From a virus, in the IMG/VR virus record IMGVR_UViG_3300045806_000080, positions 1 to 63,921 of that record: a stretch of 63,921 nt of DNA; one strand, 5' to 3'. Position numbers and translations under genes: made by a program. Below, one piece after another: positions 1 through 63,921 of this stretch (position 1 is the stretch's first letter; every line of letters starts with the position of its first letter). The notes beneath the pieces are model-generated. The model saw only the letters and a program-made list of their open reading frames with translations, searched no databases and had not been told where the DNA came from.

Positions 1-247
1 CGACTGGCTGCTGTGGGGCCACGGCGCGAACTTCGACAACGCCCTGCTGCAAACCGCCTACGAGGTGTGCGGCATCCCGGTGCCGTGGACCTACAAGCAG
101 GACCGCTGCTTCAGGACGCTGAAGTCGCTGTTCCCCGGTCACGAGCCGGCGTTCGACGGCATGGCTCACGACGCTCTGGCTGACGCGGTCCACCAGGCCC
201 GCTGGCTCCAGAACATCGCCCGGTCGATCTCCGACACGGTGCTGTGA
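1..247 (+). CDS. DEDDh 3'-5' exonuclease, C-terminal part
   Basis: An open frame enters from the window edge (first full codon at base 2) and stops at 247. It encodes the second half of an Rv2179c/DnaQ-like exonuclease: the ExoII region HGANFDN and the ExoIII motif HDALADAVHQARWL with the DEDDh histidine and last aspartate. Its N-terminal half is at 63705-63921. About 35-40 codons between the halves are not in the window. The next gene overlaps the stop codon (TGATG). Likely role: trimming DNA or RNA 3' ends during replication or recombination. Confidence 0.85.
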   Translation, partial: DWLLWGHGANFDNALLQTAYEVCGIPVPWTYKQDRCFRTLKSLFPGHEPAFDGMAHDALADAVHQARWLQNIARSISDTVL

Positions 248-972
248 TGAGACCGAAGCCCTGGTCGCACTCCGCGCTGGAGTGCCACGACAACTGCGCG
301 TGGTGCTACCACGAGAAGTACGTGGCCAAGAACCTGCCGCCGGAGGAAAAGTCCGACGAGCAGAACTGGGGGCTCTACGTTCACAAGCAGTTCGAGACCT
401 ACCTGTGTACGGCCCCGTCCGGCGTGGGCAACATGGCCGCCGGCAAGTCCGGCTACGAGCTGCCGGTCGACCTCCGCATCCACGAGCCCTTCCTTGGGGG
501 GCTCCTGAAGAAGGACGGGCTCCTCTGGGCCGAGCGTCAGGTGGCGCTGAGCCGCCAGCCCTTCGGCCCCTGCGCCTACTTCGGCAATGACGTCTGGTGG
601 CGCGGCGTGCTCGACGTAACCATCGTCGAGGCCGAGGAAGGCCGGGCGACCATCGTCGACCACAAGACCGGCAAGCCCCACAACAAGTGGGAGCAGCTCG
701 CGATGAGCGCGGTCTACACGTTCGTCGAGAACCCTGCGGTCAACCTCGTCAATGCCCAGTTCTACTGGACCGTCGATCAGACCGTCACCAAGAAGGTCTG
801 GGGCCGCGGCGAGATGGACGCGCTGGTCGGCATGTTCCTGCCGAGGCTCCAGGCATACGTCCATAGCTGGAAGAACGACGCCTGGCCAAAGAAGCAGTCC
901 GGCCTGTGCGCCGGCTGGTGTCCTGTAACGTCCTGCCAGTTCTGGACCGAGAAACGCCCGAGGCGGCGGTGA
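247..972 (+). CDS. PD-(D/E)XK nuclease (RecB/Cas4-like)
   Basis: A 241-aa protein. The N-terminal WSHSALECHDNCAWCYHEKY resembles the opening of RecB/Cas4-type nucleases. An early acidic/histidine region (GLYVHKQFETYL), GVLDVTIVE, IVDHKTGK and the following QL form a typical PD-(D/E)XK core, with DHK as the metal-binding DxK. The ATG at 247 overlaps the upstream stop (TGATG); a GTG at 244 would add one codon. It sits beside the exonuclease and a VRR-NUC-like gene, so a DNA-processing or recombination role is inferred. Confidence 0.75.
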   Translation: MRPKPWSHSALECHDNCAWCYHEKYVAKNLPPEEKSDEQNWGLYVHKQFETYLCTAPSGVGNMAAGKSGYELPVDLRIHEPFLGGLLKKDGLLWAERQVALSRQPFGPCAYFGNDVWWRGVLDVTIVEAEEGRATIVDHKTGKPHNKWEQLAMSAVYTFVENPAVNLVNAQFYWTVDQTVTKKVWGRGEMDALVGMFLPRLQAYVHSWKNDAWPKKQSGLCAGWCPVTSCQFWTEKRPRRR

Positions 973-1295
973 GCTTCAGTGCGACGCGAGAGGTCAAGGC
1001 CGTGCGCAGAGCGCGGCCCTGCCAACACTGCCTCCTGACGATCGAGAAGGGCGAGCCGGCGCTAGTCGTCTCCGGGGTACACGAAGGCCACTTCTACTCG
1101 GATACGATGCACCACAGGTGCGAGGCCGCGGGCGCGGAATACTTCGACATCGTTTGCGGTTGCGGGGATGAGTACGTCTGGCTCCACGAGCTGGAGAACG
1201 AGGACCTGGAGTGGCTCCAGGTCGATCACTGGATAGCGATTGGCTACGTGAGGCGAGCCCGAGAGTTCGCCCGGATGAGAAGGGATGCAAGATGA
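969..1295 (+). CDS. Cys-rich hypothetical protein
   Basis: A 108-aa protein starting at GTG 969, which overlaps the preceding stop (GTGA); a longer in-frame reading from 906 would run inside the nuclease gene. The motifs CQHC, HHRC and CGCG suggest a zinc-binding fold. The C-terminus is rich in Arg and Trp. Translational coupling on both sides (ATGA into the next gene) marks it as part of the nuclease operon. Function unknown. Confidence 0.7.
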   Translation: MSFSATREVKAVRRARPCQHCLLTIEKGEPALVVSGVHEGHFYSDTMHHRCEAAGAEYFDIVCGCGDEYVWLHELENEDLEWLQVDHWIAIGYVRRAREFARMRRDAR

Positions 1296-1693
1296 GCCCG
1301 ATGCCCAAGAAGAAACACCTCGAAGGCGACACCAAGGCCGAGGTCAAGAAGGTCCTCGACGAATTCGGCTACTTCTGGTGGATGCCGCCGGCCAACAGCT
1401 TCGGCAAGTCCGGCGCGAGCGACTTCCACGCCATCAAGGCCGGGGTGTTCCTCACGATCGAGACGAAGCTCGACGCCAAGCTCACCGAGAACCAGCGCGC
1501 GTTCTGCAACTCGATCCGGGCCGAGGACGGCTTCGGCTTCGTGGTCCGCGGCAACGACGGCGTCATGTGGCTGCGCCGGTTCCTGGAGAGCTTCCAGAAC
1601 GCCACCAAGGCCACGGCCAACAAACTGACCCCGACTGCTGAGGACGGGGCCGACATGCTCAACGCCATAGCGGCGCTCACAGTGGAGCTTTGA
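1292..1693 (+). CDS. VRR-NUC-like nuclease
   Basis: A 133-aa protein starting at ATG 1292, overlapping the previous stop. The core SFGKSGASDFHAIKAGVFL followed by IETKLDAKLTENQRAF matches the VRR-NUC/PD-(D/E)XK pattern: G-x-x-D then E-x-K, then a helix that follows the catalytic lysine. Small stand-alone VRR-NUC proteins are common in phages and may act as Holliday-junction resolvases. The C-terminal ~30 residues lie outside the domain. Confidence 0.75.
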   Translation: MSPMPKKKHLEGDTKAEVKKVLDEFGYFWWMPPANSFGKSGASDFHAIKAGVFLTIETKLDAKLTENQRAFCNSIRAEDGFGFVVRGNDGVMWLRRFLESFQNATKATANKLTPTAEDGADMLNAIAALTVEL

Positions 1694-1694
1694 G

Positions 1695-1841
1695 ATGCTC
1701 ACCATGCACGACGCGACCATCGCACTCGCCACGCTCGGCTTCGCCGGTGTCTTCCTCGGCGCGTGGATTTGGGTCTGGGACAAGTTCTCCGACATCCCCA
1801 CAGAGTTCCGCGACGACACCCACGACTTCTGGGGGCTGTGA
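1695..1841 (+). CDS. Small membrane protein
   Basis: A 48-aa protein, MLTMHDATIALATLGF..., with one strong transmembrane segment (about residues 9-27, ending in AWIWVW) and an acidic C-terminus. It begins one base after the nuclease stop and ends by overlapping the next ATG (TGATG), so it is embedded in the operon. Function unknown. Confidence 0.6.
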   Translation: MLTMHDATIALATLGFAGVFLGAWIWVWDKFSDIPTEFRDDTHDFWGL

Positions 1842-2077
1842 TGGACAACGACGACCTGTTCCACGTCATCGACGACGCACACACGGTGCTGCGCCGCAAG
1901 GGCATCTTCCGGCAGGCCAAGCTCTACCGCCGCGCCGGCAAGGTCTACGCCGGCCTCGGCGCTGGCTTCGTCCGGCTCATGACCAACGGCGGCACCTCGC
2001 ACCCGGACACGCTCTGGGAAGGCGCGCTGCCGGCGCGAGCCTCGGACCAGCGATCCTACATCGCGTGGAATGGATGA
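1841..2077 (+). CDS. Hypothetical protein
   Basis: A 78-aa protein starting at ATG 1841, overlapping the preceding stop. The N-terminal half is acidic (MDNDDLFHVIDDAH) and a basic helix follows (LRRKGIFRQAKLYRRAGK). No family recognised. It overlaps the next gene by ATGA at 2074-2077. Confidence 0.6.
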   Translation: MDNDDLFHVIDDAHTVLRRKGIFRQAKLYRRAGKVYAGLGAGFVRLMTNGGTSHPDTLWEGALPARASDQRSYIAWNG

Positions 2078-2715
2078 CGATGCGTGACCAGACGATACTC
2101 AACGCGAAGCGTCAAGCGAAGGTGTGCCGAGGGTGTTGGGAGCTGAAGCCGTTCTCGGAGTTCAACAGCTCCAAGAGATGCGCGAACGGCCTCCGCCCTC
2201 GGTGCAAACCGTGCGAGGCAGCCTCCGCCAAGGACTACGCGAAGCGTGACCCTGAACGCTACGCCGAGGTTTCACGGCTTAGGTCCCAGAACTACCGGCG
2301 CAACCACCTAGAAAAGACGAAAGAGAAGTCGCGTGCGTACTTCCGGGGGCTGACAACCGAGCAGCTTCGCCGGCACCGCCTTAAGGCGAAGTACAAGATG
2401 ACGCCCGAGCAGTGGGACGCAATGTTCCTCTCGCAGGGATCAGTATGCGCGATCTGCGGGACAGACACTCCTGGGAGTTCGCACGGGTGGCACACGGACC
2501 ACGATCACGCGACGAAGCGGGTTCGGGGGATACTGTGCACACGGTGTAATCATCTCCTGGGAAACGCGTTGGATAGCCCACGAGTGCTGTCCAACGCCAT
2601 CATGTACCTGGACACTCGGGGAGGCCGCGATGTACGTCCACACACCGAGCCAGTCGTTACTACTCAAAGTGCGCGACCCGCTCTACGTCAGAGAGCTGAT
2701 CCCAGGGGCCAGTAG
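2074..2715 (+). CDS. Endonuclease VII-like HNH nuclease
   Basis: A 213-aa protein. N-terminal Cys pairs (CRGCWEL, CKPCEA) form a zinc-finger-like region common in phage recombination endonuclease VII relatives. The C-terminal core CAICGTDTPG...WHTDHDHATKRVRGILCTRCNHLLG is the EndoVII His-Me finger (DHDH plus two CxxC). In this family it cleaves branched DNA or acts as a homing enzyme. The last ~28 codons overlap the helicase start at 2630, beyond the recognisable domain, which suggests a late insertion before the helicase. Confidence 0.85.
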   Translation: MTMRDQTILNAKRQAKVCRGCWELKPFSEFNSSKRCANGLRPRCKPCEAASAKDYAKRDPERYAEVSRLRSQNYRRNHLEKTKEKSRAYFRGLTTEQLRRHRLKAKYKMTPEQWDAMFLSQGSVCAICGTDTPGSSHGWHTDHDHATKRVRGILCTRCNHLLGNALDSPRVLSNAIMYLDTRGGRDVRPHTEPVVTTQSARPALRQRADPRGQ

Positions 2716-4234
2716 GACGATCAGCCTCCCGGACGGGCACAACATCCAAATCAAGTGGAGTATCGACACTGCGAAGTTGTTACGGAACATCGGCATCTCC
2801 GCGCCGTCGCCGATCACCAGCTTCTACAACTGGCCCGGCATGTACCGTCCGCTCGATCATCAGGTCGACATGGCGGGGTTCATGACCCTCCACGATCGCT
2901 GCTTCAACCTCAGCGAGATGGGCACGGGCAAGACCTACGCCTGCCTCTGGGCGATCGACTACCTGATGAACATCGGTGCGCTCAAGCGGGCGCTGATCAT
3001 GTGCCCGCTCTCCAGCATGAAGGCGACCTGGAGCGGCGACATCTTCAAGGTGCTGCCACACCGCACCTGCGCGGTCCTCCACGGCTCCGTCGAGCGGCGG
3101 CTCAAGGCGCTCAGCCTGCCGCACGACATCTACATCATCAACCATGACGGGATCGACATCGAGAAGGTGGCCAAGGAGCTGCGCAAGCGCAGCGACATCG
3201 GCCTGATCGTGGTGGACGAGGCGGACGTCCTGATCAACGCCCAGACCGACGTCTACCGCTTCCTCAAGTGGATCGCTGAGCGCAAGCAGCGCCTGTGGCT
3301 GATGACCGGCTCGCCGACGCCGAACGCTCCGACCGACGCCTGGGCCTTGAGCAAGATGGTCAGCCCCGAGCTGAGCCCCCAGTTCTTCGGTCGCTTCCGC
3401 GACGAGACGATGTACAAGGCGTCGGAGCACAGATGGGTGCCGAAGCTCGGGGCGACGGCGCGGGCGTTCGAGATCATGCAGCCGGCGATCCGGTTCAAGA
3501 AGCGGGAGTGCATCTCGCTGCCGCCGCTGATCGGCCCGCGCGACGTCACCACAACACTCTCCAAGGAGCAGAAGGATGCCTTGAAGCAGATGCGCGACGA
3601 GATGACCATGTTCGCCAAGACGTCGCAGATCACCGCGGTGAATGGGGCGGACAAGATCACCAAGCTACGTCAAATCCTCGCAGGCTCCGTCAAGGACCCG
3701 GTTACAGGGGAGTACCACTTACTCGACTGCCACGAGCGAGTGCGCGACCTGCGCCGTGTGATGGCCCGGTCCGCCTCGAAAGTTCTTGTAATCGCGCCGT
3801 TTAAGGGTATAGTTCGGCACCTCTCCGAGGAGCTGCCGAAGGACGACAAGGCGGCAGGATTACGCGGTGTCAGTGTTCTCATGATGAACGGCGACGTGTC
3901 GCCGGCCAAGCGCCCAGACATCATCGCGCGGTTCAAGGAGGACCCCGACGTCAAGGGCATGATCTGCCACCCGCAGGTCATGTCGCACGGCCTCAACCTC
4001 AGCGAGGCTGACATCACGGTGTTCTTCGCTCCGATCTACTCCAACCGGCAGTACAGCCAAGTGATCGAGCGGTTCAACCGGATGGGGCAGAAGCACACCA
4101 TGTATCTCCTGCGCATGCTCGCGCACCCGATCGAGGCTTCGATCTACAGGGTTGTGGACGAGCGCGGCACGATGCAGAACAACATCCTGGAACTCTACAA
4201 GGAGTTCATCAGCGGAAAGGACGAGGAACTATAA
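2630..4234 (+). CDS. SNF2-like superfamily II DNA helicase
   Basis: A 534-aa protein. Walker A GTGKT is at residues 98-102, the DEAD box (VVDEADVL) at 196-199 and motif III TGSPT at 226-230. The C-terminal helicase domain ends in the motif VI-like VIERFNRMGQKH (about residue 480). This is the usual layout of phage SNF2/DEAD helicases used in replication or recombination. The start overlaps the EndoVII gene by 86 nt; ATG 2630 is kept because the sequence is helicase-like from there. The stop overlaps the next ATG (TAATG). Confidence 0.85.
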   Translation: MYVHTPSQSLLLKVRDPLYVRELIPGASRTISLPDGHNIQIKWSIDTAKLLRNIGISAPSPITSFYNWPGMYRPLDHQVDMAGFMTLHDRCFNLSEMGTGKTYACLWAIDYLMNIGALKRALIMCPLSSMKATWSGDIFKVLPHRTCAVLHGSVERRLKALSLPHDIYIINHDGIDIEKVAKELRKRSDIGLIVVDEADVLINAQTDVYRFLKWIAERKQRLWLMTGSPTPNAPTDAWALSKMVSPELSPQFFGRFRDETMYKASEHRWVPKLGATARAFEIMQPAIRFKKRECISLPPLIGPRDVTTTLSKEQKDALKQMRDEMTMFAKTSQITAVNGADKITKLRQILAGSVKDPVTGEYHLLDCHERVRDLRRVMARSASKVLVIAPFKGIVRHLSEELPKDDKAAGLRGVSVLMMNGDVSPAKRPDIIARFKEDPDVKGMICHPQVMSHGLNLSEADITVFFAPIYSNRQYSQVIERFNRMGQKHTMYLLRMLAHPIEASIYRVVDERGTMQNNILELYKEFISGKDEEL

Positions 4235-4671
4235 TGGCCGAGATGGTCGACATGGAGAAACTCGCGCGAGTGTGGCGCAAGATGGAGGACAAGCGGGACG
4301 AGTTGAAGCACGCCTGGGAGGCGGCAGACAAGGTGATCGAGGACCAGCAGAAGATCGTGGGCACGGCGCTCCTGTCCGCGATGAACGGCATCAAGGGAAA
4401 CAAACTGACGACGGCTGCCGGCGTCATCGAGAAGCAGCAGAAAACCCGCGTCAGTGGCGCGGACTGGAGCGCGATCTACCGCTTCGTCGCCGACAACGAC
4501 GCGTGGGAGATGCTGCACAAGCGGATCAGTTCCACGTTCGTGGAGAAGTACGCGGAGACCCACCAAGACGCCGAGGGCGCACCGATCTTGCCTCCAGGCG
4601 TCAACGTGTTCCGCTACTTCGAGGTGACGGTGAAGAAACCCGGAGCGAAGTCGCTCCCAAAAGACGAGTGA
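4234..4671 (+). CDS. Hypothetical helical protein
   Basis: A 145-aa protein. The N-terminal ~60 residues look like a coiled coil (EKLARVWRKMEDKRDELKHAWE...). The C-terminal half carries LPPGVNVFRYFEVTVKK. It is coupled to the helicase stop and followed by the Cys-cluster gene, so a role in the replication/recombination module is likely. Family not recognised. Confidence 0.7.
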   Translation: MAEMVDMEKLARVWRKMEDKRDELKHAWEAADKVIEDQQKIVGTALLSAMNGIKGNKLTTAAGVIEKQQKTRVSGADWSAIYRFVADNDAWEMLHKRISSTFVEKYAETHQDAEGAPILPPGVNVFRYFEVTVKKPGAKSLPKDE

Positions 4672-4678
4672 GGATCAA

Positions 4679-5962
4679 ATGGCCAACGAAGTCGCTACCC
4701 AGAAGGCTGCAAACGGTTTGTCGTTCGCGGTGCCCGCACACCTCCAGTCCGCCATGGCGCAAGCCGGTCACGGCAACATCGTCGAGAAGGCAAGCGTTCC
4801 GTCGCTGACATATGGCGGCAAGGTCTGGACGATCTCGACCGGCGGCGAGAAGAAGGTCCTCCAGCGGAAGAACGAAGACGGCGAAATGGAGAACGTGCAA
4901 ATTCTCCGGGTCGTCGTGCTCGACTACGCCAAGCAGCGCGGTCGCGCCCTCTACGAAGGTGCCTACGACGACGCCAATCCGCGGCAGCCCGAGTGCTGGA
5001 GCGAGGATGGCAAGAAGCCGCATGTGGCGGTCGAGGCTCCTCAGTGCAGCTCGTGCGAGGTGTGCCCCAAGGCAGCCAAGGGCTCCAAGGTCGTGGACGG
5101 TCGCGAGATGATCGCCTGCGCCCAGCACCGCATGCTCGCGGTGGTGCCGGCGGCGAACCTCGACTTCGAGCCCCTGCGGCTCAAGATCGCGGTGACGTCC
5201 GACTGGGACAAGTCCGACGAGGAGAGCATGGCCAACGGCTGGTACGGCTTCTCGAACTACGTCGACTTCCTCCGCGCCAACGGCTGCGCCTGGAGCAACG
5301 CGCTGGTCACCCGGATGCGGTTCGCCAACACTAAGTACCCCAAGGTGCAGTTCGCCCGCGGCGACTTCCTGGACGCCGACGACTTCCAGAAGACGCTGGC
5401 GATCGGCCAGGGCGAGGGCGTGAAGAAGCTGCTCTCCGCCTGGACGCCGGCCGGCGCGGACGGCAAGCCCGCGACCAAGGGCAAGGCGTTGCCGGTGGAC
5501 GACGAGACGCCAGCAGCCGACCCGGTGTTCTCGAAGACCGGGGCCGACGCACAGGCGGCGCAGGCCGAGGAAGCCGCGAAGGCCAAGGCGAGGGCTGTGA
5601 TCATAGCGGCTGGAGAGGCCGCCAAGCAGAAGGCGCAGGAAGCTGCCCAGGAGGCGGAAGCCCAGGCCGAGGCCGCCAAGGTCGCCAAGAAGGCCGCCAA
5701 GGTCGCCGCCGCCAAGGCTGCCGCCGAGGCCGCTGCGGCTGCCGCCGCTGCCGCCATCAAGGCTGCGGAGGAAGACGAGGACGACGGGGCGTCCGGGTTC
5801 GATGAGCCCGCCGCGCCGCCCACCGCGCCTGTCAAGGCCCCCGCCGCTCTCGACGCCGCGCCGCCGAAGAAGGCCGCCAAGAAGGAGCCGCCGGCCGCGC
5901 CGGCCTCAGCCCCCGCCGAAGTCCCCCCTGCCCTCACCGGCATCCTCGGCGAGTGGGAATGA
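4679..5962 (+). CDS. Hypothetical protein with Cys cluster and Ala/Lys-rich tail
   Basis: A 427-aa protein. Residues 1-250 form a globular region with a Cys cluster (CSSCEVCPKAAKG, then CAQH) that could bind metal. Residues about 275-370 are a long Ala/Lys/Glu helix, and an Ala/Pro-rich tail ends in the acidic-aromatic GILGEWE. A short acidic tip after a flexible tail is typical of ssDNA-binding proteins, and the neighbours are a helicase and a primase, so an SSB-like role is possible but unproven. GAGGATCAA precedes ATG 4679. Confidence 0.7.
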   Translation: MANEVATQKAANGLSFAVPAHLQSAMAQAGHGNIVEKASVPSLTYGGKVWTISTGGEKKVLQRKNEDGEMENVQILRVVVLDYAKQRGRALYEGAYDDANPRQPECWSEDGKKPHVAVEAPQCSSCEVCPKAAKGSKVVDGREMIACAQHRMLAVVPAANLDFEPLRLKIAVTSDWDKSDEESMANGWYGFSNYVDFLRANGCAWSNALVTRMRFANTKYPKVQFARGDFLDADDFQKTLAIGQGEGVKKLLSAWTPAGADGKPATKGKALPVDDETPAADPVFSKTGADAQAAQAEEAAKAKARAVIIAAGEAAKQKAQEAAQEAEAQAEAAKVAKKAAKVAAAKAAAEAAAAAAAAAIKAAEEDEDDGASGFDEPAAPPTAPVKAPAALDAAPPKKAAKKEPPAAPASAPAEVPPALTGILGEWE

Positions 5963-5976
5963 CGCACGAATAGGGC

Positions 5977-6004
5977 TTGTGTCCCTAGCGTGTCAGTGTA
6001 CTGT
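5977..6004 (+). promoter_or_regulatory. Promoter with TGTCAGTGTA element in the spacer
   Basis: TTGTGT (5977-5982), a 16-bp spacer and TACTGT (5999-6004). The phage-wide element TGTCAGTGTA lies at 5991-6000, overlapping the spacer and the start of the -10. It would drive the DUF1599-like and primase genes. The predicted start (about 6011) falls inside the terminator stem that follows. Confidence 0.5.
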
Positions 6005-6036
6005 GGCCTCGCAGAAATGCGGGGCCATTTCTTTCT
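6004..6036 (+). terminator. Rho-independent terminator
   Basis: A 10-bp stem (TGGCCTCGCA / TGCGGGGCCA, one G-T pair) with a GAAA loop, followed by TTTCTTTCT. It ends the operon finishing at 5962. Confidence 0.75.
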
Positions 6037-6064
6037 CGACATAGCGAAACCAAGGAGGCCCACC

Positions 6065-6454
6065 GTGGCCGACGCTATCTTCCCCCACGCGCTTTACGAC
6101 CAGATCATCGAGCAGACAATCGGCGAGATCAGGAAGCTCGGTACACTGAAGGGCGGCGAATACGCGGGTGACGTCGACCGGCTCGCGAACTTTCGGCGCA
6201 ACGGCAAGCAACTGGATTTGCCCATGGAGACCGTCTGGGCCGTGTACTACAACAAGCACCACGACAGTGTGATGCAGTACATCCAGGACCTGAAGAACGC
6301 CAAGCAGCGCACCCGCCTCGAAGGGATCGAGGGACGCGTGGACGACATGCTGACATATCTCATGCTGTTCAAGTGCATACTGCGCGAGCGCGCCGAAAAC
6401 ACGGACCTGCGCGGCTTGCCGCCCGGCACCCAGTCCTCCGACTACCCAGGCTGA
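6065..6454 (+). CDS. DUF1599-like (nucleotide modification-associated) protein
   Basis: A 129-aa protein starting at GTG 6065, seven bases after a strong AAGGAGG. The pattern GEYAGDVDRLANFRRNG...LPMETVWAVYYNKHHDSVMQYIQDL...EGRVDDMLTYLMLFKCIL matches the all-helical DUF1599 family often found near nucleotide-modification or nucleotide-pool genes in phages. The assignment is by pattern only. It lies directly before the primase-helicase under its own promoter. Confidence 0.55.
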   Translation: MADAIFPHALYDQIIEQTIGEIRKLGTLKGGEYAGDVDRLANFRRNGKQLDLPMETVWAVYYNKHHDSVMQYIQDLKNAKQRTRLEGIEGRVDDMLTYLMLFKCILRERAENTDLRGLPPGTQSSDYPG

Positions 6455-6464
6455 GCCCCCGCTC

Positions 6465-9404
6465 ATGGACACTCGTGCCTTCCTGGAGGCCGTGTGGCCG
6501 GCGCAAGGCACCTACTGTCTGGCCACGCCGTACACGCCCCCCAACGCCGCGCCGACCTACGCGCACACCATCGTCCACTCGATCGCCGAAGCTGTGCGCG
6601 CGATCGAGCTGAACCGCTCCAAGGTCAACCTGTTCTTCTGCGTCCACACACTCGCCTCCGACAAGGTCTGGAACCCCAATAAGCTGGACCCCCGGACCAA
6701 GAAGCCGGGCGCGTTCGAGAAGCGCACCCACGCCAACATGAAGGAGGCTCGCTGCTTCTTCTTCGACCTGGATGTCGGGGAGAGCACAGCCACCTGCCCG
6801 AAATACCCGACCCGCCAGGAGGCGCTCGATGGACTTGATCAGTTTCTGTTCCGCACCCGACTACCTGACCCGCTGGTTACGTCGTCCGGTGGCGGATACC
6901 ATGTCTACTGGAGACTGTCGCAAGCTCTTGGCTCCCCGGAGTGGCGCGGTTACGCCACCGCCCTCCACGCTGTCGCGAGACGTGAGGGACTTCGTGCGGA
7001 CCCAGCTCGAACTAACGACCAAGCGTCGGTCCTGCGCGTTGTCGGCACATCCAACCTCAAGCCCGGTCGTGAACCGCGCCCGTGCGTCGCGATACAGGAA
7101 GGCGTTGAGACAAGCACGGGATCGTTCCTGGGCCAACTACGCGAACTCGTCGGGGTAGACATCCAGCCGGCCGTCGCCCACCAGCCGCAGCAGGGCAACC
7201 TGGCCCAGGGCTGGGACGGCCCGAGCGCCACGCTCGACGAGCTGAAGGGTCTCTGCGAGCACGTCAGAGACTACTGCGACCGGCCAGTCGGCGAGCGCGG
7301 AGAGCCCATCCTCTACCACATCGGCTGCGGCCTCATCCCGCTCCTTGAGGATGGCGATGACTGGTTCCACGAGCTGGCCAGCCGGCACCCAGATTACGGT
7401 GACCCCGACAAGACGGCGGCCAAGCTCGACCAGTACATCGCCGTGACCGGGGGCATCCCGCCCAACTGCGCGACGCTCGACGCCAAGTGCGGCGGCGACA
7501 ACTGCGCCCGCTGCCAGAACGCCAAGCTCGGCAAGAACCCCCTGCTGATCGCCTCCGCGCTGCGCAAGAAGACCGCGCTGCCCCCGCCGACCCTGAGCCT
7601 GGCGCTCGCCAGCACGCAGCCGGTGGCGATCGTCGCTCCGCCGTTCCCGTACCGCCGCACGGCTGAGGGCATCTTCATGACGAAGGTGTCCAAGGACAAG
7701 GACGGCAACGAGGTCAGCGAGGACATCCGGGTCCTGCCCTACGACTGCTTCCCGTTCGAGGACTGCCGGCGCACCGACCTGGAGCGCGCTTTCACGCTCT
7801 GGGCGTTCGAGGTCCCGCACGAGGGACAGGTCGTCGTCAAGATCAGCAGCGCCTCGATGCAGGACGTCCGCGCCCTGCACGCGCAACTCTACGACTACGG
7901 CATCAAATGCAACCGCTTCGAGGTGGAGAAGCTCTCCATGTTCATGAACCACTACGGCAGGACCTTGCAGGAGAAGCTAGCCGCCAGCCGCCAGTACGAC
8001 CACCTCGGCTGGGCGGACGCGAAACACACCGAGTTCATCATGCCGAACGTGCTGCTCAAGACGGATGGCACGACGAAGCCCTGCGTGATGAGCGCCGCCG
8101 TCCGCGACGTCTCGGCCCACATCCACACCGCCGGAACGATGGCTGATCAGATCGAGGCCCTGCGCTTCTACGCCGACGACAAATACTTCCGTCATCAGTT
8201 CGTCGTCCTCTGCGCGCTGGCGGCTCCCGCCTTCCACGCGACCGACTTCTTCGGCTGCGTCGTCAACGCGGCAGGAGAGAGCGGCGGCGGGAAGTCATCG
8301 GCTGTGTTCACCGGAGCCGGCTTGTGGGGCAGCCCCCGCGACTACACCGTGAACGGCGCGGGGCGGCTCGGTGCCTCGTTGCTCGGCCAACAGCAGAAGG
8401 TGTTCACCCTCGCCAACCTGCCCTACTGCATCGACGAGATCACCAACACCGACGACGACAAGATCAGGGACTTCTGCCTTGCCTCCTCGCAGGCGACCGA
8501 GCCCGACAAGCTGAAGAACGACGGCACGCCGCGGCCGAAGCGCGAGACGTTCAAGTCGACGATCTACCTCGCCTCGTCCAACAAGAGCTTCCACAATCTC
8601 CTCGGACAGGGTGCGGAGATGGGCGGGGCCAGCGCCATGCGGGTGTTCGAGCTGTGGTTCGAGAAGTTCGTCGACGGCGCGGCGGAGGCCAAGGCGCAGC
8701 AACACGCCATCCTGCACAACTACGGATGGGTCGGGCCGGCAGCGCTAGAGCGCTACATCAAGCACCGTGACTACATTGACGGCTGCATCCGGCAGGTGAT
8801 GACCAAGATCGACGCGAAGTACGCGCTGACCGGCCCTGAGCGGTTCTGGTCGGCGGTGATGGCGGCCGTCCTCGTCTACGGTGAGTTCGCCGCCTCGTTC
8901 GGCCTCGTCCCCTACGACATCGCCCGCCTGCGCGAGTGGCTGCTCAACGTGCAGCTTCCCGCCATGCGTGGCGCGATCAAGCTGGCCGCCTCGTCGCAGA
9001 CCCCGGCCGATCTGCTCGGCGCGTTCATGAACGACAACCAGGCCAAGATCATCCTGACCAACAGCGACGTCGTGCAGCAGACCCAGTTCTCGGTCACGGA
9101 CCCGAGGGGCGAGCTGGTCGGCGAGTACGACCGGGCGATGTCGCTCATCTACATCCGCCGTGACGTCTTCAGGAAGTGGCTAACCGACCGCAAGCAGAAC
9201 GCGGTCAAGGTCATCTGCGACCTGCGCGCCTCCGGTGGCGTCTCCAACGTCGAAGTTCAGCGCGTGCTCGGCGAGGGCACGCTCTACGCCCGCCTGAAAG
9301 TGTCCTGCCTCGTGGTGGACATGACCAAGGTCTCCGTGCCCTGCGTGCTTGGCGCGGCCCCGGCATCCAACGTAATCCCCCTGCGCAAAGGAGTGAAAGC
9401 ATGA
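6465..9404 (+). CDS. Primase-helicase (AEP primase + DUF927-like ATPase)
   Basis: A 979-aa protein. The N-terminal archaeo-eukaryotic primase-like domain has the catalytic CFFFDLDVGE (DLD 101-103) and SSGGGYHVYW (140-149) with the basic/His motif. A DUF927-type helicase domain follows, with Walker A GESGGGKS (about 604-611), Walker B-like YCIDEIT (about 654-660), and an Arg/sensor region around YLASSNKSFHNLL. Such fusions prime and unwind DNA in phages and plasmids. Start ATG 6465 has only a weak SD. The stop overlaps the next ATG. Confidence 0.85.
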   Translation: MDTRAFLEAVWPAQGTYCLATPYTPPNAAPTYAHTIVHSIAEAVRAIELNRSKVNLFFCVHTLASDKVWNPNKLDPRTKKPGAFEKRTHANMKEARCFFFDLDVGESTATCPKYPTRQEALDGLDQFLFRTRLPDPLVTSSGGGYHVYWRLSQALGSPEWRGYATALHAVARREGLRADPARTNDQASVLRVVGTSNLKPGREPRPCVAIQEGVETSTGSFLGQLRELVGVDIQPAVAHQPQQGNLAQGWDGPSATLDELKGLCEHVRDYCDRPVGERGEPILYHIGCGLIPLLEDGDDWFHELASRHPDYGDPDKTAAKLDQYIAVTGGIPPNCATLDAKCGGDNCARCQNAKLGKNPLLIASALRKKTALPPPTLSLALASTQPVAIVAPPFPYRRTAEGIFMTKVSKDKDGNEVSEDIRVLPYDCFPFEDCRRTDLERAFTLWAFEVPHEGQVVVKISSASMQDVRALHAQLYDYGIKCNRFEVEKLSMFMNHYGRTLQEKLAASRQYDHLGWADAKHTEFIMPNVLLKTDGTTKPCVMSAAVRDVSAHIHTAGTMADQIEALRFYADDKYFRHQFVVLCALAAPAFHATDFFGCVVNAAGESGGGKSSAVFTGAGLWGSPRDYTVNGAGRLGASLLGQQQKVFTLANLPYCIDEITNTDDDKIRDFCLASSQATEPDKLKNDGTPRPKRETFKSTIYLASSNKSFHNLLGQGAEMGGASAMRVFELWFEKFVDGAAEAKAQQHAILHNYGWVGPAALERYIKHRDYIDGCIRQVMTKIDAKYALTGPERFWSAVMAAVLVYGEFAASFGLVPYDIARLREWLLNVQLPAMRGAIKLAASSQTPADLLGAFMNDNQAKIILTNSDVVQQTQFSVTDPRGELVGEYDRAMSLIYIRRDVFRKWLTDRKQNAVKVICDLRASGGVSNVEVQRVLGEGTLYARLKVSCLVVDMTKVSVPCVLGAAPASNVIPLRKGVKA

Positions 9405-9904
9405 CGCGTATTCTAGTCTGCGGCGTCGCCGACGAGGACCCCATCTTCGTTCACAACAAGCTCTGTGAGGTCAACCGGATTTACGGCCCGGTGACCTGCG
9501 TCATCCACAACAACCACGTCCAGGCGCTCGCGTGGCAGCAGTGGGTCTCTCGTAGGCAGCCGCAGACGCGTCACCTGCCGGTGAACGAGGACTGCGTCCA
9601 CGACGGCGTCGCGGCCGGCGAGCGGTGCCGCAATCGGATGTTCGCAGCGAGGCCGGACTACGTCGTCATGTTCCGGGCGAACGACAGCGACGACGGCGGC
9701 GTCGCCAAGAAGACGTCGCACATCGTCTCCCGCGCCGAGCGCGCCGGCATCCCCGTGCTGGTCTACGACCTGTACCCGCGCCGGCACATCCGGGCGGCGA
9801 CGATCGCTCGCGACGATCTGGACACCCGGCTGACCGTGGACGAGTTCGTGGCCGAGAAGAAGCGCGGCAGGAAATCTTCCCAGCCCATCCAGTACGCGGC
9901 CTGA
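9401..9904 (+). CDS. YspA/cpYpsA-related SLOG family protein
   Basis: A 167-aa protein. MTRILVCGVADEDPIFVHNKL opens a Rossmann-like strand. GPVTCVIHNN...QALAWQQWV and DYVVMFRAND...VSRAERAGIPVLVY fit the YAcAr/DUF2493 branch of the SLOG superfamily, which senses or processes nucleotide-derived ligands. The C-terminus is basic (KKRGRKSSQ). It overlaps the primase stop (ATGA at 9401-9404), so it is co-translated with replication genes. Confidence 0.75.
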   Translation: MTRILVCGVADEDPIFVHNKLCEVNRIYGPVTCVIHNNHVQALAWQQWVSRRQPQTRHLPVNEDCVHDGVAAGERCRNRMFAARPDYVVMFRANDSDDGGVAKKTSHIVSRAERAGIPVLVYDLYPRRHIRAATIARDDLDTRLTVDEFVAEKKRGRKSSQPIQYAA

Positions 9905-9907
9905 GCC

Positions 9908-10219
9908 ATGAGCCCGGCCGAGGACGTCGCCATGAGGGCGCTCAAGCTCAAGGTCGGCGACGAGGTGTCCAGGAAGACGTGGCAGCTCGCGGTGGAGGTC
10001 GCCGAGATCGTGCTGGAAGCGCTCCGGGCCGACGCGCCAGTACCCGCTGGGAAGGAGCCCGTCGCCAAGGTCCAGGCGACGGGCTCCTCCGATCGCAAGA
10101 TCAGCCAGCTCAAGGGCTACACCGGGGACGAGTGCCCCGATTGCGGCAAGTTCACGATGGTCAGGAACGGGACCTGCCTGAAGTGCGACGACTGCGGCTC
10201 GACCACCGGCTGTAGCTGA
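9908..10219 (+). CDS. Stand-alone zinc ribbon like the NrdJ C-terminus
   Basis: A 103-aa protein. Residues ~67-103, LKGYTGDECPDCGKFTMV then RNGTCLKCDDCGSTTGCS, closely resemble the C-terminal zinc ribbon of class II (B12-dependent) ribonucleotide reductases, including the terminal Cys. The N-terminal ~55 residues are a short helical region (VSRKTWQLAVEVAEIVLEAL). No reductase catalytic domain is encoded here. It is the last gene of the + strand replication operon. Confidence 0.7.
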   Translation: MSPAEDVAMRALKLKVGDEVSRKTWQLAVEVAEIVLEALRADAPVPAGKEPVAKVQATGSSDRKISQLKGYTGDECPDCGKFTMVRNGTCLKCDDCGSTTGCS

Positions 10220-10223
10220 CGTG

Positions 10224-10254
10224 AAAAGGGCGGCCCGAGAGCCGCCCCCTTTCT
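10224..10254. terminator. Bidirectional terminator between convergent operons
   Basis: Stem GGGCGGC (10228-10234) / GCCGCCC (10241-10247) with loop CCGAGA, preceded by AAAA and followed by CCTTTCT. It separates the + replication operon from the - virion operon. Confidence 0.8.
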
Positions 10255-11261
10255 CACACCATCCCGCCTCTGGAAGGCGGCATCGGCGGACCACCGCCCC
10301 CTGCGGGACCCCCCATCCCCGGCATGCCCCCGCCCCCGCCGCCCTGGCTCATCATCCCCATCAGCGCCTGGAGCGCCTGGGGGTCGATCTGGGGCGTCTT
10401 GGCGGACTTGCCTGACTGGACATGATGCGTGCCCTTGGAAAGTTCCTGGGGCTTGCCCTTCCCTGCCGGCGCAGGCTTCGCGCCGTGACCGCTGGCAGGC
10501 TTCGCGTCTTTGGCCGGTGCCTTCGCGCCCGGCTTGCCCGGACCCCCTCCAGCGGGCTTCTCCGGGGCTTTGTGAGCAGGACCCCTCTGGGGCTGCTCCT
10601 GGCCAGGCTTCGCGGCAGCCGGCACCTGCGCCGCCTCCCCCACCATCTTCGCATGCCCGATCGCGTTCAGCGCGGCGATCTTGTCGCGGCCGAAATGCTC
10701 GGCGGCTCCCTTGTTCAGCACGGCCTCACCGGGAGCCAGCATCGCCGGCACCTTGTCGACCATGCCGGAGCCCTTACCTGGGACGCGCTTGGTGCCCTTG
10801 TCGTAGTGCTGCGGCGCAGCGGCCTGCGCCGGCACGTTCGCCGTCCCGCCCGCGTAGCCGTTGACCTGGTCCCAGTGTTCCCCGAGCATCTCCGGCGACG
10901 CCGGGGCATGCTGCGGCTGCACGTTCGCCGTGCCGGCCGCGTGACCCTGAATGGTCGGGGTCGTGATCAGGTTCCGGTCGTAGTTTCCGTGGAGGAAGTC
11001 CGCGAAGCCGTTCGAGAACGGCTGCGACTTCATGTCTGTTAGGCGGCTCTCGGCCCCGTAGAGCCCAGCGCGCGCTCTCGCCTCCGCGATCTGCGCCGCC
11101 GCCGTGCCGGGGACCGCAGCGGCCTGCGCCCCCATCAGCCCGGCGTCCGCGTCCGCTCGCGTCACAGCGGCCTGCGCCGCGGTCGTGGCCGCGTTCGCCT
11201 GCTGGCCGATGGCCCCGTATTTCTGGCCCATCCAGCCGTTGAAAGTGCCTTGGTCGAACAT
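10254..11261 (-). CDS. Low-complexity virion-associated protein
   Basis: A 335-aa protein rich in Ala, Gly, Pro and Lys. The N-terminus is helical. A central DKVPAMLAPGEAVLNKGA motif matches the VPAMLxPGExVxNxxA signature seen in many phage internal or tail-associated proteins. The C-terminus is Gly/Met/Pro-rich (GMMSQGGGGGGMPGMGG). GGGAG precedes the ATG. As the last gene of the - strand virion operon it is probably a structural protein. Confidence 0.7.
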   Translation of the reverse strand: MFDQGTFNGWMGQKYGAIGQQANAATTAAQAAVTRADADAGLMGAQAAAVPGTAAAQIAEARARAGLYGAESRLTDMKSQPFSNGFADFLHGNYDRNLITTPTIQGHAAGTANVQPQHAPASPEMLGEHWDQVNGYAGGTANVPAQAAAPQHYDKGTKRVPGKGSGMVDKVPAMLAPGEAVLNKGAAEHFGRDKIAALNAIGHAKMVGEAAQVPAAAKPGQEQPQRGPAHKAPEKPAGGGPGKPGAKAPAKDAKPASGHGAKPAPAGKGKPQELSKGTHHVQSGKSAKTPQIDPQALQALMGMMSQGGGGGGMPGMGGPAGGGGPPMPPSRGGMV

Positions 11262-11273
11262 GGGGGGCTCCCG

Positions 11274-13169
<1,896 letters not shown>

Positions 13170-13177
13170 CCGCTCCG

Positions 13178-13219
13178 TACACTGACAGGACAACTATCAT
13201 CCGCGTGCCAGGACGACAA
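13178..13219 (-). promoter_or_regulatory. Promoter with TGTCAGTGTA at the start site
   Basis: On the - strand, TTGTCG (13219-13214), a 17-bp spacer and TAGTTG (13196-13191). TGTCAGTGTA lies at 13187-13178, over the expected transcription start and about 9 nt before the coding ATG. It should serve the 11274-13169 gene. Confidence 0.5.
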
Positions 13220-13232
13220 CCCTGGGGCTCGA

Positions 13233-14813
13233 TCAGACGGGCTCCTTCTTCGGGTCTGGGACCGTCACCGTATCGTCAGGAACCACCTCCTGCGGGTCGG
13301 TCTGCGGGTCGCCATTCAGCGTAAAGGTGAACGGGTTGGCGACGACCGACAAGCCAAAGTTCATCTGGATGTCGCCGTACCAGTACCGCGGCTTGTCGTT
13401 CACAAGCACCCCGGCCCTCACCCTGCGGAACCCCACGGACACAGGCCGGGCGTTGCGGAAGTCTCGATCGAAGAACTCGACATAAATCTCTGCGTTCCCC
13501 ACCCCGTCGCTTGTCGTGACCCCGATCGTGTTCTGGCCGTTGTTGACGAGCTTCAGGCTCACTACAGGGGCCGTGATCACGACCTGCTTCGGCAGCGTGT
13601 AGCCGCCGTCGCTGCCGACGCTCACTCCAACCTGGCAGCCTCCCATCCCCGGCGCGTTCTGAGGCCCATAGCCGGGGGCCAGCACAGACCCATTCCAGCC
13701 CCAGCATGCCCACCGCCACCCCCGCGAGCTGTCAGTCGAGTACCTGTTCCACGCCGACGCTGTCCAGAAGTTCGCGGTTTCGTTCGTGTGCGACGCCGCG
13801 CACCAGAAGATGTCGCCGGTGATCTTCAGGGCGAACGGGAACAGCGCCGGCAGCAGCTTGTCCTTGCGCGCCGGCTTCACCCAGTTGAACCTCCCATCCG
13901 TCGAGTTCGTCAGGTCGCAGTACGACCGCGCTTTGAAGTAACTGCCACCGATCGGGATGACGACGATCTGGTCGACGGGGGTGCTCGGGTCCGGATACCG
14001 TCCTGTCGGTGGCGAGCATGTGTGCGTGTAGATCGTCTCCCCGTTGAGCTTGATATCGTAGACCGCGGGATGGCCGGGATTGCTGTTGTGCGACCCTGCT
14101 TCGCCATACAGTCCTTTTTGTACCCAGGCGGACGCTCCTACATCCCAGCCCCACCAGTCGTCTTCCCACACGCCAGTCTCGCTCTGGCCAATCGTTACGT
14201 AATTCGTCCAGTCCATCACCAGACTTGGGTCCTCCACCGTGCCCGCAGGGAACCTGTACCCGATACGTCCGTGCCCCACGTAGCCCCCGTGAGGGGCGCG
14301 ATCGACCCACCCGTAAGTGGGCACGATATACAGGACCCAGTCCTCTCCGCACAGAATATGCTCGACCACCCAAACCGTGCTTGGTGACGTCGGGTAGTCG
14401 GCAGTGCGGAACATGACGTAGCCGTCGAAGATGAAGTCCTCGACCTGAACGCCAGGCGCTCCAGGCAGCGGCTCCTGCCGCTCTGACGGTTGTGTGGTCG
14501 GAGCGCACTCAGGCCGCACGATATAGTGAATGGCCTCGCAACCGAACTGGGTCATATACATGACATCGAGGTTGCCAAATGACGCCACGCGGCGATGCAC
14601 GGCGAGTTCGCTAATCTCGCCCTGACGCCGCTGCGCGCCGACGAACTGCTCGATGACGCCGGCGTTCTGGTTAATGATGTCGCCGGCCGCAGTCGACGCG
14701 TCTTTCTCGGAGTTGTCGGCCCACCACGCTGGCGACGCGTCCACCGTGATCTTCACGGAGGGTGGCCGCACCTGCTGGCCGAATGGCCCGGTCAGCGGCG
14801 GTCTGTACGCCAT
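13233..14813 (-). CDS. Hypothetical virion protein
   Basis: A 526-aa protein, rich in Trp, Tyr and Gly with predicted beta content (e.g. TGVWEDDWWGWDVGASAW). A C-terminal beta domain (VVSLKLVNNGQNTIGVTTSD...) looks like an Ig or lectin-like fold, and the tail is acidic/Pro. No family recognised. It is coupled to the upstream gene (TGATG at 14811-14815) within the tail region of the virion operon, so a tail or receptor-binding component is likely. Confidence 0.7.
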   Translation of the reverse strand: MAYRPPLTGPFGQQVRPPSVKITVDASPAWWADNSEKDASTAAGDIINQNAGVIEQFVGAQRRQGEISELAVHRRVASFGNLDVMYMTQFGCEAIHYIVRPECAPTTQPSERQEPLPGAPGVQVEDFIFDGYVMFRTADYPTSPSTVWVVEHILCGEDWVLYIVPTYGWVDRAPHGGYVGHGRIGYRFPAGTVEDPSLVMDWTNYVTIGQSETGVWEDDWWGWDVGASAWVQKGLYGEAGSHNSNPGHPAVYDIKLNGETIYTHTCSPPTGRYPDPSTPVDQIVVIPIGGSYFKARSYCDLTNSTDGRFNWVKPARKDKLLPALFPFALKITGDIFWCAASHTNETANFWTASAWNRYSTDSSRGWRWACWGWNGSVLAPGYGPQNAPGMGGCQVGVSVGSDGGYTLPKQVVITAPVVSLKLVNNGQNTIGVTTSDGVGNAEIYVEFFDRDFRNARPVSVGFRRVRAGVLVNDKPRYWYGDIQMNFGLSVVANPFTFTLNGDPQTDPQEVVPDDTVTVPDPKKEPV

Positions 14814-15979
14814 CAGACCCTCCGGTCGCTGAGCATCGGCACGAACTCCATGGTGTCGAGATCGAAGTCCTGACCCGTGGTCGTGAGCTGGAACGAGATG
14901 TACCGCGCGCGGATGCCCTTGCCGACCTTGATTTTCGTGTTCACGAGCCCTGGCTGGATGGTCGCCAGATAGGTGTAGCTGCGCCCGCCACCCACGATGA
15001 TCTTCAGATAAACCTCGCCGGTTCCGCGCATGGCGATATACACACCCTTCAGCCCGGAGAGCTTGGTGCCGTTGATCTGGAGCAGCCCAGAGACGACGTC
15101 GGCGATGACGCTCTCACCGGCGTCAGTGTCCCCGCCCAGCTCGTAGACCCCGGAGGGTGACGTCGCGACATACTTCGTCCCGAGCTGGGCGAAGCTGTTG
15201 AAGTCGAAGTTGGTGTACTCGGTGACGGCGTTGGTCCTGGTGTTTACCGCCCAGGTCGTGACCATGCCGCTGGGGGAGACGTAAAGGCCGCCCAGGTTGA
15301 CCCCGTCCAGGAGCACGTCGCCTTGGTAGATCGCCCTGACGAGCTGGGCGTCATCGAGGTCGAAGTCCTGCGACAGCACCAGCACGAGCGTGTTCTTGAG
15401 GGCTGAGTTCAGGACGACGTTCTGCGACAAGTCGCCGCACCACCGCATGACTGGGGCGTGCGTCTGGTGTGCATGGAGCGCCTGCGTCAGCATGGCGGCC
15501 ACAGCCCGCGAGAACGACGACGAGAGCAGGAACTCCTGCGCCAAAGCATGGTGGTAGCGGGTCGCCGGCTGCGCTGCGTCCCTGGCCTTGATCGACCCGA
15601 GGAGCGCGAGCGCCAACCCCAGCGAATGGGCCTGGTGCGCAGTGACGTGCTCGGTGAGCAGCATGAGCCGCGCCAGCCGGATCGTCCCGGCCAGATCGGC
15701 GACCTGCGCCAGCGTCACCCGGTACATGGCCCCCAGGCTGCTCGTCTGGTGCGCCCGGATTATCTCGACGAGCGCCCGCCCCCAGCGGTAGCGCTGGGCC
15801 TGGGAGTGACCGACCGTTACAGCCTGGGTCAGGCTCAGCGACTTGACGAACGTCGGAAGAAGCCGCTCGCGCAGAACTGCGCGCTGGGCGACACCGGAGT
15901 GCGGACCGAGCCTGTAGCTCGGTCCGGTCCTGGAGACCGTTAGCGCGTCAGCAAGCGTGTCTGAATACACGGTGCCCAT
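14813..15979 (-). CDS. Hypothetical virion protein
   Basis: A 388-aa protein. Residues 1-180 contain repeated Ala/Leu/His helices with a recurring (L/A)xxAHQxHS pattern (e.g. AHQAHSLGLALA, ALHAHQTHAP). The C-terminal half is beta-rich and looks like a jelly-roll or lectin domain (YLATIQPGLVNTKIKVGKGI, then SFQLTTTGQDFDLD). The organisation suggests a tail-spike or fibre component: helical N-terminus, beta C-terminus. Coupled to the next gene by a stop/start overlap. Confidence 0.65.
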   Translation of the reverse strand: MGTVYSDTLADALTVSRTGPSYRLGPHSGVAQRAVLRERLLPTFVKSLSLTQAVTVGHSQAQRYRWGRALVEIIRAHQTSSLGAMYRVTLAQVADLAGTIRLARLMLLTEHVTAHQAHSLGLALALLGSIKARDAAQPATRYHHALAQEFLLSSSFSRAVAAMLTQALHAHQTHAPVMRWCGDLSQNVVLNSALKNTLVLVLSQDFDLDDAQLVRAIYQGDVLLDGVNLGGLYVSPSGMVTTWAVNTRTNAVTEYTNFDFNSFAQLGTKYVATSPSGVYELGGDTDAGESVIADVVSGLLQINGTKLSGLKGVYIAMRGTGEVYLKIIVGGGRSYTYLATIQPGLVNTKIKVGKGIRARYISFQLTTTGQDFDLDTMEFVPMLSDRRV

Positions 15980-15991
15980 GCGGACACCTCA

Positions 15992-16555
15992 TCAGGCCGA
16001 AGCGGCGGTGTAGGTGTAGGTGAGCAGGAGCTGGTCTCCGGACACCACCGACTTGCTCGCGCCGAACTGCGCTCCCGAGAACAGCGTGCCCCCGGTGCCG
16101 CTGATCGTCGCCGAGCTGATCAGGAACGCGCCGTAGATGTTGAGCGCCGCGTTGAAGGTGAAGCTCGCCTGGCTCGCCGAGTTGGTGACCGACTGGCCGG
16201 ACGGCTCCGCCGCGGTCCACGCCTGCCGAGCGCCGGCTCCGTAGCCGCTGACTTCGGTGGCGTTCGCGGCGATCGTGGACGCGGTATCCGCCGCGATAAC
16301 CGTGTAGTTGCCGCTGAACAGCCCGATGTACCAGCTCGTGACCACCGTCTGCGCCGCGAGCGCCGCGCCCAGCAGGTAGTCCAGGCCCTGGTTGACCACG
16401 AGGTTCGAGCACTCGAACTCGTCGATCACGTCTCCGCAGCGAATGATCTTTCCAGTGTACCGGCCCGCGCCGAGCAGTTGGCCGCCATCCGGGACCAGGA
16501 GCCCCGAGTTGCGCCGCGTAAAGCCCTCTAGGGCCTCATGATCCGGGGTAAGCAT
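15992..16555 (-). CDS. Hypothetical virion/tail protein
   Basis: A 187-aa protein. The sequence VVNQGLDYLLGAAL...WYIGLFSGNYTVIAAD...SFTFNAALNIYGAFLISS resembles a class of small beta-rich phage structural proteins encoded near tail fibres. It is first in the - strand tail group and is driven by the leftward half of a divergent promoter pair at 16589-16628. Confidence 0.65.
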   Translation of the reverse strand: MLTPDHEALEGFTRRNSGLLVPDGGQLLGAGRYTGKIIRCGDVIDEFECSNLVVNQGLDYLLGAALAAQTVVTSWYIGLFSGNYTVIAADTASTIAANATEVSGYGAGARQAWTAAEPSGQSVTNSASQASFTFNAALNIYGAFLISSATISGTGGTLFSGAQFGASKSVVSGDQLLLTYTYTAASA

Positions 16556-16588
16556 GCCGCACTCCTCCGCGCCGCGAATTTCGCTGCC

Positions 16589-16617
16589 TGTCTACACCCT
16601 TGTCAGTGTAATGACAA
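16589..16617 (-). promoter_or_regulatory. Leftward half of divergent promoter pair
   Basis: On the - strand, TTGTCA (16617-16612), a 17-bp spacer and TAGACA (16594-16589). It overlaps the rightward promoter and shares the inverted element TGTCA-N6-TGACA. It serves 15992-16555. Confidence 0.6.
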
Positions 16618-16628
16618 CCGTGATAGAC
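16600..16628 (+). promoter_or_regulatory. Rightward half of divergent promoter pair
   Basis: TTGTCA (16600-16605), a 17-bp spacer and ATAGAC (16623-16628). TGTCAGTGTA is at 16601-16610, within an inverted repeat TGTCAGTGTAATGACA. It drives the + strand fibre island starting at 16656. Confidence 0.6.
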
Positions 16629-16655
16629 CCAACGCGAAGTTTCTAGGAGGCCAGA

Positions 16656-17033
16656 ATGACCGCCCGCACCCAAAATGCCGGCCTTGCCCGCATGACGTCG
16701 CTGCTCGCGGCGGCGAACTGGTATCTCCAGTGGGGGACCGGGTCGGGCGCAGCGGCGACCGCCAACGTCGTCACGACCACGACCACGACCGAGGCGAGGG
16801 TTGCAGCTTCCGCGTCGCAGGCGACCGTGAGCGTCACGAACGACACGCTCCAGCTCACGGGGACGATCACCGCCGCCGGGACCAGAGCGCTCACCGAGAT
16901 CGGCGCGTTCGACGCCGCGGGCTCCAGCTCTCCGCCGACCGGCGGTAACCTGGACCTCTACAGCGACTTCGCGGTGATCAACCTGGCCTCGGGCGACAGC
17001 ATCGCGTTCACGATCAAGGTGACCTACACCTAA
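16656..17033 (+). CDS. Tail fibre-associated protein
   Basis: A 125-aa protein, Thr/Ala-rich and beta-rich (ANVVTTTTTTEARVAASASQ, then LTGTITAAGTRALTEIGAFD), like many small phage tail or fibre proteins. A good SD (AGGAGG, 16646-16651) precedes ATG 16656. First gene of the + strand island, which is inverted relative to all surrounding virion genes. Confidence 0.65.
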   Translation: MTARTQNAGLARMTSLLAAANWYLQWGTGSGAAATANVVTTTTTTEARVAASASQATVSVTNDTLQLTGTITAAGTRALTEIGAFDAAGSSSPPTGGNLDLYSDFAVINLASGDSIAFTIKVTYT

Positions 17034-17043
17034 AGGTGACGCC

Positions 17044-18552
17044 GTGGCCGACTGGTACGTCTCCTCGACCGCCTACGCGGCTGTTCCGCAGTGGGCGGCG
17101 ACCACCGCCTATACGGTTGGACAGTTCGTGCGCCCGCTCGCTACACCTACGTCCGCCAAATACCACGTTCAGCGGTGTACGGGACCGGGTACTTCGGCAG
17201 CCGGGGAGCCCTCGTGGTCGGCAACTAATAACGGAACGACAGCAAGCGGTACAGCGACGTTCACGAATGTGGGCGGCCAGTCTGCCTACGGTTGGAGCGC
17301 GGCGCTGGGGTCCCTGTACTCCATAACGAACATTGCAGGCAAAAATGCCGCGGCAGGGGATCGCATCTTCGTATCCAGTGATCATACCGAAACCTTGGCG
17401 GCGAGTTACGCGTTCGGCGCTATCGGGTGGGGTGTGATCAAGATTATGTCCGTGAATAAAGCCGGGTCGGTGCCGCCGGTTACAGCCGATCTAGCCGCAG
17501 GGGCAACGATCACATGTCTCTCAAGCTCCTTTGTTCTGGACGCCTTGTGCAATCTGTTCTGGTACGGACTCACGTTTGTTCAACCGAACAACGCCAGCTT
17601 GTTGTTTAACAGTGGTGGATTTAAGGCGAACTACCTGAAGAACTGCGCTTTACAGCTCACGTACAGCTCCGGTACGGCAAAGATCAGTAACAGCGGCCCC
17701 GCAACCGTGACGCTAGACAACACCACGGTACAATTCGGCGCGGTAGGCCAATCTATTTCTTCGTCTACCTATCCTTTTGAGATTACGTGGATCAACACCG
17801 CGGCAGCGGTACAAGGTGCGATCGTCCCAACATCTTTGTTCGTTTCACCAACTCAAGCGACACTTCTAGCAACGTGTCGAGGCGTTGATTTAAGCGCAGC
17901 CTCGGGGAGCCTTCTCGGAGCTTCAAATTACGGCTCAAAAGTGTTGCTTGACGGATGCACACTACCCAGCAGCTACACCGCGTACGGCACTCCTAGTACC
18001 ACAACGTGTGCCAATGACGCCGTCGAGATAGTCAACTGTCTCTCCGGCTCCACAGTTGTGAACTCGCGGAATACGCCCGCAGGAGCCGTGACGACGGACA
18101 CCACAACGACGATGTCCGGCGGAGCGGCCGACGACGTCGGGGCGTTCAGCCACAAGATGGTCTCCAGCAGCCGTAGCGACATCGTTGCGATGCCCCTGGA
18201 GAGCTTCTGGTTCGAGGTCGAGAACACGCTCACGGGCTCCTCGAAGACCGCGACGATCCAGATCGTCTCGTCCGCGAGCCTGAACAACACCGACATCCAC
18301 ATGCTCCTGGAGTACCCAGGGACCTCGTCCTCCCCCGTGGCCTCGTGGGCGGACAGCCTCCCGACGCAGCTCGACGCGTCGGCCGCGGTGACGACGTCGT
18401 CCTCGACTTGGACCAGCCCACCCTCGACGCCGGTCTACCAGCAGCTCGCCGTGACGTTCACGCCGCGAACGGCGGGCCGCGTCCGGGCGCGGGTGCTGCT
18501 CGGTAAGCCCTCGGCCACGGTTTGGGTCAACCCGCAGGTCATCATCACATGA
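17044..18552 (+). CDS. Tail fibre/spike protein
   Basis: A 502-aa protein starting at GTG 17044 after AAAGGTGA. The N-terminal AYAAVPQWAATTAYTVGQFV resembles carbohydrate-binding or adaptor modules of fibre proteins. Residues ~90-340 look like parallel beta-helix repeats (short hydrophobic strands, N/S/T turns). The C-terminal ~130 residues form a beta-sandwich-like domain. DNA at about 17.14-18.05 kb is clearly lower in GC than its surroundings, suggesting horizontal exchange of the receptor-binding part. Confidence 0.7.
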   Translation: MADWYVSSTAYAAVPQWAATTAYTVGQFVRPLATPTSAKYHVQRCTGPGTSAAGEPSWSATNNGTTASGTATFTNVGGQSAYGWSAALGSLYSITNIAGKNAAAGDRIFVSSDHTETLAASYAFGAIGWGVIKIMSVNKAGSVPPVTADLAAGATITCLSSSFVLDALCNLFWYGLTFVQPNNASLLFNSGGFKANYLKNCALQLTYSSGTAKISNSGPATVTLDNTTVQFGAVGQSISSSTYPFEITWINTAAAVQGAIVPTSLFVSPTQATLLATCRGVDLSAASGSLLGASNYGSKVLLDGCTLPSSYTAYGTPSTTTCANDAVEIVNCLSGSTVVNSRNTPAGAVTTDTTTTMSGGAADDVGAFSHKMVSSSRSDIVAMPLESFWFEVENTLTGSSKTATIQIVSSASLNNTDIHMLLEYPGTSSSPVASWADSLPTQLDASAAVTTSSSTWTSPPSTPVYQQLAVTFTPRTAGRVRARVLLGKPSATVWVNPQVIIT

Positions 18553-19586
18553 CGACCAAGACCCAGGTCATCAGCGGCTCACGCGCCGGGGTGGGCTCGG
18601 TCGTCGTCACGGACCCCGGCACCGGCAAGACACAGGTCACGTCGAACGTCGGCGTGTCGCAGTCCCCGACAGGGGGGACGACCACCAATCAAGACCTCAC
18701 GATCACAGCCGCCAGCGTGCTCGGGGCCGCGCGCAGCGCCGGCCGGGGGATCGCGGTCTCAACGGCATCGGCGCTGTCCGCGGCAAAGCAGGCGACCCGC
18801 GCTCTCGCGGCCTCTACCGGCTCGGCGCTGGTATCGGCAAAGGGGGTGGCTCAAAAGCTGGCTCTCTCCACGACCTCGGCGCTGTCCGCGGCAAAGCAGG
18901 CGACCCGGACCCTCACAGCTTCCACGGCATCGGCGCTCAGCATGGCGTCCGGGAAAGCCTACCTGCAAACTCTCGCGGTCTCAACGGCATCGGCGCTGTC
19001 CGCGGCAAAGCAGGCGACCCGGACCCTCACAGCTTCCACGGCATCGGCGCTCAGCATGGCGTCCGGGAAAGCCTACCTGCAAACTCTCGCGGTCTCAACG
19101 GCATCGGCGCTGTCCGCGGCAAAGCAGGCGACCCGGACCCTCACAGCTTCCACGGCATCGGCGCTGGGGGCCGTCGCCTCCGTGGTCTTGGGGATAGTGG
19201 TTTACGCCTTGGCGCTGGCGATCTCCACGGTCTCGGCGCTGTCGGTGGCGAAGCAGGCGGCCCGCGCTCTCGCGGCCTCTACCGGCTCGGCGCTGGTATC
19301 GGCAAAGGGGGTGGCTCAAAAGCTGGCTCTCTCCACGACCTCGGTGGTAGCCGCCATCGTCTCTGCGTCCTCGGGAGTGACGCTGTACACCCTGAAGCTG
19401 ATCGTCCCCACGGTATCAGCAGTCTCCATGACCACTTCGACGATCAGGTCCCGCATCGTGGCGTTCGCCTCCGCTTCGACGCTGTTCGCGACGACCTTCG
19501 TCACCATCACCGGGCAAACGGCGCTCTACCTTCTCGGGCGCGGGTCGGCGCTGATCCTGTCGGCGCTGGGTCGGAAGAATTGGTAG
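18549..19586 (+). CDS. Repetitive Ser/Thr/Ala fibre protein
   Basis: A 345-aa protein starting at ATG 18549, overlapping the previous stop. After a ~50-aa head, the body is built from ~19-residue units of the form LxxSTASALSAAKQATRT. Two units form a 38-aa repeat (114 bp) present in nearly identical tandem copies from 18.97 to 19.19 kb. The regular STASAL spacing suggests a fibrous shaft or membrane-active amphipathic repeat. Probably an extended tail fibre. Confidence 0.7.
   Translation: MTTKTQVISGSRAGVGSVVVTDPGTGKTQVTSNVGVSQSPTGGTTTNQDLTITAASVLGAARSAGRGIAVSTASALSAAKQATRALAASTGSALVSAKGVAQKLALSTTSALSAAKQATRTLTASTASALSMASGKAYLQTLAVSTASALSAAKQATRTLTASTASALSMASGKAYLQTLAVSTASALSAAKQATRTLTASTASALGAVASVVLGIVVYALALAISTVSALSVAKQAARALAASTGSALVSAKGVAQKLALSTTSVVAAIVSASSGVTLYTLKLIVPTVSAVSMTTSTIRSRIVAFASASTLFATTFVTITGQTALYLLGRGSALILSALGRKNW
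18756..19345 (+). repeat. 114-bp tandem coding repeats
   Basis: The segment at 18971-19084 is repeated almost exactly from 19085, with further partial copies at about 18756 and 19199. A second shared block lies at about 18798-18870 and 19260-19340. The units are in frame (38 aa) and can change number by recombination without breaking the gene. Confidence 0.85.
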
Positions 19587-19589
19587 CCG

Positions 19590-19618
19590 TTGTCAGTGTA
19601 CCGCCGCCATGGTAAATC
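19590..19618 (+). promoter_or_regulatory. TTGTCAGTGTA-type promoter
   Basis: TTGTCA (19590-19595), a 17-bp spacer and TAAATC (19613-19618), with the full TTGTCAGTGTA element. It starts 3 nt after the fibre stop and serves 19641-20290. Confidence 0.65.
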
Positions 19619-19640
19619 CGGCGGGACCCAGGAGCCGCTC

Positions 19641-19799
19641 ATGAGCAACGCAATCATCCGTGGGAAACCCTGTGAAGCCTCGATCGAGGCGACCATCACC
19701 CGCGCTGACGGACGGGTCGAGAAGCTCGGAACGATCGCCTACTGGAACCGCAACCCGCTCAGGCGCTGGTGGTTCTCGCTGACCCGCGGCCGAAGATGA
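19641..19799 (+). CDS. Small hypothetical protein
   Basis: A 52-aa protein, MSNAIIRGKPCEASIEATITRADGRV.... The C-terminus is basic and aromatic (RNPLRRWWFSLTRGRR). CAGGAG precedes the ATG, and the stop overlaps the next start (ATGA). Second operon of the fibre island; function unknown. Confidence 0.6.
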   Translation: MSNAIIRGKPCEASIEATITRADGRVEKLGTIAYWNRNPLRRWWFSLTRGRR

Positions 19800-20290
19800 C
19801 GCAGGAGATAGTCACGCTGGCGATCTCCACGTCCGGTGCGGTGTGCCGCGCCCCGACCGCGATCCACCTCCGAGCGATCGCCGCGCTCGACCTGGTCCTC
19901 CGCACAACCGGCCGCCGCGCCCAACTGGAGCTACCCGGCATGAGCACGCGAATTGACGGAACCTTCCACGCGGGGGAGACTTGGCTGATCCGCGGGACCG
20001 CCTGTGACGAGAACGGCGAAGCCCTGGACTTGACCGGGGCAACGGTCCAGCTCAGGGTCACGAGCAGTTCCGCCATCGTCCTCGATCTGGCGTCTCCCCT
20101 CACCGGCTCGATCACGCACGCCACCGCCGGCCAGTACCGCTTCGTGATCACCCCGGCGCAGCAAGCCGCCCTGACCCTGACCAGCTACGACTACGAAGTC
20201 CGCATCGAGCTGATCGACGGCACGGTCAGCGTGCAGAACAGCGGCCGGATCATTATCAAGCCGTCGAAGTTCGTCCACTTCCCGACTTAG
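19796..20290 (+). CDS. Baseplate/fibre-type beta protein (BppU-N-like)
   Basis: A 164-aa protein. From residue 49 (an internal ATG gives MSTRIDGTF...) the pattern FHAGETWLIRGTACDENGEALDLTGATVQLRV, then GSITHATAGQYRFVITPAQQ resembles the BppU N-terminal-like domain found in phage upper-baseplate proteins. The first 48 residues are extra and could be a separate start choice. It ends convergently, overlapping the - strand gene by a few bases. Confidence 0.6.
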   Translation: MTQEIVTLAISTSGAVCRAPTAIHLRAIAALDLVLRTTGRRAQLELPGMSTRIDGTFHAGETWLIRGTACDENGEALDLTGATVQLRVTSSSAIVLDLASPLTGSITHATAGQYRFVITPAQQAALTLTSYDYEVRIELIDGTVSVQNSGRIIIKPSKFVHFPT

Positions 20291-21381
20291 GCGTGGCTCG
20301 CGCGGATGATCGTCGCGTCCAGATGGTCACCGATCGCTGCGTTGGTCGTCGGGCCTCCGTCGCTGCGCATGGCCGCAACGTACTGGTTCATGCCATCCTG
20401 CCGGCGATAGAGCGCAGCGGCGCTGGCGGCGTTCGGGAAGAAGAACTTGCTCTCGGTGAGGTTGGTCGCCGTGCCCCCGTTCGCCGCGACACACGCCCCG
20501 TTTGTCGTCATGAACATGAGCGCGACCTGAACGGGTGTGTCGGCGGTGGCCGGAACCTGTGGGGGGTTCCCCAGCTCGGCAGGGATCGTGACCAGCGAGC
20601 CAGGGACCACCGGACTGTCCATCACCCTGACCCGCTTCATACCGCTGGACGACCCATCCATCCTGATCTGGGGGCTCACGAACCACAGGCCCTCGTCAGT
20701 CCCGACGTAGACGCCGTCCCCCACCGCGCCGACCATCGTGACCTCGCCCTCGAAGGGGTAGAAGCCCTTGGTCGCGTCCACCCAGTCGTAGAGATAAAGC
20801 TCCGTGGTCCAGACTACCTTGTTCACGGCGAGGTAGATGCGCCCGTTGAACCAGGTGATCCATGAGGCGTTCGGAGGCTTCCTGAGCAGCTTGCCGGCGA
20901 TCGGTTGCAGCGTCTTCGTCGGCAGCACGACCGGGCTCAGCCACAAACTCTCTGGGACGCCCCAGGCGCTCACCGCAAGGCTTGACAGGCTGACCTTGCC
21001 GCTGTCGGCAGGGCTGCTGAAATAGACCGTGTCGTCGATCTGCACGTAGGAGAGCCCAGTGGCCCCAGCGCTCGGGCCTGCGCCGACCACCGGGCGCAGC
21101 GGCGTGAAGCCGTAGCCGGTGCTGAGCACCCCGAGCACGCTGTCTATGACGACAAGCGCCCGCCCGTCTGTCAGCGTGAACAGGCTGTGGGCATCGCCGC
21201 TGATCCTCTTGGTGAAGCCGCGTCGGCGCGATAGTTGCCCCACGTCATCGAGCGTCACGTTCCTGGCGCGCACGAGATCGCGGGGCGTCATCCGCTCGGC
21301 CTGGACGGTGTTCTTGAGCCCGTCGAACCCGTTGAGAACGAGCGACTGCGGGGGGCCTTGCGGCTGCTGCTGATCAGGCAT
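20287..21381 (-). CDS. Virion protein (stabilisation/propeller-like)
   Basis: A 364-aa protein starting at ATG 21381 after AGGAGA; upstream in-frame codons lie in the previous gene. The opening SLVLNGFDGLKNTVQAERM, then LVRARNVTLDDVGQLSRRRGF is characteristic of a family of podophage structural proteins that start with a similar strand and RRRG motif and continue as repeated beta blades (FTLTDGRALVVI..., GVYVGTDEGLWFVS). Likely a head-tail or tail-stabilising component. Confidence 0.7.
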   Translation of the reverse strand: MPDQQQPQGPPQSLVLNGFDGLKNTVQAERMTPRDLVRARNVTLDDVGQLSRRRGFTKRISGDAHSLFTLTDGRALVVIDSVLGVLSTGYGFTPLRPVVGAGPSAGATGLSYVQIDDTVYFSSPADSGKVSLSSLAVSAWGVPESLWLSPVVLPTKTLQPIAGKLLRKPPNASWITWFNGRIYLAVNKVVWTTELYLYDWVDATKGFYPFEGEVTMVGAVGDGVYVGTDEGLWFVSPQIRMDGSSSGMKRVRVMDSPVVPGSLVTIPAELGNPPQVPATADTPVQVALMFMTTNGACVAANGGTATNLTESKFFFPNAASAAALYRRQDGMNQYVAAMRSDGGPTTNAAIGDHLDATIIRASHA

Positions 21382-21697
21382 GTGCGTCTCCTGCCGCCAG
21401 CCGATAGGGGCACTTTGCGCAGCGTTCCAGCATGAGCTGCTGGAGATCGCGGACCTCGGCACGTAGCCCCTGCACCTCGGCGGTCAGGGATTGGATGTGA
21501 CCCTCGTAGCCGTCGAGCAGCACCTGAAATCGGCGTGTCAGCGAGCCGGTGGAGGCGTCGTCCCCTCTCTCCGGCTCGTGGTTGATCCGCGCGACCCGTT
21601 CGGCCGATCGCGCCATCCGGTTGGCGACCGCGTAGCCGCCGAAACCGGAGACGATTGGGGCGGAGAGGGCGGCGATCAGCGGGAGATAATCGAGCAT
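21374..21697 (-). CDS. Membrane-anchored coiled-coil protein, possible holin
   Basis: A 107-aa protein starting at ATG 21697 behind a G-rich SD. An N-terminal hydrophobic segment (LPLIAALSAPIVSGFGGYAV) is followed by a coiled coil (LLDGYEGHIQSLTAEVQGLRAEVRDLQQL) and CAKCPYRL. It lies on the lysis side of the operon and overlaps the next gene by 8 bp. A holin or accessory lysis role is inferred from topology and position. An alternative start at 21742 overlaps the TACACTGACATG element. Confidence 0.55.
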   Translation of the reverse strand: MLDYLPLIAALSAPIVSGFGGYAVANRMARSAERVARINHEPERGDDASTGSLTRRFQVLLDGYEGHIQSLTAEVQGLRAEVRDLQQLMLERCAKCPYRLAAGDAHA

Positions 21698-21741
21698 GGC
21701 GGCCCCCAACGGTGCGCCCTCTGGTCTACCACAGCCGGCCA

Positions 21742-21751
21742 TGTCAGTGTA
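21742..21751 (-). promoter_or_regulatory. TACACTGACA element at a possible start codon
   Basis: Read on the gene strand as TACACTGACATGG, so the ATG of an alternative start (21742) is part of the element. The same arrangement occurs at 44215. No convincing -35/-10 pair was seen. Confidence 0.45.
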
Positions 21752-21756
21752 GTGGG

Positions 21757-21975
21757 TCACACCGCGCGGAACGGCAGGACCTCGGGTCCGCGCTTCGGCG
21801 TCTGCGGCGTGACGGCGCGCTCGATGCCGTCGTTCAGCAGCTCCATCGCCCGCAGCATCAGCTTGCGGGCGGCCACGTTCTTCACATTGTCCATGTTGAG
21901 CGCGATGTCTAGGAGCGCCGCAGCTCGCTCGCTGGCGACGTCCCCGCAGCCGTAGGCTTCGACGTCGTCGCACAT
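21757..21975 (-). CDS. Small hypothetical protein
   Basis: A 72-aa protein, MCDDVEAYGCGDVASERAAALLDIALNM.... Mostly helical with an acidic N-terminus and a Pro/Arg C-terminus. It sits 4 nt after the 21980-22300 gene in the same operon. Function unknown. Confidence 0.55.
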   Translation of the reverse strand: MCDDVEAYGCGDVASERAAALLDIALNMDNVKNVAARKLMLRAMELLNDGIERAVTPQTPKRGPEVLPFRAV

Positions 21976-21979
21976 GGGC

Positions 21980-22300
21980 TCAGGCCCCCACGCCGTGGAC
22001 AGCCACCCAGACCCGCGCCGAGACGACCGCCGCGCCGTTGACGCAATGATCCTTGTCCAGGCCGATCAGGAGCACCGTCTGGGTCAGCTCTCCCGTCACG
22101 GCGACGATGCTGACGACCTCGACTGGGAAGGCGTGGCCCGTGGTCTCCCAAATCCCACGTACCGTCGTGATCTCGTCCGCGGTCAGCGTGACCTGCGCGC
22201 CGGCAGGGACGCCCTCCAGCGCCACGTCGAGCGGGATCGAGCACTCGGCCGCGGCGACTGGCGAGGCGGCAAGCATGAGGGCGAGGAGCAGGCGTTTCAT
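21980..22300 (-). CDS. Secreted small protein
   Basis: A 106-aa protein with a clear signal peptide (MKRLLLALMLAASPVAAAE, cleavage after AAA); no lipobox. The mature part holds two Cys (one near the N-terminus, one in KDHC) that could pair in the periplasm, and a beta-like body (VTLTADEITTVRGIWETTGH). Start ATG 22300 overlaps the upstream stop. Encoded between DUF4406 and the holin-like gene; function unknown. Confidence 0.65.
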   Translation of the reverse strand: MKRLLLALMLAASPVAAAECSIPLDVALEGVPAGAQVTLTADEITTVRGIWETTGHAFPVEVVSIVAVTGELTQTVLLIGLDKDHCVNGAAVVSARVWVAVHGVGA

Positions 22301-22614
22301 CGGCAGTCTCCTGTCAAGAGGTCCCAGTACGGCGCAACCTTGATCCCGAGCGCCAGCGCCGCGCCGCGCTCGGCGCACGCGCCCTTGCTCTCCGGCCAGC
22401 CATCGAGCAGCGCGACGGCGTCGGCATGCAGGCAAATCCACTGGAGGTCCTGCGCCATCCACGCGCGCAGCCGGACGTCGTCGGCCTTCTCGCTGTGGGC
22501 GGCCGGGTTGAACACCTCGTGACCCACCTCGCGCAGGAGATGCGCGACGCGGTGAAACTCGGGGAAGTTGAGGTCCGCATACCCGCGCATGGGGCCGGCG
22601 ACATAGACCTTCAT
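22297..22614 (-). CDS. DUF4406 (nucleoside deoxyribosyltransferase-like) protein
   Basis: A 105-aa protein. MKVYVAGPMRGYADLNFPEF, then HLLREVGHEVFNPAAH and the acidic/Ser region LLDGWPESKGACAERGAALALG are the hallmarks of DUF4406 proteins, relatives of nucleoside 2-deoxyribosyltransferases common in phages. The reaction is not established. Coupled by ATGA overlaps to both neighbours. Confidence 0.8.
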   Translation of the reverse strand: MKVYVAGPMRGYADLNFPEFHRVAHLLREVGHEVFNPAAHSEKADDVRLRAWMAQDLQWICLHADAVALLDGWPESKGACAERGAALALGIKVAPYWDLLTGDCR

Positions 22615-23807
22615 CAGACGATCTCCACGACTTGGCGGGACCTCAAGCCCCGCTCTTTGTGATAGGTGATGGCGAGCAGCTCTCGGCCGGCTGTCCAGCC
22701 GTGCTGGTGGGCGTAGGCGTCTTTCGGGGAGAGGGTCCTGAGCGTCTCCCAGCGGGCACCGTTGGCCTCGCCTGACGTCGTGTGGTGGATGTGGCCCGAG
22801 AACGCCTGGCGGACTTTGGTGCGGCCCCACATCTCGGGGCGGTACGACGCCATCACGCCGGGGAGCTGGTCGGGCTTGGTCTTGTGCCCGTGGTTGCCGC
22901 AAAGCATTACGGTGCCATGCTCGTAGAACCAGAAATCCCCTGGGTCTGCGTCCACGGTCACCCGCGGGTTGTTCTCGAAGAACAGCTCCAGCGCGATGCC
23001 GAGCATCTGCGCGACCTCTGGGTCATGGTTGCCCGGCAACCCTCGGTAGATGACGTGGTCGTGGCGTTCTAGCGCCAGCTCGATCATGAGCTTGCGGAGG
23101 CGCAGCGCCTCGCGGCCGATCTTCGGGAACCGCCCGTCCACGTCGAGTTGAAAGCCGCTGGCCGGCGTCGTATTCGTCTGGCTGTTCGCATGGGTCTGAT
23201 CGCCAAGATCGAGCAGCACCGCCGTCTGGCTGACCGGCGTGCAGTCCATCAGGTCCTCGATCGACCTCTCGACCGTCTCGCGAGCGATGGCCAGGTCCCA
23301 CGAGGTCCCGGTCTCGCGCCCCCAGGCCAGCATCCCAAGATGCAGGTCGCTGGTCGGGTAGACGGTCAGGAGCTGGTCGTCGACGTCCCTCGGCCGCGCC
23401 TTGATCTGCGACTGCCCGCGGATCGGGCCGAACACGTCTAGCAGGTCTTCGCGCGTGACCTCCGGCCGCTCACCCTCTCCGGTCTTGACCCACTTCTGGA
23501 TGACCCGGCCGTCCTCGTCCACGAGGGCGCTCTCGCCCTTGACGATGTGACCCTGGGGGACCTGGAACGCCTCGCCGTGCTCGCGCGCCTGTTTGATCCA
23601 GGCCCCGTCCCGCTTTGACGCGATCGACTTGATCTCGAACCCATCCACGACGGGTTCGACGCCGAGGCACCCGGAGACGCCGGCCCGCTTGGCGATGTTC
23701 CTCACGGTGTTGTAGCAGACGCCTGTGGCCGCCACGATTTGCGAGTAGCTCTGGCCCGCCTTGCGCTGGGCGATGATCTGCTCGGCGATGTCCGCGCCGA
23801 TCGCCAT
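22614..23807 (-). CDS. HTH-metallophosphoesterase
   Basis: A 397-aa protein. The N-terminal helix-turn-helix (residues ~5-42, YSQIVAATGVCYNTVRNIAKR) resembles a resolvase-type DNA-binding domain. A calcineurin-like phosphoesterase follows: SDLHLG (153-158), LLDLGDQTH (about 198-206), GNHD (259-262), GNHGHK (about 305) and SGHIHH (about 335), all metal ligands present. It could cleave DNA ends or nucleotides at specific sites; the target is unknown. Confidence 0.8.
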   Translation of the reverse strand: MAIGADIAEQIIAQRKAGQSYSQIVAATGVCYNTVRNIAKRAGVSGCLGVEPVVDGFEIKSIASKRDGAWIKQAREHGEAFQVPQGHIVKGESALVDEDGRVIQKWVKTGEGERPEVTREDLLDVFGPIRGQSQIKARPRDVDDQLLTVYPTSDLHLGMLAWGRETGTSWDLAIARETVERSIEDLMDCTPVSQTAVLLDLGDQTHANSQTNTTPASGFQLDVDGRFPKIGREALRLRKLMIELALERHDHVIYRGLPGNHDPEVAQMLGIALELFFENNPRVTVDADPGDFWFYEHGTVMLCGNHGHKTKPDQLPGVMASYRPEMWGRTKVRQAFSGHIHHTTSGEANGARWETLRTLSPKDAYAHQHGWTAGRELLAITYHKERGLRSRQVVEIV

Positions 23808-24043
23808 CAGCGTGACCAGCAGCCGGCGGAGACGCCGCGCTCGAAGTGGCCGGAGATGCGGCGCTCGCCGTCACGGGTGGTGGCGTGGACGTCCTTCAGC
23901 GGGTCCACGATGACGCCGCAGGGGCGGTCAACGGGCTGCGGAGGCGTTGCACACCCCGCGATCGCGATCCCAGTCGCCGTCACGAGCGAAGCAATCGTCA
24001 ACGCTTTTCGCGCCCGAGGCGGCGCGTAGCCGAGCTTGGTCAT
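23807..24043 (-). CDS. o-spanin (Rz1-like lipoprotein)
   Basis: A 78-aa protein. The N-terminal signal ends in a lipobox (GIAIAGC), then a Pro-rich start (ATPPQPVDRP), as in outer-membrane spanin lipoproteins. It begins inside the i-spanin gene in another frame and overlaps it by 116 bp. With the i-spanin it should fuse inner and outer membranes during lysis. This is evidence for a Gram-negative host. Confidence 0.75.
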   Translation of the reverse strand: MTKLGYAPPRARKALTIASLVTATGIAIAGCATPPQPVDRPCGVIVDPLKDVHATTRDGERRISGHFERGVSAGCWSR

Positions 24044-24194
24044 TGGCCTGCTCCACCTTCTGGACGGCGGCCTGCTGGCCGCTCGTGTATGCCTCGTGCT
24101 GCTTGACCTCGAACCACGCGACGGCGGCGAGGGCGGCGGCACCCAGCGCGAAGTACCGCCAGTTCTTGATGATGAAGGGGACGAGCGCGAGCAT
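23928..24194 (-). CDS. i-spanin (Rz-like)
   Basis: An 88-aa protein. A single N-terminal transmembrane helix (YFALGAAALAAVAWF) is followed by a periplasmic helix (QQAAVQKVEQANDQARLR) and a Cys pair near the C-terminus. It starts one base after the endolysin stop and contains the o-spanin start. Size and topology are typical of inner-membrane spanins. Confidence 0.75.
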   Translation of the reverse strand: MLALVPFIIKNWRYFALGAAALAAVAWFEVKQHEAYTSGQQAAVQKVEQANDQARLRAASGAKSVDDCFARDGDWDRDRGVCNASAAR

Positions 24195-24195
24195 C

Positions 24196-25083
24196 TCAGG
24201 CCGCCATCACGATGGGGAAGTCGGCGTCTGCGTCGAGGTCGACGTGCGCCTCGCCATCGCCCTTTACAGCCGCGTCGCGGATGCTGGAGACGAGCTTGAC
24301 AGCGACGCCAGCGATGATGCCGGCGAGCATCAGGGCCGCGCAGCCCCACTTGATCCACTCCCAGGTGTCGCTGAGCGGCCGGAGCTGCTCAGCGGTCTGG
24401 GACGCGAACGCGCCGGCGGCCGACACCGCGGTCGTGGCGTGGGTCGCGATCTCGGAGATCGGGGCCGGCTTGATGTCGGCGATGAGCGCCTTCCGGTGCC
24501 CGCCAGCGGAGGTGACGTCCACGGAGGCCCCGGCCTCAGCCTGCTTCGCCCACGCGCAGGCGACCTTCTGGCAGTTGGCGATCCGCGCGCCCCAGCCCTT
24601 GCCGAAGTAGCGCCAGGTCTTGAGGGACTGGAGGGTGGCGAGCCTGCGGGAGCTGAACCCGATGATCAGGTCCTCGACGTCCTCCTCGGACTGGCAGAAG
24701 TCGAGAACGGCCTGCAAGGTCTTGCCGCCGACGATGCCGTCGTTCGCTCCCTGATAGTGCGAGCCCAGCGCCCGCTGGAGCCACTTGCCCGCCTGCCCGA
24801 CGCCCGAGTTCACCGCAGCGTCGAACACCGCGAAGCTGAGGCCGGTCGGCAGCTCGTCGCCGTGGACCGGAGCCCAATAGTGGACGGTGTAGATTTCGTC
24901 GCGCTCGGCCGCGTCCATCAGCCAGACGTCGCGGACCGCGAGCCCCTTCGAGCGCCGGTACATATTGTAGGTGCCCTGGGTGACGCCCTGATTGGTGCGC
25001 CCGCCCGGATCGTGGGCGTCCTGACACTTGCCGCCCTCGTAGACGAGGACCCGAGGCATAACCCTTTGAAAATCGGCTTTCAT
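24196..25083 (-). CDS. Endolysin, GH108 with C-terminal TM helix
   Basis: A 295-aa protein. The N-terminal glycosyl hydrolase 108 (N-acetylmuramidase) domain has LVYEGGK (catalytic Glu16) and DPGGRTNQGVTQGTYN. A peptidoglycan-binding_3-type region (FDAAVNSGVGQAGKWLQRAL...GIVGGKTL) follows. A C-terminal transmembrane helix (~249-268, WGCAALMLAGIIAGVAVKLV) precedes an acidic tail, so the enzyme may be membrane-tethered. Driven by the promoter at 25114-25142. Confidence 0.85.
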   Translation of the reverse strand: MKADFQRVMPRVLVYEGGKCQDAHDPGGRTNQGVTQGTYNMYRRSKGLAVRDVWLMDAAERDEIYTVHYWAPVHGDELPTGLSFAVFDAAVNSGVGQAGKWLQRALGSHYQGANDGIVGGKTLQAVLDFCQSEEDVEDLIIGFSSRRLATLQSLKTWRYFGKGWGARIANCQKVACAWAKQAEAGASVDVTSAGGHRKALIADIKPAPISEIATHATTAVSAAGAFASQTAEQLRPLSDTWEWIKWGCAALMLAGIIAGVAVKLVSSIRDAAVKGDGEAHVDLDADADFPIVMAA

Positions 25084-25096
25084 GGCCCAGCCTCGC

Positions 25097-25142
25097 TACA
25101 CTGACATGAGGATGGGATACAGCCGTAGCACTGCACTGACAA
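25097..25142 (-). promoter_or_regulatory. Lysis operon promoter with two elements
   Basis: On the - strand, TTGTCA (25142-25137), a 17-bp spacer and TATCCC (25119-25114). TTGTCAGTGCA forms the -35, and a second copy, TGTCAGTGTA, lies at 25106-25097 near the transcription start, 13 nt before the endolysin ATG. Confidence 0.6.
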
Positions 25143-25197
25143 GATGGCCGGTTTCAGACTTTCCAGAGCCGCGGATTTCCGGGAGTAGCCACAGGTG

Positions 25198-25226
25198 CCT
25201 GTGGCGAACCTGTGGCGGTCAGTGTG
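25198..25226 (+). repeat. Putative attP arm repeat 1
   Basis: A 29-bp direct repeat containing two CCTGTGGCG units. It matches 25394-25422 at 28 of 29 positions. The two copies flank the tRNA-Val core, as integrase arm-type sites do. Confidence 0.65.
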
Positions 25227-25265
25227 CTCGGTGGACCGGATTTCGGTGTAAGTTATTGATTTTAT

Positions 25266-25317
25266 TGGTGGGCGGTGACGGGCTCGAACCGCCGACCCTC
25301 TCGGTGTAAACGAGGGC
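25266..25317 (-). other. attP core: 3' half of tRNA-Val(UAC)
   Basis: The - strand carries an anticodon loop TTTACAC (anticodon UAC), a T-arm with TTCGAGC and an acceptor strand ACCGCCC ending in ACCA: about 50 nt of a tRNA-Val 3' half. No 5' half is present, because integrase codons lie there. It abuts the int stop codon. This is the usual arrangement of a phage attachment core that restores the host tRNA after integration. Confidence 0.8.
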
Positions 25318-25322
25318 CGCCA

Positions 25323-26501
25323 TTATAAGTCTTTGATATTATTGACGTCGCCTGTCAAGTTCGGCCCCGTTCTTCGCGTTTTGTTCCGCTCAACCTGTGG
25401 CGAACCTGTGGCGGTCACTGTGTTGGGCCGCGCCGTGACCGCCGCGAGTACACCGCTTTGGTAGTCTGGGTGGTGGTGGCCGTACACATCCACGATCAGC
25501 TTAGGGGATACCCCGAAGAAGCCGGCGGCCTGGTAGATGTCGGCCCCGTTCTGCATCGCCCAGGTTATCGCTGTATGTCGGAGGGTGTGCTGGGTGACGT
25601 CTGCGAGCCCGGCGTCGGCCACCGCATTGCCGAACGCCTTCTTGATGCTGGCCACCGGCTGGTCGTCGAACTCGATCACGGAGTGCTTGCAGAGCCCCCG
25701 GTCCTTCCAACGCCGCATGTGCGCGAGGAGCCTGGGCGGTAGGCGGATGGTCGGCTGGAGCTTGTTCGTCCGGCGCTTGCCTTTGGGCTGCCGGTAGAAG
25801 ACGCCCCGCTCCAGATCGACGCGGCCCCTGCCCTCCTCTGGCTCGAACGACGCCGTGCAGATCGCCGAGGCGCGGGTCCCGGTGTAGAGCCCCACTAATA
25901 CAAAGCGTGCCACATGCCTCCGCATGCGCCGCTCGGTCAGGACCTCACGCTGCGGCTGACGGTAGCGCCAAGCCCCCCAGATCAGCCGGGCGGCCTCGGA
26001 CCGGGTGAGCCACCGCTCGCGCGGGATAGCCTTGTCTGGCATCTCGACGCGCGTCTCGTAGGTGCAGCGCCCCTGCTTCCAGTGGTAGCGGATCGCCGCC
26101 CGGAAGTCCTCAAGCTCGCGCCGCGCCGCCTGCTCGGACGTGCGTTGCGCGGCGTAGGCTCTGCACAGCTCGCCATTGACCTGGGCTAGTTTGTGGCTCC
26201 CGAAGAACTCGTTGAGGAAGCCGACGCGCTGAAGGAGCGCCCTCGGTCTCGCGACTTTCTTCGCCCCGACGTACAGATCGAGGACGTCGGAGACTTCGAC
26301 GGCGGCTGGGTCGCGGGTGTCGGTTGGCGGCGCGTGCTTCTTGCCGACGTACCGTGCGAGGCACTGCTCAGCTCGGCCAACTTCATCCGCAGCGCATCCT
26401 GTGCTTCTTTGGACGACCCCGTCCCGGATGATCCAGACTGCGGGGCGGCCCTCGCGGGCTGGACGGAGCCAGAGACGCGCTCCCTTGGCTTGGTTCGACA
26501 C
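25323..26501 (-). CDS. int: Tyrosine integrase
   Basis: A 392-aa protein. The C-terminal catalytic domain has Arg210 (LYTGTR), HTLRH (305-309), VYGHHHPDY with the His/His pair (342-343) and nucleophile Tyr347. The N-terminal ~60 residues would bind arm sites and the middle region (~70-150) is the core-binding SAM-like domain. It lies beside the tRNA-derived attP, so it should mediate site-specific integration. The 5' end overlaps the excisionase-like gene. Confidence 0.9.
   Translation of the reverse strand: MSNQAKGARLWLRPAREGRPAVWIIRDGVVQRSTGCAADEVGRAEQCLARYVGKKHAPPTDTRDPAAVEVSDVLDLYVGAKKVARPRALLQRVGFLNEFFGSHKLAQVNGELCRAYAAQRTSEQAARRELEDFRAAIRYHWKQGRCTYETRVEMPDKAIPRERWLTRSEAARLIWGAWRYRQPQREVLTERRMRRHVARFVLVGLYTGTRASAICTASFEPEEGRGRVDLERGVFYRQPKGKRRTNKLQPTIRLPPRLLAHMRRWKDRGLCKHSVIEFDDQPVASIKKAFGNAVADAGLADVTQHTLRHTAITWAMQNGADIYQAAGFFGVSPKLIVDVYGHHHPDYQSGVLAAVTARPNTVTATGSPQVERNKTRRTGPNLTGDVNNIKDL
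25394..25422 (+). repeat. Putative attP arm repeat 2
   Basis: Second copy of the 29-bp repeat, located inside the 3' end of int (coding for TVTATGSPQV on the - strand). One mismatch from 25198-25226. Confidence 0.65.
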
Positions 26502-26674
26502 CTATCCCTCATAGCCTCGATCGCGGCCAAGGTTGTGAAGTCCTTGCCCGCGATCCGTTCGGCAGCGAGGTTACCTTTTGCAATCTCTTTACGCAAACCG
26601 GACGCGGTCATTCCCCCGAGAGGGAACGCCAATTCGGCTGCGACTTTGAGGCGCAAAGGAGCGTCTCTTTCCAT
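26186..26674 (-). CDS. Excisionase-like DNA-binding protein
   Basis: A 162-aa open frame. Residues ~1-60 (LRLKVAAELAFPLGGMTASG, then LRKEIAKGNLAAERIAGKDF, TTLAAIEAMRDRCR) form a MerR/Xis-like winged HTH found just upstream of int in alphaproteobacterial prophages. The rest is Ser/Thr/Pro-rich and overlaps the integrase gene by 316 nt in another frame, so the C-terminal end is uncertain. It should bias recombination toward excision. Confidence 0.65.
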   Translation of the reverse strand: MERDAPLRLKVAAELAFPLGGMTASGLRKEIAKGNLAAERIAGKDFTTLAAIEAMRDRCRTKPRERVSGSVQPARAAPQSGSSGTGSSKEAQDALRMKLAELSSASHGTSARSTRRQPTPATQPPSKSPTSSICTSGRRKSRDRGRSFSASASSTSSSGATN

Positions 26675-26730
26675 GGGTGCCTGATCCCTTGCCCCCCTGC
26701 GGCTTCGCCGTCTCGGGGAAGTGCCCCCTG

Positions 26731-26740
26731 TACACTGACA
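26731..26740 (-). promoter_or_regulatory. TTGTCAGTGTA element before xis/int
   Basis: The - strand reads TTGTCAGTGTA from 26741 down. A 17-bp spacer leads to CCCCGA, so no -10 is visible. It could be an operator or weak promoter for the excisionase-integrase pair. Confidence 0.45.
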
Positions 26741-26752
26741 AGGGGCGATCCG

Positions 26753-29700
26753 TCAATAGTCGAGCATCCCGCGGCCTGCGATATTCTTGGGCGACAGCCC
26801 GATAGGCATCCCCACTGCACTGGCGTAGCCCGCGCGGCGGTAGTGCTCGCTCATGTAGCCCCCCAGCCCCTGCAACGGCCCAGGCATGCCGGGGTGGTCC
26901 TGCTGATACTTGGTGGCCTGTTCGATCCAGTAGCGGAAGTTCTCGCTGTCGCCTCGGGTGAGCGCGAGCGACATATGCTGGGTGATGTTCTGCGAGCGCA
27001 CCTGAGCGAGCGTGTTGATCCCGGTGATCGTCCGCTTCTTCTCGTCGAACTCAGCCTCGTCGCCTGGGTCGAGCCCGACCGCGGTCTTGACGATGTCGCC
27101 CGTCGTCGCAGCGCCAGCCGGCATGCCGGGGTGAACCGCCTGCGCCATGCCGGACTTGTCACGGTAGCCGTAGAGGCCGAGCCGCGTCGCCTCGATCGGC
27201 CCGCGGAGCAGCTCGGGGACCAGCTTCTGCGCGCCGTTGAGATAGTCGCCGTTGGCGATGTCCCGAGCCGCGAAGGCGAAGTTGCCGACGAGCCCGAACG
27301 AGTGCCCGGCCTCGGCTTTCAGCCAGTCGCGTTGAGCATCTTCGAGCTTGCGCTTCTCGAACAGGTAGGTGAGCGCCGTCGAGCCCGGCGCGATCCGCTG
27401 GTCCCCGAGGTGCGACAGATCGACCCCGAAGGCGCGCGGCACGCCGCGGGCGATGATCTCGCCGACGTCCTTGCCGAAGATGTGCGCCAGGTAGCCCCGG
27501 TACGACGCTGTGATGTCGTGGTCGTCTCGGTTGGTCGCCCAGTCGGCGAGCCTGTCCCAGACGGCGCTGAACACCTGCGCCATCGGCATGCCGAGCGATC
27601 CCGCGATCGCGCCCGTGACCGCCAGATGCCCGAGCAGGAACTTGCGCGCCTCCGCCTGCGCCGCTGGGCCTTCACGACCGATGGAGTTGGCCGCCTCGCG
27701 GTACAGCATCTCGGTGAGGCGGGTGCTGTAGCCCATGAACTGATTGATGAGCGGGCTCATCGGGCCGAACACGCCCCCGCGGGTCATCTGCCGGGCGTTG
27801 AAGGTGGGGTTCCAGTTGAGCTGGCTGTCCTCCACCATGCGGTGAGCGAAGTCGTGGACGCTCTCGTGCGCCTGGAGCTTCTGGTTCGCCGACCACATAT
27901 CGCGCGCCGCGAGCGCGGTGAGCACGCGGGGCATCATCTCCGAATAGCGCCCCATGGCGCTGGCCCAGCCCCGCGCCTTGCCGAGCGCGCTGTCCGGGTC
28001 GCCGCGCTCCGCGCGCATCGCCTCGGTGAAGCTGCCGTGGTTGAACGCGCCCATGGCGTCCATCCGCATCAGGAACTCGGTGTCGCGCTTGGAGATGCCG
28101 GCCTTCAGGAGGTCGCTCTCACGCATGCCGAACCGCAGCCCATCGGTGCCGCCGGCCACGGCGCGCATCACGTCGAAGGTGCGCTTGGTGACGCCGGCCA
28201 TCGCCCGCGCCGCCTTCATGTAGCCGCCCGCGGCCCCGAGGCGCGGCAGCGTCAGGGTGCCTACCTGCGACAGAAGCGCGACGGTGTAGGCCGGGCTCGC
28301 CCCGACCTCCATGGCGTTGCCCATCTCGCGGATCGCCTGCATCGGAGCGCCAGGCGTCGCCACGGCCCGCTGCGCCTCGCGGCGGATCAGCTCCTGCGCG
28401 GCCTGGTGCATCCCGATCCGCTCGGGCGCGTTGGCCTCATTCGCGGCCTTCACGTCCTCACGCATCTTGACGACGCTGTCGGCCAGCCGCGGCATCGCGG
28501 CGATGTTCGCGAGCGCGCCGGACGTCGCCGACATGCGCTGGCGGACATTCTGGAGCATCTCCTTGGAGAACCCCTGCACACCCTCGCGCCGAGCCATGAT
28601 CCGGTTGAGGCTCGATGGAGGCAGAAGGTCGAGGAACTCGCGCTTGGCCTCGGCGATCCGCTGCTCGATCAGCGCCTTCGAAGCGTCGTCCACGCCGCTG
28701 AACCGCTCCAGGTTCGAGCGCATGATTTGCATGGCCCGCTCCTGCCACTGAGGCGTGATGCCGGCCTTGAGCGAAGCGATCGAGCCGCTCGACAGCGACT
28801 TGGGCTCGAAGACGCCCTGGTCGTGCGCGGCCTGGAAAATCTTGTTCAGGCGCTCCATCTGGCCCGGCGTCTCGACGCGGGCGTAGACCGTGGGGTTCTC
28901 CAGGTTGCGGTCGATCGTCAAGTGGCCGAAGCCCCCGGCGTTCAGCATCCTCTGGAGCTTGTCGACAGCCTTTGCAGACGGAAGCCCGTCGTCGCTCAGC
29001 TTGAGCTTGGCGGCCGAAAAGAACTCGCCGTTCCGCCCCATCGGGAAGTTGGGCAGCCGATCGAGTTCGGCGAGGCGCGTGACGCGGTCGCTCAGCAGCG
29101 AGCTGAGCGGCGAGATGCTGTCGGCGAGGCTCTCGCCACGCTTGGTGATCACCCCTGCATCCGGGCCGGTCGCGCCAGCCTTGACGCCCTTGAGCTTGGC
29201 GAGCGCGCCCTTGACCGTGTCGATATGGTTGCCGGCGAGTTTCGCGAGCTGGTCTCCTGCCGACTTCCAGTACGCCAGGTTCGCGGCCGGGTCGTCGTGC
29301 AGCGTCGGGTTTAGGCGGAACTGCTCGCTCGGGTCCAGCCCCGGAGGCAGCGGGATGTCCTTGGCGTAGTCGCTCTTGATGAAGTTGTAGAGCTGCGTCG
29401 CAAAGAGCTGCTCCATGTGCGCCCGCTGCGCCGTGACAAGGCCCTGGAACGCGCCGCGCTCCTCGCCGGACATCGACTTCCAGATTTGCGCCAGGCGCAT
29501 GTGGCTCTTGCCAAGCTCGGCCGCGTTCGGCGCGTCGAACAAGTCCTTGTGGGCCGACCAATCGAGCATGCCGTTGACCCCGGTGTGGAGCCCGGTGACC
29601 AGCTTGTTGAACTTCTCCTGGCTCGCCTCCGGCAACGCAGCCGCGCGGTCGATCGACGCGGACGACGCCTTGGTGTTGACCTCCTTCATGAGGTCGCGCC

Positions 29701-32700
29701 ATTCGAGGTTCTCGGTGTGGGTGAGGAAAGACGGGGCGTATTTTCCGTACCACTTCGCGATGGTCTGGCTGTTGACCCAGCCGAGCACCGTCGAGCGCAG
29801 ATGCGGCATGAAGTTCGTCAGGTGCTCGACCGGCATCTCGGAGACGCGATCGCGCATCTCGTCGAGCTTGAGGAAGGCCGGCTTGAGCGCGGCGTCGGAC
29901 CCAGCGGGGGTGTGCGCCAGCGCACGGTCGTAGTGCTGATCCTCGGCGAGAACCGCTGACCCACGCTCCATGAACTGGTCGAGCAGCGTGCGCTTGCTGC
30001 CGCCGAACCCGAGCAGGTTCGCGACGCCGTCCTTGAACCGCTGCCACAAGGTCTTGCCAGCTTCCTTCTGGCCGCGCATCCACTCCTGGAACTGCGCGTT
30101 CGACATGCCCTCGGCGAGGAACTCCTTGGGCTCCGTCAGACCGTAGGCGTCGTCGTTCGGAGACCGCTTCTTCACGGCGTCGAACAGGCTCTTGAACGCG
30201 CGTGAGGCCGGATTGTCTTCTCCCAGCGCCCTGACGGAGCCGGCATGCGCCGCCTCGTGGACAACCGCATGCTCCAGGCCGGAAGCGCCGAACAGGTTGA
30301 TGCCATCGGTGCGGGCCGTGTACATGCCCCGAGCGCCAGCGGTGAGTGACGATGGAGGCCAACGACCCTGCGTCCGTGCGATCCGCGCCGGGTCCCTGAA
30401 CGAGATGCTCGGGTCTACGCCGCTGTTGGACAACAGCCTCGCGACCGCACGGACCAGCGGGTCGGAGCCGCTCTGAGCAATGTGTTCCAGCGCAGGCTTT
30501 GTCTGCCCGCTGGCCCGGACGATGCCTGTCAGGTCCACGTCCATCTGGTTACGCTGAGCGTCCGACGACGCGCCGCGCAGGAACCAGTCGTTCTCGTTCG
30601 GCGGCAGCTCGCGGCGGATCGCGTCGATGACGCGCTGCTCCAGCTCGGCGTGGCTCTCGGCCGCCTTCATGGCGTTCCATTGCAGCACGCCGTCCGGGTA
30701 GTCGTTGTTCTTGGTCTCGGAGTACAGCTTGTCCCATAGCGGGCCGTAGAAGTGATCGTCGGAGAGGTACCGAAGCTGCTCCGGGTTCTCGTTCAGCGCC
30801 TGCTCGATCTTGTCGAGCCGCTCCTTCTGGATCGCCATCGCGGCCTTCCAGTCCCTGGTGACAACCGTGTCGTGCTTCGGGTGGTTCGGCGTCCACGACG
30901 GCTCGACGTTCTCCATGATCTTGCCGGAGGCGCGAACCCGCGCGATCGCGTCGCGGACCGACTGATACGGCGCTGCCGGCTCCTTGCCGCCCATCACCTC
31001 GGCGACGAGCTGCTTGAACCGCTCAACTGCGTTCGCCCCCTTGGGCGTCGTGATCTTGGCTGAGGTCTCCTCGGCGGCGACGGGCGCGGCCGGCTTCCCC
31101 TCTGGGCTCAGCGGGCGCAGCACGTCGAACGCACCTCCCTCGCGCGGGGTGAGCACACCGGCGAACCTGAGCCGGCTGACGACGTCGTCGAGCCCTGCCC
31201 GGTTGATGCCTGGCATCGCTTTGGCGAGATCGGCGAGCGACACCGTGCCCTGTCGGTCGATCAGGCCGCGGAGCCCTTCGATGTGTTCCGGGGCGATCGG
31301 CGTCGGCGCTTCCGCCTTTTTCCCTGACGGGTTCTCAGCCACGCCTCGGAACTGCTTGATCAGCTCATCCACCTTGGCCGTAGCTGTGGGTGACGGCGCG
31401 GGCTCCTGAGCGACAGGCGCAGCCGGTGCCGGTTGTGCCTGACCCGGTTTCTCTGCGGCGGGAGCTTCGACGGGAGCCGCCGGCTGAGCCGCGGCAGCGG
31501 CCTCGCCACGGGCAGCCGCGCGCTTGGCACGAGCCACCCCCTCGGCGACGGTGCGCTGAAACTCCGCGATCGTAGCATCCACCATGGAAACAGTGCCACG
31601 TCCACCATTCGCAAGAGCGACCTGAGCATCCTCGACGTCCTTTCTGTCGGCCTCTGGCACCTTGGCCTTGATGTCTTCGAGCTTGTCGAACCGGGCCTGA
31701 TGCTGCTCCGGGACCGCCTCGCGGATCGAGGGCGCACCCCTCGGCGCGTTCAGGTTGCCGGCCTCGTCGACCATGTCGAGCAGCCGAGCGACCGGCATCA
31801 GTCGATCCTTCAGCCGCTCGTTCGGGGTCTTGTCTGCCCAGTCGGCCCGGATCACGGCCTCGGCCCCCTCGGGCGTCAGCTTGGCCGACCCGCGCAGGAT
31901 CGAGGGGATTTTGCCCCCGTTGGCGTCCATGGCGGTCTTGGCGATCGTTTGCGGCAGCGGCGCGCTGCGATCCGGCATCTTCGGGACTTCGCCCGACATG
32001 ACGCGCGGCGGCCCGAGCGGCTCGTTCACCGGGTCCGTCGACCGCTCGATCGTCTCCTGCGCCCGCTCCGCCTCTTTCGTCGGGGACGGCAGCCCGAGCG
32101 GCCCCTTGGGCGGCTCGACGGGCTCGCCAGCGACCGTCTGGCTCATCTCGATCGGGGCGCGGGTTGAGAGCGGATTGTCGCGCTTGTCGAAGACGAGGTT
32201 CCCTGCCTCGTCGCGCTTGGGCACAACGGCGACGGACGGCTCGTGAACGGGCTCGTCCTCCCCGCGCGGCATGCGCAGCATCTCTGGGGACGGCAGCCCG
32301 AGCATCGGCTGAACCGCCCTGGGCGACGTCGCCCAGGCGCTCTCCAGCCGGTCTGCCTCCGAGCCCGGAAGCACCCGCTCTGCCTCGTTGGTGAGCCCGG
32401 ACTTATCCTGCCACGCGGTGTGCAGCGCCGCGTCGGGGTCCGGCCCCGGCTCTGGGGGCGACCGGCGCAGCTCCATCTCCTTGGCCACGTCCATCAGCGC
32501 CGGGTGGTTCGGGTCCCTGAGCTGCAAGGTTTGTGCGTGGTCCAGCAGCGCCTCGTTCGAGAGGCCCTCGTAGGGCCGCGCGGCGTTCATGGGCATCGTT
32601 GGCGACTGGAGCAGCCCGGCGATCTGCGGCTTCTGGGCCGGATCGAGCGCGTCCTTGACCGCAGTCGTCAGGTCGTCGTCTGTGATGGTGTGAACGGGCT

Positions 32701-33514
32701 TCTTGGCGAGCATGTGCAGCCCGCCGCCCATCACGCCGCCCATCGCGCCGCCGGTCAGCGCGGCCTCGACCATCTGCTGCGCTCGGTTCGCGATCGGCCG
32801 GTTCGGGTCGCCCATCTGCTGCCCAATGAAGTCTTGGCCAGCGGAGGCGACAGCCTGCGTCCCTGCCTGCTTCGAGGCGGCCTTCCACAGCGGCTCGGCG
32901 ACGCCCTTGGCAACCGTACCAAAGAGGCGCTCCGCCGGGAGCGCGCCGACCGCGGCCATGGGGACAGCGAGCCCAGCCGCCTTGGCGGCCTCGCCCTGGG
33001 TGACATCCTTGCCGGTGTACTGCTCCTGCGTCTGGACGTTGCCGCCGAACATCTGTGGGTAGGCGGCGAGCGCGCCACCGATGAGGCCGCCGACAGTCGC
33101 GCCGACCGGAGCCGCCGGGCCTGTGAGCGCCCCACCGATCGCTGCACCGCCCATCGCGCCTCCGAGCACCGGCACCATGCCAGGCATGCCCTTGGCCACC
33201 CGATAGGCGAGCCCGGACGGAGAGAAGGCGCTGGTGGCTTCCCACGCGGGGTTCTCGGCCGCCGTGGCGGCGGCCTGCTGGCCCTGCGCCGCCCGCCCAC
33301 CCCACTGGGTGAGCGCAGTCGACCCAGTCAGCGCGCCGAGGCCCTTGGCCGCACTCGCGACCTGCCCCAACGCCTCGTGGGTTCCCCCTACGAGCGCTGA
33401 GCTGAGGAACCCGCTCTGGCTCGGCGCGACCATCCCGGCTGGGTGCCCTTGAGCGTAAGCCTGGTCGACAGCCTGCCAAAAGTTCGCGTAGCGCGGATCG
33501 CCGACATCAGCCAT
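26753..33514 (-). CDS. Giant internal/ejected virion protein with zincin motif
   Basis: A 2253-aa protein starting at ATG 33514. The N-terminal ~350 residues contain Gly/Ala-rich hydrophobic stretches (GGAMGGAAIGGALTGPAAPV). The middle is Pro/Glu-rich and disordered-looking. At ~1080-1140 VVHEAAHAG (HExxH) and EPKEFLAEGM form a zincin-like metallopeptidase site, followed by long helical segments to the end. Such polyvalent proteins are packaged in podophage heads and ejected with DNA. Encoded beside the head-tail genes. Confidence 0.75.
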   Translation of the reverse strand: MADVGDPRYANFWQAVDQAYAQGHPAGMVAPSQSGFLSSALVGGTHEALGQVASAAKGLGALTGSTALTQWGGRAAQGQQAAATAAENPAWEATSAFSPSGLAYRVAKGMPGMVPVLGGAMGGAAIGGALTGPAAPVGATVGGLIGGALAAYPQMFGGNVQTQEQYTGKDVTQGEAAKAAGLAVPMAAVGALPAERLFGTVAKGVAEPLWKAASKQAGTQAVASAGQDFIGQQMGDPNRPIANRAQQMVEAALTGGAMGGVMGGGLHMLAKKPVHTITDDDLTTAVKDALDPAQKPQIAGLLQSPTMPMNAARPYEGLSNEALLDHAQTLQLRDPNHPALMDVAKEMELRRSPPEPGPDPDAALHTAWQDKSGLTNEAERVLPGSEADRLESAWATSPRAVQPMLGLPSPEMLRMPRGEDEPVHEPSVAVVPKRDEAGNLVFDKRDNPLSTRAPIEMSQTVAGEPVEPPKGPLGLPSPTKEAERAQETIERSTDPVNEPLGPPRVMSGEVPKMPDRSAPLPQTIAKTAMDANGGKIPSILRGSAKLTPEGAEAVIRADWADKTPNERLKDRLMPVARLLDMVDEAGNLNAPRGAPSIREAVPEQHQARFDKLEDIKAKVPEADRKDVEDAQVALANGGRGTVSMVDATIAEFQRTVAEGVARAKRAAARGEAAAAAQPAAPVEAPAAEKPGQAQPAPAAPVAQEPAPSPTATAKVDELIKQFRGVAENPSGKKAEAPTPIAPEHIEGLRGLIDRQGTVSLADLAKAMPGINRAGLDDVVSRLRFAGVLTPREGGAFDVLRPLSPEGKPAAPVAAEETSAKITTPKGANAVERFKQLVAEVMGGKEPAAPYQSVRDAIARVRASGKIMENVEPSWTPNHPKHDTVVTRDWKAAMAIQKERLDKIEQALNENPEQLRYLSDDHFYGPLWDKLYSETKNNDYPDGVLQWNAMKAAESHAELEQRVIDAIRRELPPNENDWFLRGASSDAQRNQMDVDLTGIVRASGQTKPALEHIAQSGSDPLVRAVARLLSNSGVDPSISFRDPARIARTQGRWPPSSLTAGARGMYTARTDGINLFGASGLEHAVVHEAAHAGSVRALGEDNPASRAFKSLFDAVKKRSPNDDAYGLTEPKEFLAEGMSNAQFQEWMRGQKEAGKTLWQRFKDGVANLLGFGGSKRTLLDQFMERGSAVLAEDQHYDRALAHTPAGSDAALKPAFLKLDEMRDRVSEMPVEHLTNFMPHLRSTVLGWVNSQTIAKWYGKYAPSFLTHTENLEWRDLMKEVNTKASSASIDRAAALPEASQEKFNKLVTGLHTGVNGMLDWSAHKDLFDAPNAAELGKSHMRLAQIWKSMSGEERGAFQGLVTAQRAHMEQLFATQLYNFIKSDYAKDIPLPPGLDPSEQFRLNPTLHDDPAANLAYWKSAGDQLAKLAGNHIDTVKGALAKLKGVKAGATGPDAGVITKRGESLADSISPLSSLLSDRVTRLAELDRLPNFPMGRNGEFFSAAKLKLSDDGLPSAKAVDKLQRMLNAGGFGHLTIDRNLENPTVYARVETPGQMERLNKIFQAAHDQGVFEPKSLSSGSIASLKAGITPQWQERAMQIMRSNLERFSGVDDASKALIEQRIAEAKREFLDLLPPSSLNRIMARREGVQGFSKEMLQNVRQRMSATSGALANIAAMPRLADSVVKMREDVKAANEANAPERIGMHQAAQELIRREAQRAVATPGAPMQAIREMGNAMEVGASPAYTVALLSQVGTLTLPRLGAAGGYMKAARAMAGVTKRTFDVMRAVAGGTDGLRFGMRESDLLKAGISKRDTEFLMRMDAMGAFNHGSFTEAMRAERGDPDSALGKARGWASAMGRYSEMMPRVLTALAARDMWSANQKLQAHESVHDFAHRMVEDSQLNWNPTFNARQMTRGGVFGPMSPLINQFMGYSTRLTEMLYREAANSIGREGPAAQAEARKFLLGHLAVTGAIAGSLGMPMAQVFSAVWDRLADWATNRDDHDITASYRGYLAHIFGKDVGEIIARGVPRAFGVDLSHLGDQRIAPGSTALTYLFEKRKLEDAQRDWLKAEAGHSFGLVGNFAFAARDIANGDYLNGAQKLVPELLRGPIEATRLGLYGYRDKSGMAQAVHPGMPAGAATTGDIVKTAVGLDPGDEAEFDEKKRTITGINTLAQVRSQNITQHMSLALTRGDSENFRYWIEQATKYQQDHPGMPGPLQGLGGYMSEHYRRAGYASAVGMPIGLSPKNIAGRGMLDY

Positions 33515-33523
33515 TGCACCCAC

Positions 33524-34339
33524 TCACTGAGCCTTGTTCATCCCCGCGAAGGGGACGTAATTGCCTCCGAGCCCGAAGGCCCGCAGCAGTTCGGTCACCA
33601 AGTCGCGCCCACCGGAGTGGGCCGCGGCGTCTACCGACAACGACCTGGCCTGGTCCTCCATGGAGGGCGGCCTGGCGACCTGAAGCGCCTCGATCAGCAT
33701 CTGCGCCGGCACGCCGCGGAAGGCGTTGACGAACTGATCGCGCGGCATCGCGCCAGCGGCGGCGGTGAGCATGTTGCCGCCGCTCGGGGCGGCAGGTGCC
33801 TGGCCGCCGGGCGCAGGACCCACGTACCCGACTGGGCCTGGCGTGATCGAAACGCCGTCGCCATTGTAGCCTGGGAAGTTCCCGCGGGCGTCGGGACGGC
33901 CACCGAGCGCGTTGGGGTACTGGACCTGGTAGCCTGGGGTCGGCGTATGCGGGGGTGTGGGTGTGGGTGCTGGCGGCGGAGCCTTCGACGCCCCCTCCGC
34001 GTGGCCTGTCAGGTACGCCATCGCGGTGGCTGCGGCGTGCTTCAGCCCATCAGTCGCAGCCTGCTGCTGCGGCGTGTTCATGTACGCGGAGACCCCAGCG
34101 CCGACCAGACGCCCAGTCTCCGCGGCTGCGCGCCCGAGCGAAGCAGGGAAGACGTTTTGCGGCTGAGGCCAGCCAACTTCGACGAGATTGCCCTGCGGCA
34201 GGTACTGGCCGATCGCGCCGCGGTCAACCATCCCGCCCGTATTCGCGTTGGTCTGGGTCGCGCCCGAAGAAACAACCGGATGCGCCGGGAGCGCCTGATC
34301 CCGGCCCTGCGGCGGCTGGGTGACGTCGAACACAGGCAT
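33524..34339 (-). CDS. Internal virion protein
   Basis: A 271-aa protein. Ala/Pro/Gly-rich with a Pro/Thr linker (APPPAPTPTPPHTPTPGYQV) and a helical C-terminal domain (MPRDQFVNAFRGVPAQMLIEAL). It ends 10 nt before the giant ejected-protein ATG and follows the adaptor gene. A small internal or ejection protein is the likely role; no family recognised. Confidence 0.6.
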   Translation of the reverse strand: MPVFDVTQPPQGRDQALPAHPVVSSGATQTNANTGGMVDRGAIGQYLPQGNLVEVGWPQPQNVFPASLGRAAAETGRLVGAGVSAYMNTPQQQAATDGLKHAAATAMAYLTGHAEGASKAPPPAPTPTPPHTPTPGYQVQYPNALGGRPDARGNFPGYNGDGVSITPGPVGYVGPAPGGQAPAAPSGGNMLTAAAGAMPRDQFVNAFRGVPAQMLIEALQVARPPSMEDQARSLSVDAAAHSGGRDLVTELLRAFGLGGNYVPFAGMNKAQ

Positions 34340-34340
34340 C

Positions 34341-35114
34341 TCAGCTCTCCCAGGACCAGCCCGATCTCCCGAAGCCCCACTGCTGCGGCGTGAACAGCTT
34401 GCGCATCACGTCCTTGCGGGCGTCAGTACAGTGCTGCTCGAAGCTCGCCTTGAACTCCATCGCCCGCTGTGGTGCGCCTGCTCCCGCCACGTCAGTGTCA
34501 ACGCCTCGCAGCGCAAGATACGCCGCCCAATCCAGCATGTCGAGGTGGTGATCCTCGGGAACCTCTGGAACCGCGCCGAGATTTGAGGTTTCGAGCCGCA
34601 CGAGCGGCAAGCGGATGACGCGAAGCTGCCCCGTGACGCCGTCGTATGGGGCGGCGATTACAGGGTAGAGCGTCAAGTTGATCGACTGGAACGACCCCGT
34701 CTCGTCCGCGAGGACGCTCTCGTCAGTGCTCCATGCGCGGGCCTTGCCCGGAGGCAGGCTATCCAGGATCGCGGCGTCGAAGAACAGTGGATCAGGGGTG
34801 TGGTAGGCGTTCAGCGCGTCATGGCCGGCGCGCGGTAGGTCCTGGTGGTCGCCCGCCATCCTGACCGACAGGACGGCGCGGATCGCCGGATCGAGCCGAT
34901 AGGAGGCCGTGCCAGCCTCGGTCTCGATGTGCGTGACGTCGGAGGTGTTGTCGCGGATTACGAGCGCGCGGCGCGCGAGCCTGCGCTGCGCCTGGTCAAT
35001 ATAGCGAACGAGCGTCTCGTCGCTCCATAGGTAGTCCGAGGCCCCGGAGACCTGGTCGCTCTTGTCGCGCAGCAGGTTGCCGCGCAGTTCGTCAAGCAGG
35101 TCGCCGAGGGTCAT
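34341..35114 (-). CDS. Head-tail adaptor protein (DUF6682-like)
   Basis: A 257-aa protein. The N-terminal MTLGDLLDELRGNLLRDKSD, then YLWSDETLVRYIDQAQRRLARRAL and the following beta motif (YRLDPAIRAVLSVRM) match podophage adaptor proteins that sit on the portal. The C-terminal helical part (PEDHHLDMLDWAAYLALRG) is also typical. Located between capsid and ejected-protein genes, as expected. Confidence 0.75.
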   Translation of the reverse strand: MTLGDLLDELRGNLLRDKSDQVSGASDYLWSDETLVRYIDQAQRRLARRALVIRDNTSDVTHIETEAGTASYRLDPAIRAVLSVRMAGDHQDLPRAGHDALNAYHTPDPLFFDAAILDSLPPGKARAWSTDESVLADETGSFQSINLTLYPVIAAPYDGVTGQLRVIRLPLVRLETSNLGAVPEVPEDHHLDMLDWAAYLALRGVDTDVAGAGAPQRAMEFKASFEQHCTDARKDVMRKLFTPQQWGFGRSGWSWES

Positions 35115-35129
35115 CTGAGTATCTCCCCG

Positions 35130-35519
35130 TTACGCGGCGCGGTCGGCCACCCGGTAAGGATACCGCAGCTTCTTGCGGTAGCCGATGACCTGCATGTTGT
35201 CCGGGCTCACGACGGGCACGTCCATGACGGCGTTGTCGAGGATGTCGAGGATGCCGCGCGGTACGCTGACTGCGACGCCCGGCCGCAGGAGGAAGCCCGC
35301 GCCGTTGACACCGAAGAATTGCCCACCCGGCGGGATGTTGTCGTTCTCCTCCAGGAGGATGCGGACCCGATCCGGCTTGGCGTCGACCGCCCCCGGCTCG
35401 ACTGTCTTCTTGTTGGCCTCGTTCTCGGCCTTCACCTGTCTCCAGTTGCGCCGGGTTTTCGGCGTCACGGTCGCTTCAGCGGCCGGGGTTTCTTCCTCGT
35501 GCATGGTGTCGGTCTCCAC
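35130..35519 (-). CDS. Small virion-associated protein
   Basis: A 129-aa protein. After an acidic/basic N-terminus, RVRILLEENDNIPPGGQFFG, then GVAVSVPRGILDILDNAVMD and VIGYRKKLRYPYRV match a conserved small protein encoded just after the capsid gene in N4-gp56-type podophages. An internal ATG at 35504 is an alternative start. The exact role (head completion or decoration) is unknown. Confidence 0.65.
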   Translation of the reverse strand: METDTMHEEETPAAEATVTPKTRRNWRQVKAENEANKKTVEPGAVDAKPDRVRILLEENDNIPPGGQFFGVNGAGFLLRPGVAVSVPRGILDILDNAVMDVPVVSPDNMQVIGYRKKLRYPYRVADRAA

Positions 35520-35550
35520 AAAAAAGCGGGGGCACGAAGGCCCCCGAGTT
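35518..35550 (-). terminator. Rho-independent terminator after the capsid genes
   Basis: On the - strand, stem CGGGGGC / GCCCCCG with loop CTTCGT, followed by CTTTTTTG. It sits between the 35587-36063 gene and the 35130-35519 gene, so it would let capsid transcripts outnumber downstream ones. Confidence 0.75.
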
Positions 35551-35586
35551 GACCGGCCGCGGGGACAGGGCGCGACCGGAATGGGG

Positions 35587-36063
35587 TTAGCCTTCGATGC
35601 GGAAGGACAGGACCTTGGCGTTGACCGCGAGGGCCGCCGCGAAGCTGACCGAGGCGTTGCTGCCGGGGGTGCCGTCGGAGGTCGTCACGACGATCAGCGA
35701 GTTGGCGTCCTCCAGCTCGTCCGCCGGGACGGTGCCGCCGCCTGCGCCGACGACCGTCGCCGCGTTGGTGATGGTCTTGATGGTCTTCGTCGCCGGAGCG
35801 CCGTAAGCCCATTCGACCTTGATGCCGTCCGTCCAGTTCCAGACCTCGATCTTCGTCGGGTTGAAGCCGATCGGGATCGTGATGTCGTTGCCGAGCGCGG
35901 TGAAGGTCCCGTTGATCTCGTCGTCTTCGAGATCGGCCATGATGCTCGCGGCGAGCATGTTCGTCGTGGTCGTGACGCCGATCGCGCGCAGCGCGCCGGG
36001 GACCGTGTACGTCGCCGGGAAGGCCGAGCCGTGGAAGGCGACGTCGATGTAGTTGGTGGTCAT
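35587..36063 (-). CDS. Decoration-like virion protein
   Basis: A 158-aa protein, Thr/Ala/Val-rich and beta-rich (e.g. FTALGNDITIPIGFNPTKIE, then SLIVVTTSDGTPGSNASVSF). Encoded directly after the major capsid protein and before a terminator, the usual place of a capsid decoration or stabilising protein. Confidence 0.6.
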   Translation of the reverse strand: MTTNYIDVAFHGSAFPATYTVPGALRAIGVTTTTNMLAASIMADLEDDEINGTFTALGNDITIPIGFNPTKIEVWNWTDGIKVEWAYGAPATKTIKTITNAATVVGAGGGTVPADELEDANSLIVVTTSDGTPGSNASVSFAAALAVNAKVLSFRIEG

Positions 36064-36132
36064 GGTGCCCTCCTGGGGCGAAGATCAGAGGTGGGAGAGG
36101 GGGCCTAAACCCCCTCCGGCGCCTGTTGTTCG

Positions 36133-37182
36133 TTACGCGGTGCAGCCCACTTCGAGACGGCCCATGAAGGCGTCCTGGAGGATCACCGTCGCGGTCCAGA
36201 GCTTCCAGCCGACCGTCCCGCGCTGGCCGAGCGGGTCGCCCGGAGCCGGCTTGGGGTTCACGACCATCGGCGTCATCGCGGACTTGCCCTTGAGGGGCAC
36301 GATGCCGAAGGCGTCGCGGCCGAAGTAGAGCACCGGGTAGACGTCCACATTCGTGCTGGTCGAGCGCAGGCCAGTCGACCCGACCGAGCCGCCGGCTCCG
36401 GTCCAGGGCAGCAGGATCGTCGAGGTCAGGTAGCGCACCTGCTCGACCGAACCGACTTCGCCCTCGAACGGCGAGGTGTGCGGGCCGTATTTCGCGACGG
36501 GAACGAAGCCGGTCATGTCGCGGATGTCGGTCTCCAGGTCCGGGTGGCAGACCGCCATGTAGGCCGCTTCGACCGACGTCGTGTTGAAGTCGGGGTTCGA
36601 GGAGACCACCGAGGTGATCTTCTTGGCGTTCTGGCGGTTGAGGCCGGTCGTCACATGGCGCTGGTCGCCCTGCACGATCTTGGTGACGATGCTGTCGCGG
36701 CCGGCGACGCTGCCGGCGTACCAGACGTTGGTGCCCGCCTTGAGGACGTTGAACCGCAGCGTCTCGACCGTCTGGGCCGCCTGCTCGCCGAGGATGTCGG
36801 TCGCCTGCGCCAGGATCGGGTCGGTGTGGGTGTCCATGACGACGTCGGTGATCGTGATGTAGTCGCCGTACTGGGCCAACGTGACCGTGTAGTCGGTGTT
36901 GGCGAGCGTCGAGCCCGAGGGGGTCACGCCTTCGATCAGCGGCGTGGTGGCCAGCGGCATGCTGAAGCCATCCGAGCCGATCGCGTCGGGTCCGGCCGCG
37001 CCAGCCGAGCCCTTCATGTAGTAGCGGCGGAACTTGGCGGTCTGCGTCGAGTTCGTCGGCAGCGGGTAGGTCTGGCCGAAGCGTTCGAGCTGGAGCAGCG
37101 GCAGCGCGCGCTTCAGCATGCGGACCACCGCGTAGGCGGCGATTGCCGGCGAGATGTCGCCGTAGCCGGTGATGACAGTCAT
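36133..37182 (-). CDS. Major capsid protein, N4-gp56 family
   Basis: A 349-aa protein starting at ATG 37182 (MTVITGYGDIS). Family-defining motifs: LERFGQTYPLPTNSTQTAKF, then LAQYGDYITITDVVMDTHTD and LRFNVLKAGTNVWYAG. The C-terminal GRDAFGIVPLKG is also typical of N4-gp56 capsid proteins. It forms the icosahedral head. Flanked by a scaffold-like gene upstream and a decoration-like gene downstream. Confidence 0.9.
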   Translation of the reverse strand: MTVITGYGDISPAIAAYAVVRMLKRALPLLQLERFGQTYPLPTNSTQTAKFRRYYMKGSAGAAGPDAIGSDGFSMPLATTPLIEGVTPSGSTLANTDYTVTLAQYGDYITITDVVMDTHTDPILAQATDILGEQAAQTVETLRFNVLKAGTNVWYAGSVAGRDSIVTKIVQGDQRHVTTGLNRQNAKKITSVVSSNPDFNTTSVEAAYMAVCHPDLETDIRDMTGFVPVAKYGPHTSPFEGEVGSVEQVRYLTSTILLPWTGAGGSVGSTGLRSTSTNVDVYPVLYFGRDAFGIVPLKGKSAMTPMVVNPKPAPGDPLGQRGTVGWKLWTATVILQDAFMGRLEVGCTA

Positions 37183-37224
37183 GATCGTGCTCCCAGGCAC
37201 ATCCGCGCTCTGGGAGCGCGGGGG

Positions 37225-38118
37225 TTAAGCCTTGGCGAAGGCCGCGAACGCGGTGTCGAAGTCGATGAGTTCGCTGGGGACGTTCGCCGTCCGTTTGGAG
37301 CTGACTGGTGCCAGGGCTTCTGCCGCCTGCTTGGCAGCCTGGGATAGTCCGGTCTCCACCTTCGCTGGGACATCGGTCGCCGGTTTCGGCTGTGCCGTTC
37401 CGGTCGCTTGTCTCCAGCGTCCGACGAGGTCACTGATCTCGCCGACGTCTCCACCCTCGATAACACTGTTGTAGGCGGTGCGCAAGTATCCGGGGATGTT
37501 GCGGTCCTCGCGAGCCCACTTGACTACAGGGTCACGCACCGTGTCGTAGTCCGGGATCGCCGCCTTCAGCGCCATGTAGTGATGGTCGGTCTGCACCGTC
37601 TGGAGGTTCTGGAGCTGCGGGCCGATCGCTTTCGCGACCTCCTGGAACACGAAGGCGTTGTTCTGCGCCGAGGTGCCGCGCGCCATGAGCGCGAACGCGT
37701 CGAAGATGTCCGGCCAGTCCTCGCGGAACTTCGCTATGCGGCCCTCCTCGTCGTCAGTGTACAACGGCGGAGCCTGCACCGGCTGTGGCTGCGGCTGCTG
37801 GACGACCGGCTGGCGCTTGTCGAGAATGTCGGCCAGCCGCGTCAGCAGGTCAGTGTCCCCGGCCACAGGTGCCGATGGGGTCTCTACGGGCGCGACGACC
37901 GGCGTCTCGACCGGAGGCGTGACCCCATCGGCACCTGTGGCCGGCACTTCGCCCTTGGGCACATCCGTGGCCGGTGGGTCGGTGACGACGGGGGTCTCTA
38001 CTGGCGGCGTGACCGCCACAACTGGATCGACCACCGGCTGACCAAAGCTGACCGGAGGCTTCTCGTCGGGTTTGAGCCGTGCGAGCTGGTCGAAATACTG
38101 TTCAAACTCGTCAGCCAT
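37225..38118 (-). CDS. Scaffold-like head morphogenesis protein
   Basis: A 297-aa protein. The N-terminal half is acidic and Pro/Val/Thr-rich with PPVETPVV repeats. The C-terminal half is helical (FREDWPDIFDAFALMARGT, then ISDLVGRWRQATG), ending in a Lys/Ala tail. Composition and position before the capsid gene fit a scaffolding protein. A 24-bp perfect inverted repeat lies in its coding sequence. Confidence 0.65.
   Translation of the reverse strand: MADEFEQYFDQLARLKPDEKPPVSFGQPVVDPVVAVTPPVETPVVTDPPATDVPKGEVPATGADGVTPPVETPVVAPVETPSAPVAGDTDLLTRLADILDKRQPVVQQPQPQPVQAPPLYTDDEEGRIAKFREDWPDIFDAFALMARGTSAQNNAFVFQEVAKAIGPQLQNLQTVQTDHHYMALKAAIPDYDTVRDPVVKWAREDRNIPGYLRTAYNSVIEGGDVGEISDLVGRWRQATGTAQPKPATDVPAKVETGLSQAAKQAAEALAPVSSKRTANVPSELIDFDTAFAAFAKA
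37859..37944. repeat. 24-bp perfect inverted repeat inside the scaffold gene
   Basis: Arms at 37859-37882 and 37921-37944 are perfect reverse complements with a 38-nt loop. The arms encode different peptides (SAPVAG and PATGADG), so the symmetry is not a protein requirement. Confidence 0.8.
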
Positions 38119-38380
38119 TGCTGGTCTCCTTCGGGATCATGGGCCGCGGCGTGGTCAGCCGCGTGAGCAAGTGGCGAAGCGCGGTGGCCTCGCCTTGTAG
38201 GGGCGCAAATCGGGTGGGATCGGCGGTCAGGAGCGCGTCGCGCGCCTCCTCAAACTCCAGGCGGAGGAGCCTGATCATCGCCGCCACCTCCGGGCTGCTG
38301 TCCTTCAGCCTCTGGAGGCTGTCCGCCAAGGCCGCTATCTCCTGGCGGCGGGAGAGCGGCGGGTTGTTGGGCTGCGCCAT
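38111..38380 (-). CDS. Small helical protein
   Basis: An 89-aa protein with a coiled-coil-like centre (LADSLQRLKDSSPEVAAMIRLLRLEFEEAR). It starts inside the portal gene (131-nt overlap in another frame) and overlaps the scaffold-like gene by 8 nt. Probably a small head-assembly factor. Confidence 0.55.
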   Translation of the reverse strand: MAQPNNPPLSRRQEIAALADSLQRLKDSSPEVAAMIRLLRLEFEEARDALLTADPTRFAPLQGEATALRHLLTRLTTPRPMIPKETSNG

Positions 38381-40475
38381 TGATGTTCAGTCCCCGTTCG
38401 AGAATGTCGAGGAACGCCCCGACCGTCTGCGCATCGGCCGCGGCTGTATTCTTCGAGCCTGCGGAGATGTTCTTGTAGGCGTCGGAGAGCAGCTTCCTGA
38501 GCGTGGCCTGGGCCAGCTCCTTCTGCTGGTTCTCCTGCTCCTCCTGCTCCTGGGTCTGGGCCTGCTGCCGGCGCTGCGCCTCGCTGTCGCTGACCAGAAC
38601 GTCGTCCATGTCGCGCGAGCGGAGCCGGTAGGTGAGCAGCTTTTTGCTGTCGACGTAGACCTTCTCCTCGGGGGTCATGGTCTGCACGAGCTGGTCGGCC
38701 TGCATCCCCTTCACTTCCTTGGCGATGAGGCTCGTCGCGCCGCGGGCGATCACGTTGTAGTCGCCGGCATGCACCTTCTTCGGGTTGAAGACCCGGTTGA
38801 ACTGGACGATCGAGGTGACTACGGACTGGGTGAGACCGTCGAAGGCCCGGACCATGTCCTTGAAAGGCAGAGCCGCGTTGCCGCGCAGCATGGACGCGCC
38901 CGCTGCCGTCCGCATTGGCTCACTCGGGGCCTGCGAGGGGTCGCCCCCGTTCGCCGGCCCGACAAACGTCTCCGTGTCAGCGAATTTGAGCCCAAGGGTG
39001 ATGACCTCCATCAGCTCCTTCATGTGGCTGTCGATCTGGACGTTGCGCACCGCCGGCCACTGGGCGGCCATGTCGGTGCCCTCGCGATACCAAATCTTGT
39101 AGGAGGAGATGCTGGAGAGGTCCTGGTCGGCCCGGAGCAGATCGGTGTTCAACTCGACGTTCGGCCCGCAGGTCACCGAAGCGTTGTCGAGCAGCATGCG
39201 CGTCGCCGCGGCGACCATCATCTGGCTGTCGCGGATCGCGTTGGGCAGCCCGAAGCCGATCGGCGAGGTGTCGTCCTTGTCGTAGAGGAACGGATGCAGC
39301 GTCTTCACGTCGTGGCCGAGCTTCTTCCACGGGTCGAGCGCGCACTTGATGACGTTGCCCGCCACGAACCAGATTTCGGCGTCCAGCTCGTCGGTGATCT
39401 TGTCCTCGGGCACGTCGCCGCCGCAGTCGGCGAGGCTCTGCCCATCGAGCTTGCCGTACCATGCGAGCACCTCGTATTTCTGGCTGTCGGCCTTCATGTC
39501 GTTGACATTGGCCTTCACGCCCATGACGCGCAGCTCTTGCTCGTACTCCAGTGGCTTATAGTTGCCGACCGGGTACATCCGCAGGTAGGTCTTGATCACG
39601 TCGCTCATGAAGTCGGAGCGCTTGGCCAGCGCGACGAGTTGCGACTTGGACATCACCTTGCGGAGGAAATAGCCGTCCATCGACGCGAAGGTCTTGGCCG
39701 CCAGGTCGGGGAAGAAGTCCCACACCGGCACGAACTCGAACAGCGGTCGGAAGCAGTCCACCTTGGTCGGTGTCGGGATTTGCTGCCCCGTCTGCGGGTC
39801 CGGCGTCATGTCCCAGATGACCGTCTTCGACTTGCGCGCGAAGGGGCCGCGCAGGAGCCCCAGGCCGTACTGGATGCCCGACTGGAGCACCTCGCGGTTG
39901 AGGGCGATGTAGTCGTAGTCCTGGCCGCCCCCTAGCTCCTGGAGCTGGTCGTCGATCACGACGCTGAGCTTCTCGGCCCGGTCGATCATGAGCTGGTGGA
40001 TCGCGTCCATGGCGTAGTCGAGCGTCATGGGCTTGGGCTGGACACCGGCCGCCTGGTCCTTCGTCTGCGCCGCCTGGACCGCCTCCTTGACGTCGTCCAT
40101 CGTGATGTCGGGGTCCGGCGCGGGCTGAAGCTCCCAGTTCCGCTCGTTGCCGGGGAACATCAGGTTCATCAGGTGCGAGAGCACTGTAATGCACTTCACG
40201 CGGGTGATCCGCGGATACGCCTTCGAGCGGTTCGGGCTCATCAACTGCTCGACCTCGGGATCGTAGATGCCGAGGTACTGGCGCTGATTGCGCAGCCAGC
40301 GCAGCTCGGCGATCCGGCGATCGCTGCGGTACTGATCGAACAGCGACATGAGCCGCACGCCGAGCATGCGGAGCTGCTCCGACTTCACGACCGTGACCGG
40401 CGCGTCGGCGGTCCCGCCCGGAACGGGTACATTCGGCGGCTCGATCTCGGAGGGGACTGTCGCTGGGACTGGCAT
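38250..40475 (-). CDS. Portal protein
   Basis: A 741-aa protein, the size of podophage portals. The N-terminal LRMLGVRLMSLFDQYRSDRR, then RITRVKCITVLSHLMNLMFP and the C-terminal Gln-rich coiled region (EAQRRQQAQTQEQEEQENQQ) are typical of N4/T7-type portals. A Pro/Gly-rich tail follows. It forms the dodecameric DNA channel. It lies after terminase and starts 7 nt from its promoter -10, which makes the message nearly leaderless. Confidence 0.8.
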   Translation of the reverse strand: MPVPATVPSEIEPPNVPVPGGTADAPVTVVKSEQLRMLGVRLMSLFDQYRSDRRIAELRWLRNQRQYLGIYDPEVEQLMSPNRSKAYPRITRVKCITVLSHLMNLMFPGNERNWELQPAPDPDITMDDVKEAVQAAQTKDQAAGVQPKPMTLDYAMDAIHQLMIDRAEKLSVVIDDQLQELGGGQDYDYIALNREVLQSGIQYGLGLLRGPFARKSKTVIWDMTPDPQTGQQIPTPTKVDCFRPLFEFVPVWDFFPDLAAKTFASMDGYFLRKVMSKSQLVALAKRSDFMSDVIKTYLRMYPVGNYKPLEYEQELRVMGVKANVNDMKADSQKYEVLAWYGKLDGQSLADCGGDVPEDKITDELDAEIWFVAGNVIKCALDPWKKLGHDVKTLHPFLYDKDDTSPIGFGLPNAIRDSQMMVAAATRMLLDNASVTCGPNVELNTDLLRADQDLSSISSYKIWYREGTDMAAQWPAVRNVQIDSHMKELMEVITLGLKFADTETFVGPANGGDPSQAPSEPMRTAAGASMLRGNAALPFKDMVRAFDGLTQSVVTSIVQFNRVFNPKKVHAGDYNVIARGATSLIAKEVKGMQADQLVQTMTPEEKVYVDSKKLLTYRLRSRDMDDVLVSDSEAQRRQQAQTQEQEEQENQQKELAQATLRKLLSDAYKNISAGSKNTAAADAQTVGAFLDILERGLNINGAAQQPAALPPPGDSGLGGQPPEAEGQQPGGGGDDQAPPPGV

Positions 40476-40510
40476 TGCACTGACATACAGCCACGTCAGT
40501 ACACTGACAA
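40476..40510 (-). promoter_or_regulatory. Portal promoter with two elements, nearly leaderless
   Basis: On the - strand, TTGTCA (40510-40505), a 17-bp spacer and TATGTC (40487-40482). TTGTCAGTGTA forms the -35, and a second copy, TGTCAGTGCA (40485-40476), ends one base before the portal ATG (40475). Only 6 nt separate the -10 from ATG. Confidence 0.6.
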
Positions 40511-40517
40511 GATGGGG

Positions 40518-42035
40518 TCAGCGCATGTGGTATTCGCTGCCCTGCGGCCTCGGCGGGGTGAACGCCTTGCCGCCCCGGTCGTCGCGCATCACGCCCTTGT
40601 GGAAGTAGCGGAGCCCGTAGCCAAAGGCGTCACCGGGATGGCTCCACTGGTTCTTCTCCGGGTCGGCGTCCTTTATCTGGTCCTTCTTGATGTCCATCGC
40701 GAAGCGCCAGCCGCCCTTCAGCGCGCGGACCAGCACCGGGCAGTGGATCGGGTCGATCAGCAGCGCCGGCCCGCCCTCGACCAGCGTCGAGCAATAGTGG
40801 TCGATCGCGTTCAGACGCAGCGGCAGGCGGTTGTTGGTCTCGATCTTGACGTTCTCGTTGCCGAACTCCGAACGGAAGGTGGCGACGATCGTCTTTTCGT
40901 CGTTGGCCGAGCGGTTGGCCGCCGCCGGGTCCGGGGCGAACATGAGCCGCGCCTCCGGGAACCGCTCGCGAACATAGGGGCGGAGCCGCTCGGTGATCAG
41001 GCGCTTGGCCCCGTAGCCGCTCTGGACCAGCTCTCCGAGCACCACGATGCGCCCGAACAGGTCCTGCTGCATGAAGATCAGCGCCGAGCCTGCCAGGCCT
41101 GGGTCGAGCCCGACGATGAGGCGCAGGTGGCGGTTGAAGCGCAGCTCGCGCGGGGCGACGTGCAACTCGGGCCGGAAGGTCTTGACCACCGCGGTGCCGC
41201 CGACGCTGAAGCCCCACTCTGCGTCGATGAACTGCTTGACCCACTCCTTCGACTTCCCCTTCGCCAGGTTCTTGTAGTAGCCCTTGGGCAGGTGCTCGAT
41301 GTTCTCAGCGTCCGGGGCCGTGCCTGACGGCTGGTGGTAGTACCAGGAGCTGATGTCCTCCGGGACGTGCTCGAACGCCTCGTAGGCGGCCTGGGCCTCG
41401 TCGGTGCCGGGGAACTTGACCTGGACGCTGCCGGCCCACTCGCCAGTGTCGGCGTTCAGCTTGCCGTGCAGGTCGTCGAACCACCAGTTGTCCTCGGTGC
41501 CTGGGTTGGACGCGCCCCACATCCCGTAATTGGTGCAGCCGACGTCGCCAGGCGGCTTGTAGCGCCCGAGCCGCCCCGAGAGGCCCTCGATGATCTTCCG
41601 CGGAATTTCGACGAACTCGTCGATCAGGGCGAAGGTGATCTCCAGGCCGAGCACGCGGGTGACGTCGGCCGGCGTATCGAGCGCTCGGAACAGCACCTCG
41701 CACTCGACGTCACCGTAGCGCAGCGTGAACTTGTTCTCGCTCGCCTTCCACTCGCCAGCTACCCCGTCCTGGAACCAGTAATTCCAGGATACGAGGGTGT
41801 TGTCACGGAGCTGGGGAAAGGTGTTGCGGACGACGACGGCGCGTGAGTAGCGTATGCCGTCCGGGCTTTTGACCTGCATGCTGGCCATGAAGACCAGCTT
41901 GAAAAACATCCCCGTGGTCTTGGCCGAACCGAACGGTCCAACGATCCAGGTGTAGAACAGCTCGTCCGGCACATAGCGTTTGATGTACGCTTTGACGATC
42001 TCCGGGGGCTTGTAGTTTATGACGCTGGTGGTCAT
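40518..42035 (-). CDS. terL: Terminase large subunit
   Basis: A 505-aa protein. The N-terminal ATPase has Walker A GPFGSAKT (33-40), Walker B FALIDE (135-140) and a coupling region (MWGASNPGT). The C-terminal nuclease has the acidic strands LIVGLDPG (Asp311), FAPDPAAANRS (about 377-388) and HPGDAFGYGL (about 472-481). It packages the genome with the small subunit at 43781-44215. The stop precedes the portal promoter. Confidence 0.9.
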   Translation of the reverse strand: MTTSVINYKPPEIVKAYIKRYVPDELFYTWIVGPFGSAKTTGMFFKLVFMASMQVKSPDGIRYSRAVVVRNTFPQLRDNTLVSWNYWFQDGVAGEWKASENKFTLRYGDVECEVLFRALDTPADVTRVLGLEITFALIDEFVEIPRKIIEGLSGRLGRYKPPGDVGCTNYGMWGASNPGTEDNWWFDDLHGKLNADTGEWAGSVQVKFPGTDEAQAAYEAFEHVPEDISSWYYHQPSGTAPDAENIEHLPKGYYKNLAKGKSKEWVKQFIDAEWGFSVGGTAVVKTFRPELHVAPRELRFNRHLRLIVGLDPGLAGSALIFMQQDLFGRIVVLGELVQSGYGAKRLITERLRPYVRERFPEARLMFAPDPAAANRSANDEKTIVATFRSEFGNENVKIETNNRLPLRLNAIDHYCSTLVEGGPALLIDPIHCPVLVRALKGGWRFAMDIKKDQIKDADPEKNQWSHPGDAFGYGLRYFHKGVMRDDRGGKAFTPPRPQGSEYHMR

Positions 42036-42048
42036 GGCGCATCGCCGA

Positions 42049-42162
42049 TCACTCGTCCTCGTCCCGGCGGTCGTCCTTCGCGATCCCCCACAGGGACCCG
42101 ACGACGCTGACGACGAAGGTGAGGAGCACGTAGACGCCGAGCCCGTAGATGAAGATGGTCAT
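42049..42162 (-). CDS. Small membrane protein
   Basis: A 37-aa protein, MTIFIYGLGVYVLLTFVVSV then VGSLWGIAKDDRRDEDE: one transmembrane helix and a charged cytoplasmic tail. Its ATG overlaps the stop of the next small TM gene. Second of two back-to-back mini membrane proteins before terminase. Confidence 0.55.
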   Translation of the reverse strand: MTIFIYGLGVYVLLTFVVSVVGSLWGIAKDDRRDEDE

Positions 42163-42278
42163 CGGGTCCCCCGTGTCGCTCTGAGGTAGTTCGTCCACAG
42201 CTCGCTCGGTGCGAGCCAGGAGCTGGCCCAGATGCTGAAGACCGCGATCGGCCAGACGCGCCAGAAGACGAGCGGCAC
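42159..42278 (-). CDS. Small membrane protein
   Basis: A 39-aa product from GTG 42278 (MPLVFWRVWPIAVFSIWASS, then WLAPSELWTNYLRATRGTR), with one Trp-rich hydrophobic helix. It overlaps the following gene by ATGA and starts 4 nt after the stop of 42283-42606. Confidence 0.45.
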   Translation of the reverse strand: MPLVFWRVWPIAVFSIWASSWLAPSELWTNYLRATRGTR

Positions 42279-42282
42279 GGCG

Positions 42283-42606
42283 TCAGACCTTGCTGACGAT
42301 GGTCTGGACGGCGCTCTCAGCCTTGGAGACGGCGCTCTCGGCTTTGGAAACCGACGCACGCACCGACTTCGTCCCCTTGCCCAGTCTGGCCAGCAGCCCT
42401 GGGACGTACTTCTGGTAGAGGACCACGACGGCGACGCCGAGAGCGAAGATGCCGCCGAACATTAGCACGCGCTCGACGAGATCGAGCGACGGCAGGTAGC
42501 CGGAGACGTCGGGGAGGGTAGACCTGGAGCCGGCCTCCCTGAGCGCGTCGACGGACTTGGTAAGCGCGGCGAGAGCCGGGGTGACGTCCGGGCAGGCGTA
42601 GGTCAT
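42283..42606 (-). CDS. Single-pass membrane protein
   Basis: A 107-aa protein. A central transmembrane helix (VLMFGGIFALGVAVVVLYQK, ~47-66) is followed by an amphipathic C-terminal coil with a repeated SKAESAV unit. It could be a holin or antiholin-type protein, but it lies near terminase, not lysis, so function is open. Confidence 0.6.
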   Translation of the reverse strand: MTYACPDVTPALAALTKSVDALREAGSRSTLPDVSGYLPSLDLVERVLMFGGIFALGVAVVVLYQKYVPGLLARLGKGTKSVRASVSKAESAVSKAESAVQTIVSKV

Positions 42607-42617
42607 GGCCGGCGCTC

Positions 42618-42824
42618 CTACTTGGCGGCTTCGACGAGGGCGTTGGTCGCGTTCGCCACGGCGTTCGCCACGGCGTTGAGCCGCGCGACGTGCTGCGTGA
42701 TCACAGCCTCTTTGCCCTGGTGGGTCTTCACGATATCGGACGCCGAGGCTGCGGCGGCACCGAGCGCGTTCGCCGCTGCTTCGAGCCGGGAGGCGATGTT
42801 GTTGAGGTCGTCGATGGCGGGCAT
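42618..42824 (-). CDS. Small Ala-rich coiled-coil protein
   Basis: A 68-aa protein, MPAIDDLNNIASRLEAAANA...VARLNAVANAVANATNALVEAAK: continuous heptad-like helices, no membrane segment. First gene after the strong TTGTCA/TATAAA promoter. Confidence 0.6.
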   Translation of the reverse strand: MPAIDDLNNIASRLEAAANALGAAAASASDIVKTHQGKEAVITQHVARLNAVANAVANATNALVEAAK

Positions 42825-42858
42825 TGGTGCGAACCCCTGCGCCTGAGTGGCGGAGGTA

Positions 42859-42904
42859 TTTATACGCCCGGCTATCTACACTGACAAGCGACGCAACACT
42901 GACA
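42859..42904 (-). promoter_or_regulatory. Strong TTGTCAGTGTA promoter with TATAAA -10
   Basis: On the - strand, TTGTCA (42887-42882), a 17-bp spacer and TATAAA (42864-42859), the best -10 match of the set. A second element copy (TTGTCAGTGTT) lies just upstream at 42905-42895. It drives the small membrane genes and probably terminase. Confidence 0.7.
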
Positions 42905-42931
42905 AGTAGGTGGTGCCCCTGCCCGATTTCT

Positions 42932-43060
42932 TCACGCTGCCTTCTGCGGGAACGCGGGGTTGGCGATCGCGCGGCTCCACTCGCTGAGCGACCCGCTCCA
43001 CACGAGGGCGGTGCCTACCCAGACTTCGATGGTGTCGTCTCCGCGGACGATCTTGAGCAT
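42932..43060 (-). CDS. Very small hypothetical protein
   Basis: A 42-aa protein, MLKIVRGDDTIEVWVGTALV then WSGSLSEWSRAIANPAFPQKAA. It starts 3 nt after the preceding TM gene's stop. Function unknown. Confidence 0.5.
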   Translation of the reverse strand: MLKIVRGDDTIEVWVGTALVWSGSLSEWSRAIANPAFPQKAA

Positions 43061-43063
43061 GGC

Positions 43064-43300
43064 CTACTTCTCCGAGCCGAAGCGGGCGGCGGCGTTCGCC
43101 TTGGCCTTGCCGACAGCCCAGGCCGCGTTCACGTCGTCGAGCACCTGCTCCCGCACCTTGCGGTAGACGAAGGTGCATTTGCGCTTCCAGCCGACCTCGT
43201 AGCCGGTGGTGAAGCCGAGCATGAAGACGACGAACAGGGTCGCGATCACCGCGTAGGCGCGGATGGACGCGGGGTCTGCACTGAGGCTGATCGGTTCCAC
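43064..43300 (-). CDS. Small membrane protein
   Basis: A 78-aa product from GTG 43300, behind GGGAG. One transmembrane helix (AYAVIATLFVVFMLGFTTGY) and a basic/amphipathic C-terminus (KRKCTFVYRKVREQVLDDVN). It follows the 43340-43368 promoter. Confidence 0.55.
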   Translation of the reverse strand: MEPISLSADPASIRAYAVIATLFVVFMLGFTTGYEVGWKRKCTFVYRKVREQVLDDVNAAWAVGKAKANAAARFGSEK

Positions 43301-43339
43301 GAGGCTGCTCCCTGCCCTGTTATCGGGCGTTACGGAGCA

Positions 43340-43368
43340 GTCATACCCTCGGATCAGTACACTGACAA
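43340..43368 (-). promoter_or_regulatory. TTGTCAGTGTA-type promoter
   Basis: On the - strand, TTGTCA (43368-43363), a 17-bp spacer and TATGAC (43345-43340), with the complete TTGTCAGTGTA. It drives the 43064-43300 membrane gene and those after it. Confidence 0.65.
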
Positions 43369-43551
43369 GATGGTGGGTTCCTCGCGAGGTTCTAACGAGG
43401 CCCGTCTTTCGACACGTCGCTTGTGCACTGCTTTCCCGGCGACTCAGGAGCGTCCGTCGATGCACTTCGGACCCAAGCCCCTACCCAATTTCTTCACGCG
43501 ACGGTTTGAACCAGTCGTCGGGACCGAGGGCGCGGTGCGGCCTTTGGGCCT

Positions 43552-43776
43552 TTAGGTGCGCCAGGTGGCGGCCTTCACAGCCCACATCTGTGCGTCGAGG
43601 GCTCTCATCTTCGCCTCGAAGATGATGTCTGCATGGTCGACGTCGCGCGGCACCATGGCTTCGACGCAGTCGATCACCTCGGCGCACTTGCCCTTGAGGT
43701 GCGCCACCATCCGGTCGCCGGACGGGTTGAAAGTCATGCCGACAAGCCGGCCGCCGTGCGTCAGTTCTTCGCTCAT
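43552..43776 (-). CDS. Acb2/Tad1-like small protein (candidate)
   Basis: A 74-aa protein. The pattern GMTFNPSGDRMVAHLKGKCA, then EVIDCVEAM and KMRALDAQMWAVKAATW resembles small phage proteins in the Acb2/Tad1 hairpin group, which trap cyclic nucleotide signals of CBASS or Thoeris. No catalytic residues are expected in these sponges. It lies next to the terminase small subunit, where small accessory genes are common. Pattern-based call only. Confidence 0.45.
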   Translation of the reverse strand: MSEELTHGGRLVGMTFNPSGDRMVAHLKGKCAEVIDCVEAMVPRDVDHADIIFEAKMRALDAQMWAVKAATWRT

Positions 43777-43780
43777 GGTG

Positions 43781-44215
43781 TCACCCGAGGTTGATGTTGA
43801 TCTGTAGCGCGTTGCTCGCGATCGCCTTGCCGGAGGCGGCGGCCTTCTGCTCCACTGACGCGTCGAGCCCCGCCACCCGCACCACGAACTTCATGATGTC
43901 GGCCTGCACGTTCGCCGGCACGTCCTTGAGGTCGCCGTTCGCCAGCGTCCACAGCCTGGAGAGGAACATCTCTGCCATGGTGCGCGCCTTGGCCTTGAAG
44001 GAGCCACCCTCCGCCTGGACGATCTTGAGCGCCTCCGCGCACGCCATCTGGAACAACTCGTTGGTGCGCAGCGCCTCCCACTCGGGGCGGCTCAGTCCGT
44101 AGCTCTCGCACACCTCGCGGATGGTGCCGGTGCGCGCGGCCAGCTCCAGCGGGAGGCTCGGCGGGAAGCCGAGGTCCGTTGGGTCTTTGTCCAGGAGGGC
44201 GAGCGACGTGGCCAT
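43781..44215 (-). CDS. terS: Terminase small subunit
   Basis: A 144-aa product from ATG 44215. An N-terminal helix-turn-helix-like region (LPLELAARTGTIREVCESYG, then LSRPEWEALRTNELF) is followed by a helical oligomerisation region (AKARTMAEMFLSRLWTLANG). Together with position at the head of the packaging operon this fits a phage terminase small subunit. A GTG at 44242 would add 9 codons through the TACACTGACATG element. Confidence 0.7.
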   Translation of the reverse strand: MATSLALLDKDPTDLGFPPSLPLELAARTGTIREVCESYGLSRPEWEALRTNELFQMACAEALKIVQAEGGSFKAKARTMAEMFLSRLWTLANGDLKDVPANVQADIMKFVVRVAGLDASVEQKAAASGKAIASNALQININLG

Positions 44216-44224
44216 GTCAGTGTA
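44215..44224 (-). promoter_or_regulatory. TACACTGACATG element at the terS start
   Basis: The element overlaps the start codon used for terS (TACACTGACATGG on the - strand), as at 21742. It could be an operator that hinders RNA polymerase or ribosome entry. Confidence 0.45.
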
Positions 44225-44509
44225 GGTAGCACGTCGATCCACATAAGAAAAGGCGGGGGCGGGTAGCGGGGCACCGTTGCGATCGGTCCTTCTTTGATCT
44301 ACCGGCGTCCGGCTGCTGATCCTAGTCGGCCCGCAGGAGGCTCACGGTTTGTTCGCGAGCACTGAAAATCGTTTACGGGTGAACAGCGAACAACGCAACA
44401 CCTCGGACGTCCGCTCACTAAATAAACCCGTGCGACGTATCCGCGAAACGTGTTGTGTTGTCAGCGCCTTACGTCTGTCAGTGAAATCACCTACACCGCA
44501 GAAAAAGGA

Positions 44510-44539
44510 CCAGGGGCCGTTTACGTAAACGGCCCCTGG
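44510..44539. repeat. 30-bp perfect palindrome
   Basis: Each half is 15 bp, centred on the GTTTAC/GTAAAC junction at 44524/44525. Leftward, it is followed by TCCTTTTTCT, so it can work as a leftward terminator stem; it could equally be an operator. Confidence 0.75.
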
Positions 44540-44780
44540 CCAAGGTGGCCCTCGGCCCAGCATGCGGATCAGCGACATGCCCAGCTCTGTGAGGGCGACG
44601 GGCCGATATAGCACCAGACGCCCCCTCACAACAGTGCGTCAGGCTATCAGTGGCACATATGCTAGAGTCTAATTTCAAGACTTTGTATTGTATCCGTGGG
44701 GAAATTAGCCAAAATTTCATATGGGACCATGGACCCACCCACCCCTATTGAAATCTTTCCCCCCCTCGGCCCCCTGCCTC

Positions 44781-44848
44781 CCCAATAAAAGAATGCTTCT
44801 CTATAGTAGCCCTCCCCAATAAAAGAATGCTTCTCTATAGTAGCCCTC
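44781..44848. repeat. 34-bp tandem direct repeat
   Basis: Two perfect copies, period 34 bp (44781-44814 and 44815-44848). Each contains AATAAAAGAATGCTTCTCT with an AGAA-TGC-TTCT inverted core. Possible paired protein-binding sites. Confidence 0.8.
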
Positions 44849-44886
44849 CCCTGCCCTATGCGCCCGGCGTGCGCGCTAGGCGTCCC

Positions 44887-44902
44887 GATTAACGCGTTAA
44901 TC
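44887..44902. promoter_or_regulatory. GATTAAC palindrome 1
   Basis: GATTAACGCGTTAATC, 90 nt upstream of the 44993 gene. First of the palindrome series. Confidence 0.7.
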
Positions 44903-44992
44903 GAAGCCGGCAAGTCAGGGGAAATAGACCGCGAGACATGCTAATCTTGTTTTGTCAATCGGGATGGCCCGGTTGCTTCATTGGAGTGTGTC

Positions 44993-45745
44993 ATGACTGC
45001 TATCAATCTCTCGACGTTCGCCCCTGTGTCTTTGGACAAGGCTTTGGAATTGGTTCTCGACACGGCTCGCAATGAACAGACGTTTGCCGACGCGTCGCGC
45101 GGCGCTTTGAAGGCCGCGATCGCTTTCCTCAATGTTCCTCAGTGCGAGAAAGACGCGACTGTGTCGGCCGAAGACGAACAGCGCCTTTCGCCGATCTTTG
45201 ACGAATACATGACTGGCCGTCTCATGGGCGGATGCGGCATTGAGGAAAGCGCCGCGCGCTTGCAGTTGAGCTTGCAGCCGTATTTCTTCGCCGCGCCGGA
45301 AAAGAACAGCGACAAAAACCGGACCGAACGGGCGCAACGCGTGCTCAACTCCGCTCGCGTCACGCTTTCCCGCATCCGTGCGGCGTTCAACATTCCCGCT
45401 ATGAAGACGTCTCGCAAGCCGCGTCCAGAAGGAAACGCGACGCACGCCAAACCCGAGGATTTGGCGCACGGTTCCAGCCTCCCGACTTCGATTGCGTCGG
45501 CCACGGTTCCCCACGTCAAGACCATTGGCGACGCGAACGACTGGTTGAAAGACCTTGACGTCAAGGTCAACGACTTCGAACGCGTGAACGCCAAGGTCAT
45601 CATCGGCGACGCTGGCGAAGTGTTGCGGGAAACGTTCGCCGCTTTCCACGCTGGCATTGCCAAGGCTCGCGCGATCATGAGCGATCCGAGGGCAGCGCAG
45701 ATTGCGGCGCTGCAAGCGCAACTGGCCAAGTTGATGACCGCGTAA
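44993..45745 (+). CDS. Hypothetical hub protein, regulator candidate
   Basis: A 250-aa protein, mostly helical. The middle has a basic segment (MKTSRKPRPEGNATHAKPED) and the C-terminus repeats Ala/Gln helices. Codons are richer in A/T than neighbours (GCT, TTG, CTC), suggesting separate origin. It is the only gene in the divergent hub, with GATTAAC palindromes on both sides and two terminators behind it, so it is a candidate for the unknown regulator or a replication protein. No domain recognised. Confidence 0.6.
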   Translation: MTAINLSTFAPVSLDKALELVLDTARNEQTFADASRGALKAAIAFLNVPQCEKDATVSAEDEQRLSPIFDEYMTGRLMGGCGIEESAARLQLSLQPYFFAAPEKNSDKNRTERAQRVLNSARVTLSRIRAAFNIPAMKTSRKPRPEGNATHAKPEDLAHGSSLPTSIASATVPHVKTIGDANDWLKDLDVKVNDFERVNAKVIIGDAGEVLRETFAAFHAGIAKARAIMSDPRAAQIAALQAQLAKLMTA

Positions 45746-45762
45746 TCCAAACTGACGAAACT

Positions 45763-45790
45763 AAGGCCGCTCTTGCGAGCGGCCTTTTTT
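45763..45790 (+). terminator. Strong rho-independent terminator
   Basis: Stem GGCCGCTC / GAGCGGCC with a TTGC loop, followed by TTTTTTATT. Ends the 44993-45745 transcript. Confidence 0.9.
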
Positions 45791-45810
45791 ATTGCCTTTG
45801 ACATAGCCGT

Positions 45811-45836
45811 CAGCCGCGAGGCTTGGCGGCTTTTTT
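45811..45836 (+). terminator. Second tandem terminator
   Basis: Stem AGCCGC / GCGGCT followed by TTTTTG. Two terminators in a row insulate the hub gene from the early operon. Confidence 0.7.
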
Positions 45837-45853
45837 GTGCGCTTTGCAGGTTC

Positions 45854-45869
45854 GATTAACGCGTTAATC
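45854..45869. promoter_or_regulatory. GATTAAC palindrome 2
   Basis: GATTAACGCGTTAATC in non-coding DNA just after the tandem terminators. Confidence 0.7.
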
Positions 45870-46017
45870 CGGCCGTAGCTCATAACCCAACGATATCAAT
45901 TGCAGCGCGCCCGAGCTAGTCCCCGTTAGCTCATGACACCAATGAAATCAAGCGTCGCAGTAGTTGGCGATCATACGCGTAGCCGGCGTTGCTCGTGCTC
46001 CTACCAGCCAAGTGCAT

Positions 46018-46225
46018 GATATCGTAACCAATAAGTTACCTGATACACTTATATATATGTTTTGACAATATACATATCCCCGTCAGGTAACTTTTGAGCC
46101 TTGGCCACTTATTACAACACTCCTGCCGTATCCCCCCTAAACACCTTATCCTATTCTCCATGGGGGGACTTGTATGTTGGAAAACGACCCATAAGTTAAT
46201 CAGGTAACTTATTGGTTACGACATC
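46018..46225. repeat. 27-bp inverted repeats around an AT-rich core
   Basis: Arms at 46018-46044 and 46199-46225 are reverse complements at 26 of 27 positions. A third partial copy (TCAGGTAACTT) is at 46083-46093. The core contains runs such as TATATATATG. Confidence 0.8.
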
Positions 46226-46357
46226 AACGCCTTGCGCGTATGACGCATCCGCTGTGTGCTGAAATAAACTAGCTCGTTCTCGCTAAGTGCAGCGTTTGCA
46301 CTTGCGGCGCGATTTCCCCTGAGAAATCAATGTCAGTGTCCAGAGCTAACGTCGCTC

Positions 46358-46373
46358 GATTAGCGCGTTAACG
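46358..46373. promoter_or_regulatory. GATTAAC palindrome 3 (degenerate)
   Basis: GATTAGCGCGTTAACG, 13 bp upstream of the early promoter -35. Confidence 0.5.
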
Positions 46374-46386
46374 CACTGACACCCCC

Positions 46387-46421
46387 TTGACGTACACTGA
46401 CGATGGGTCTATGTCAGTGCA
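46387..46421 (+). promoter_or_regulatory. Early promoter with overlapping elements
   Basis: TTGACG (46387-46392), a 17-bp spacer and TATGTC (46410-46415). TACACTGACG fills the spacer (46393-46402) and TGTCAGTGCA (46412-46421) covers the -10 and start site. Further partial copies lie at 46331 and 46373. Confidence 0.6.
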
Positions 46422-46446
46422 ATCAACCGGATAGGAGCACGAGCAA

Positions 46447-47106
46447 GTGAGCGAGGACAGGCAGCACTCCCGGTACGCCGGGCCAGATAGGCACACATGG
46501 CTCAAGACGGGCGAGCGCGTCCATAAGGGCCAGCGATGGTTCGTCGTCACGCCAGCCTACAAGCCCACGACAGTGACATGGACCCGCGGGGATCAGGCGT
46601 GGGCCGTGTCGATGGACTTCTTCGTGGAGCGTGTGCAGCCGCTCAACCAAGCGCGCCTCGTGTCTCTGGCGAAGCTGAGGCGCGGCCGGCTCGGGCTGGA
46701 GGCGAACGCCGAGCCAGAGACAGAGGCCGAGCTGTGCAACAGGCTGCTGCAAAGCCTGTTCCGTAACCCGAGCAACCAGCGCCTCCAGCGCCTGTTCGCG
46801 TTCATCGAGCAGCAGGATCACTTCGGCTGGTCGGATACCTGGGAGACGCCATCCATCGAGGCAGCGTCTCTGCCCATGCGCTGGTTGTCCGCGTGGCACA
46901 ACGACAACCGCCGCGGTGCCCAAGGCACGCAGGGCGTGGGGGCGTTCTCGCAGAGGGCGTATGACCACCTCCGAGCAGACGCCAACCGCGCCGGGCGGGC
47001 GGAGCTTGGCCTTGAGACGCGGGAGTTGCGCCGCATCTACACGGCCGGCTGCCCTTGCGCGTATTGCAAAGCACAGGCGCGCACGCTGATGGCTGAGGCA
47101 GCGTAA
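46447..47106 (+). CDS. Hypothetical early protein
   Basis: A 219-aa product from GTG 46447 behind AGGAG. The N-terminal ~60 residues look like a small beta domain (RWFVVTPAYKPTTVTWTRGD), the middle is helical and the C-terminus has CPCAYCK, a possible metal site. First gene of the rightward operon; function unknown. Confidence 0.65.
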   Translation: MSEDRQHSRYAGPDRHTWLKTGERVHKGQRWFVVTPAYKPTTVTWTRGDQAWAVSMDFFVERVQPLNQARLVSLAKLRRGRLGLEANAEPETEAELCNRLLQSLFRNPSNQRLQRLFAFIEQQDHFGWSDTWETPSIEAASLPMRWLSAWHNDNRRGAQGTQGVGAFSQRAYDHLRADANRAGRAELGLETRELRRIYTAGCPCAYCKAQARTLMAEAA

Positions 47107-47154
47107 TCTGCAAATCCTATCAGGTCCGTGACTGGTTTGATCCACATCCCGGAC

Positions 47155-47183
47155 TTGACTTATCCCCTTCCCTGTGCTATTAT
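47155..47183 (+). promoter_or_regulatory. Strong sigma70-type promoter
   Basis: TTGACT (47155-47160), a 17-bp spacer and TATTAT (47178-47183). A leader hairpin (GCCCTG/CAGGGC, about 47199-47215) and a GATTAAC palindrome follow before the 47271 gene. Confidence 0.75.
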
Positions 47184-47230
47184 ACAATCTACCGGAGGCC
47201 CTGACCTACAGGGCGACGGCAACTAGGCTC

Positions 47231-47246
47231 GATTAACACGTTAATC
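47231..47246. promoter_or_regulatory. GATTAAC palindrome 4
   Basis: GATTAACACGTTAATC, 24 nt before ATG 47271, downstream of the promoter at 47155. Confidence 0.75.
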
Positions 47247-47270
47247 AGAGCCCAAACGAAGGATCAGAAC

Positions 47271-47537
47271 ATGGGCAAGCCGATGACAACCGAAGACAAG
47301 CGTTGGCTCAAGGTCATGGCGCAGCGCGAAATCACGAGCAGCCGGAATAACCCGCTCTCCGGCGAGTTCTTCCTCAACTCGGTTGACCCCGATGGCTACA
47401 AGGAGCGCGTCGAGTGCCTCACCCTCGTGGAGGCGTTGCACTGCTTGGACGGCATGCTCTTTGAGCAGGACCCGTACATGGGCTGCATCAGCAACGCGTG
47501 GGGCGACGCCGCCAAGGGCATCCTCAATCATCGTTGA
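47271..47537 (+). CDS. Hypothetical early protein
   Basis: An 88-aa protein (MGKPMTTEDKRWLKVMAQRE...). GAAGGATCAG precedes the ATG. Its TGA stop overlaps the first two bases of the next palindrome. No family recognised. Confidence 0.65.
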   Translation: MGKPMTTEDKRWLKVMAQREITSSRNNPLSGEFFLNSVDPDGYKERVECLTLVEALHCLDGMLFEQDPYMGCISNAWGDAAKGILNHR

Positions 47538-47551
47538 TTAACACGTTAATC
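47536..47551. promoter_or_regulatory. GATTAAC palindrome 5
   Basis: GATTAACACGTTAATC, 14 nt before ATG 47566. Confidence 0.75.
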
Positions 47552-47565
47552 CAAGGACACACACG

Positions 47566-47928
47566 ATGGCCAAGCCCATCAACCTCAGCCTCATCGCTCA
47601 GCGCATGCGCCACGACGCGGCGGCCGAGAAGCAGCGCGAGCTGGATGCCTTCCGTCTTCGCCGCGATCGCGACGAGGCGTACCGCATGGAGCGTGAGCGG
47701 GCGATCGCTGGCGAGTGCTTCCTCCGCGCCATCAAGAGCGCCGAGTTCCCGACCACGCACACGGCGGCCAGCCGTGCGCTCCCCAAGCACGAGCGGCCAC
47801 ACCCGAGCGACGCCGGACAGCGTGCGTTCGTGTCGAACTGCATTACCGCGGAAGACTGTGCCCAGACGCGGCACCCCAAGAACATCCGCGCACACCGCGT
47901 CGGCTCCCCCGTCTGGGGCCTCGCCTGA
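47566..47928 (+). CDS. Hypothetical early protein
   Basis: A 120-aa protein. The N-terminal half is a charged helix (ALRMRHD-like region, EKQRELDAFRLRRDRDEAYR). The C-terminal half has scattered Cys and His. Function unknown. Confidence 0.6.
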   Translation: MAKPINLSLIAQRMRHDAAAEKQRELDAFRLRRDRDEAYRMERERAIAGECFLRAIKSAEFPTTHTAASRALPKHERPHPSDAGQRAFVSNCITAEDCAQTRHPKNIRAHRVGSPVWGLA

Positions 47929-47955
47929 GCAACCAGCTAATCCAAGGAGTTTGTC

Positions 47956-48051
47956 ATGCTTATCGTCCTGTTTCATCGCCTCCTCAGCGGCTCGCGTCAG
48001 GTGCAGTACGATGCGCATCTTTGGGCCTACTTGTATGGCACGAGCATCTAG
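47956..48051 (+). CDS. 31-residue peptide
   Basis: MLIVLFHRLLSGSRQVQYDA then HLWAYLYGTSI, behind a perfect AAGGAG. Hydrophobic N-terminus. Short, but the SD and position in the cassette series support expression. Confidence 0.4.
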   Translation: MLIVLFHRLLSGSRQVQYDAHLWAYLYGTSI

Positions 48052-48070
48052 CTGACTGGCAACCAATCGG

Positions 48071-48086
48071 GATTAACCCGTTAATC
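48071..48086. promoter_or_regulatory. GATTAAC palindrome 6
   Basis: GATTAACCCGTTAATC followed by GAGAGAAGGATCAG; 18 nt before ATG 48105. Confidence 0.75.
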
Positions 48087-48104
48087 GAGAGAAGGATCAG
48101 CACC

Positions 48105-48287
48105 ATGTTGAATACGCAGACGCAGCCCAAGGGCTTCACCTACCGCATCGACTATTCGTGCGGCGAGGCGCGCAACCAGACGCGCTTCATCCACGGCGCG
48201 GTGTGCGCCAAGCACGCTCGCCTCATGTTCCGCGACATCCCGTGGATGACGCTGGCGATCATCAACTCGAACAAGCGCGTTGGCTAA
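48105..48287 (+). CDS. Hypothetical early protein
   Basis: A 60-aa protein (MLNTQTQPKGFTYRIDYSCG...) with two Cys and basic patches. Palindrome and AAGGATCAG leader directly upstream. Function unknown. Confidence 0.6.
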   Translation: MLNTQTQPKGFTYRIDYSCGEARNQTRFIHGAVCAKHARLMFRDIPWMTLAIINSNKRVG

Positions 48288-48298
48288 GGAGAACCACC

Positions 48299-48445
48299 AT
48301 GAGCGTAGCACAGTCGAGAGGCGCGGCCCGCAGGATGCGCGATCGGTACGGACGCGGGTCATTCCGCACCATCGGCGACATCGTCGCCAGCGACCGGCGC
48401 AAGGCCGCGCGCGCCGCCAGCATATCGAAGCCGAAGAAGGGCTGA
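48299..48445 (+). CDS. Small basic protein
   Basis: A 48-aa protein, MSVAQSRGAARRMRDRYGRG... ending KPKKG. Highly Arg/Lys-rich, so it may bind nucleic acid. AAGGAG SD, 11 nt after the previous stop. Confidence 0.55.
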   Translation: MSVAQSRGAARRMRDRYGRGSFRTIGDIVASDRRKAARAASISKPKKG

Positions 48446-48503
48446 GCTGACCAGATGCCGCGAGGGACGCGCGGCATCGAGTGAGCCCAAGCATGGCTCC
48501 CCG

Positions 48504-48519
48504 GATTAACGGGTTAATC
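48504..48519. promoter_or_regulatory. GATTAAC palindrome 7
   Basis: GATTAACGGGTTAATC (centre GG), then GAGAGGATCAG; 14 nt before ATG 48534. Confidence 0.7.
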
Positions 48520-48533
48520 GAGAGGATCAGATC

Positions 48534-48926
48534 ATGGGACAGCGACATCACAACGCGATCGGCATCGCCGGGGGCGCGTGCAACCCGCTCGCCATATCAA
48601 ACGCAATCGCTCGTGGATGCCACGAGATCATGGACAACCCGGCGGGCTACGCAGGCACCGACGCCATCACCAGCGACCCGGCGATCAAGCTGATGACGAG
48701 CCAGCTCGCCTACATCACAGGCGTCTGGTCCGGCGTGTCGAACTTCTCGAAGGGCGCGGACTTCCGCGACTGCCTGACGGCGTGTCGCAACGAGGTCGCG
48801 AGCGAGCCGACCAAGAGCGACCTCATGCATGAGGCGGCCGAGGCGCGAGGCGTGCCGGTCGTGGACATCAGGATGATCCAGTTCGACGGCGCGGACCTGA
48901 GTGGCTTCCCGACGATCGACCCGTGA
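48534..48926 (+). CDS. Hypothetical early protein
   Basis: A 130-aa protein (MGQRHHNAIGIAGGACNPLA...). Mixed alpha/beta, with an acidic C-terminal part (MIQFDGADLSGFPTIDP). No family recognised. Confidence 0.6.
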   Translation: MGQRHHNAIGIAGGACNPLAISNAIARGCHEIMDNPAGYAGTDAITSDPAIKLMTSQLAYITGVWSGVSNFSKGADFRDCLTACRNEVASEPTKSDLMHEAAEARGVPVVDIRMIQFDGADLSGFPTIDP

Positions 48927-48938
48927 CGTCAACCGCAG

Positions 48939-48948
48939 TACACTGACA
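48939..48948 (+). promoter_or_regulatory. TACACTGACA element before the PEP-CTERM gene
   Basis: TACACTGACATC, 29 nt before ATG 48977; the GAAGGATCAG leader follows. It gives the PEP-CTERM gene its own control site inside the early region. Confidence 0.5.
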
Positions 48949-48976
48949 TCAAGTCAGGACTGGAAGGATCAGCACC

Positions 48977-49504
48977 ATGAAACGATACCTCCTTGCCGCC
49001 ACCATCCTCGCGGCCCTCTCGACGCCGAGCGCGGCCTCGCTCGTCAGCTTCACGTTCGCCGGGCCGTTCGGCTCGGGCTCGATCAACGGACGCGTGGTCG
49101 TGGATGTCGAGGGCGGGCTCGCCACGTCAGGCACCGCCACCATGCAGGGCTGGGGCATCGACGGCACGCAGACGCTGGCGCTCGTGACGCCGGCCGGCGC
49201 GGTCTACCGCTCGGGCAACGGCACCGACATCTGGGACGGCGACAACCGCGTGCCGATCACATGGGGCGGCATCGTGTTCGGAACCAACGCGGCCACGTCC
49301 GGGTCCGGTGGTTACAACCTCGGCATATGGGCCGAGACGCCGGCCACCTACCGCGGCTTCGCGTCTGGACCTGGCCTCTGGTCGTACACTGGCGAGCTGT
49401 CGGTCAACCCGATCCCCGAGCTGTCGACATGGGCGATGTTCGCCATCGGCGCGGCGGCGATCGCGTTCACCGGCTATCGCAAGCCCGCGCGCTACGCCCT
49501 CTGA
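48977..49504 (+). CDS. PEP-CTERM-type secreted protein
   Basis: A 175-aa protein. An N-terminal signal peptide (MKRYLLAATILAALSTPSAA) precedes a beta-rich body full of Gly/Thr. The C-terminus is IPELSTWAMF, a hydrophobic helix (AIGAAAIAFTG) and a basic end (YRKPAR), i.e. the PEP-CTERM layout with Leu instead of the second Pro. In bacteria exosortases process such proteins for surface or matrix export. On a temperate phage this looks like a lysogenic-conversion gene. Confidence 0.75.
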   Translation: MKRYLLAATILAALSTPSAASLVSFTFAGPFGSGSINGRVVVDVEGGLATSGTATMQGWGIDGTQTLALVTPAGAVYRSGNGTDIWDGDNRVPITWGGIVFGTNAATSGSGGYNLGIWAETPATYRGFASGPGLWSYTGELSVNPIPELSTWAMFAIGAAAIAFTGYRKPARYAL

Positions 49505-49516
49505 AGGGACACTCGC

Positions 49517-49678
49517 ATGCGGCGGAACCCCGAGCGCGACCTGTACGCAGGCGCGCTGGCGAGCGCCATGGAGGCCATTCGCCATGCCAACTACTACGAC
49601 AAACGCGCTTGCGCACTGGCGCGACCGCGTTCCGGCTCCGGGGCAAAAGCCCCGTCCGTGCCCGTATTGCGGACATAG
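49517..49678 (+). CDS. Small hypothetical protein
   Basis: A 53-aa protein, MRRNPERDLYAGALASAMEA... with GAAGGGA upstream. It overlaps 49584-49772 in another frame; both have a plausible SD, so one or both may be real. Confidence 0.4.
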   Translation: MRRNPERDLYAGALASAMEAIRHANYYDKRACALARPRSGSGAKAPSVPVLRT

Positions 49679-49772
49679 CTACATCATGCCCTGCAACGAG
49701 CAGCAACACGCTGCTTGCCAGAACTTCACCCACAAACGCGTCCCGATTAACGCGTTAATCAAGGAGACTTAG
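49584..49772 (+). CDS. Small zinc-finger-like protein
   Basis: A 62-aa protein with CPYCGHSY, then PCNEQQHAAC, a possible C2HC site. GGAGG precedes ATG 49584. Its last codons read through palindrome 8 (PINALIK), an unusual overlap of coding and regulatory sequence. Confidence 0.5.
   Translation: MPTTTTNALAHWRDRVPAPGQKPRPCPYCGHSYIMPCNEQQHAACQNFTHKRVPINALIKET
49745..49760. promoter_or_regulatory. GATTAAC palindrome 8
   Basis: GATTAACGCGTTAATC inside the end of the 49584 gene, 13 nt before ATG 49774. Confidence 0.7.
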
Positions 49773-49773
49773 T

Positions 49774-49905
49774 ATGTTCATCGTCGTCACCAACCGCGCC
49801 GATGGCTCGGTCTACGGCCCGTTCGACACGCTCACCGCGGCCGAGAACTACGCTCACAGTCACTGTGTCGGCTGCTGCTGGCACGTCGCCATGCTGACCA
49901 AGTAG
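49774..49905 (+). CDS. Small Cys/His-rich protein
   Basis: A 43-aa protein, MFIVVTNRADGSVYGPFDTL... with HSHCVGCCWH. AAGGAG precedes the ATG. Resembles the many short phage proteins of the type V(V)xxRxDGxxYGPF; function unknown. Confidence 0.5.
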   Translation: MFIVVTNRADGSVYGPFDTLTAAENYAHSHCVGCCWHVAMLTK

Positions 49906-49914
49906 GGGGCTGGC

Positions 49915-50235
49915 GTGGACCATCTGTTCAATTGCTGCACGGGCCTGGGCGGGGCGGGCATGGACCATCTGTTCAACTGCTGCACTGACGGGGCCGAGCC
50001 TGACTGGTCTACCTACAAGTCGCTGGAGGTCGGTGGCTGTGTGACTGAGCGCGAGCCCAACGGCGACACGTTCACGGTCGGCGGCAAGGACGACGACGAG
50101 GCCGAGTTCTGGACGGTCTACGGCCGGTTCGCCGATGGCGACTGCGAGGCCATCACGGATTGCAAGACGCGTCAGATCGCCGACCTCGTCCTGTCGGCGT
50201 TCACGATCGTTTCCCGTCTCAAGGCGGAGGTTTGA
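49915..50235 (+). CDS. Hypothetical protein with duplicated N-terminus
   Basis: A 106-aa product from GTG 49915. MDHLFNCCT occurs twice, at residues 1-9 and 16-24, from a nearly exact 25-bp DNA duplication; ATG 49960 is the alternative start. An acidic C-terminal domain follows (TVGGKDDDEAEFWTVYGRFA). Confidence 0.6.
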   Translation: MDHLFNCCTGLGGAGMDHLFNCCTDGAEPDWSTYKSLEVGGCVTEREPNGDTFTVGGKDDDEAEFWTVYGRFADGDCEAITDCKTRQIADLVLSAFTIVSRLKAEV

Positions 50236-50237
50236 TC

Positions 50238-50429
50238 ATGGTCAAGACAACGAGAGCGCAGCGCGTGGCGCTGTTCAGGCTCTGGGAGCGCAAGGACAGC
50301 CGGCGGCCCGACGAGACCTACTGCCGGTTCAGGCGGCGCGTGCAGCCTGAGTTCTGCGGCAAGGCCATCATGATCGAGTGGGCCGGCATGTGGATCGGGA
50401 TCGAGCCGGACGGATACGCGCACAGCTAG
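50238..50429 (+). CDS. Small hypothetical protein
   Basis: A 63-aa protein (MVKTTRAQRVALFRLWERKD...). Basic N-terminal half, C-terminal IEWAGMWIGIEPDGYAH. GGAGG precedes the ATG. Function unknown. Confidence 0.55.
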   Translation: MVKTTRAQRVALFRLWERKDSRRPDETYCRFRRRVQPEFCGKAIMIEWAGMWIGIEPDGYAHS

Positions 50430-50439
50430 GGAGGGTCGG

Positions 50440-50673
50440 ATGACACGAGCCGAACGTCGACATCATCGCGGGCGCTTGCTGGTCAAGCGCAGGGGCTACG
50501 CGGTCGCCAAGGACGACCCGACACCCAAGCGCCTGGGCAAACTGGCGCGCACGGCGACGCCCTGCTCCTGCGAGATGTGCCGCAACCAGCGGGCGAACGA
50601 AGGCCCGACGCTCGGCGAGCGTCGCTTCAACTGCGAGCCATTGAAGGTGCCCGAGGTCTGGTTCGATGAGTGA
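50440..50673 (+). CDS. Small Cys-containing basic protein
   Basis: A 77-aa protein. The CSCEMCRNQR motif resembles the CSCxMCGNPR signature of widespread small bacterial and phage proteins of unknown function. The N-terminal half is very basic. Overlaps the next gene by 8 nt. Confidence 0.55.
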   Translation: MTRAERRHHRGRLLVKRRGYAVAKDDPTPKRLGKLARTATPCSCEMCRNQRANEGPTLGERRFNCEPLKVPEVWFDE

Positions 50674-51025
50674 CACGGTCACGAGCGAGATGCGCGTGAT
50701 GCTGCTGCTGCGGCTGTATGGGCGGGCGATCGCCCGTCTGACCGGCCGCAGCGCTGACGCTCAGTGGGTCGATTACTGGACCATCGGCGACAACTGTGTG
50801 TCGAACGCGGTGCTCGGCAGGCTCGTGGAGAAGGGCCTCGCCCACCGTGTGTGGGTGTCGACGAACGCTGGGCGCAACCAGTACGCCGAGTTCGTCTTCG
50901 GGAAGCAACCAAGAAAGCGGAGAGCGTCATGCAAGACGACCCCACCTATGACATCTGCCACCAGCGCAAGAAGGGCTTCCGCGTCTACGTCCGGCGCGAC
51001 CTGCGCGACCGCATCCACGTCGTGA
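50666..51025 (+). CDS. Small winged-helix-like protein
   Basis: A 119-aa protein. VDYWTIGDNCVSNAVLGRLVEKGLAHRVW looks like a winged-helix recognition region and resembles 52672-52935 (GHWTLGGRVISHELLAGMLI, then KGLIDRF). The last ~35 residues are Ser/Ala/Thr-rich and overlap the next gene in another frame, so the natural end may be earlier. Confidence 0.5.
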   Translation: MSDTVTSEMRVMLLLRLYGRAIARLTGRSADAQWVDYWTIGDNCVSNAVLGRLVEKGLAHRVWVSTNAGRNQYAEFVFGKQPRKRRASCKTTPPMTSATSARRASASTSGATCATASTS

Positions 51026-51090
51026 CGCCGAGCACGCTCAACGCGTGGGTGATCGGCGGCGCGAAGCCTGCAACCTCGAAGGGATTGTAA
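50929..51090 (+). CDS. Small hypothetical protein
   Basis: A 53-aa protein, MQDDPTYDICHQRKKGFRVY... with a TPSTLNAWVIGG end. AAAGCGGAGAG precedes the ATG. It overlaps the preceding gene's low-complexity tail. Confidence 0.5.
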   Translation: MQDDPTYDICHQRKKGFRVYVRRDLRDRIHVVTPSTLNAWVIGGAKPATSKGL

Positions 51091-51106
51091 CCATGAGTAA
51101 TTCGTC

Positions 51107-51322
51107 ATGAGCGGCGACAGCGAGTGGCGCTGCCGCTCGTGCGGCACGATCTGGATCGCCGACCACCAGCAGCTCGTCTGCCGTGTGTGCGGTGACGAGA
51201 AGGTCGCGCTTGCAGAGCGGCCGACAGCGCCCCGTCGCAAGCATCCCAACATCTGCTTCGGCGACATCATCCTCGGCGGCCTCGCGCCGCCAGCCAGCAA
51301 CAGCAAGACATTGGAGAGATAG
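51107..51322 (+). CDS. Zinc-ribbon protein
   Basis: A 71-aa protein with CRSCGTIW...CRVCGDEK, a two-CxxC zinc ribbon (~residues 9-30). The C-terminus is Pro/Arg-rich. Its stop abuts the next ATG. Confidence 0.6.
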   Translation: MSGDSEWRCRSCGTIWIADHQQLVCRVCGDEKVALAERPTAPRRKHPNICFGDIILGGLAPPASNSKTLER

Positions 51323-52048
51323 ATGCGAAACGATATGTGGTGGGCCTCGGCCTCGACGATGAACCAAGCGGTCGACCGCGGGCTCAACGCCTACCTCGGA
51401 AGCCTCGGCTTCCCGGACGCGAAGGTCCTGTTCATGGACGAGCTGCCGCCCCCCGACGCCTACTGGCGCGGCGCGCTCAAGGCCAGCTACGAGTTCCTCA
51501 AGACCCATAAGCTCGGCGACCACATCGCCGCGCCTCGCTCGTGGCGGCAGGCGTTCGGCACCGGCCAGATGATGGAGCGGACCGATGTCCCCTCGTCACT
51601 GGTCGGGCTCCTGGCTGAGTTCTACGCGTTCAACGCGCGAACTACTGCGACAAAACCCTGCAACCCACACGACGACCGCACGATCACGATCGGTCAACTC
51701 AAGGGCGTCGCTGCCGGCTTGGTGAACGACGGCGACCCGTTGGACGGCATCGAACTGTACGACGGCACCAACGAGTATATCCGAGGCATGTCCGAACTGA
51801 TCGGTCGGTCGCTGCTGGACCTGCTCGGCGTCGGCGACGGCACGGGCGAGAACGCGAAGCTGATCGCGGCCGAGATTGCCGCCAAGTTCGAGCCCGAGCC
51901 CAAGCCCGTCAAGACGACGATCACCGCGACCGTGACGATGCCGTTCTTCGGCACGACGGCCGACGCTCAGACGTGGGCCGAGAACCACACGATCTTCGAG
52001 ATGCTCGATGCGAGGGGCGTCAACGTGGACGGACCGAACATCGCCTGA
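51323..52048 (+). CDS. Hypothetical early protein
   Basis: A 241-aa protein. The N-terminal half is helical with aromatic residues (MWWASASTMNQAVDRGLNAY). The C-terminal half contains a long Ala/Glu helix and a beta segment (TTITATVTMPFFG). It ends at palindrome 9. No family recognised. Confidence 0.65.
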   Translation: MRNDMWWASASTMNQAVDRGLNAYLGSLGFPDAKVLFMDELPPPDAYWRGALKASYEFLKTHKLGDHIAAPRSWRQAFGTGQMMERTDVPSSLVGLLAEFYAFNARTTATKPCNPHDDRTITIGQLKGVAAGLVNDGDPLDGIELYDGTNEYIRGMSELIGRSLLDLLGVGDGTGENAKLIAAEIAAKFEPEPKPVKTTITATVTMPFFGTTADAQTWAENHTIFEMLDARGVNVDGPNIA

Positions 52049-52063
52049 ATTAACCCGTTAATC
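52048..52063. promoter_or_regulatory. GATTAAC palindrome 9
   Basis: AATTAACCCGTTAATC, directly after the 51323 gene; a 9-bp stem hairpin (GATAAGCCC/GGGCTTATC, about 52099-52127) separates it from ATG 52157. Confidence 0.65.
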
Positions 52064-52156
52064 GGGGACGGAGCCGAGACGCAAAGCGCAGGCTCCGTAG
52101 ATAAGCCCTCGAAACACTCGGGCTTATCTCGCTCCACTTCGATAAGGATCAGAACT

Positions 52157-52675
52157 ATGTGGAATAGCTATACCGACACCTCCGCTTGGCGGGGCGTGAA
52201 CGACTATCAGCGCGCGTTTGAACGCTGGCAGAAGGCCCCACAGTGGCGCGGCGATGAGAAGTCCGACTTCACCCCGCGCAAGGTCGAGCGCAACAGCTCG
52301 AAGCGCGAGTGGACCCGACGCGGCACTGGCACCGCCGAGCTGACATACGTCTTCATCGACCGGACCCGCTGGCCCGAGCTGCTCAACATCCGCACGTTCT
52401 ACCCGGACGCCGACGAGCGCCTCCTGTGCTACGGGCGGCCGGTCACGAGCCGGTACTCTCGCGACCCCCGCCCGAACTTCGGGTCGGGAGGGTGGGAGAA
52501 AGTCCCCCCGCTCACGCTGCCCGAGCGATCAGCGCGCCAGGCCGGGCGCATTATCGAGGCCATGCGGCTCGCGCTCTACAAGGCGCACGACTGCATCGTG
52601 ACCGAGACCCTGCCCCACTACCAGAGCTGGTCGCATCTGCGGACGGTGGCTGAGGCCAACCGGAAGCTGTCGTGA
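52157..52675 (+). CDS. Hypothetical early protein
   Basis: A 172-aa protein, Trp/Arg-rich (MWNSYTDTSAWRGVNDYQRA). A central basic region may contact DNA or RNA. AAGGATCAG leader. Overlaps the next GTG start. Confidence 0.6.
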   Translation: MWNSYTDTSAWRGVNDYQRAFERWQKAPQWRGDEKSDFTPRKVERNSSKREWTRRGTGTAELTYVFIDRTRWPELLNIRTFYPDADERLLCYGRPVTSRYSRDPRPNFGSGGWEKVPPLTLPERSARQAGRIIEAMRLALYKAHDCIVTETLPHYQSWSHLRTVAEANRKLS

Positions 52676-52935
52676 CCGACGAGCCCTACGTCGTCGGCTG
52701 GGACCACGACGAGATCGTCTCCGAGATGGAGGCGATGATCCTGTTCCGCCGGCACAAGCAGACAGCGTGGGTCGGCCACTGGACGCTCGGCGGCCGGGTG
52801 ATCAGCCACGAGCTGCTGGCGGGCATGCTCATAAAGGGCCTCATCGACCGCTTCCGAGACGACAGCTTCAGCTTCGAGCGTCGCATTAACCCGAAATACG
52901 ACAACGCAGGAGGCAACTATGCCGCGAGTGATTGA
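52672..52935 (+). CDS. Small winged-helix-like protein
   Basis: An 87-aa product from GTG 52672, overlapping the previous stop. Shares the WTLGGRVISHELLAGMLIKG region with 50666-51025. Probably a small DNA-binding protein. Confidence 0.5.
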   Translation: MTDEPYVVGWDHDEIVSEMEAMILFRRHKQTAWVGHWTLGGRVISHELLAGMLIKGLIDRFRDDSFSFERRINPKYDNAGGNYAASD

Positions 52936-53080
52936 GAAGACCGTGTTCAAGTTCGACAAGCTGAGCAAGCGCGCCAAAGAGAAGGCGCGTGACTGGTATC
53001 GGAACGCGTCGTGCCAGGACTGGGAGCCGAACCTCCAGGAGTTCGACGACTGCGCCACGAGTACGAGTTGGCTCAATTAA
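52919..53080 (+). CDS. Truncated KAREWYR-family protein
   Basis: A 53-aa protein. The VFKFDKLSKRAKEKARDWYR core matches a family of ~100-aa or longer phage proteins, but here the frame ends early: TAA lies inside palindrome 10. So it is either shortened by insertion of the palindrome cassette or a mini version. Confidence 0.5.
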   Translation: MPRVIEKTVFKFDKLSKRAKEKARDWYRNASCQDWEPNLQEFDDCATSTSWLN

Positions 53081-53090
53081 CACGTTAATC
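53075..53090. promoter_or_regulatory. GATTAAC palindrome 10
   Basis: AATTAACACGTTAATC; its TAA is the stop of the 52919 gene. 25 nt before ATG 53116. Confidence 0.7.
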
Positions 53091-53115
53091 CAACGAAAAG
53101 AGAAGGATCAGCATC

Positions 53116-54213
53116 ATGGCTAAGGCGATCATCACCACTGGCGAGCCCACCGTCAACATCCCGCAACTCAAGCGGATCATCCGCGACGACATCATCGAGG
53201 ACAACGACGTCGGGTTCTTCTACGGCGAGGCCGGCATCGGCAAGACCTACGCCATCCGGCAGGCGTGCGAAGATGCTGGCGCGTTCCTCTGCGAGATCAG
53301 GCTCGGGCAGTACGACAGCGTCGACCTCCGCGGCTTCCCAGGCGTCGATGCGCTGAACAACACGACCTGCTGGTATCCTCCCAAGACGCTGCCGATCGTG
53401 GGCACGCCGGGCTGGCCGACCGACAAGCCGATCGTCATCTTCTACGACGAGGCGACCAGCGCGACGATGCCGGTCTGGGCCGTCATGTACCAGGCGTTGC
53501 AGGACGGCGGGATCGGCGAGCACAAGTTCATGCCGAACGTCCGTCAGTGCGCGGCTGGCAACCTCGACACTGACCGTGGCGTGGTCAACCGGACGCCGGC
53601 CCCGGTGTCCAACCGCTGCCTCAACTTCCGTGTGGCGCTCGACATCAGCGCGTGGATCAAGTACATGGCCGCGCTCGGCACGCCCCCGCTCTACCTCGCC
53701 TACCACGGCTGGCGCGGCAAGGAGGGCAAGAACATCCTCCTGAGCTGGGACCCGGACGCTGCCGTGCAGCCCAAGTCCTACGGCTCTCCGCGGTCCTGGG
53801 CACGGGCGATCCGCAAGCACGTCAAGTACGCCAACCGCGACCCCGACCACGCGTTCATCGCCATGGCGGCCTCGATCGGCGAGGGGCTGGCGCTCGACTT
53901 CCGGGGCTTCGAGCAGATTTACGAGAAGGTGCTGCGCCCCGAGGACATCATCAAGAACCCGAAGGGCGTCAAGCTGCCCGAGGACGAGAGCCTGATTTAC
54001 GCCACGGCTGTCAGTGTGAGCGGTGCAATGACCTTGACTACGGTCAAGCCACTGCATACGTTTCTCACTCGGCTCGACCCTGAATACTGTATAATGGCCT
54101 GGCAATTGGCTGTGGCTCGGGACCCGGCGATCTACATGGCCGACGAGTTCCTCGACGTCAGCCAGCGTTACAAGGCGATCTTCGACGTGGCGACGTCCAG
54201 GAGGGCTACGTGA
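53116..54213 (+). CDS. MoxR-like AAA+ ATPase
   Basis: A 365-aa protein. Walker A GEAGIGKT (37-44), Walker B VIFYDE (107-112), sensor-like NVRQCAAGNLD and a lid domain in the C-terminal third. MoxR ATPases remodel partner proteins, commonly together with a VWA protein such as the one at 55893. An HNH gene follows directly (GTGA overlap). Palindrome 10 and AAGGATCAG precede the start. Confidence 0.75.
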   Translation: MAKAIITTGEPTVNIPQLKRIIRDDIIEDNDVGFFYGEAGIGKTYAIRQACEDAGAFLCEIRLGQYDSVDLRGFPGVDALNNTTCWYPPKTLPIVGTPGWPTDKPIVIFYDEATSATMPVWAVMYQALQDGGIGEHKFMPNVRQCAAGNLDTDRGVVNRTPAPVSNRCLNFRVALDISAWIKYMAALGTPPLYLAYHGWRGKEGKNILLSWDPDAAVQPKSYGSPRSWARAIRKHVKYANRDPDHAFIAMAASIGEGLALDFRGFEQIYEKVLRPEDIIKNPKGVKLPEDESLIYATAVSVSGAMTLTTVKPLHTFLTRLDPEYCIMAWQLAVARDPAIYMADEFLDVSQRYKAIFDVATSRRAT

Positions 54214-54716
54214 TAGCGATAGGACAACGCTTCGGCCGCCTCGTTACCGACGCTGAGGTGCGGCTGCCGGTAGGCTCTGGGCGGCAGATGCGGCTCCACT
54301 ACGTGTGCCTTTGCGATTGCGGTGCAGTGACAAAGCCGATAATGTCCTCGAACCTAACTTCGGGGCGTACGATGAGTTGCGGCTGCCGGCATGGCGAGGC
54401 TGTGCGTGAGAATGGGTTGGCGAACAAGCGGCACGGCCACTCTTGCGGACAGGCGCTATCTCCAACCTACTCCAGTTGGAGGTCGATGCGCCATCGCTGC
54501 GCCAACCCCAGATCGCCTGACTTCCCGGACTACGGGGGGCGAGGCATCACAGTGTGCGAGCGGTGGCGCTCGTTCGATGACTTTCTGGCCGACATGGGAG
54601 AGCGGCCAGCAGGCACGACCATAGACCGTGCCGAGAATGACGAGGGCTACCGCCCCGGCAACTGCCGATGGGCGACGCCATTAGAGCAGCGCCACAACCA
54701 ACGGCGCTGCCAATAG
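54210..54716 (+). CDS. HNH-type endonuclease A
   Basis: A 168-aa product from GTG 54210. CDCG and CGCRHG form a zinc-knuckle N-terminus. YSSWRSMRHRCANPRS, then YGGRGITVCERW and TIDRAENDEGYRPGNCRWAT are the common phage HNH/homing signature. Strongly similar to 57065-57604. It overlaps the MoxR stop, placing a selfish nuclease at the end of a host-manipulation gene. Confidence 0.75.
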   Translation: MIAIGQRFGRLVTDAEVRLPVGSGRQMRLHYVCLCDCGAVTKPIMSSNLTSGRTMSCGCRHGEAVRENGLANKRHGHSCGQALSPTYSSWRSMRHRCANPRSPDFPDYGGRGITVCERWRSFDDFLADMGERPAGTTIDRAENDEGYRPGNCRWATPLEQRHNQRRCQ

Positions 54717-54784
54717 TTTCTCCCCGAGGTAAGTGGGAGGAAGGCCGAGCGATCAAGCCCGGTCAGTGAGAGGATGGGACAGGA

Positions 54785-55075
54785 ATGACACAGACAGGAA
54801 CTGAGACGGGCAAAAGCAAGAAGAAACCCGTTCGCAGGTCTGTGAGGCAAATGGCGCTCCCGGAGATCAGCGAGAAGATCATGGAGCGGAGCTATCAACG
54901 CTCCGGCGTGGTCGCTGGCGGAACTCTGTTGAGCAGCGGAGCCAAGCAGGCAACAGTGGCGTTCACGCCCCCGACCTTCCGCAAACTGAAACTGGCGGCC
55001 GACCAGAACGGCGTGAGCCTTTCTGAGATGGTGCGCCAGTGTGTGGACATGGCCCTGAACAAAAAGGGCGAGTGA
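54785..55075 (+). CDS. Ribbon-helix-helix DNA-binding protein (candidate)
   Basis: A 96-aa protein. The C-terminal ATVAFTPPTFRKLKLAADQN, then GVSLSEMVRQCVDMAL fits a CopG/Arc-like ribbon-helix-helix. The N-terminus is basic. As one of the few clear DNA-binding proteins of the early region, it is a candidate for one of the two motif regulators. Confidence 0.55.
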   Translation: MTQTGTETGKSKKKPVRRSVRQMALPEISEKIMERSYQRSGVVAGGTLLSSGAKQATVAFTPPTFRKLKLAADQNGVSLSEMVRQCVDMALNKKGE

Positions 55076-55086
55076 CCCCTCCCCGT

Positions 55087-55127
55087 CCCCGGCTCGAACA
55101 ATAAACACAACGAGCCGGGGCGGGATT
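55087..55127 (+). terminator. Strong hairpin, probable terminator
   Basis: Stem CCCCGGCTCG / CGAGCCGGGG around an A-rich loop, then CGGGATTTATTA. The T-run is weak, so it may act as a pause or mRNA-protecting hairpin. Confidence 0.5.
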
Positions 55128-55147
55128 TATTAGGATCAGACCTCCCC

Positions 55148-55387
55148 ATGCCCAAGCGATTAAGCAAGCGCATCCAGCGCATACGGCTGGCTGCGATCAT
55201 GGGTATTGTGCGCCTTGAGCCCTACACTGACGCCTGCATCCGCGACCGATACACCATTAACGGCGTCGAGGTGACGGCGCAGCTCCGCTGGCTGTGCGAA
55301 CGCGACTACCTGCACATCCGAGAGTGGGAGCCACGATCCGGCAAGGGCGGCCCCGTGCGGTTCGATCCAGGCAGGAGCCCGCCATGA
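55148..55387 (+). CDS. Small helical/winged-helix-like protein
   Basis: A 79-aa protein. AAIMGIVRLEPYTDACIRDR, then YTINGVEVTAQLRWLCERDY resembles 55658-55888 and the 50666/52672 pair in helix spacing. AGGATCAG leader. Overlaps the next ATG (ATGA). Confidence 0.5.
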   Translation: MPKRLSKRIQRIRLAAIMGIVRLEPYTDACIRDRYTINGVEVTAQLRWLCERDYLHIREWEPRSGKGGPVRFDPGRSPP

Positions 55388-55650
55388 TCGAACTACCCGA
55401 CGATCCGTTCACGCGGATCGACCGAGGGATACTGGCTGCGCTCGCGTTCGGCGGCCTTACGATCGGCTTCGCTCCCGGCGACGACGGCTTCATCCGCGAG
55501 GAGGGCATCGTCTTCCGCGGCAAGAACGTCACCAATGAGATCGGCCGGCTGATCATCCTGATCAACGGCGGCTACGGCGACAAGGAAGCCTTGCCCAAGT
55601 TGCGTGCGCTGATGGGGCGGATCGACGCTCACCCGTTCAACAACCTCTGA
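55384..55650 (+). CDS. Hypothetical protein
   Basis: An 88-aa product from ATG 55384 (MIELPDDPFTRIDRGILAAL...). Mixed alpha/beta with acidic N-terminus. No family recognised. Confidence 0.55.
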   Translation: MIELPDDPFTRIDRGILAALAFGGLTIGFAPGDDGFIREEGIVFRGKNVTNEIGRLIILINGGYGDKEALPKLRALMGRIDAHPFNNL

Positions 55651-55657
55651 GGTTCCC

Positions 55658-55888
55658 ATGGACCTGACCGACCGCGAGCGCCGCGTCTACACGGCGGCGC
55701 TGATGGGGCTCGTGCGCACGATGCTCGACCGCAGCTACCTGTCGTTCGTGATCGGTGATGACGACGTGACCGAGACGTTTGATCGGCTGCGCTTCACCCA
55801 CAGAATTTTGACATGGGAGAGCACCGAAGACTGTCGGGTCATCTGCAAACCGCGAGACCCTGACGCTTACTGGACCCGGAAGGACTAA
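55658..55888 (+). CDS. Small winged-helix-like protein
   Basis: A 76-aa protein (MDLTDRERRVYTAALMGLVR...). Shares AAxMGxVR with 55148. 5 nt before the VWA gene, so possibly co-regulated with it. Confidence 0.5.
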   Translation: MDLTDRERRVYTAALMGLVRTMLDRSYLSFVIGDDDVTETFDRLRFTHRILTWESTEDCRVICKPRDPDAYWTRKD

Positions 55889-55892
55889 GACA

Positions 55893-57068
55893 ATGGCTAG
55901 TCAAGCAATCACCAAGATGCAGCAGGCGCGTGGTCGCCTGATCTTGCAGCACGTCTTCTGGGCGGTGCTCGCCCTGAGCCTGCCGATGGTGGAAGACCCC
56001 GGCTGCGGCACGGCGTGGACCGATCACAAGCGGATCGGCTTCGACCCCAAGTTCATCGAGAGCCTGCCGCTCGACGTGGTCCTGTTCGTGATCGCTCACG
56101 AGGTGGCTCACGTCATGTTCCTCCACGCGCTCCGGCGCGGCGACCGGGACCCCATGCTCTGGAACATCGCCTGCGATCACGCGATCAACATCCTGCTCAA
56201 GAAGTGCGGGTTCACGATCTGGTCGAAGGCGTGCTGCGACATGCGCTTCGCCGCCATGAGCGCCGAGCAGATTTACGAGCAGCTCAAGCAGGAGGCCGAG
56301 GCGCGCGGCAAGGGCAAGCCGGGCGACGAAGCCGGCGACGGCAAGGGCGGCACCATGAAGAACGGCAAGTACGTTCCCGCGCCTGGAGAGATGGACGGCA
56401 TCGGCGGCGACCTCAAGTACGTACCGATGACGCCGGAGGAGGTCCGGGAGGCCGAGCGCGACACCAAGGGCAAGGTCTCGCAGGCTGCGACGCAGGCGAA
56501 GATGTGTGGCCAGCTTCCGCAGGAGATCGCCCAGGCCGTGGGTGAGCTGCTCTCCCCGCCGCAGCCCTGGTATCGCGTGTTCGCCGAGTACATGCGCCAG
56601 GTCGTCTACGAGGACGAGAGCTGGCAGCGCCGCAACCGGCGGTACTCCGCCTACTTCATGCCCGGCCGCCAGAACTACAAGATGGGCGAGCTGGTCATCA
56701 TCGGCGACACTTCGGGCTCGATGTGCTCGCCGGACGTCTACGCCCGTATGTCAGTTGAAATCCAAGGCGTGGTAGAACAGTTGAAGCCCACCCGCACCCG
56801 CGTGATCTGGGCCGACGACACCGACTGCTCGTCGCAGCAAGTGTTCGAGTACGGCGACACCATCAAGATCGCTCCTGTCGGAGGGGGTGGTACTGACATG
56901 CGAAAGAGCTTAAAGTACGTCGAGCAGTACGAGCCGCTCGTCGTCCTGCTCATAACAGACACCTACACACCGTGGCCTGCAAGCGTCCCGTACCCGCTGA
57001 TCTGCGCGAGTACAACAGACCAGGCCATGCCAGCCAACCTCGGTCGAACGGTCCACCTCCCACGATGA
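55893..57068 (+). CDS. VWA/metallopeptidase-like partner of MoxR
   Basis: A 391-aa protein. The N-terminal DUF2201-type putative metallopeptidase has HEVAH (69-73). A charged linker (~110-150) leads to a VWA domain with the MIDAS motif DTSGSM (271-276), GGGGTDM (about 335) and LLITDT (about 354). MoxR/VWA pairs are chaperone-like assembly systems; this one keeps a full HExxH. The HNH gene 57065 overlaps the stop (ATGA). Confidence 0.75.
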   Translation: MASQAITKMQQARGRLILQHVFWAVLALSLPMVEDPGCGTAWTDHKRIGFDPKFIESLPLDVVLFVIAHEVAHVMFLHALRRGDRDPMLWNIACDHAINILLKKCGFTIWSKACCDMRFAAMSAEQIYEQLKQEAEARGKGKPGDEAGDGKGGTMKNGKYVPAPGEMDGIGGDLKYVPMTPEEVREAERDTKGKVSQAATQAKMCGQLPQEIAQAVGELLSPPQPWYRVFAEYMRQVVYEDESWQRRNRRYSAYFMPGRQNYKMGELVIIGDTSGSMCSPDVYARMSVEIQGVVEQLKPTRTRVIWADDTDCSSQQVFEYGDTIKIAPVGGGGTDMRKSLKYVEQYEPLVVLLITDTYTPWPASVPYPLICASTTDQAMPANLGRTVHLPR

Positions 57069-57604
57069 CACCCTACAGAGAAGCCCTTGAGGCCGAAATA
57101 GGCCGGTGTTATGGCCGGCTTACAGTTATGCTGCTTGTCAAGCACGGCAAGCGGTGGGCCGCCATGTGTGCCTGTTCCTGTGGCGGCACAGCGGGGCCGA
57201 CGTTGTTCAAGCACCTGCGATCCGGTCACTCGTTCAGTTGCGGTTGCGCACAGCGCGAAGCCGTGAAGGAGACCGGCGAGACTAGCAGGCATGGCGGCGC
57301 GCGTCGCGCGGGCAGGTCACCTACCTACCGGGCATGGCAGGCAATGCGTGGCAGGTGCCGCAGCCGCGACCAACATAAGCGGCAATACTATCTCGACCGC
57401 GGTGTCACTGTCTGTGAGCGATGGGACACCTTCGAGAACTTCCGTGCCGACATGGGTGAGCCCCCGGCCGGGTTCACTTTGGACCGGATCGACCCTGACA
57501 AAGGCTACTCACCTGAGAACTGCCGGTGGGCAACTTGGGTAGAGCAACGAAGCAACCAGCGCCGGAACTACTCCGACGCGTCCAAAGCGCGATTAACGCG
57601 TTAA
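57065..57604 (+). CDS. HNH-type endonuclease B
   Basis: A 179-aa product from ATG 57065. Same layout as 54210-54716: GRCYGRLTVML, CSCGG...CGCAQREA, YRAWQAMRGRCRS, RGVTVCERWDTFENFRADMG, TLDRIDPDKGYSPENCRWAT. A paralogue of nuclease A. Its stop lies inside palindrome 11. Confidence 0.75.
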   Translation: MTPYREALEAEIGRCYGRLTVMLLVKHGKRWAAMCACSCGGTAGPTLFKHLRSGHSFSCGCAQREAVKETGETSRHGGARRAGRSPTYRAWQAMRGRCRSRDQHKRQYYLDRGVTVCERWDTFENFRADMGEPPAGFTLDRIDPDKGYSPENCRWATWVEQRSNQRRNYSDASKARLTR

Positions 57605-57606
57605 TC
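57591..57606. promoter_or_regulatory. GATTAAC palindrome 11
   Basis: GATTAACGCGTTAATC followed by GAGAGGATCAG; 15 nt before ATG 57622. It provides the TAA stop of the HNH gene. Confidence 0.75.
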
Positions 57607-57621
57607 GAGAGGATCAGAACC

Positions 57622-58503
57622 ATGTCCGTAACTCAGTCCTGCATGCTCGTCAACCTGCGCATCGGCGCATGGGCCGGTCGCCGGCTCGATCGCTCGATCA
57701 GCGAGGAGATCACCGAGCAGAAGAACGCCACCGGGGACGCTCTCCGGGTCAACAAGCACCTCGTGCCCAAGGAGACGCTGGCGGCGGTCGTGAGCGCGTC
57801 CAACGCGCTGCGTGGCCACTTCTACGAGGCCACCCTGCCCTGGGCCGACCAGGGCGCGAGGGTCATCACCCGCGTCGGCTACCGCCCCTTCCTGGAGAAG
57901 CATGAGAAGCTCATGCGCAACTTCCAGGACGCGGCCACCCACCTCGTGGAGGTCGACTACCCGGCGGCGCGGGCGCAGGCCGAGTTCCGTATGGGCGACG
58001 CCTTCAACGAGGAGGACTACCCGGCCCCGTGGGAGCTGCGGGAGAAGTTCTACGTCAAGCTCGACATCGACCCGATCCCGGAGGGCAAGGACTTCCGCGT
58101 CGACATCTCGAAGGAGGACGCGGCGGCGGTCAAGCAGCAGATCGAGGAACGGCTGCGTGGCCGTGTGCAGGCCGCGGCGAAGGACGTCTGGGGCCGGCTG
58201 CGCCTCGTCATCGAGCACTATGCCAAGACGATGGCGAACACCGACATCAAGTTCAAGGACGCCACCGTCAGGAACCTCCACGACCTGGTGGAAGCCCTGC
58301 CAGCTCTGAACATCCTTGAGGACCCTGCCCTCGACGCGTTCGCCAAGGACGCGCGCCAGTCGCTCGACTGGTCGGCGAAGGAGATCAGGGACAACCCCGA
58401 GACCCGCAAGGCTGCGGCGGCCGAGGCAGAGGCCGTGCTCGATCGCATGAGCGGCTTCATGAACGCCTTCAGCGGCATGCAGCAGCTCAAGGAGGCGGCG
58501 TGA
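57622..58503 (+). CDS. DUF3150-like protein
   Basis: A 293-aa protein. MLVNLRIGAWAGRRLDRSIS, then the helical RVITRVGYRPFLEKHEKLMR and the long C-terminal helix match DUF3150 proteins that travel with MoxR and VWA genes in phages. Likely third component of the same machine. Palindrome 11 and AGGATCAG precede the start, as for the MoxR gene. Confidence 0.65.
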   Translation: MSVTQSCMLVNLRIGAWAGRRLDRSISEEITEQKNATGDALRVNKHLVPKETLAAVVSASNALRGHFYEATLPWADQGARVITRVGYRPFLEKHEKLMRNFQDAATHLVEVDYPAARAQAEFRMGDAFNEEDYPAPWELREKFYVKLDIDPIPEGKDFRVDISKEDAAAVKQQIEERLRGRVQAAAKDVWGRLRLVIEHYAKTMANTDIKFKDATVRNLHDLVEALPALNILEDPALDAFAKDARQSLDWSAKEIRDNPETRKAAAAEAEAVLDRMSGFMNAFSGMQQLKEAA

Positions 58504-58988
58504 TCACGCGACGCGAGATAGCCACGCTCGGAGGGGTCTTCTGGTCCCCTCACAGGAACGCCTGGTTCTACGACATCGCCACCGCGACCGACAACGACCT
58601 GGGCTGCGCCTTGGCGCAGTTCGACCACACGGTGAACCACATGGGAAAGCGAGTATGGGACCGCGCTCCGGTCCCGCCCCTCTACGCACTCGACAGGCCG
58701 GTGCTGCCGAAGGCTGGTAAGGCCCCGCCCTGCCGTCTTGTCAGGCTCAACAAGCGGATCACCCGACCGGATCGGCCGAGCGACCTCTACTTCGACGCTA
58801 ACGTCCTGACGTGGCGCGGCGAGTGGCTGGTCAGGCCGACCGGCGTCGTGACTGGGCCGAGCCGGATCGCCGCCATCTGGGCCGACCTGCCTATGTACCC
58901 TGAGTGGAAGGAAGTGCGGCAGCGCATCCGTCTCGCCGCCCAGCTCGGGACCTACATCACGGCGGAGCTGCCGGAGGGGTACCGATGA
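58500..58988 (+). CDS. Hypothetical protein
   Basis: A 162-aa product from GTG 58500, overlapping the DUF3150 stop. Basic and Pro-rich with several Trp residues; no family recognised. Probably part of the module operon. Confidence 0.55.
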   Translation: MITRREIATLGGVFWSPHRNAWFYDIATATDNDLGCALAQFDHTVNHMGKRVWDRAPVPPLYALDRPVLPKAGKAPPCRLVRLNKRITRPDRPSDLYFDANVLTWRGEWLVRPTGVVTGPSRIAAIWADLPMYPEWKEVRQRIRLAAQLGTYITAELPEGYR

Positions 58989-59404
58989 GGTGGACCACCG
59001 AGAAGAAGAAGCTGTGGATCAAGACCTACCTCGCCACGGGTGGGCAGGTTTACGTCCACCGCATCCGCAAGGGGCTGACCAACGTCACGTTCGGCATCAC
59101 GAAGACGGGCATGATGCCTCTCTACGAGATCACCTTCGGCGTCCTCCACGCCAACAAGCGCGGGGACATCGTGGCGAGCCGCCGGGCCAAGAACAGGTGG
59201 GGCCAGCTGGTCTCCTACCCAGGCTCGTTCTACTCGGTGGTGAAGGCCGTCCAGTTGGCGGCCAGGATCACTGACACATCCGAAACCACATCACCGGGGG
59301 CGTCGTTCCCGGTGCGCCCCTCGATCAGCCTCCAGACCCGAGGCATCCTGCCGCCCCATGTCATCGACGTCCTGTTCGCCCGCTTGAGAGAGCGGCTGGT
59401 TTGA
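58985..59404 (+). CDS. Hypothetical protein
   Basis: A 139-aa product from ATG 58985, overlapping the previous stop (ATGA). Basic, mixed alpha/beta (VYVHRIRKGLTNVTFGITKT). Function unknown. Confidence 0.55.
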   Translation: MRWTTEKKKLWIKTYLATGGQVYVHRIRKGLTNVTFGITKTGMMPLYEITFGVLHANKRGDIVASRRAKNRWGQLVSYPGSFYSVVKAVQLAARITDTSETTSPGASFPVRPSISLQTRGILPPHVIDVLFARLRERLV

Positions 59405-59410
59405 GCTACA

Positions 59411-59429
59411 TGTCAGGGTTACACTGACA
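59411..59429 (+). promoter_or_regulatory. TGTCAG...TACACTGACA inverted element
   Basis: TGTCAG at 59411 and TACACTGACA at 59420-59429 form a CATGTCAG-N7-CTGACATG inverted repeat just before the 59442 gene. The palindromic arrangement supports a dimeric binding protein. Confidence 0.5.
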
Positions 59430-59441
59430 TGGGGGCCAGCC

Positions 59442-59651
59442 GTGAAAGACGCCAGCACCTACGCCCAGCGGTATCTCAAGGGGCCGCCCAGCGTCCGCAG
59501 GCTCACTGACATCATCCGCGACGCCCAGACTGACGCACTCCAGGTGGGTGCGACAATCGGTCAGTCCAAGCTACTCAAAATGGCTCTTGAAGCTAACAGA
59601 CGTATCGAACGACTGTTGCCGGTAAGCCGTGACGGTAACACTGAAAACTAG
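59442..59651 (+). CDS. Small helical protein
   Basis: A 69-aa product from GTG 59442. Helical with Arg/Leu heptads (KLLKMALEANRRIERLLPVS). The only early-half gene directly behind an inverted TACACTGACA site. Confidence 0.5.
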   Translation: MKDASTYAQRYLKGPPSVRRLTDIIRDAQTDALQVGATIGQSKLLKMALEANRRIERLLPVSRDGNTEN

Positions 59652-59677
59652 CTGCACGGCCTGAAGGATCAGCCACA

Positions 59678-60466
59678 ATGGCAAGCGCACGGGACATCGC
59701 CGTCAAGCGCGGCGAGACGGTGAATTATTACAGGCCGGATCAATTCGTTATCCGCCCCGACCTGAACGCCCGCGACATGAGCACGCCCGACAACGTCGAG
59801 CATGTCGAGTGGCTCGCCAACGAGATGAAGTCCAAGGGCTTCACCACCATCCTCCGCTGCATGATGTGGGAGGGACAGCTCGTCCTAACCGAAGGGCATT
59901 GCAGGACCACAGCCGTCAAGCTCTGCGTCGAGCGCGGGTGGCTGCCGGCCGACACGCTGGTGCCGGCGCTGACCGAGCCCAAGGGCACGAGCCTGCTCGA
60001 TCTCTACGCCCGGCAGATGAGCGGCAACGGCACCTCCAAGGGCCTCAACGCCGAGGAGGCCGTCGCCAACGTCAAGCGCATCATGTCGGTTGGCAAGTCC
60101 GTCGCCGAGGCCGCGGCGCTGGTTGGCAAGAGCGTGAGCTGGATCAACCAGCTCCTGGAGTTCCAGGGCGCTCCGACCGAGGTCCACAAGATGGTCGCGC
60201 AGGGCCAGGTCAGCCTCAAGACCGCGTCCGAGACGATCAAGAAGAAGGGCTCGACCGAGGGCGTCTCCGCGCTCTACAGCGCCTTGGAGAAGGCCAAGGC
60301 CGAGGGCCGCAAGAAGGTCACCGCGACCGACGTCGAGGCCAAGCCCAAGAAGCTCCGCAGCGACCTGATCGAGACCATGATCTCGTTCGTCCGCGAGGCG
60401 GCCCAGAAGGGCAACAAGGACGCCGAGCGCCTGCTCATCAGGATCGACGAGGCGCGCGGGGAGTGA
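59678..60466 (+). CDS. ParB-like DNA-binding protein
   Basis: A 262-aa protein. The N-terminal ParB/Srx-type domain (FVIRPDLNARDM, then GFTTILRCMMWEGQLVLTEG with the GHCRT box) is followed by an HTH (~125-160, AEAAALVGKSVSWINQLLEF) and a helical C-terminus. Phage ParB-like proteins can partition, nick or regulate. AAGGATCAG leader. It is a candidate regulator for the repeats described here. Confidence 0.7.
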   Translation: MASARDIAVKRGETVNYYRPDQFVIRPDLNARDMSTPDNVEHVEWLANEMKSKGFTTILRCMMWEGQLVLTEGHCRTTAVKLCVERGWLPADTLVPALTEPKGTSLLDLYARQMSGNGTSKGLNAEEAVANVKRIMSVGKSVAEAAALVGKSVSWINQLLEFQGAPTEVHKMVAQGQVSLKTASETIKKKGSTEGVSALYSALEKAKAEGRKKVTATDVEAKPKKLRSDLIETMISFVREAAQKGNKDAERLLIRIDEARGE

Positions 60467-60471
60467 CGGCG

Positions 60472-60603
60472 ATGCGCGCCGGCACCCTCAACTCGATGCG
60501 CGTCACGAAGTTGACCTGGTACGCCAACGGCGGGTTCAAGAACTCGCTGTGCTGGAGACGCCAGGTCCGCGGCTCGTGGCAATACTACCTCTCCTGGAGC
60601 TGA
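60472..60603 (+). CDS. Small basic protein
   Basis: A 43-aa protein, MRAGTLNSMRVTKLTWYANG... ending SWQYYLSWS. Basic and aromatic. GGGGAGTGA precedes the ATG; 4 nt before the polymerase gene. Confidence 0.45.
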   Translation: MRAGTLNSMRVTKLTWYANGGFKNSLCWRRQVRGSWQYYLSWS

Positions 60604-60607
60604 CGCC

Positions 60608-62659
60608 ATGTGGACGTGGTCTGATCAGCACGTATGTGCTTTCGACTTTGAAACTTCCGGGACCAAACCGGAATTTGCCCTACAACCTTGGAGGCGCGAG
60701 CAAGAGGACTTCTGGGCGACGTCGCTCGCATGGGTGTGGCCCGAGGGCCGACAGCTTCAAGTTGGGGGCGGCCTCGCCCCCGACGTCCGCACGATGCGGT
60801 ATCTGCTGGACTGGGCCTACGACACCGAGCGTCGGCTATGCGGCTGGAACGTCCCCTTCGACCTCTCGGTCATGCTGGCCTACGGGCTGGAGAAAGAGGT
60901 CTTCCGGCTGAAGTATCTCGACGGGCTCCTGCTCTGGAAGCACCTGGAGGTGGAGCCCGAATACGACGAGCGACCGGGCCAGAAGCGCCCGTTCGGGCTC
61001 AAGGAGTTTGTCCGGCAGTTCTTCCCAGAGCACGCCGACTACGAAGCGGAGATTGACTTCCATGACCCAGACCCAGCCGTGCGAGCCAAGCTCCACGAAT
61101 ACAACATCAAGGACGATGCCTTTACCCTGCGTGCGTGTAAGCGCCTGTGGGCCGCCCTCACTCCTCGACAGCAATCTGCCGCCCTGTTCGAGGCAGACTG
61201 TCTGCCCATGGTCGCGGATGCGAACCTCACGGGCCTCCTGGTCGACACGTTCGCATCCCACGACATCAGCCTTCGCCTGACGGCACAGGCCGCTGAGAAG
61301 CTCGCGTCGCTCGCGCCGCACATCCTGCCGCTCCTGCCGCCGCAGACAGGGCGGCGCATCCTCACGGACCAGCAGCGGGTGGAGGAGGTGATCCGCTCGC
61401 CGCAGCAGCTCGCGGTTCTTCTGTACGGGAACAAAGGGCCAACTGACCCGGTGATCCGCCCGAGCTGGGGCGTGACCCCGCTCAAGAAGTCCGACGCCGG
61501 CAACTGGTCGACCGACAAGGAGACCCTCCACGAGCTGAGCTTCCTCGATCCCCGCGCCAAGGAGCTGCGGAGCTACCGTGAGGCGTTGAACCAGCGCACC
61601 AAGTTCGCCGATGGCATCATAGCGTCGGTGGACTACTCCGACGACTGCGGCCACACGCACCCGATGGCGCGGGTGTTCGGCACCTACTCCGGGCGCTTCA
61701 CCTACTCGTCGAAGCAGACTAGCAAGGTCGACCGTCTGAAGACGTTCAAGACCAAGCCGCCGCGCGTCGAGCGCGTCAAGGTCGAGCTGCCAATCGGGTT
61801 TGCCACCCACCAGATGAAGCGCGGCGCGGAGTTCCGCGACCAGATCATCGCGCCGCAGGGCTGCACGATCGTCGAGTTCGATGCCGCCGGCCAGGAGTAC
61901 CGCTGGATGGCGATCGCATCTGGCGACCCGACGATGCTGGCGCTGTGCGAGCCAGGCGAGGACGCCCACAGCTTCATGGGTGCCCGTGTCGAGCATGGGT
62001 TCGAGTACCGGGAGCTGATCCGCCTGAACCACGAGCTGGACGACTGGCCAGCCGACCAGATCACGCCTCGGCATAAGCAGGCCAAGCAGGTGCGGTACGC
62101 GGGCAAGGTGTCGAACCTGAGCCTCCAGTACCGCACCAGCGCCAAGCGGCTGATGATCACGGCGCGCGTGGACTACGGCATCGACATGACCATGCCGCAG
62201 GCGGAGCGGAACCACGGCGTCTACCAGCGGACCTATACGCAGGTGCCTGTCTACTGGAAGCGCCAGATCGAGCTGGTTATGCAGACTGGCTACGTCGAGA
62301 CCTTTGCAGGACGCCGCGTCCAGGTGCGCGGCGACTGGAATGGGCCTCTCAAGTGGTCGATGGGGTCGACCGCCATCAACTACAGAATACAAGGCACTGG
62401 AGGAGACCAGAAATACTTGGCGTTGTCAGTGACAAAGGACTATTGCACTGACATGGGTGCCCGGTTCATGCTAGACCTCCACGACGGCCTCTACTGGGTC
62501 GTCAGGGACGACCGGGTCCACGAGTTCTGCGCCACCATGAAGCCGATGCTCGACAACCTGCCCTACGCCGAGGCGTGGGGCTTCAGCCCCCCGATCCCGC
62601 TCACCTTCGACTGCAAGGCCGGGAAAACTTGGGGCTCGCTTAAAGGAGTTCACCTATGA
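60608..62659 (+). CDS. DNA polymerase, family A
   Basis: A 683-aa protein. The N-terminal 3'-5' exonuclease has AFDFETSGTKP (ExoI) and, at ~80-87, a CGWNVPFDLS ExoII-like stretch. The polymerase domain has motif A EFDAAGQEYRWMA (~420), motif B KQAKQVRYAGKVSNLSLQYR (~490) and motif C LDLHDGLYW (~622-630), with Gly where many family A enzymes have Glu. It replicates the phage DNA together with the primase-helicase. Confidence 0.85.
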   Translation: MWTWSDQHVCAFDFETSGTKPEFALQPWRREQEDFWATSLAWVWPEGRQLQVGGGLAPDVRTMRYLLDWAYDTERRLCGWNVPFDLSVMLAYGLEKEVFRLKYLDGLLLWKHLEVEPEYDERPGQKRPFGLKEFVRQFFPEHADYEAEIDFHDPDPAVRAKLHEYNIKDDAFTLRACKRLWAALTPRQQSAALFEADCLPMVADANLTGLLVDTFASHDISLRLTAQAAEKLASLAPHILPLLPPQTGRRILTDQQRVEEVIRSPQQLAVLLYGNKGPTDPVIRPSWGVTPLKKSDAGNWSTDKETLHELSFLDPRAKELRSYREALNQRTKFADGIIASVDYSDDCGHTHPMARVFGTYSGRFTYSSKQTSKVDRLKTFKTKPPRVERVKVELPIGFATHQMKRGAEFRDQIIAPQGCTIVEFDAAGQEYRWMAIASGDPTMLALCEPGEDAHSFMGARVEHGFEYRELIRLNHELDDWPADQITPRHKQAKQVRYAGKVSNLSLQYRTSAKRLMITARVDYGIDMTMPQAERNHGVYQRTYTQVPVYWKRQIELVMQTGYVETFAGRRVQVRGDWNGPLKWSMGSTAINYRIQGTGGDQKYLALSVTKDYCTDMGARFMLDLHDGLYWVVRDDRVHEFCATMKPMLDNLPYAEAWGFSPPIPLTFDCKAGKTWGSLKGVHL

Positions 62660-62856
62660 CCGAAGCGGTGATGATCCACCTGCGGTGTACACGGACAGGC
62701 CGCCTCTACAGGGTAGTGTCCGTTGACGAAGTGGCGAAGACGGTTACACTGAAGGGCAAATCCGGCACCTTCCCGGAGAAGTGGGACCCGAAGGCGTTCA
62801 AGGCCATGGGCTACGAACGCGTCATCGGCCCGGTGGAAGGCGCGATCGAACTCTAG
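62656..62856 (+). CDS. Small hypothetical protein
   Basis: A 66-aa protein (MTEAVMIHLRCTRTGRLYRV...), beta-rich, possibly OB/SH3-like. ATGA overlap with the polymerase stop. Confidence 0.55.
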   Translation: MTEAVMIHLRCTRTGRLYRVVSVDEVAKTVTLKGKSGTFPEKWDPKAFKAMGYERVIGPVEGAIEL

Positions 62857-62865
62857 GAGGCTCCC

Positions 62866-63162
62866 GTGCCCAGCTCCCCCGGCTACGTCCGTGACTACGC
62901 GCAAGAGAGCGCGACGGCCAAGGCGCGGGGGGAGAAGGGCACCGGCGCATCAGGTGAGGACGCCGAAAGGCACCGCGCGCGGCGCAAGGCTCTAAAGCTC
63001 GGCATGGTGAAGAAGGGCGAAGACCTGGACCACAAGACCCCGTTGTCTCAGGGCGGGTCGAATACCGAGGGAAACTGGCGCGCACGCTCCCCGCATGCGA
63101 ACCGTAGCTTCCCCCGCAACTCTGACGGCTCAATGAAGCCGGGCGGGAACAACAAAAAATGA
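62866..63162 (+). CDS. HNH endonuclease-like protein
   Basis: A 98-aa product from GTG 62866 behind AGGAGG. Core KALKLGMVKKGEDLDHKTPL, then SQGGSNTEGNWRARSPHANR: the short HNH type with DH and N, frequent in phages near replication genes. Third nuclease family in this genome besides EndoVII and the paired HNH genes. Confidence 0.7.
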   Translation: MPSSPGYVRDYAQESATAKARGEKGTGASGEDAERHRARRKALKLGMVKKGEDLDHKTPLSQGGSNTEGNWRARSPHANRSFPRNSDGSMKPGGNNKK

Positions 63163-63410
63163 GAACAGGATCAGAGGACAGCGTATCCACAGAAATGCGC
63201 CTCGCGCAGGGGTTCGGAAACGTCGTCAGGAGCGAGTGTCCGGGGGAAGTCCCGCTGCCCGAGTTCCTGAGAGCCTGCGCCACGTTCTTCGGCAGTTACC
63301 TCGTGCAGCTCCCGCCGAACCAGCGCGCGATCTCACTAGCCGAAATGACAGACGAGATGTTCCGCGTACTGCACGAGAACTGCGACGCGGACCTGGAGTT
63401 CTTCCAGTAG
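63159..63410 (+). CDS. Hypothetical protein
   Basis: An 83-aa protein (MRTGSEDSVSTEMRLAQGFG...). Helical, acidic C-terminus. ATGA overlap with the HNH gene. Confidence 0.5.
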   Translation: MRTGSEDSVSTEMRLAQGFGNVVRSECPGEVPLPEFLRACATFFGSYLVQLPPNQRAISLAEMTDEMFRVLHENCDADLEFFQ

Positions 63411-63423
63411 AGGATCAGCCACC

Positions 63424-63708
63424 ATGAACGTAGCCGAAGCTCGTGCGGCGCTAGACCCGCACGTCGACCACGCCAACGCGCTCGCAGAATGGTTTCAGCA
63501 GCGGGGGCTCACGACCTACGACGGGATCAGCGTCTTCATGACCGCGATCTGCACCGCGATGATCCCGGCCGGGCTGCCGTTCGACGTGCTGTGCGAGGCG
63601 GTCGGAAACGAGTTGGGCATCGCCTACATGGCGCTGACCACCCCCGGCCTTGAGCTGGAGCTGGAGACGGTCGACATCCCGCCAACCGAGACGAGGACAC
63701 TGCAATGA
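63424..63708 (+). CDS. Hypothetical protein
   Basis: A 94-aa protein with a helical middle (MTAICTAMIPAGLPFDVLCE). AGGATCAG leader. Its stop overlaps the exonuclease ATG (ATGA), so the two are co-translated. Confidence 0.55.
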   Translation: MNVAEARAALDPHVDHANALAEWFQQRGLTTYDGISVFMTAICTAMIPAGLPFDVLCEAVGNELGIAYMALTTPGLELELETVDIPPTETRTLQ

Positions 63709-63921
63709 AACACGTCATGCTCGACCTCGAAACCTTCGGCACCAAGCCCGGCTCCGTCATCATCTCGATCGGCGCGTGCGCCTTCGACGCGCACGGCGAC
63801 ACCATCGACAAGACCTGCCACTTGGCGATCGACGCCGCGGACAGCCAGCGCCACGGTCTGCGCATCGACGCCGGCACCGTGCTGTGGTGGATGGCCCCCG
63901 AACGCGACGAGGCGCGCAGGC
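63705..63921 (+). CDS. DEDDh 3'-5' exonuclease, N-terminal part
   Basis: 72 codons to the window end: the ExoI motif MLDLETFGTKPGSVIISIGA and the following TVLWWMAPERDEAR. Continues, after a ~100-nt gap, in the first ORF of the window (1-247). The break in one gene at both ends shows the molecule is circular or circularly permuted. Confidence 0.85.
   Translation, partial: MKHVMLDLETFGTKPGSVIISIGACAFDAHGDTIDKTCHLAIDAADSQRHGLRIDAGTVLWWMAPERDEARR

Follow-up and report, generated by a model that had tools for sequence, protein, structure and literature searches.

Does a phage feed its own protein into the exosortase sorting system of its host? The question is raised by a short gene, P0001, in an IMG/VR virus record, complete at 63,921 bases, which was analysed at its full length and is referred to here as the window. 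An earlier note had read positions 48939 to 49504 as the gene of a secreted PEP-CTERM-like protein. The end at 49504 was correct, whereas 48939 is the position of a repeated site, TACACTGACA, and the reading frame begins further downstream. The features of the locus are:

48505 to 48521, strand not assigned: palindrome ATTAACGGGTTAAT upstream of the ORF at 48534, candidate control site of a unit that may include the P0001 gene
48534 to 48926, plus strand: preceding ORF of 130 amino acids, the end of which resembles residues 38-72 of the phage ATPase family phrog_1297
48939 to 48948, plus strand: TACACTGACA, candidate operator, one of 13 exact copies in the window
48962 to 48969, plus strand: ribosome-binding region GGAAGGAT of the P0001 gene, as found before other genes of the phage (repeat family D10)
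48977 to 49504, plus strand: P0001 coding sequence (ATG 48977, TGA 49504), 175 amino acids, predicted to be exported, with a PEP-CTERM-like tail
48977 to 49039, plus strand: signal-peptide-like N-terminus MKRYLLAATILAALSTPSAAS, residues 1-21, by inspection and hydropathy
49040 to 49414, plus strand: body, residues 22-146, Cys-free, rich in Thr, Ser and Gly, without a convincing relative
49415 to 49501, plus strand: sorting-signal-like tail, residues 147-175, with PELSTWAM, a hydrophobic helix and a basic end

Substrates of the PEP-CTERM/EpsH system have an N-terminal signal, a Cys-poor, Thr/Ser/Asn-rich body without homologs, and a motif followed by a helix and a basic end (PMC1569441). In composition and architecture P0001 fits these substrates as described by Haft et al. 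2006 (PMC1569441; TIGR02595, PF07589). Its N-terminus, MKRYLLAATILAALSTPSAA, resembles a signal peptide on inspection. By hydropathy, the strongest hydrophobic segment outside the N-terminus is the tail and the interior of the body has no equal, leaving an N-terminal signal without another membrane segment, as in PEP-CTERM proteins. The Thr/Ser-rich body contains no Cys and no Lys, 11.2% Thr and 8% Ser. In the C-terminus, PELSTWAMFAIGAAAIAFTGYRKPARYAL, residues 149-163 have a hydropathy of 1.7 and are followed by the basic end GYRKPARYAL, which places helix and basic cluster at the extreme C-terminus. P0001 differs from the known substrates in having PEL for the near-invariant Pro-Glu-Pro, in being carried by a phage and in failing the curated models.

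When P0001 was searched with PF07589 (Pfam) and TIGR02595, no match was obtained, because the near-invariant second proline, the third residue of the motif, is a leucine. NF035944 (PEPxxWA-CTERM), which P0001 resembles in its PE-x-x-x-W-A core and its length, gave no match to P0001 either, whereas sister phage proteins reached 22-54 bits (cut-off 35). The best NCBIfam match of the C-terminus was NF038126 (FxDxF family PEP-CTERM). It covered residues 129-169 only (41 C-terminal residues; 8.9e-6), left the body unmatched and scored 26 bits, below the curated cut-off of 50 bits; the phage families L035 and L033 matched the same model over nearly their full length with 46-47 bits. A tail HMM built from 14 other tails, with P0001 left out, scored P0001 at 39 bits and no other ORF of the window at E≤10. 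The HMM check proposed in the earlier note came out divided, with NF038126 (below its cut-off) and our own tail HMM in favour and PF07589 and TIGR02595 against.

The tail of another phage contig, L116 (PEPSTWAMLLIGAAAMAFAGMRRKSPRYAL), is identical to the P0001 tail in 21 of 29 residues and has the canonical PEP. An alignment of 13 members of the L116 family shows eight with P at the third residue of the motif, three with L and two with I; PEP is found in L116 and L095, PEL in L035 and L034, and PEI in L026 and L032. Since this position varies inside one homologous phage family, PEL counts among the natural forms of the signal. The residues P, E, S, T, W, A and M of the motif are invariant across the 13 members, partly by selection, as M and W were included in some of the search patterns. 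We conclude from these sequence comparisons that P0001 has a divergent tail of the PEP-CTERM type. The label PEP-CTERM-like was chosen because the architecture fits but the protein lies outside the curated family definition. The exosortase-substrate-like architecture proposed earlier was borne out by the signal-like start, the C-terminal NF038126 match, the tail HMM and the composition.

No relative of the whole protein was found in phages, plasmids, the PDB, IMG/VR or GTDB genomes, and a search of 385 alphaproteobacterial genomes returned weak matches only, one of which, in the exosortase-positive genome G464, is a true PEP-CTERM tail. The single-sequence AlphaFold prediction of P0001 had a pLDDT of 32 and was useless as a model. 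That Pfam, PHROG, plasmid and named-phage searches gave no relative would suit a spurious ORF or a chance resemblance; this is very improbable in view of the three-part architecture, the two independent HMM matches and the phage-like codon bias. The GC contents at the three codon positions are 0.58/0.61/0.90, the last within the range of the phage (0.85-0.94 in six of seven phage genes). By these features the ORF is judged real. Since its third-position GC and its ribosome-binding region match those of the phage's genes, P0001 is a resident phage gene and not a fresh insertion. The gene sits in the plus strand replication-side region of the window, outside the structural operon.

HMO-2011 and Pseudomonas phage Rollin are relatives of the podovirus-type group in which portal, terminase and capsid place the window phage (portal 24-36% identical). 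Related phages of the group had no such gene in the stretches examined. Two features bear on the lifestyle:

25323 to 26501, minus strand: tyrosine integrase of 392 amino acids (phrog_1, 1.8e-24)
25266 to 25312, minus strand: attP core, with 43 nt identical to the 3' half of some tRNA-Val(TAC) genes

The attP, CGTTTACACCGAGAGGGTCGGCGGTTCGAGCCCGTCACCGCCCACCA (25312-25266, minus strand), lies ten bases past the integrase stop, and the window has the integrase with adjacent attP of a temperate tailed phage. The earlier description as temperate agrees with these findings, from which the phage is predicted to integrate at tRNA-Val(TAC). Compared with the integrases of Rhizobium phage 16-3 and of a Sinorhizobium phage, that of the window shows 43-44% identity, a range that widens to 38-45% when the plasmid relatives are included. 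All of the latter come from alphaproteobacteria, among them Bradyrhizobium, Methylobacterium and Mesorhizobium; the relative on a Mesorhizobium plasmid is followed by an attP-like site with 90% identity. The viral contig L102 encodes an integrase 52% identical to that of the window, nearly the same attP and a PEP-CTERM gene of its own. Judged by the integrase relatives, the host is probably an alphaproteobacterium. Of 79 alphaproteobacterial genomes tested, three had an exact attB, all three of them exosortase-positive; as positives had been deliberately favoured in this set, the finding indicates compatibility and not association.

Host assignment was also attempted with the terminase, which led to one MAG contig. 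This 52-kb contig, JAGVSR010000100.1 of the Alphaproteobacteria MAG THP_Bin_1, is an end-to-end relative of the window phage with no visible host flank and no PEP-CTERM gene. No other contig related to the phage was found in a bacterial genome, and this one was rejected as proof of the host, being phage from end to end as far as could be judged. The MAG has no real exosortase; its exosortase-like match was FtsW by sequence inspection.

The earlier note had seen in TACACTGACA a site belonging to this gene, as in a moron. The site is not the gene's alone, since 13 exact copies are spread over the window (0.04 expected), among them those at 5991, 13178, 16601, 25097, 40500, 48939 and 59420. Seven of the 13 lie within 60 bases of listed gene starts or overlap them, three along the gene and four against it. 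Because it occurs phage-wide and in both orientations to the nearest gene, TACACTGACA is more like a genome-wide repeated operator than a private promoter, and we regard it as a candidate stoperator-like element. The stretches of related phages that were examined do not contain it. Between 47.5 and 51 kb, neither a sigma-70-like promoter nor a terminator was found. A palindrome, ATTAACNNGTTAAT, recurs at about ten positions from 44.9 to 57.6 kb (44888, 45855, 47232, 47537, 48072, 48505, 49746, 52049, 53076 and 57592), only in the plus strand replication-side region, and is possibly an early operator or promoter element. Since one site stands upstream of the ORF at 48534-48926, the P0001 gene may be the second in a two-gene unit. 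The end of this plus-strand ORF resembles the ATPase family encoded at 53116-54213, and it may be a fragment of a duplicated ATPase gene. The window also has two tandem duplications, a 45-nt unit encoding MDHLFNCCT, present twice at 49906-49995, and a perfect 34-nt unit, present twice at 44777-44844.

Phage-borne examples had been called unusual. This is wrong for uncultivated viruses, although a search of named phage records gave no relative; no report of phage-encoded PEP-CTERM proteins was found in the open-access literature searched. In IMG/VR, the pattern PE[x]STWAM was found in 18 contigs, 17 of them with C-terminal tails, and PEPSTWA[LMV] in more than 120 stretches at the least. The 80 PEPSTWA loci examined among the matches listed were nearly all C-terminal tails of secreted proteins, and their bodies fall into three main families of 21, 20 and 18 loci plus smaller ones. 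Several of these phage proteins exceed the curated cut-offs of PF07589 and TIGR02595. The adjoining genes encode terminase, portal, major head protein, helicase, RecE and endolysin, and 63 of 162 tagged loci, which partly repeat the same contigs and mostly come from fragmentary records, stand beside relatives of ten phage reference proteins. Contamination by host chromosomes was rejected as the source of the matches because of these neighbours and the viral contigs without exosortase.

One family, C1, comprises about 50 loci in IMG/VR at ≥53% identity. The 52-kb viral contig IMGVR_UViG_3300021475_000019 carries two C1-family PEP-CTERM genes. A C1 model from 13 sequences (pLDDT 68) predicts a beta-rich domain between two helices, and its best PDB matches include CBM35 modules (E ≥ 3e-3, TM about 0.35), which makes carbohydrate binding no more than a lead. 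In the 385 alphaproteobacterial genomes, the pattern PE[x]STWAM had no match. The body of the main phage family was not found in these genomes, in which only a tail matched; this, like the phage-like third-position GC and ribosome-binding region of the P0001 gene, argues against P0001 being a recently captured host gene that travels without benefit to the phage. Such a passenger is improbable, even though the body is a singleton and no relative of the window phage carries the gene.

In one group of these phages, in which terminase, portal and capsid proteins are largely 72-100% identical, the PEP-CTERM gene is flanked by a scaffold-like ORF on one side and, on the other, by a 65-residue ORF that lies upstream of the capsid gene. 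Phages L026, L032, L034 and L035 have a C1 body in this slot, L060, L091, L099, L113, L114 and L115 a C2 body, and L093 and L123 one of a third family. When the three slot bodies and the P0001 body were compared as profiles, they were unrelated (best hhalign probability 18%). In these sequences, the slot keeps the tail constant while the cargo is exchanged. The position within a structural operon fits lytic expression better than lysogenic conversion, which argues that at least some tagged proteins act in the lytic phase. P0001 itself might then be a late product that coats the cell or its debris, so that progeny avoid re-adsorption or escape the exopolysaccharide. Such an effect would be comparable to that of the receptor-blocking lipoprotein of T5. 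The location between portal/scaffold-like and capsid genes in the L026/L034/L035 group supports such a role, but the window gene lies on the replication side and not in the structural operon, and we consider a lytic function of P0001 rather unlikely.

No exosortase was found in the window phage and its relatives or in 20 PEP-CTERM phage records, and a profile-guided scan of IMG/VR, whose sensitivity for exosortases is not established, returned none. Since no exosortase was found in the viral contigs, the tagged phage proteins look like substrates for a host enzyme, and the viruses probably borrow the sorting enzyme of their hosts. The earlier note had made its reading depend on exosortases in the hosts. 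EpsH was detected in 51 of 385 sampled Alphaproteobacteria, a set enriched for positives, and the reading was not refuted at the level of this class of probable hosts. Ten of these exosortases were seen to have the conserved Cys/Arg/His columns, and 32 of 99 genomes from the family of one phage-bearing MAG contain an exosortase.

The remaining 334 of the 385 genomes gave no EpsH match at the threshold used. This would suit a rival reading in which the tail is only a single-pass inner-membrane anchor and P0001 a periplasmic, membrane-tethered factor for exclusion or lysis timing that is not processed by an exosortase. A helix with a basic end is enough for anchoring, and the curated PEP motif is incomplete in P0001. 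For an anchor, however, the conservation of PE-x-S-T-W-A-M, invariant in the 13 family members (partly by selection), would be superfluous, and the motif is kept on unrelated bodies. We view a mere anchor as unlikely.

Our best explanation, to which we give about an even chance, is that the window belongs to a temperate phage which infects an alphaproteobacterium and has its integration site at tRNA-Val(TAC), and that P0001, small and secreted, bears an exosortase-type tail and is sorted by the host enzyme. P0001 would cross the inner membrane by Sec, and the tail helix would hold it there with the basic end in the cytoplasm. The host exosortase (EpsH/Xrt) would cleave it at the PEL/PEP site and the product would reach the outer surface or the exopolysaccharide, the phage supplying the substrate only and the host the sorting machine. 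Export and tail recognition are predicted from the architecture and the family evidence. Once released, P0001 may alter the infected cell or lysogen at its surface; hindered adsorption of other phages or a changed matrix would be the most likely outcome, and superinfection exclusion is a predicted function. Against this explanation stand the failure of P0001 with PF07589 and TIGR02595, its score below the NF038126 cut-off and a body without relatives or a usable model. The MAG that holds the one related contig but no real exosortase, the place of the genes in the structural operon of another phage group and the lack of such a gene in the examined stretches of related phages also count against it.

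Phage surface proteins of lysogenic conversion and superinfection exclusion are phage-encoded, exported and accessory, as P0001 would be. In contrast to these, P0001 would take the host exosortase route and not the lipoprotein or integral membrane route. More generally, soil phages of exosortase-bearing bacteria may share a widespread class of cargo, interchangeable surface proteins whose bodies are swapped in a fixed slot while the exosortase tail is kept, which use the host's exopolysaccharide sorting and never encode the enzyme. P0001 would be a divergent member from a temperate phage. We hold this wider proposal to be evenly balanced.

PEP-CTERM proteins and exosortases are linked to the formation of exopolysaccharide, flocs or biofilms, and to our knowledge no role has been established for most of the substrates. 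Should phages acquire them repeatedly and swap them, exosortase surface sorting would become an arena of conflict between phage and host or between phages. This, if true, would give a large set of unexplained proteins testable functions, namely superinfection exclusion, a block of adsorption or a change of the matrix.
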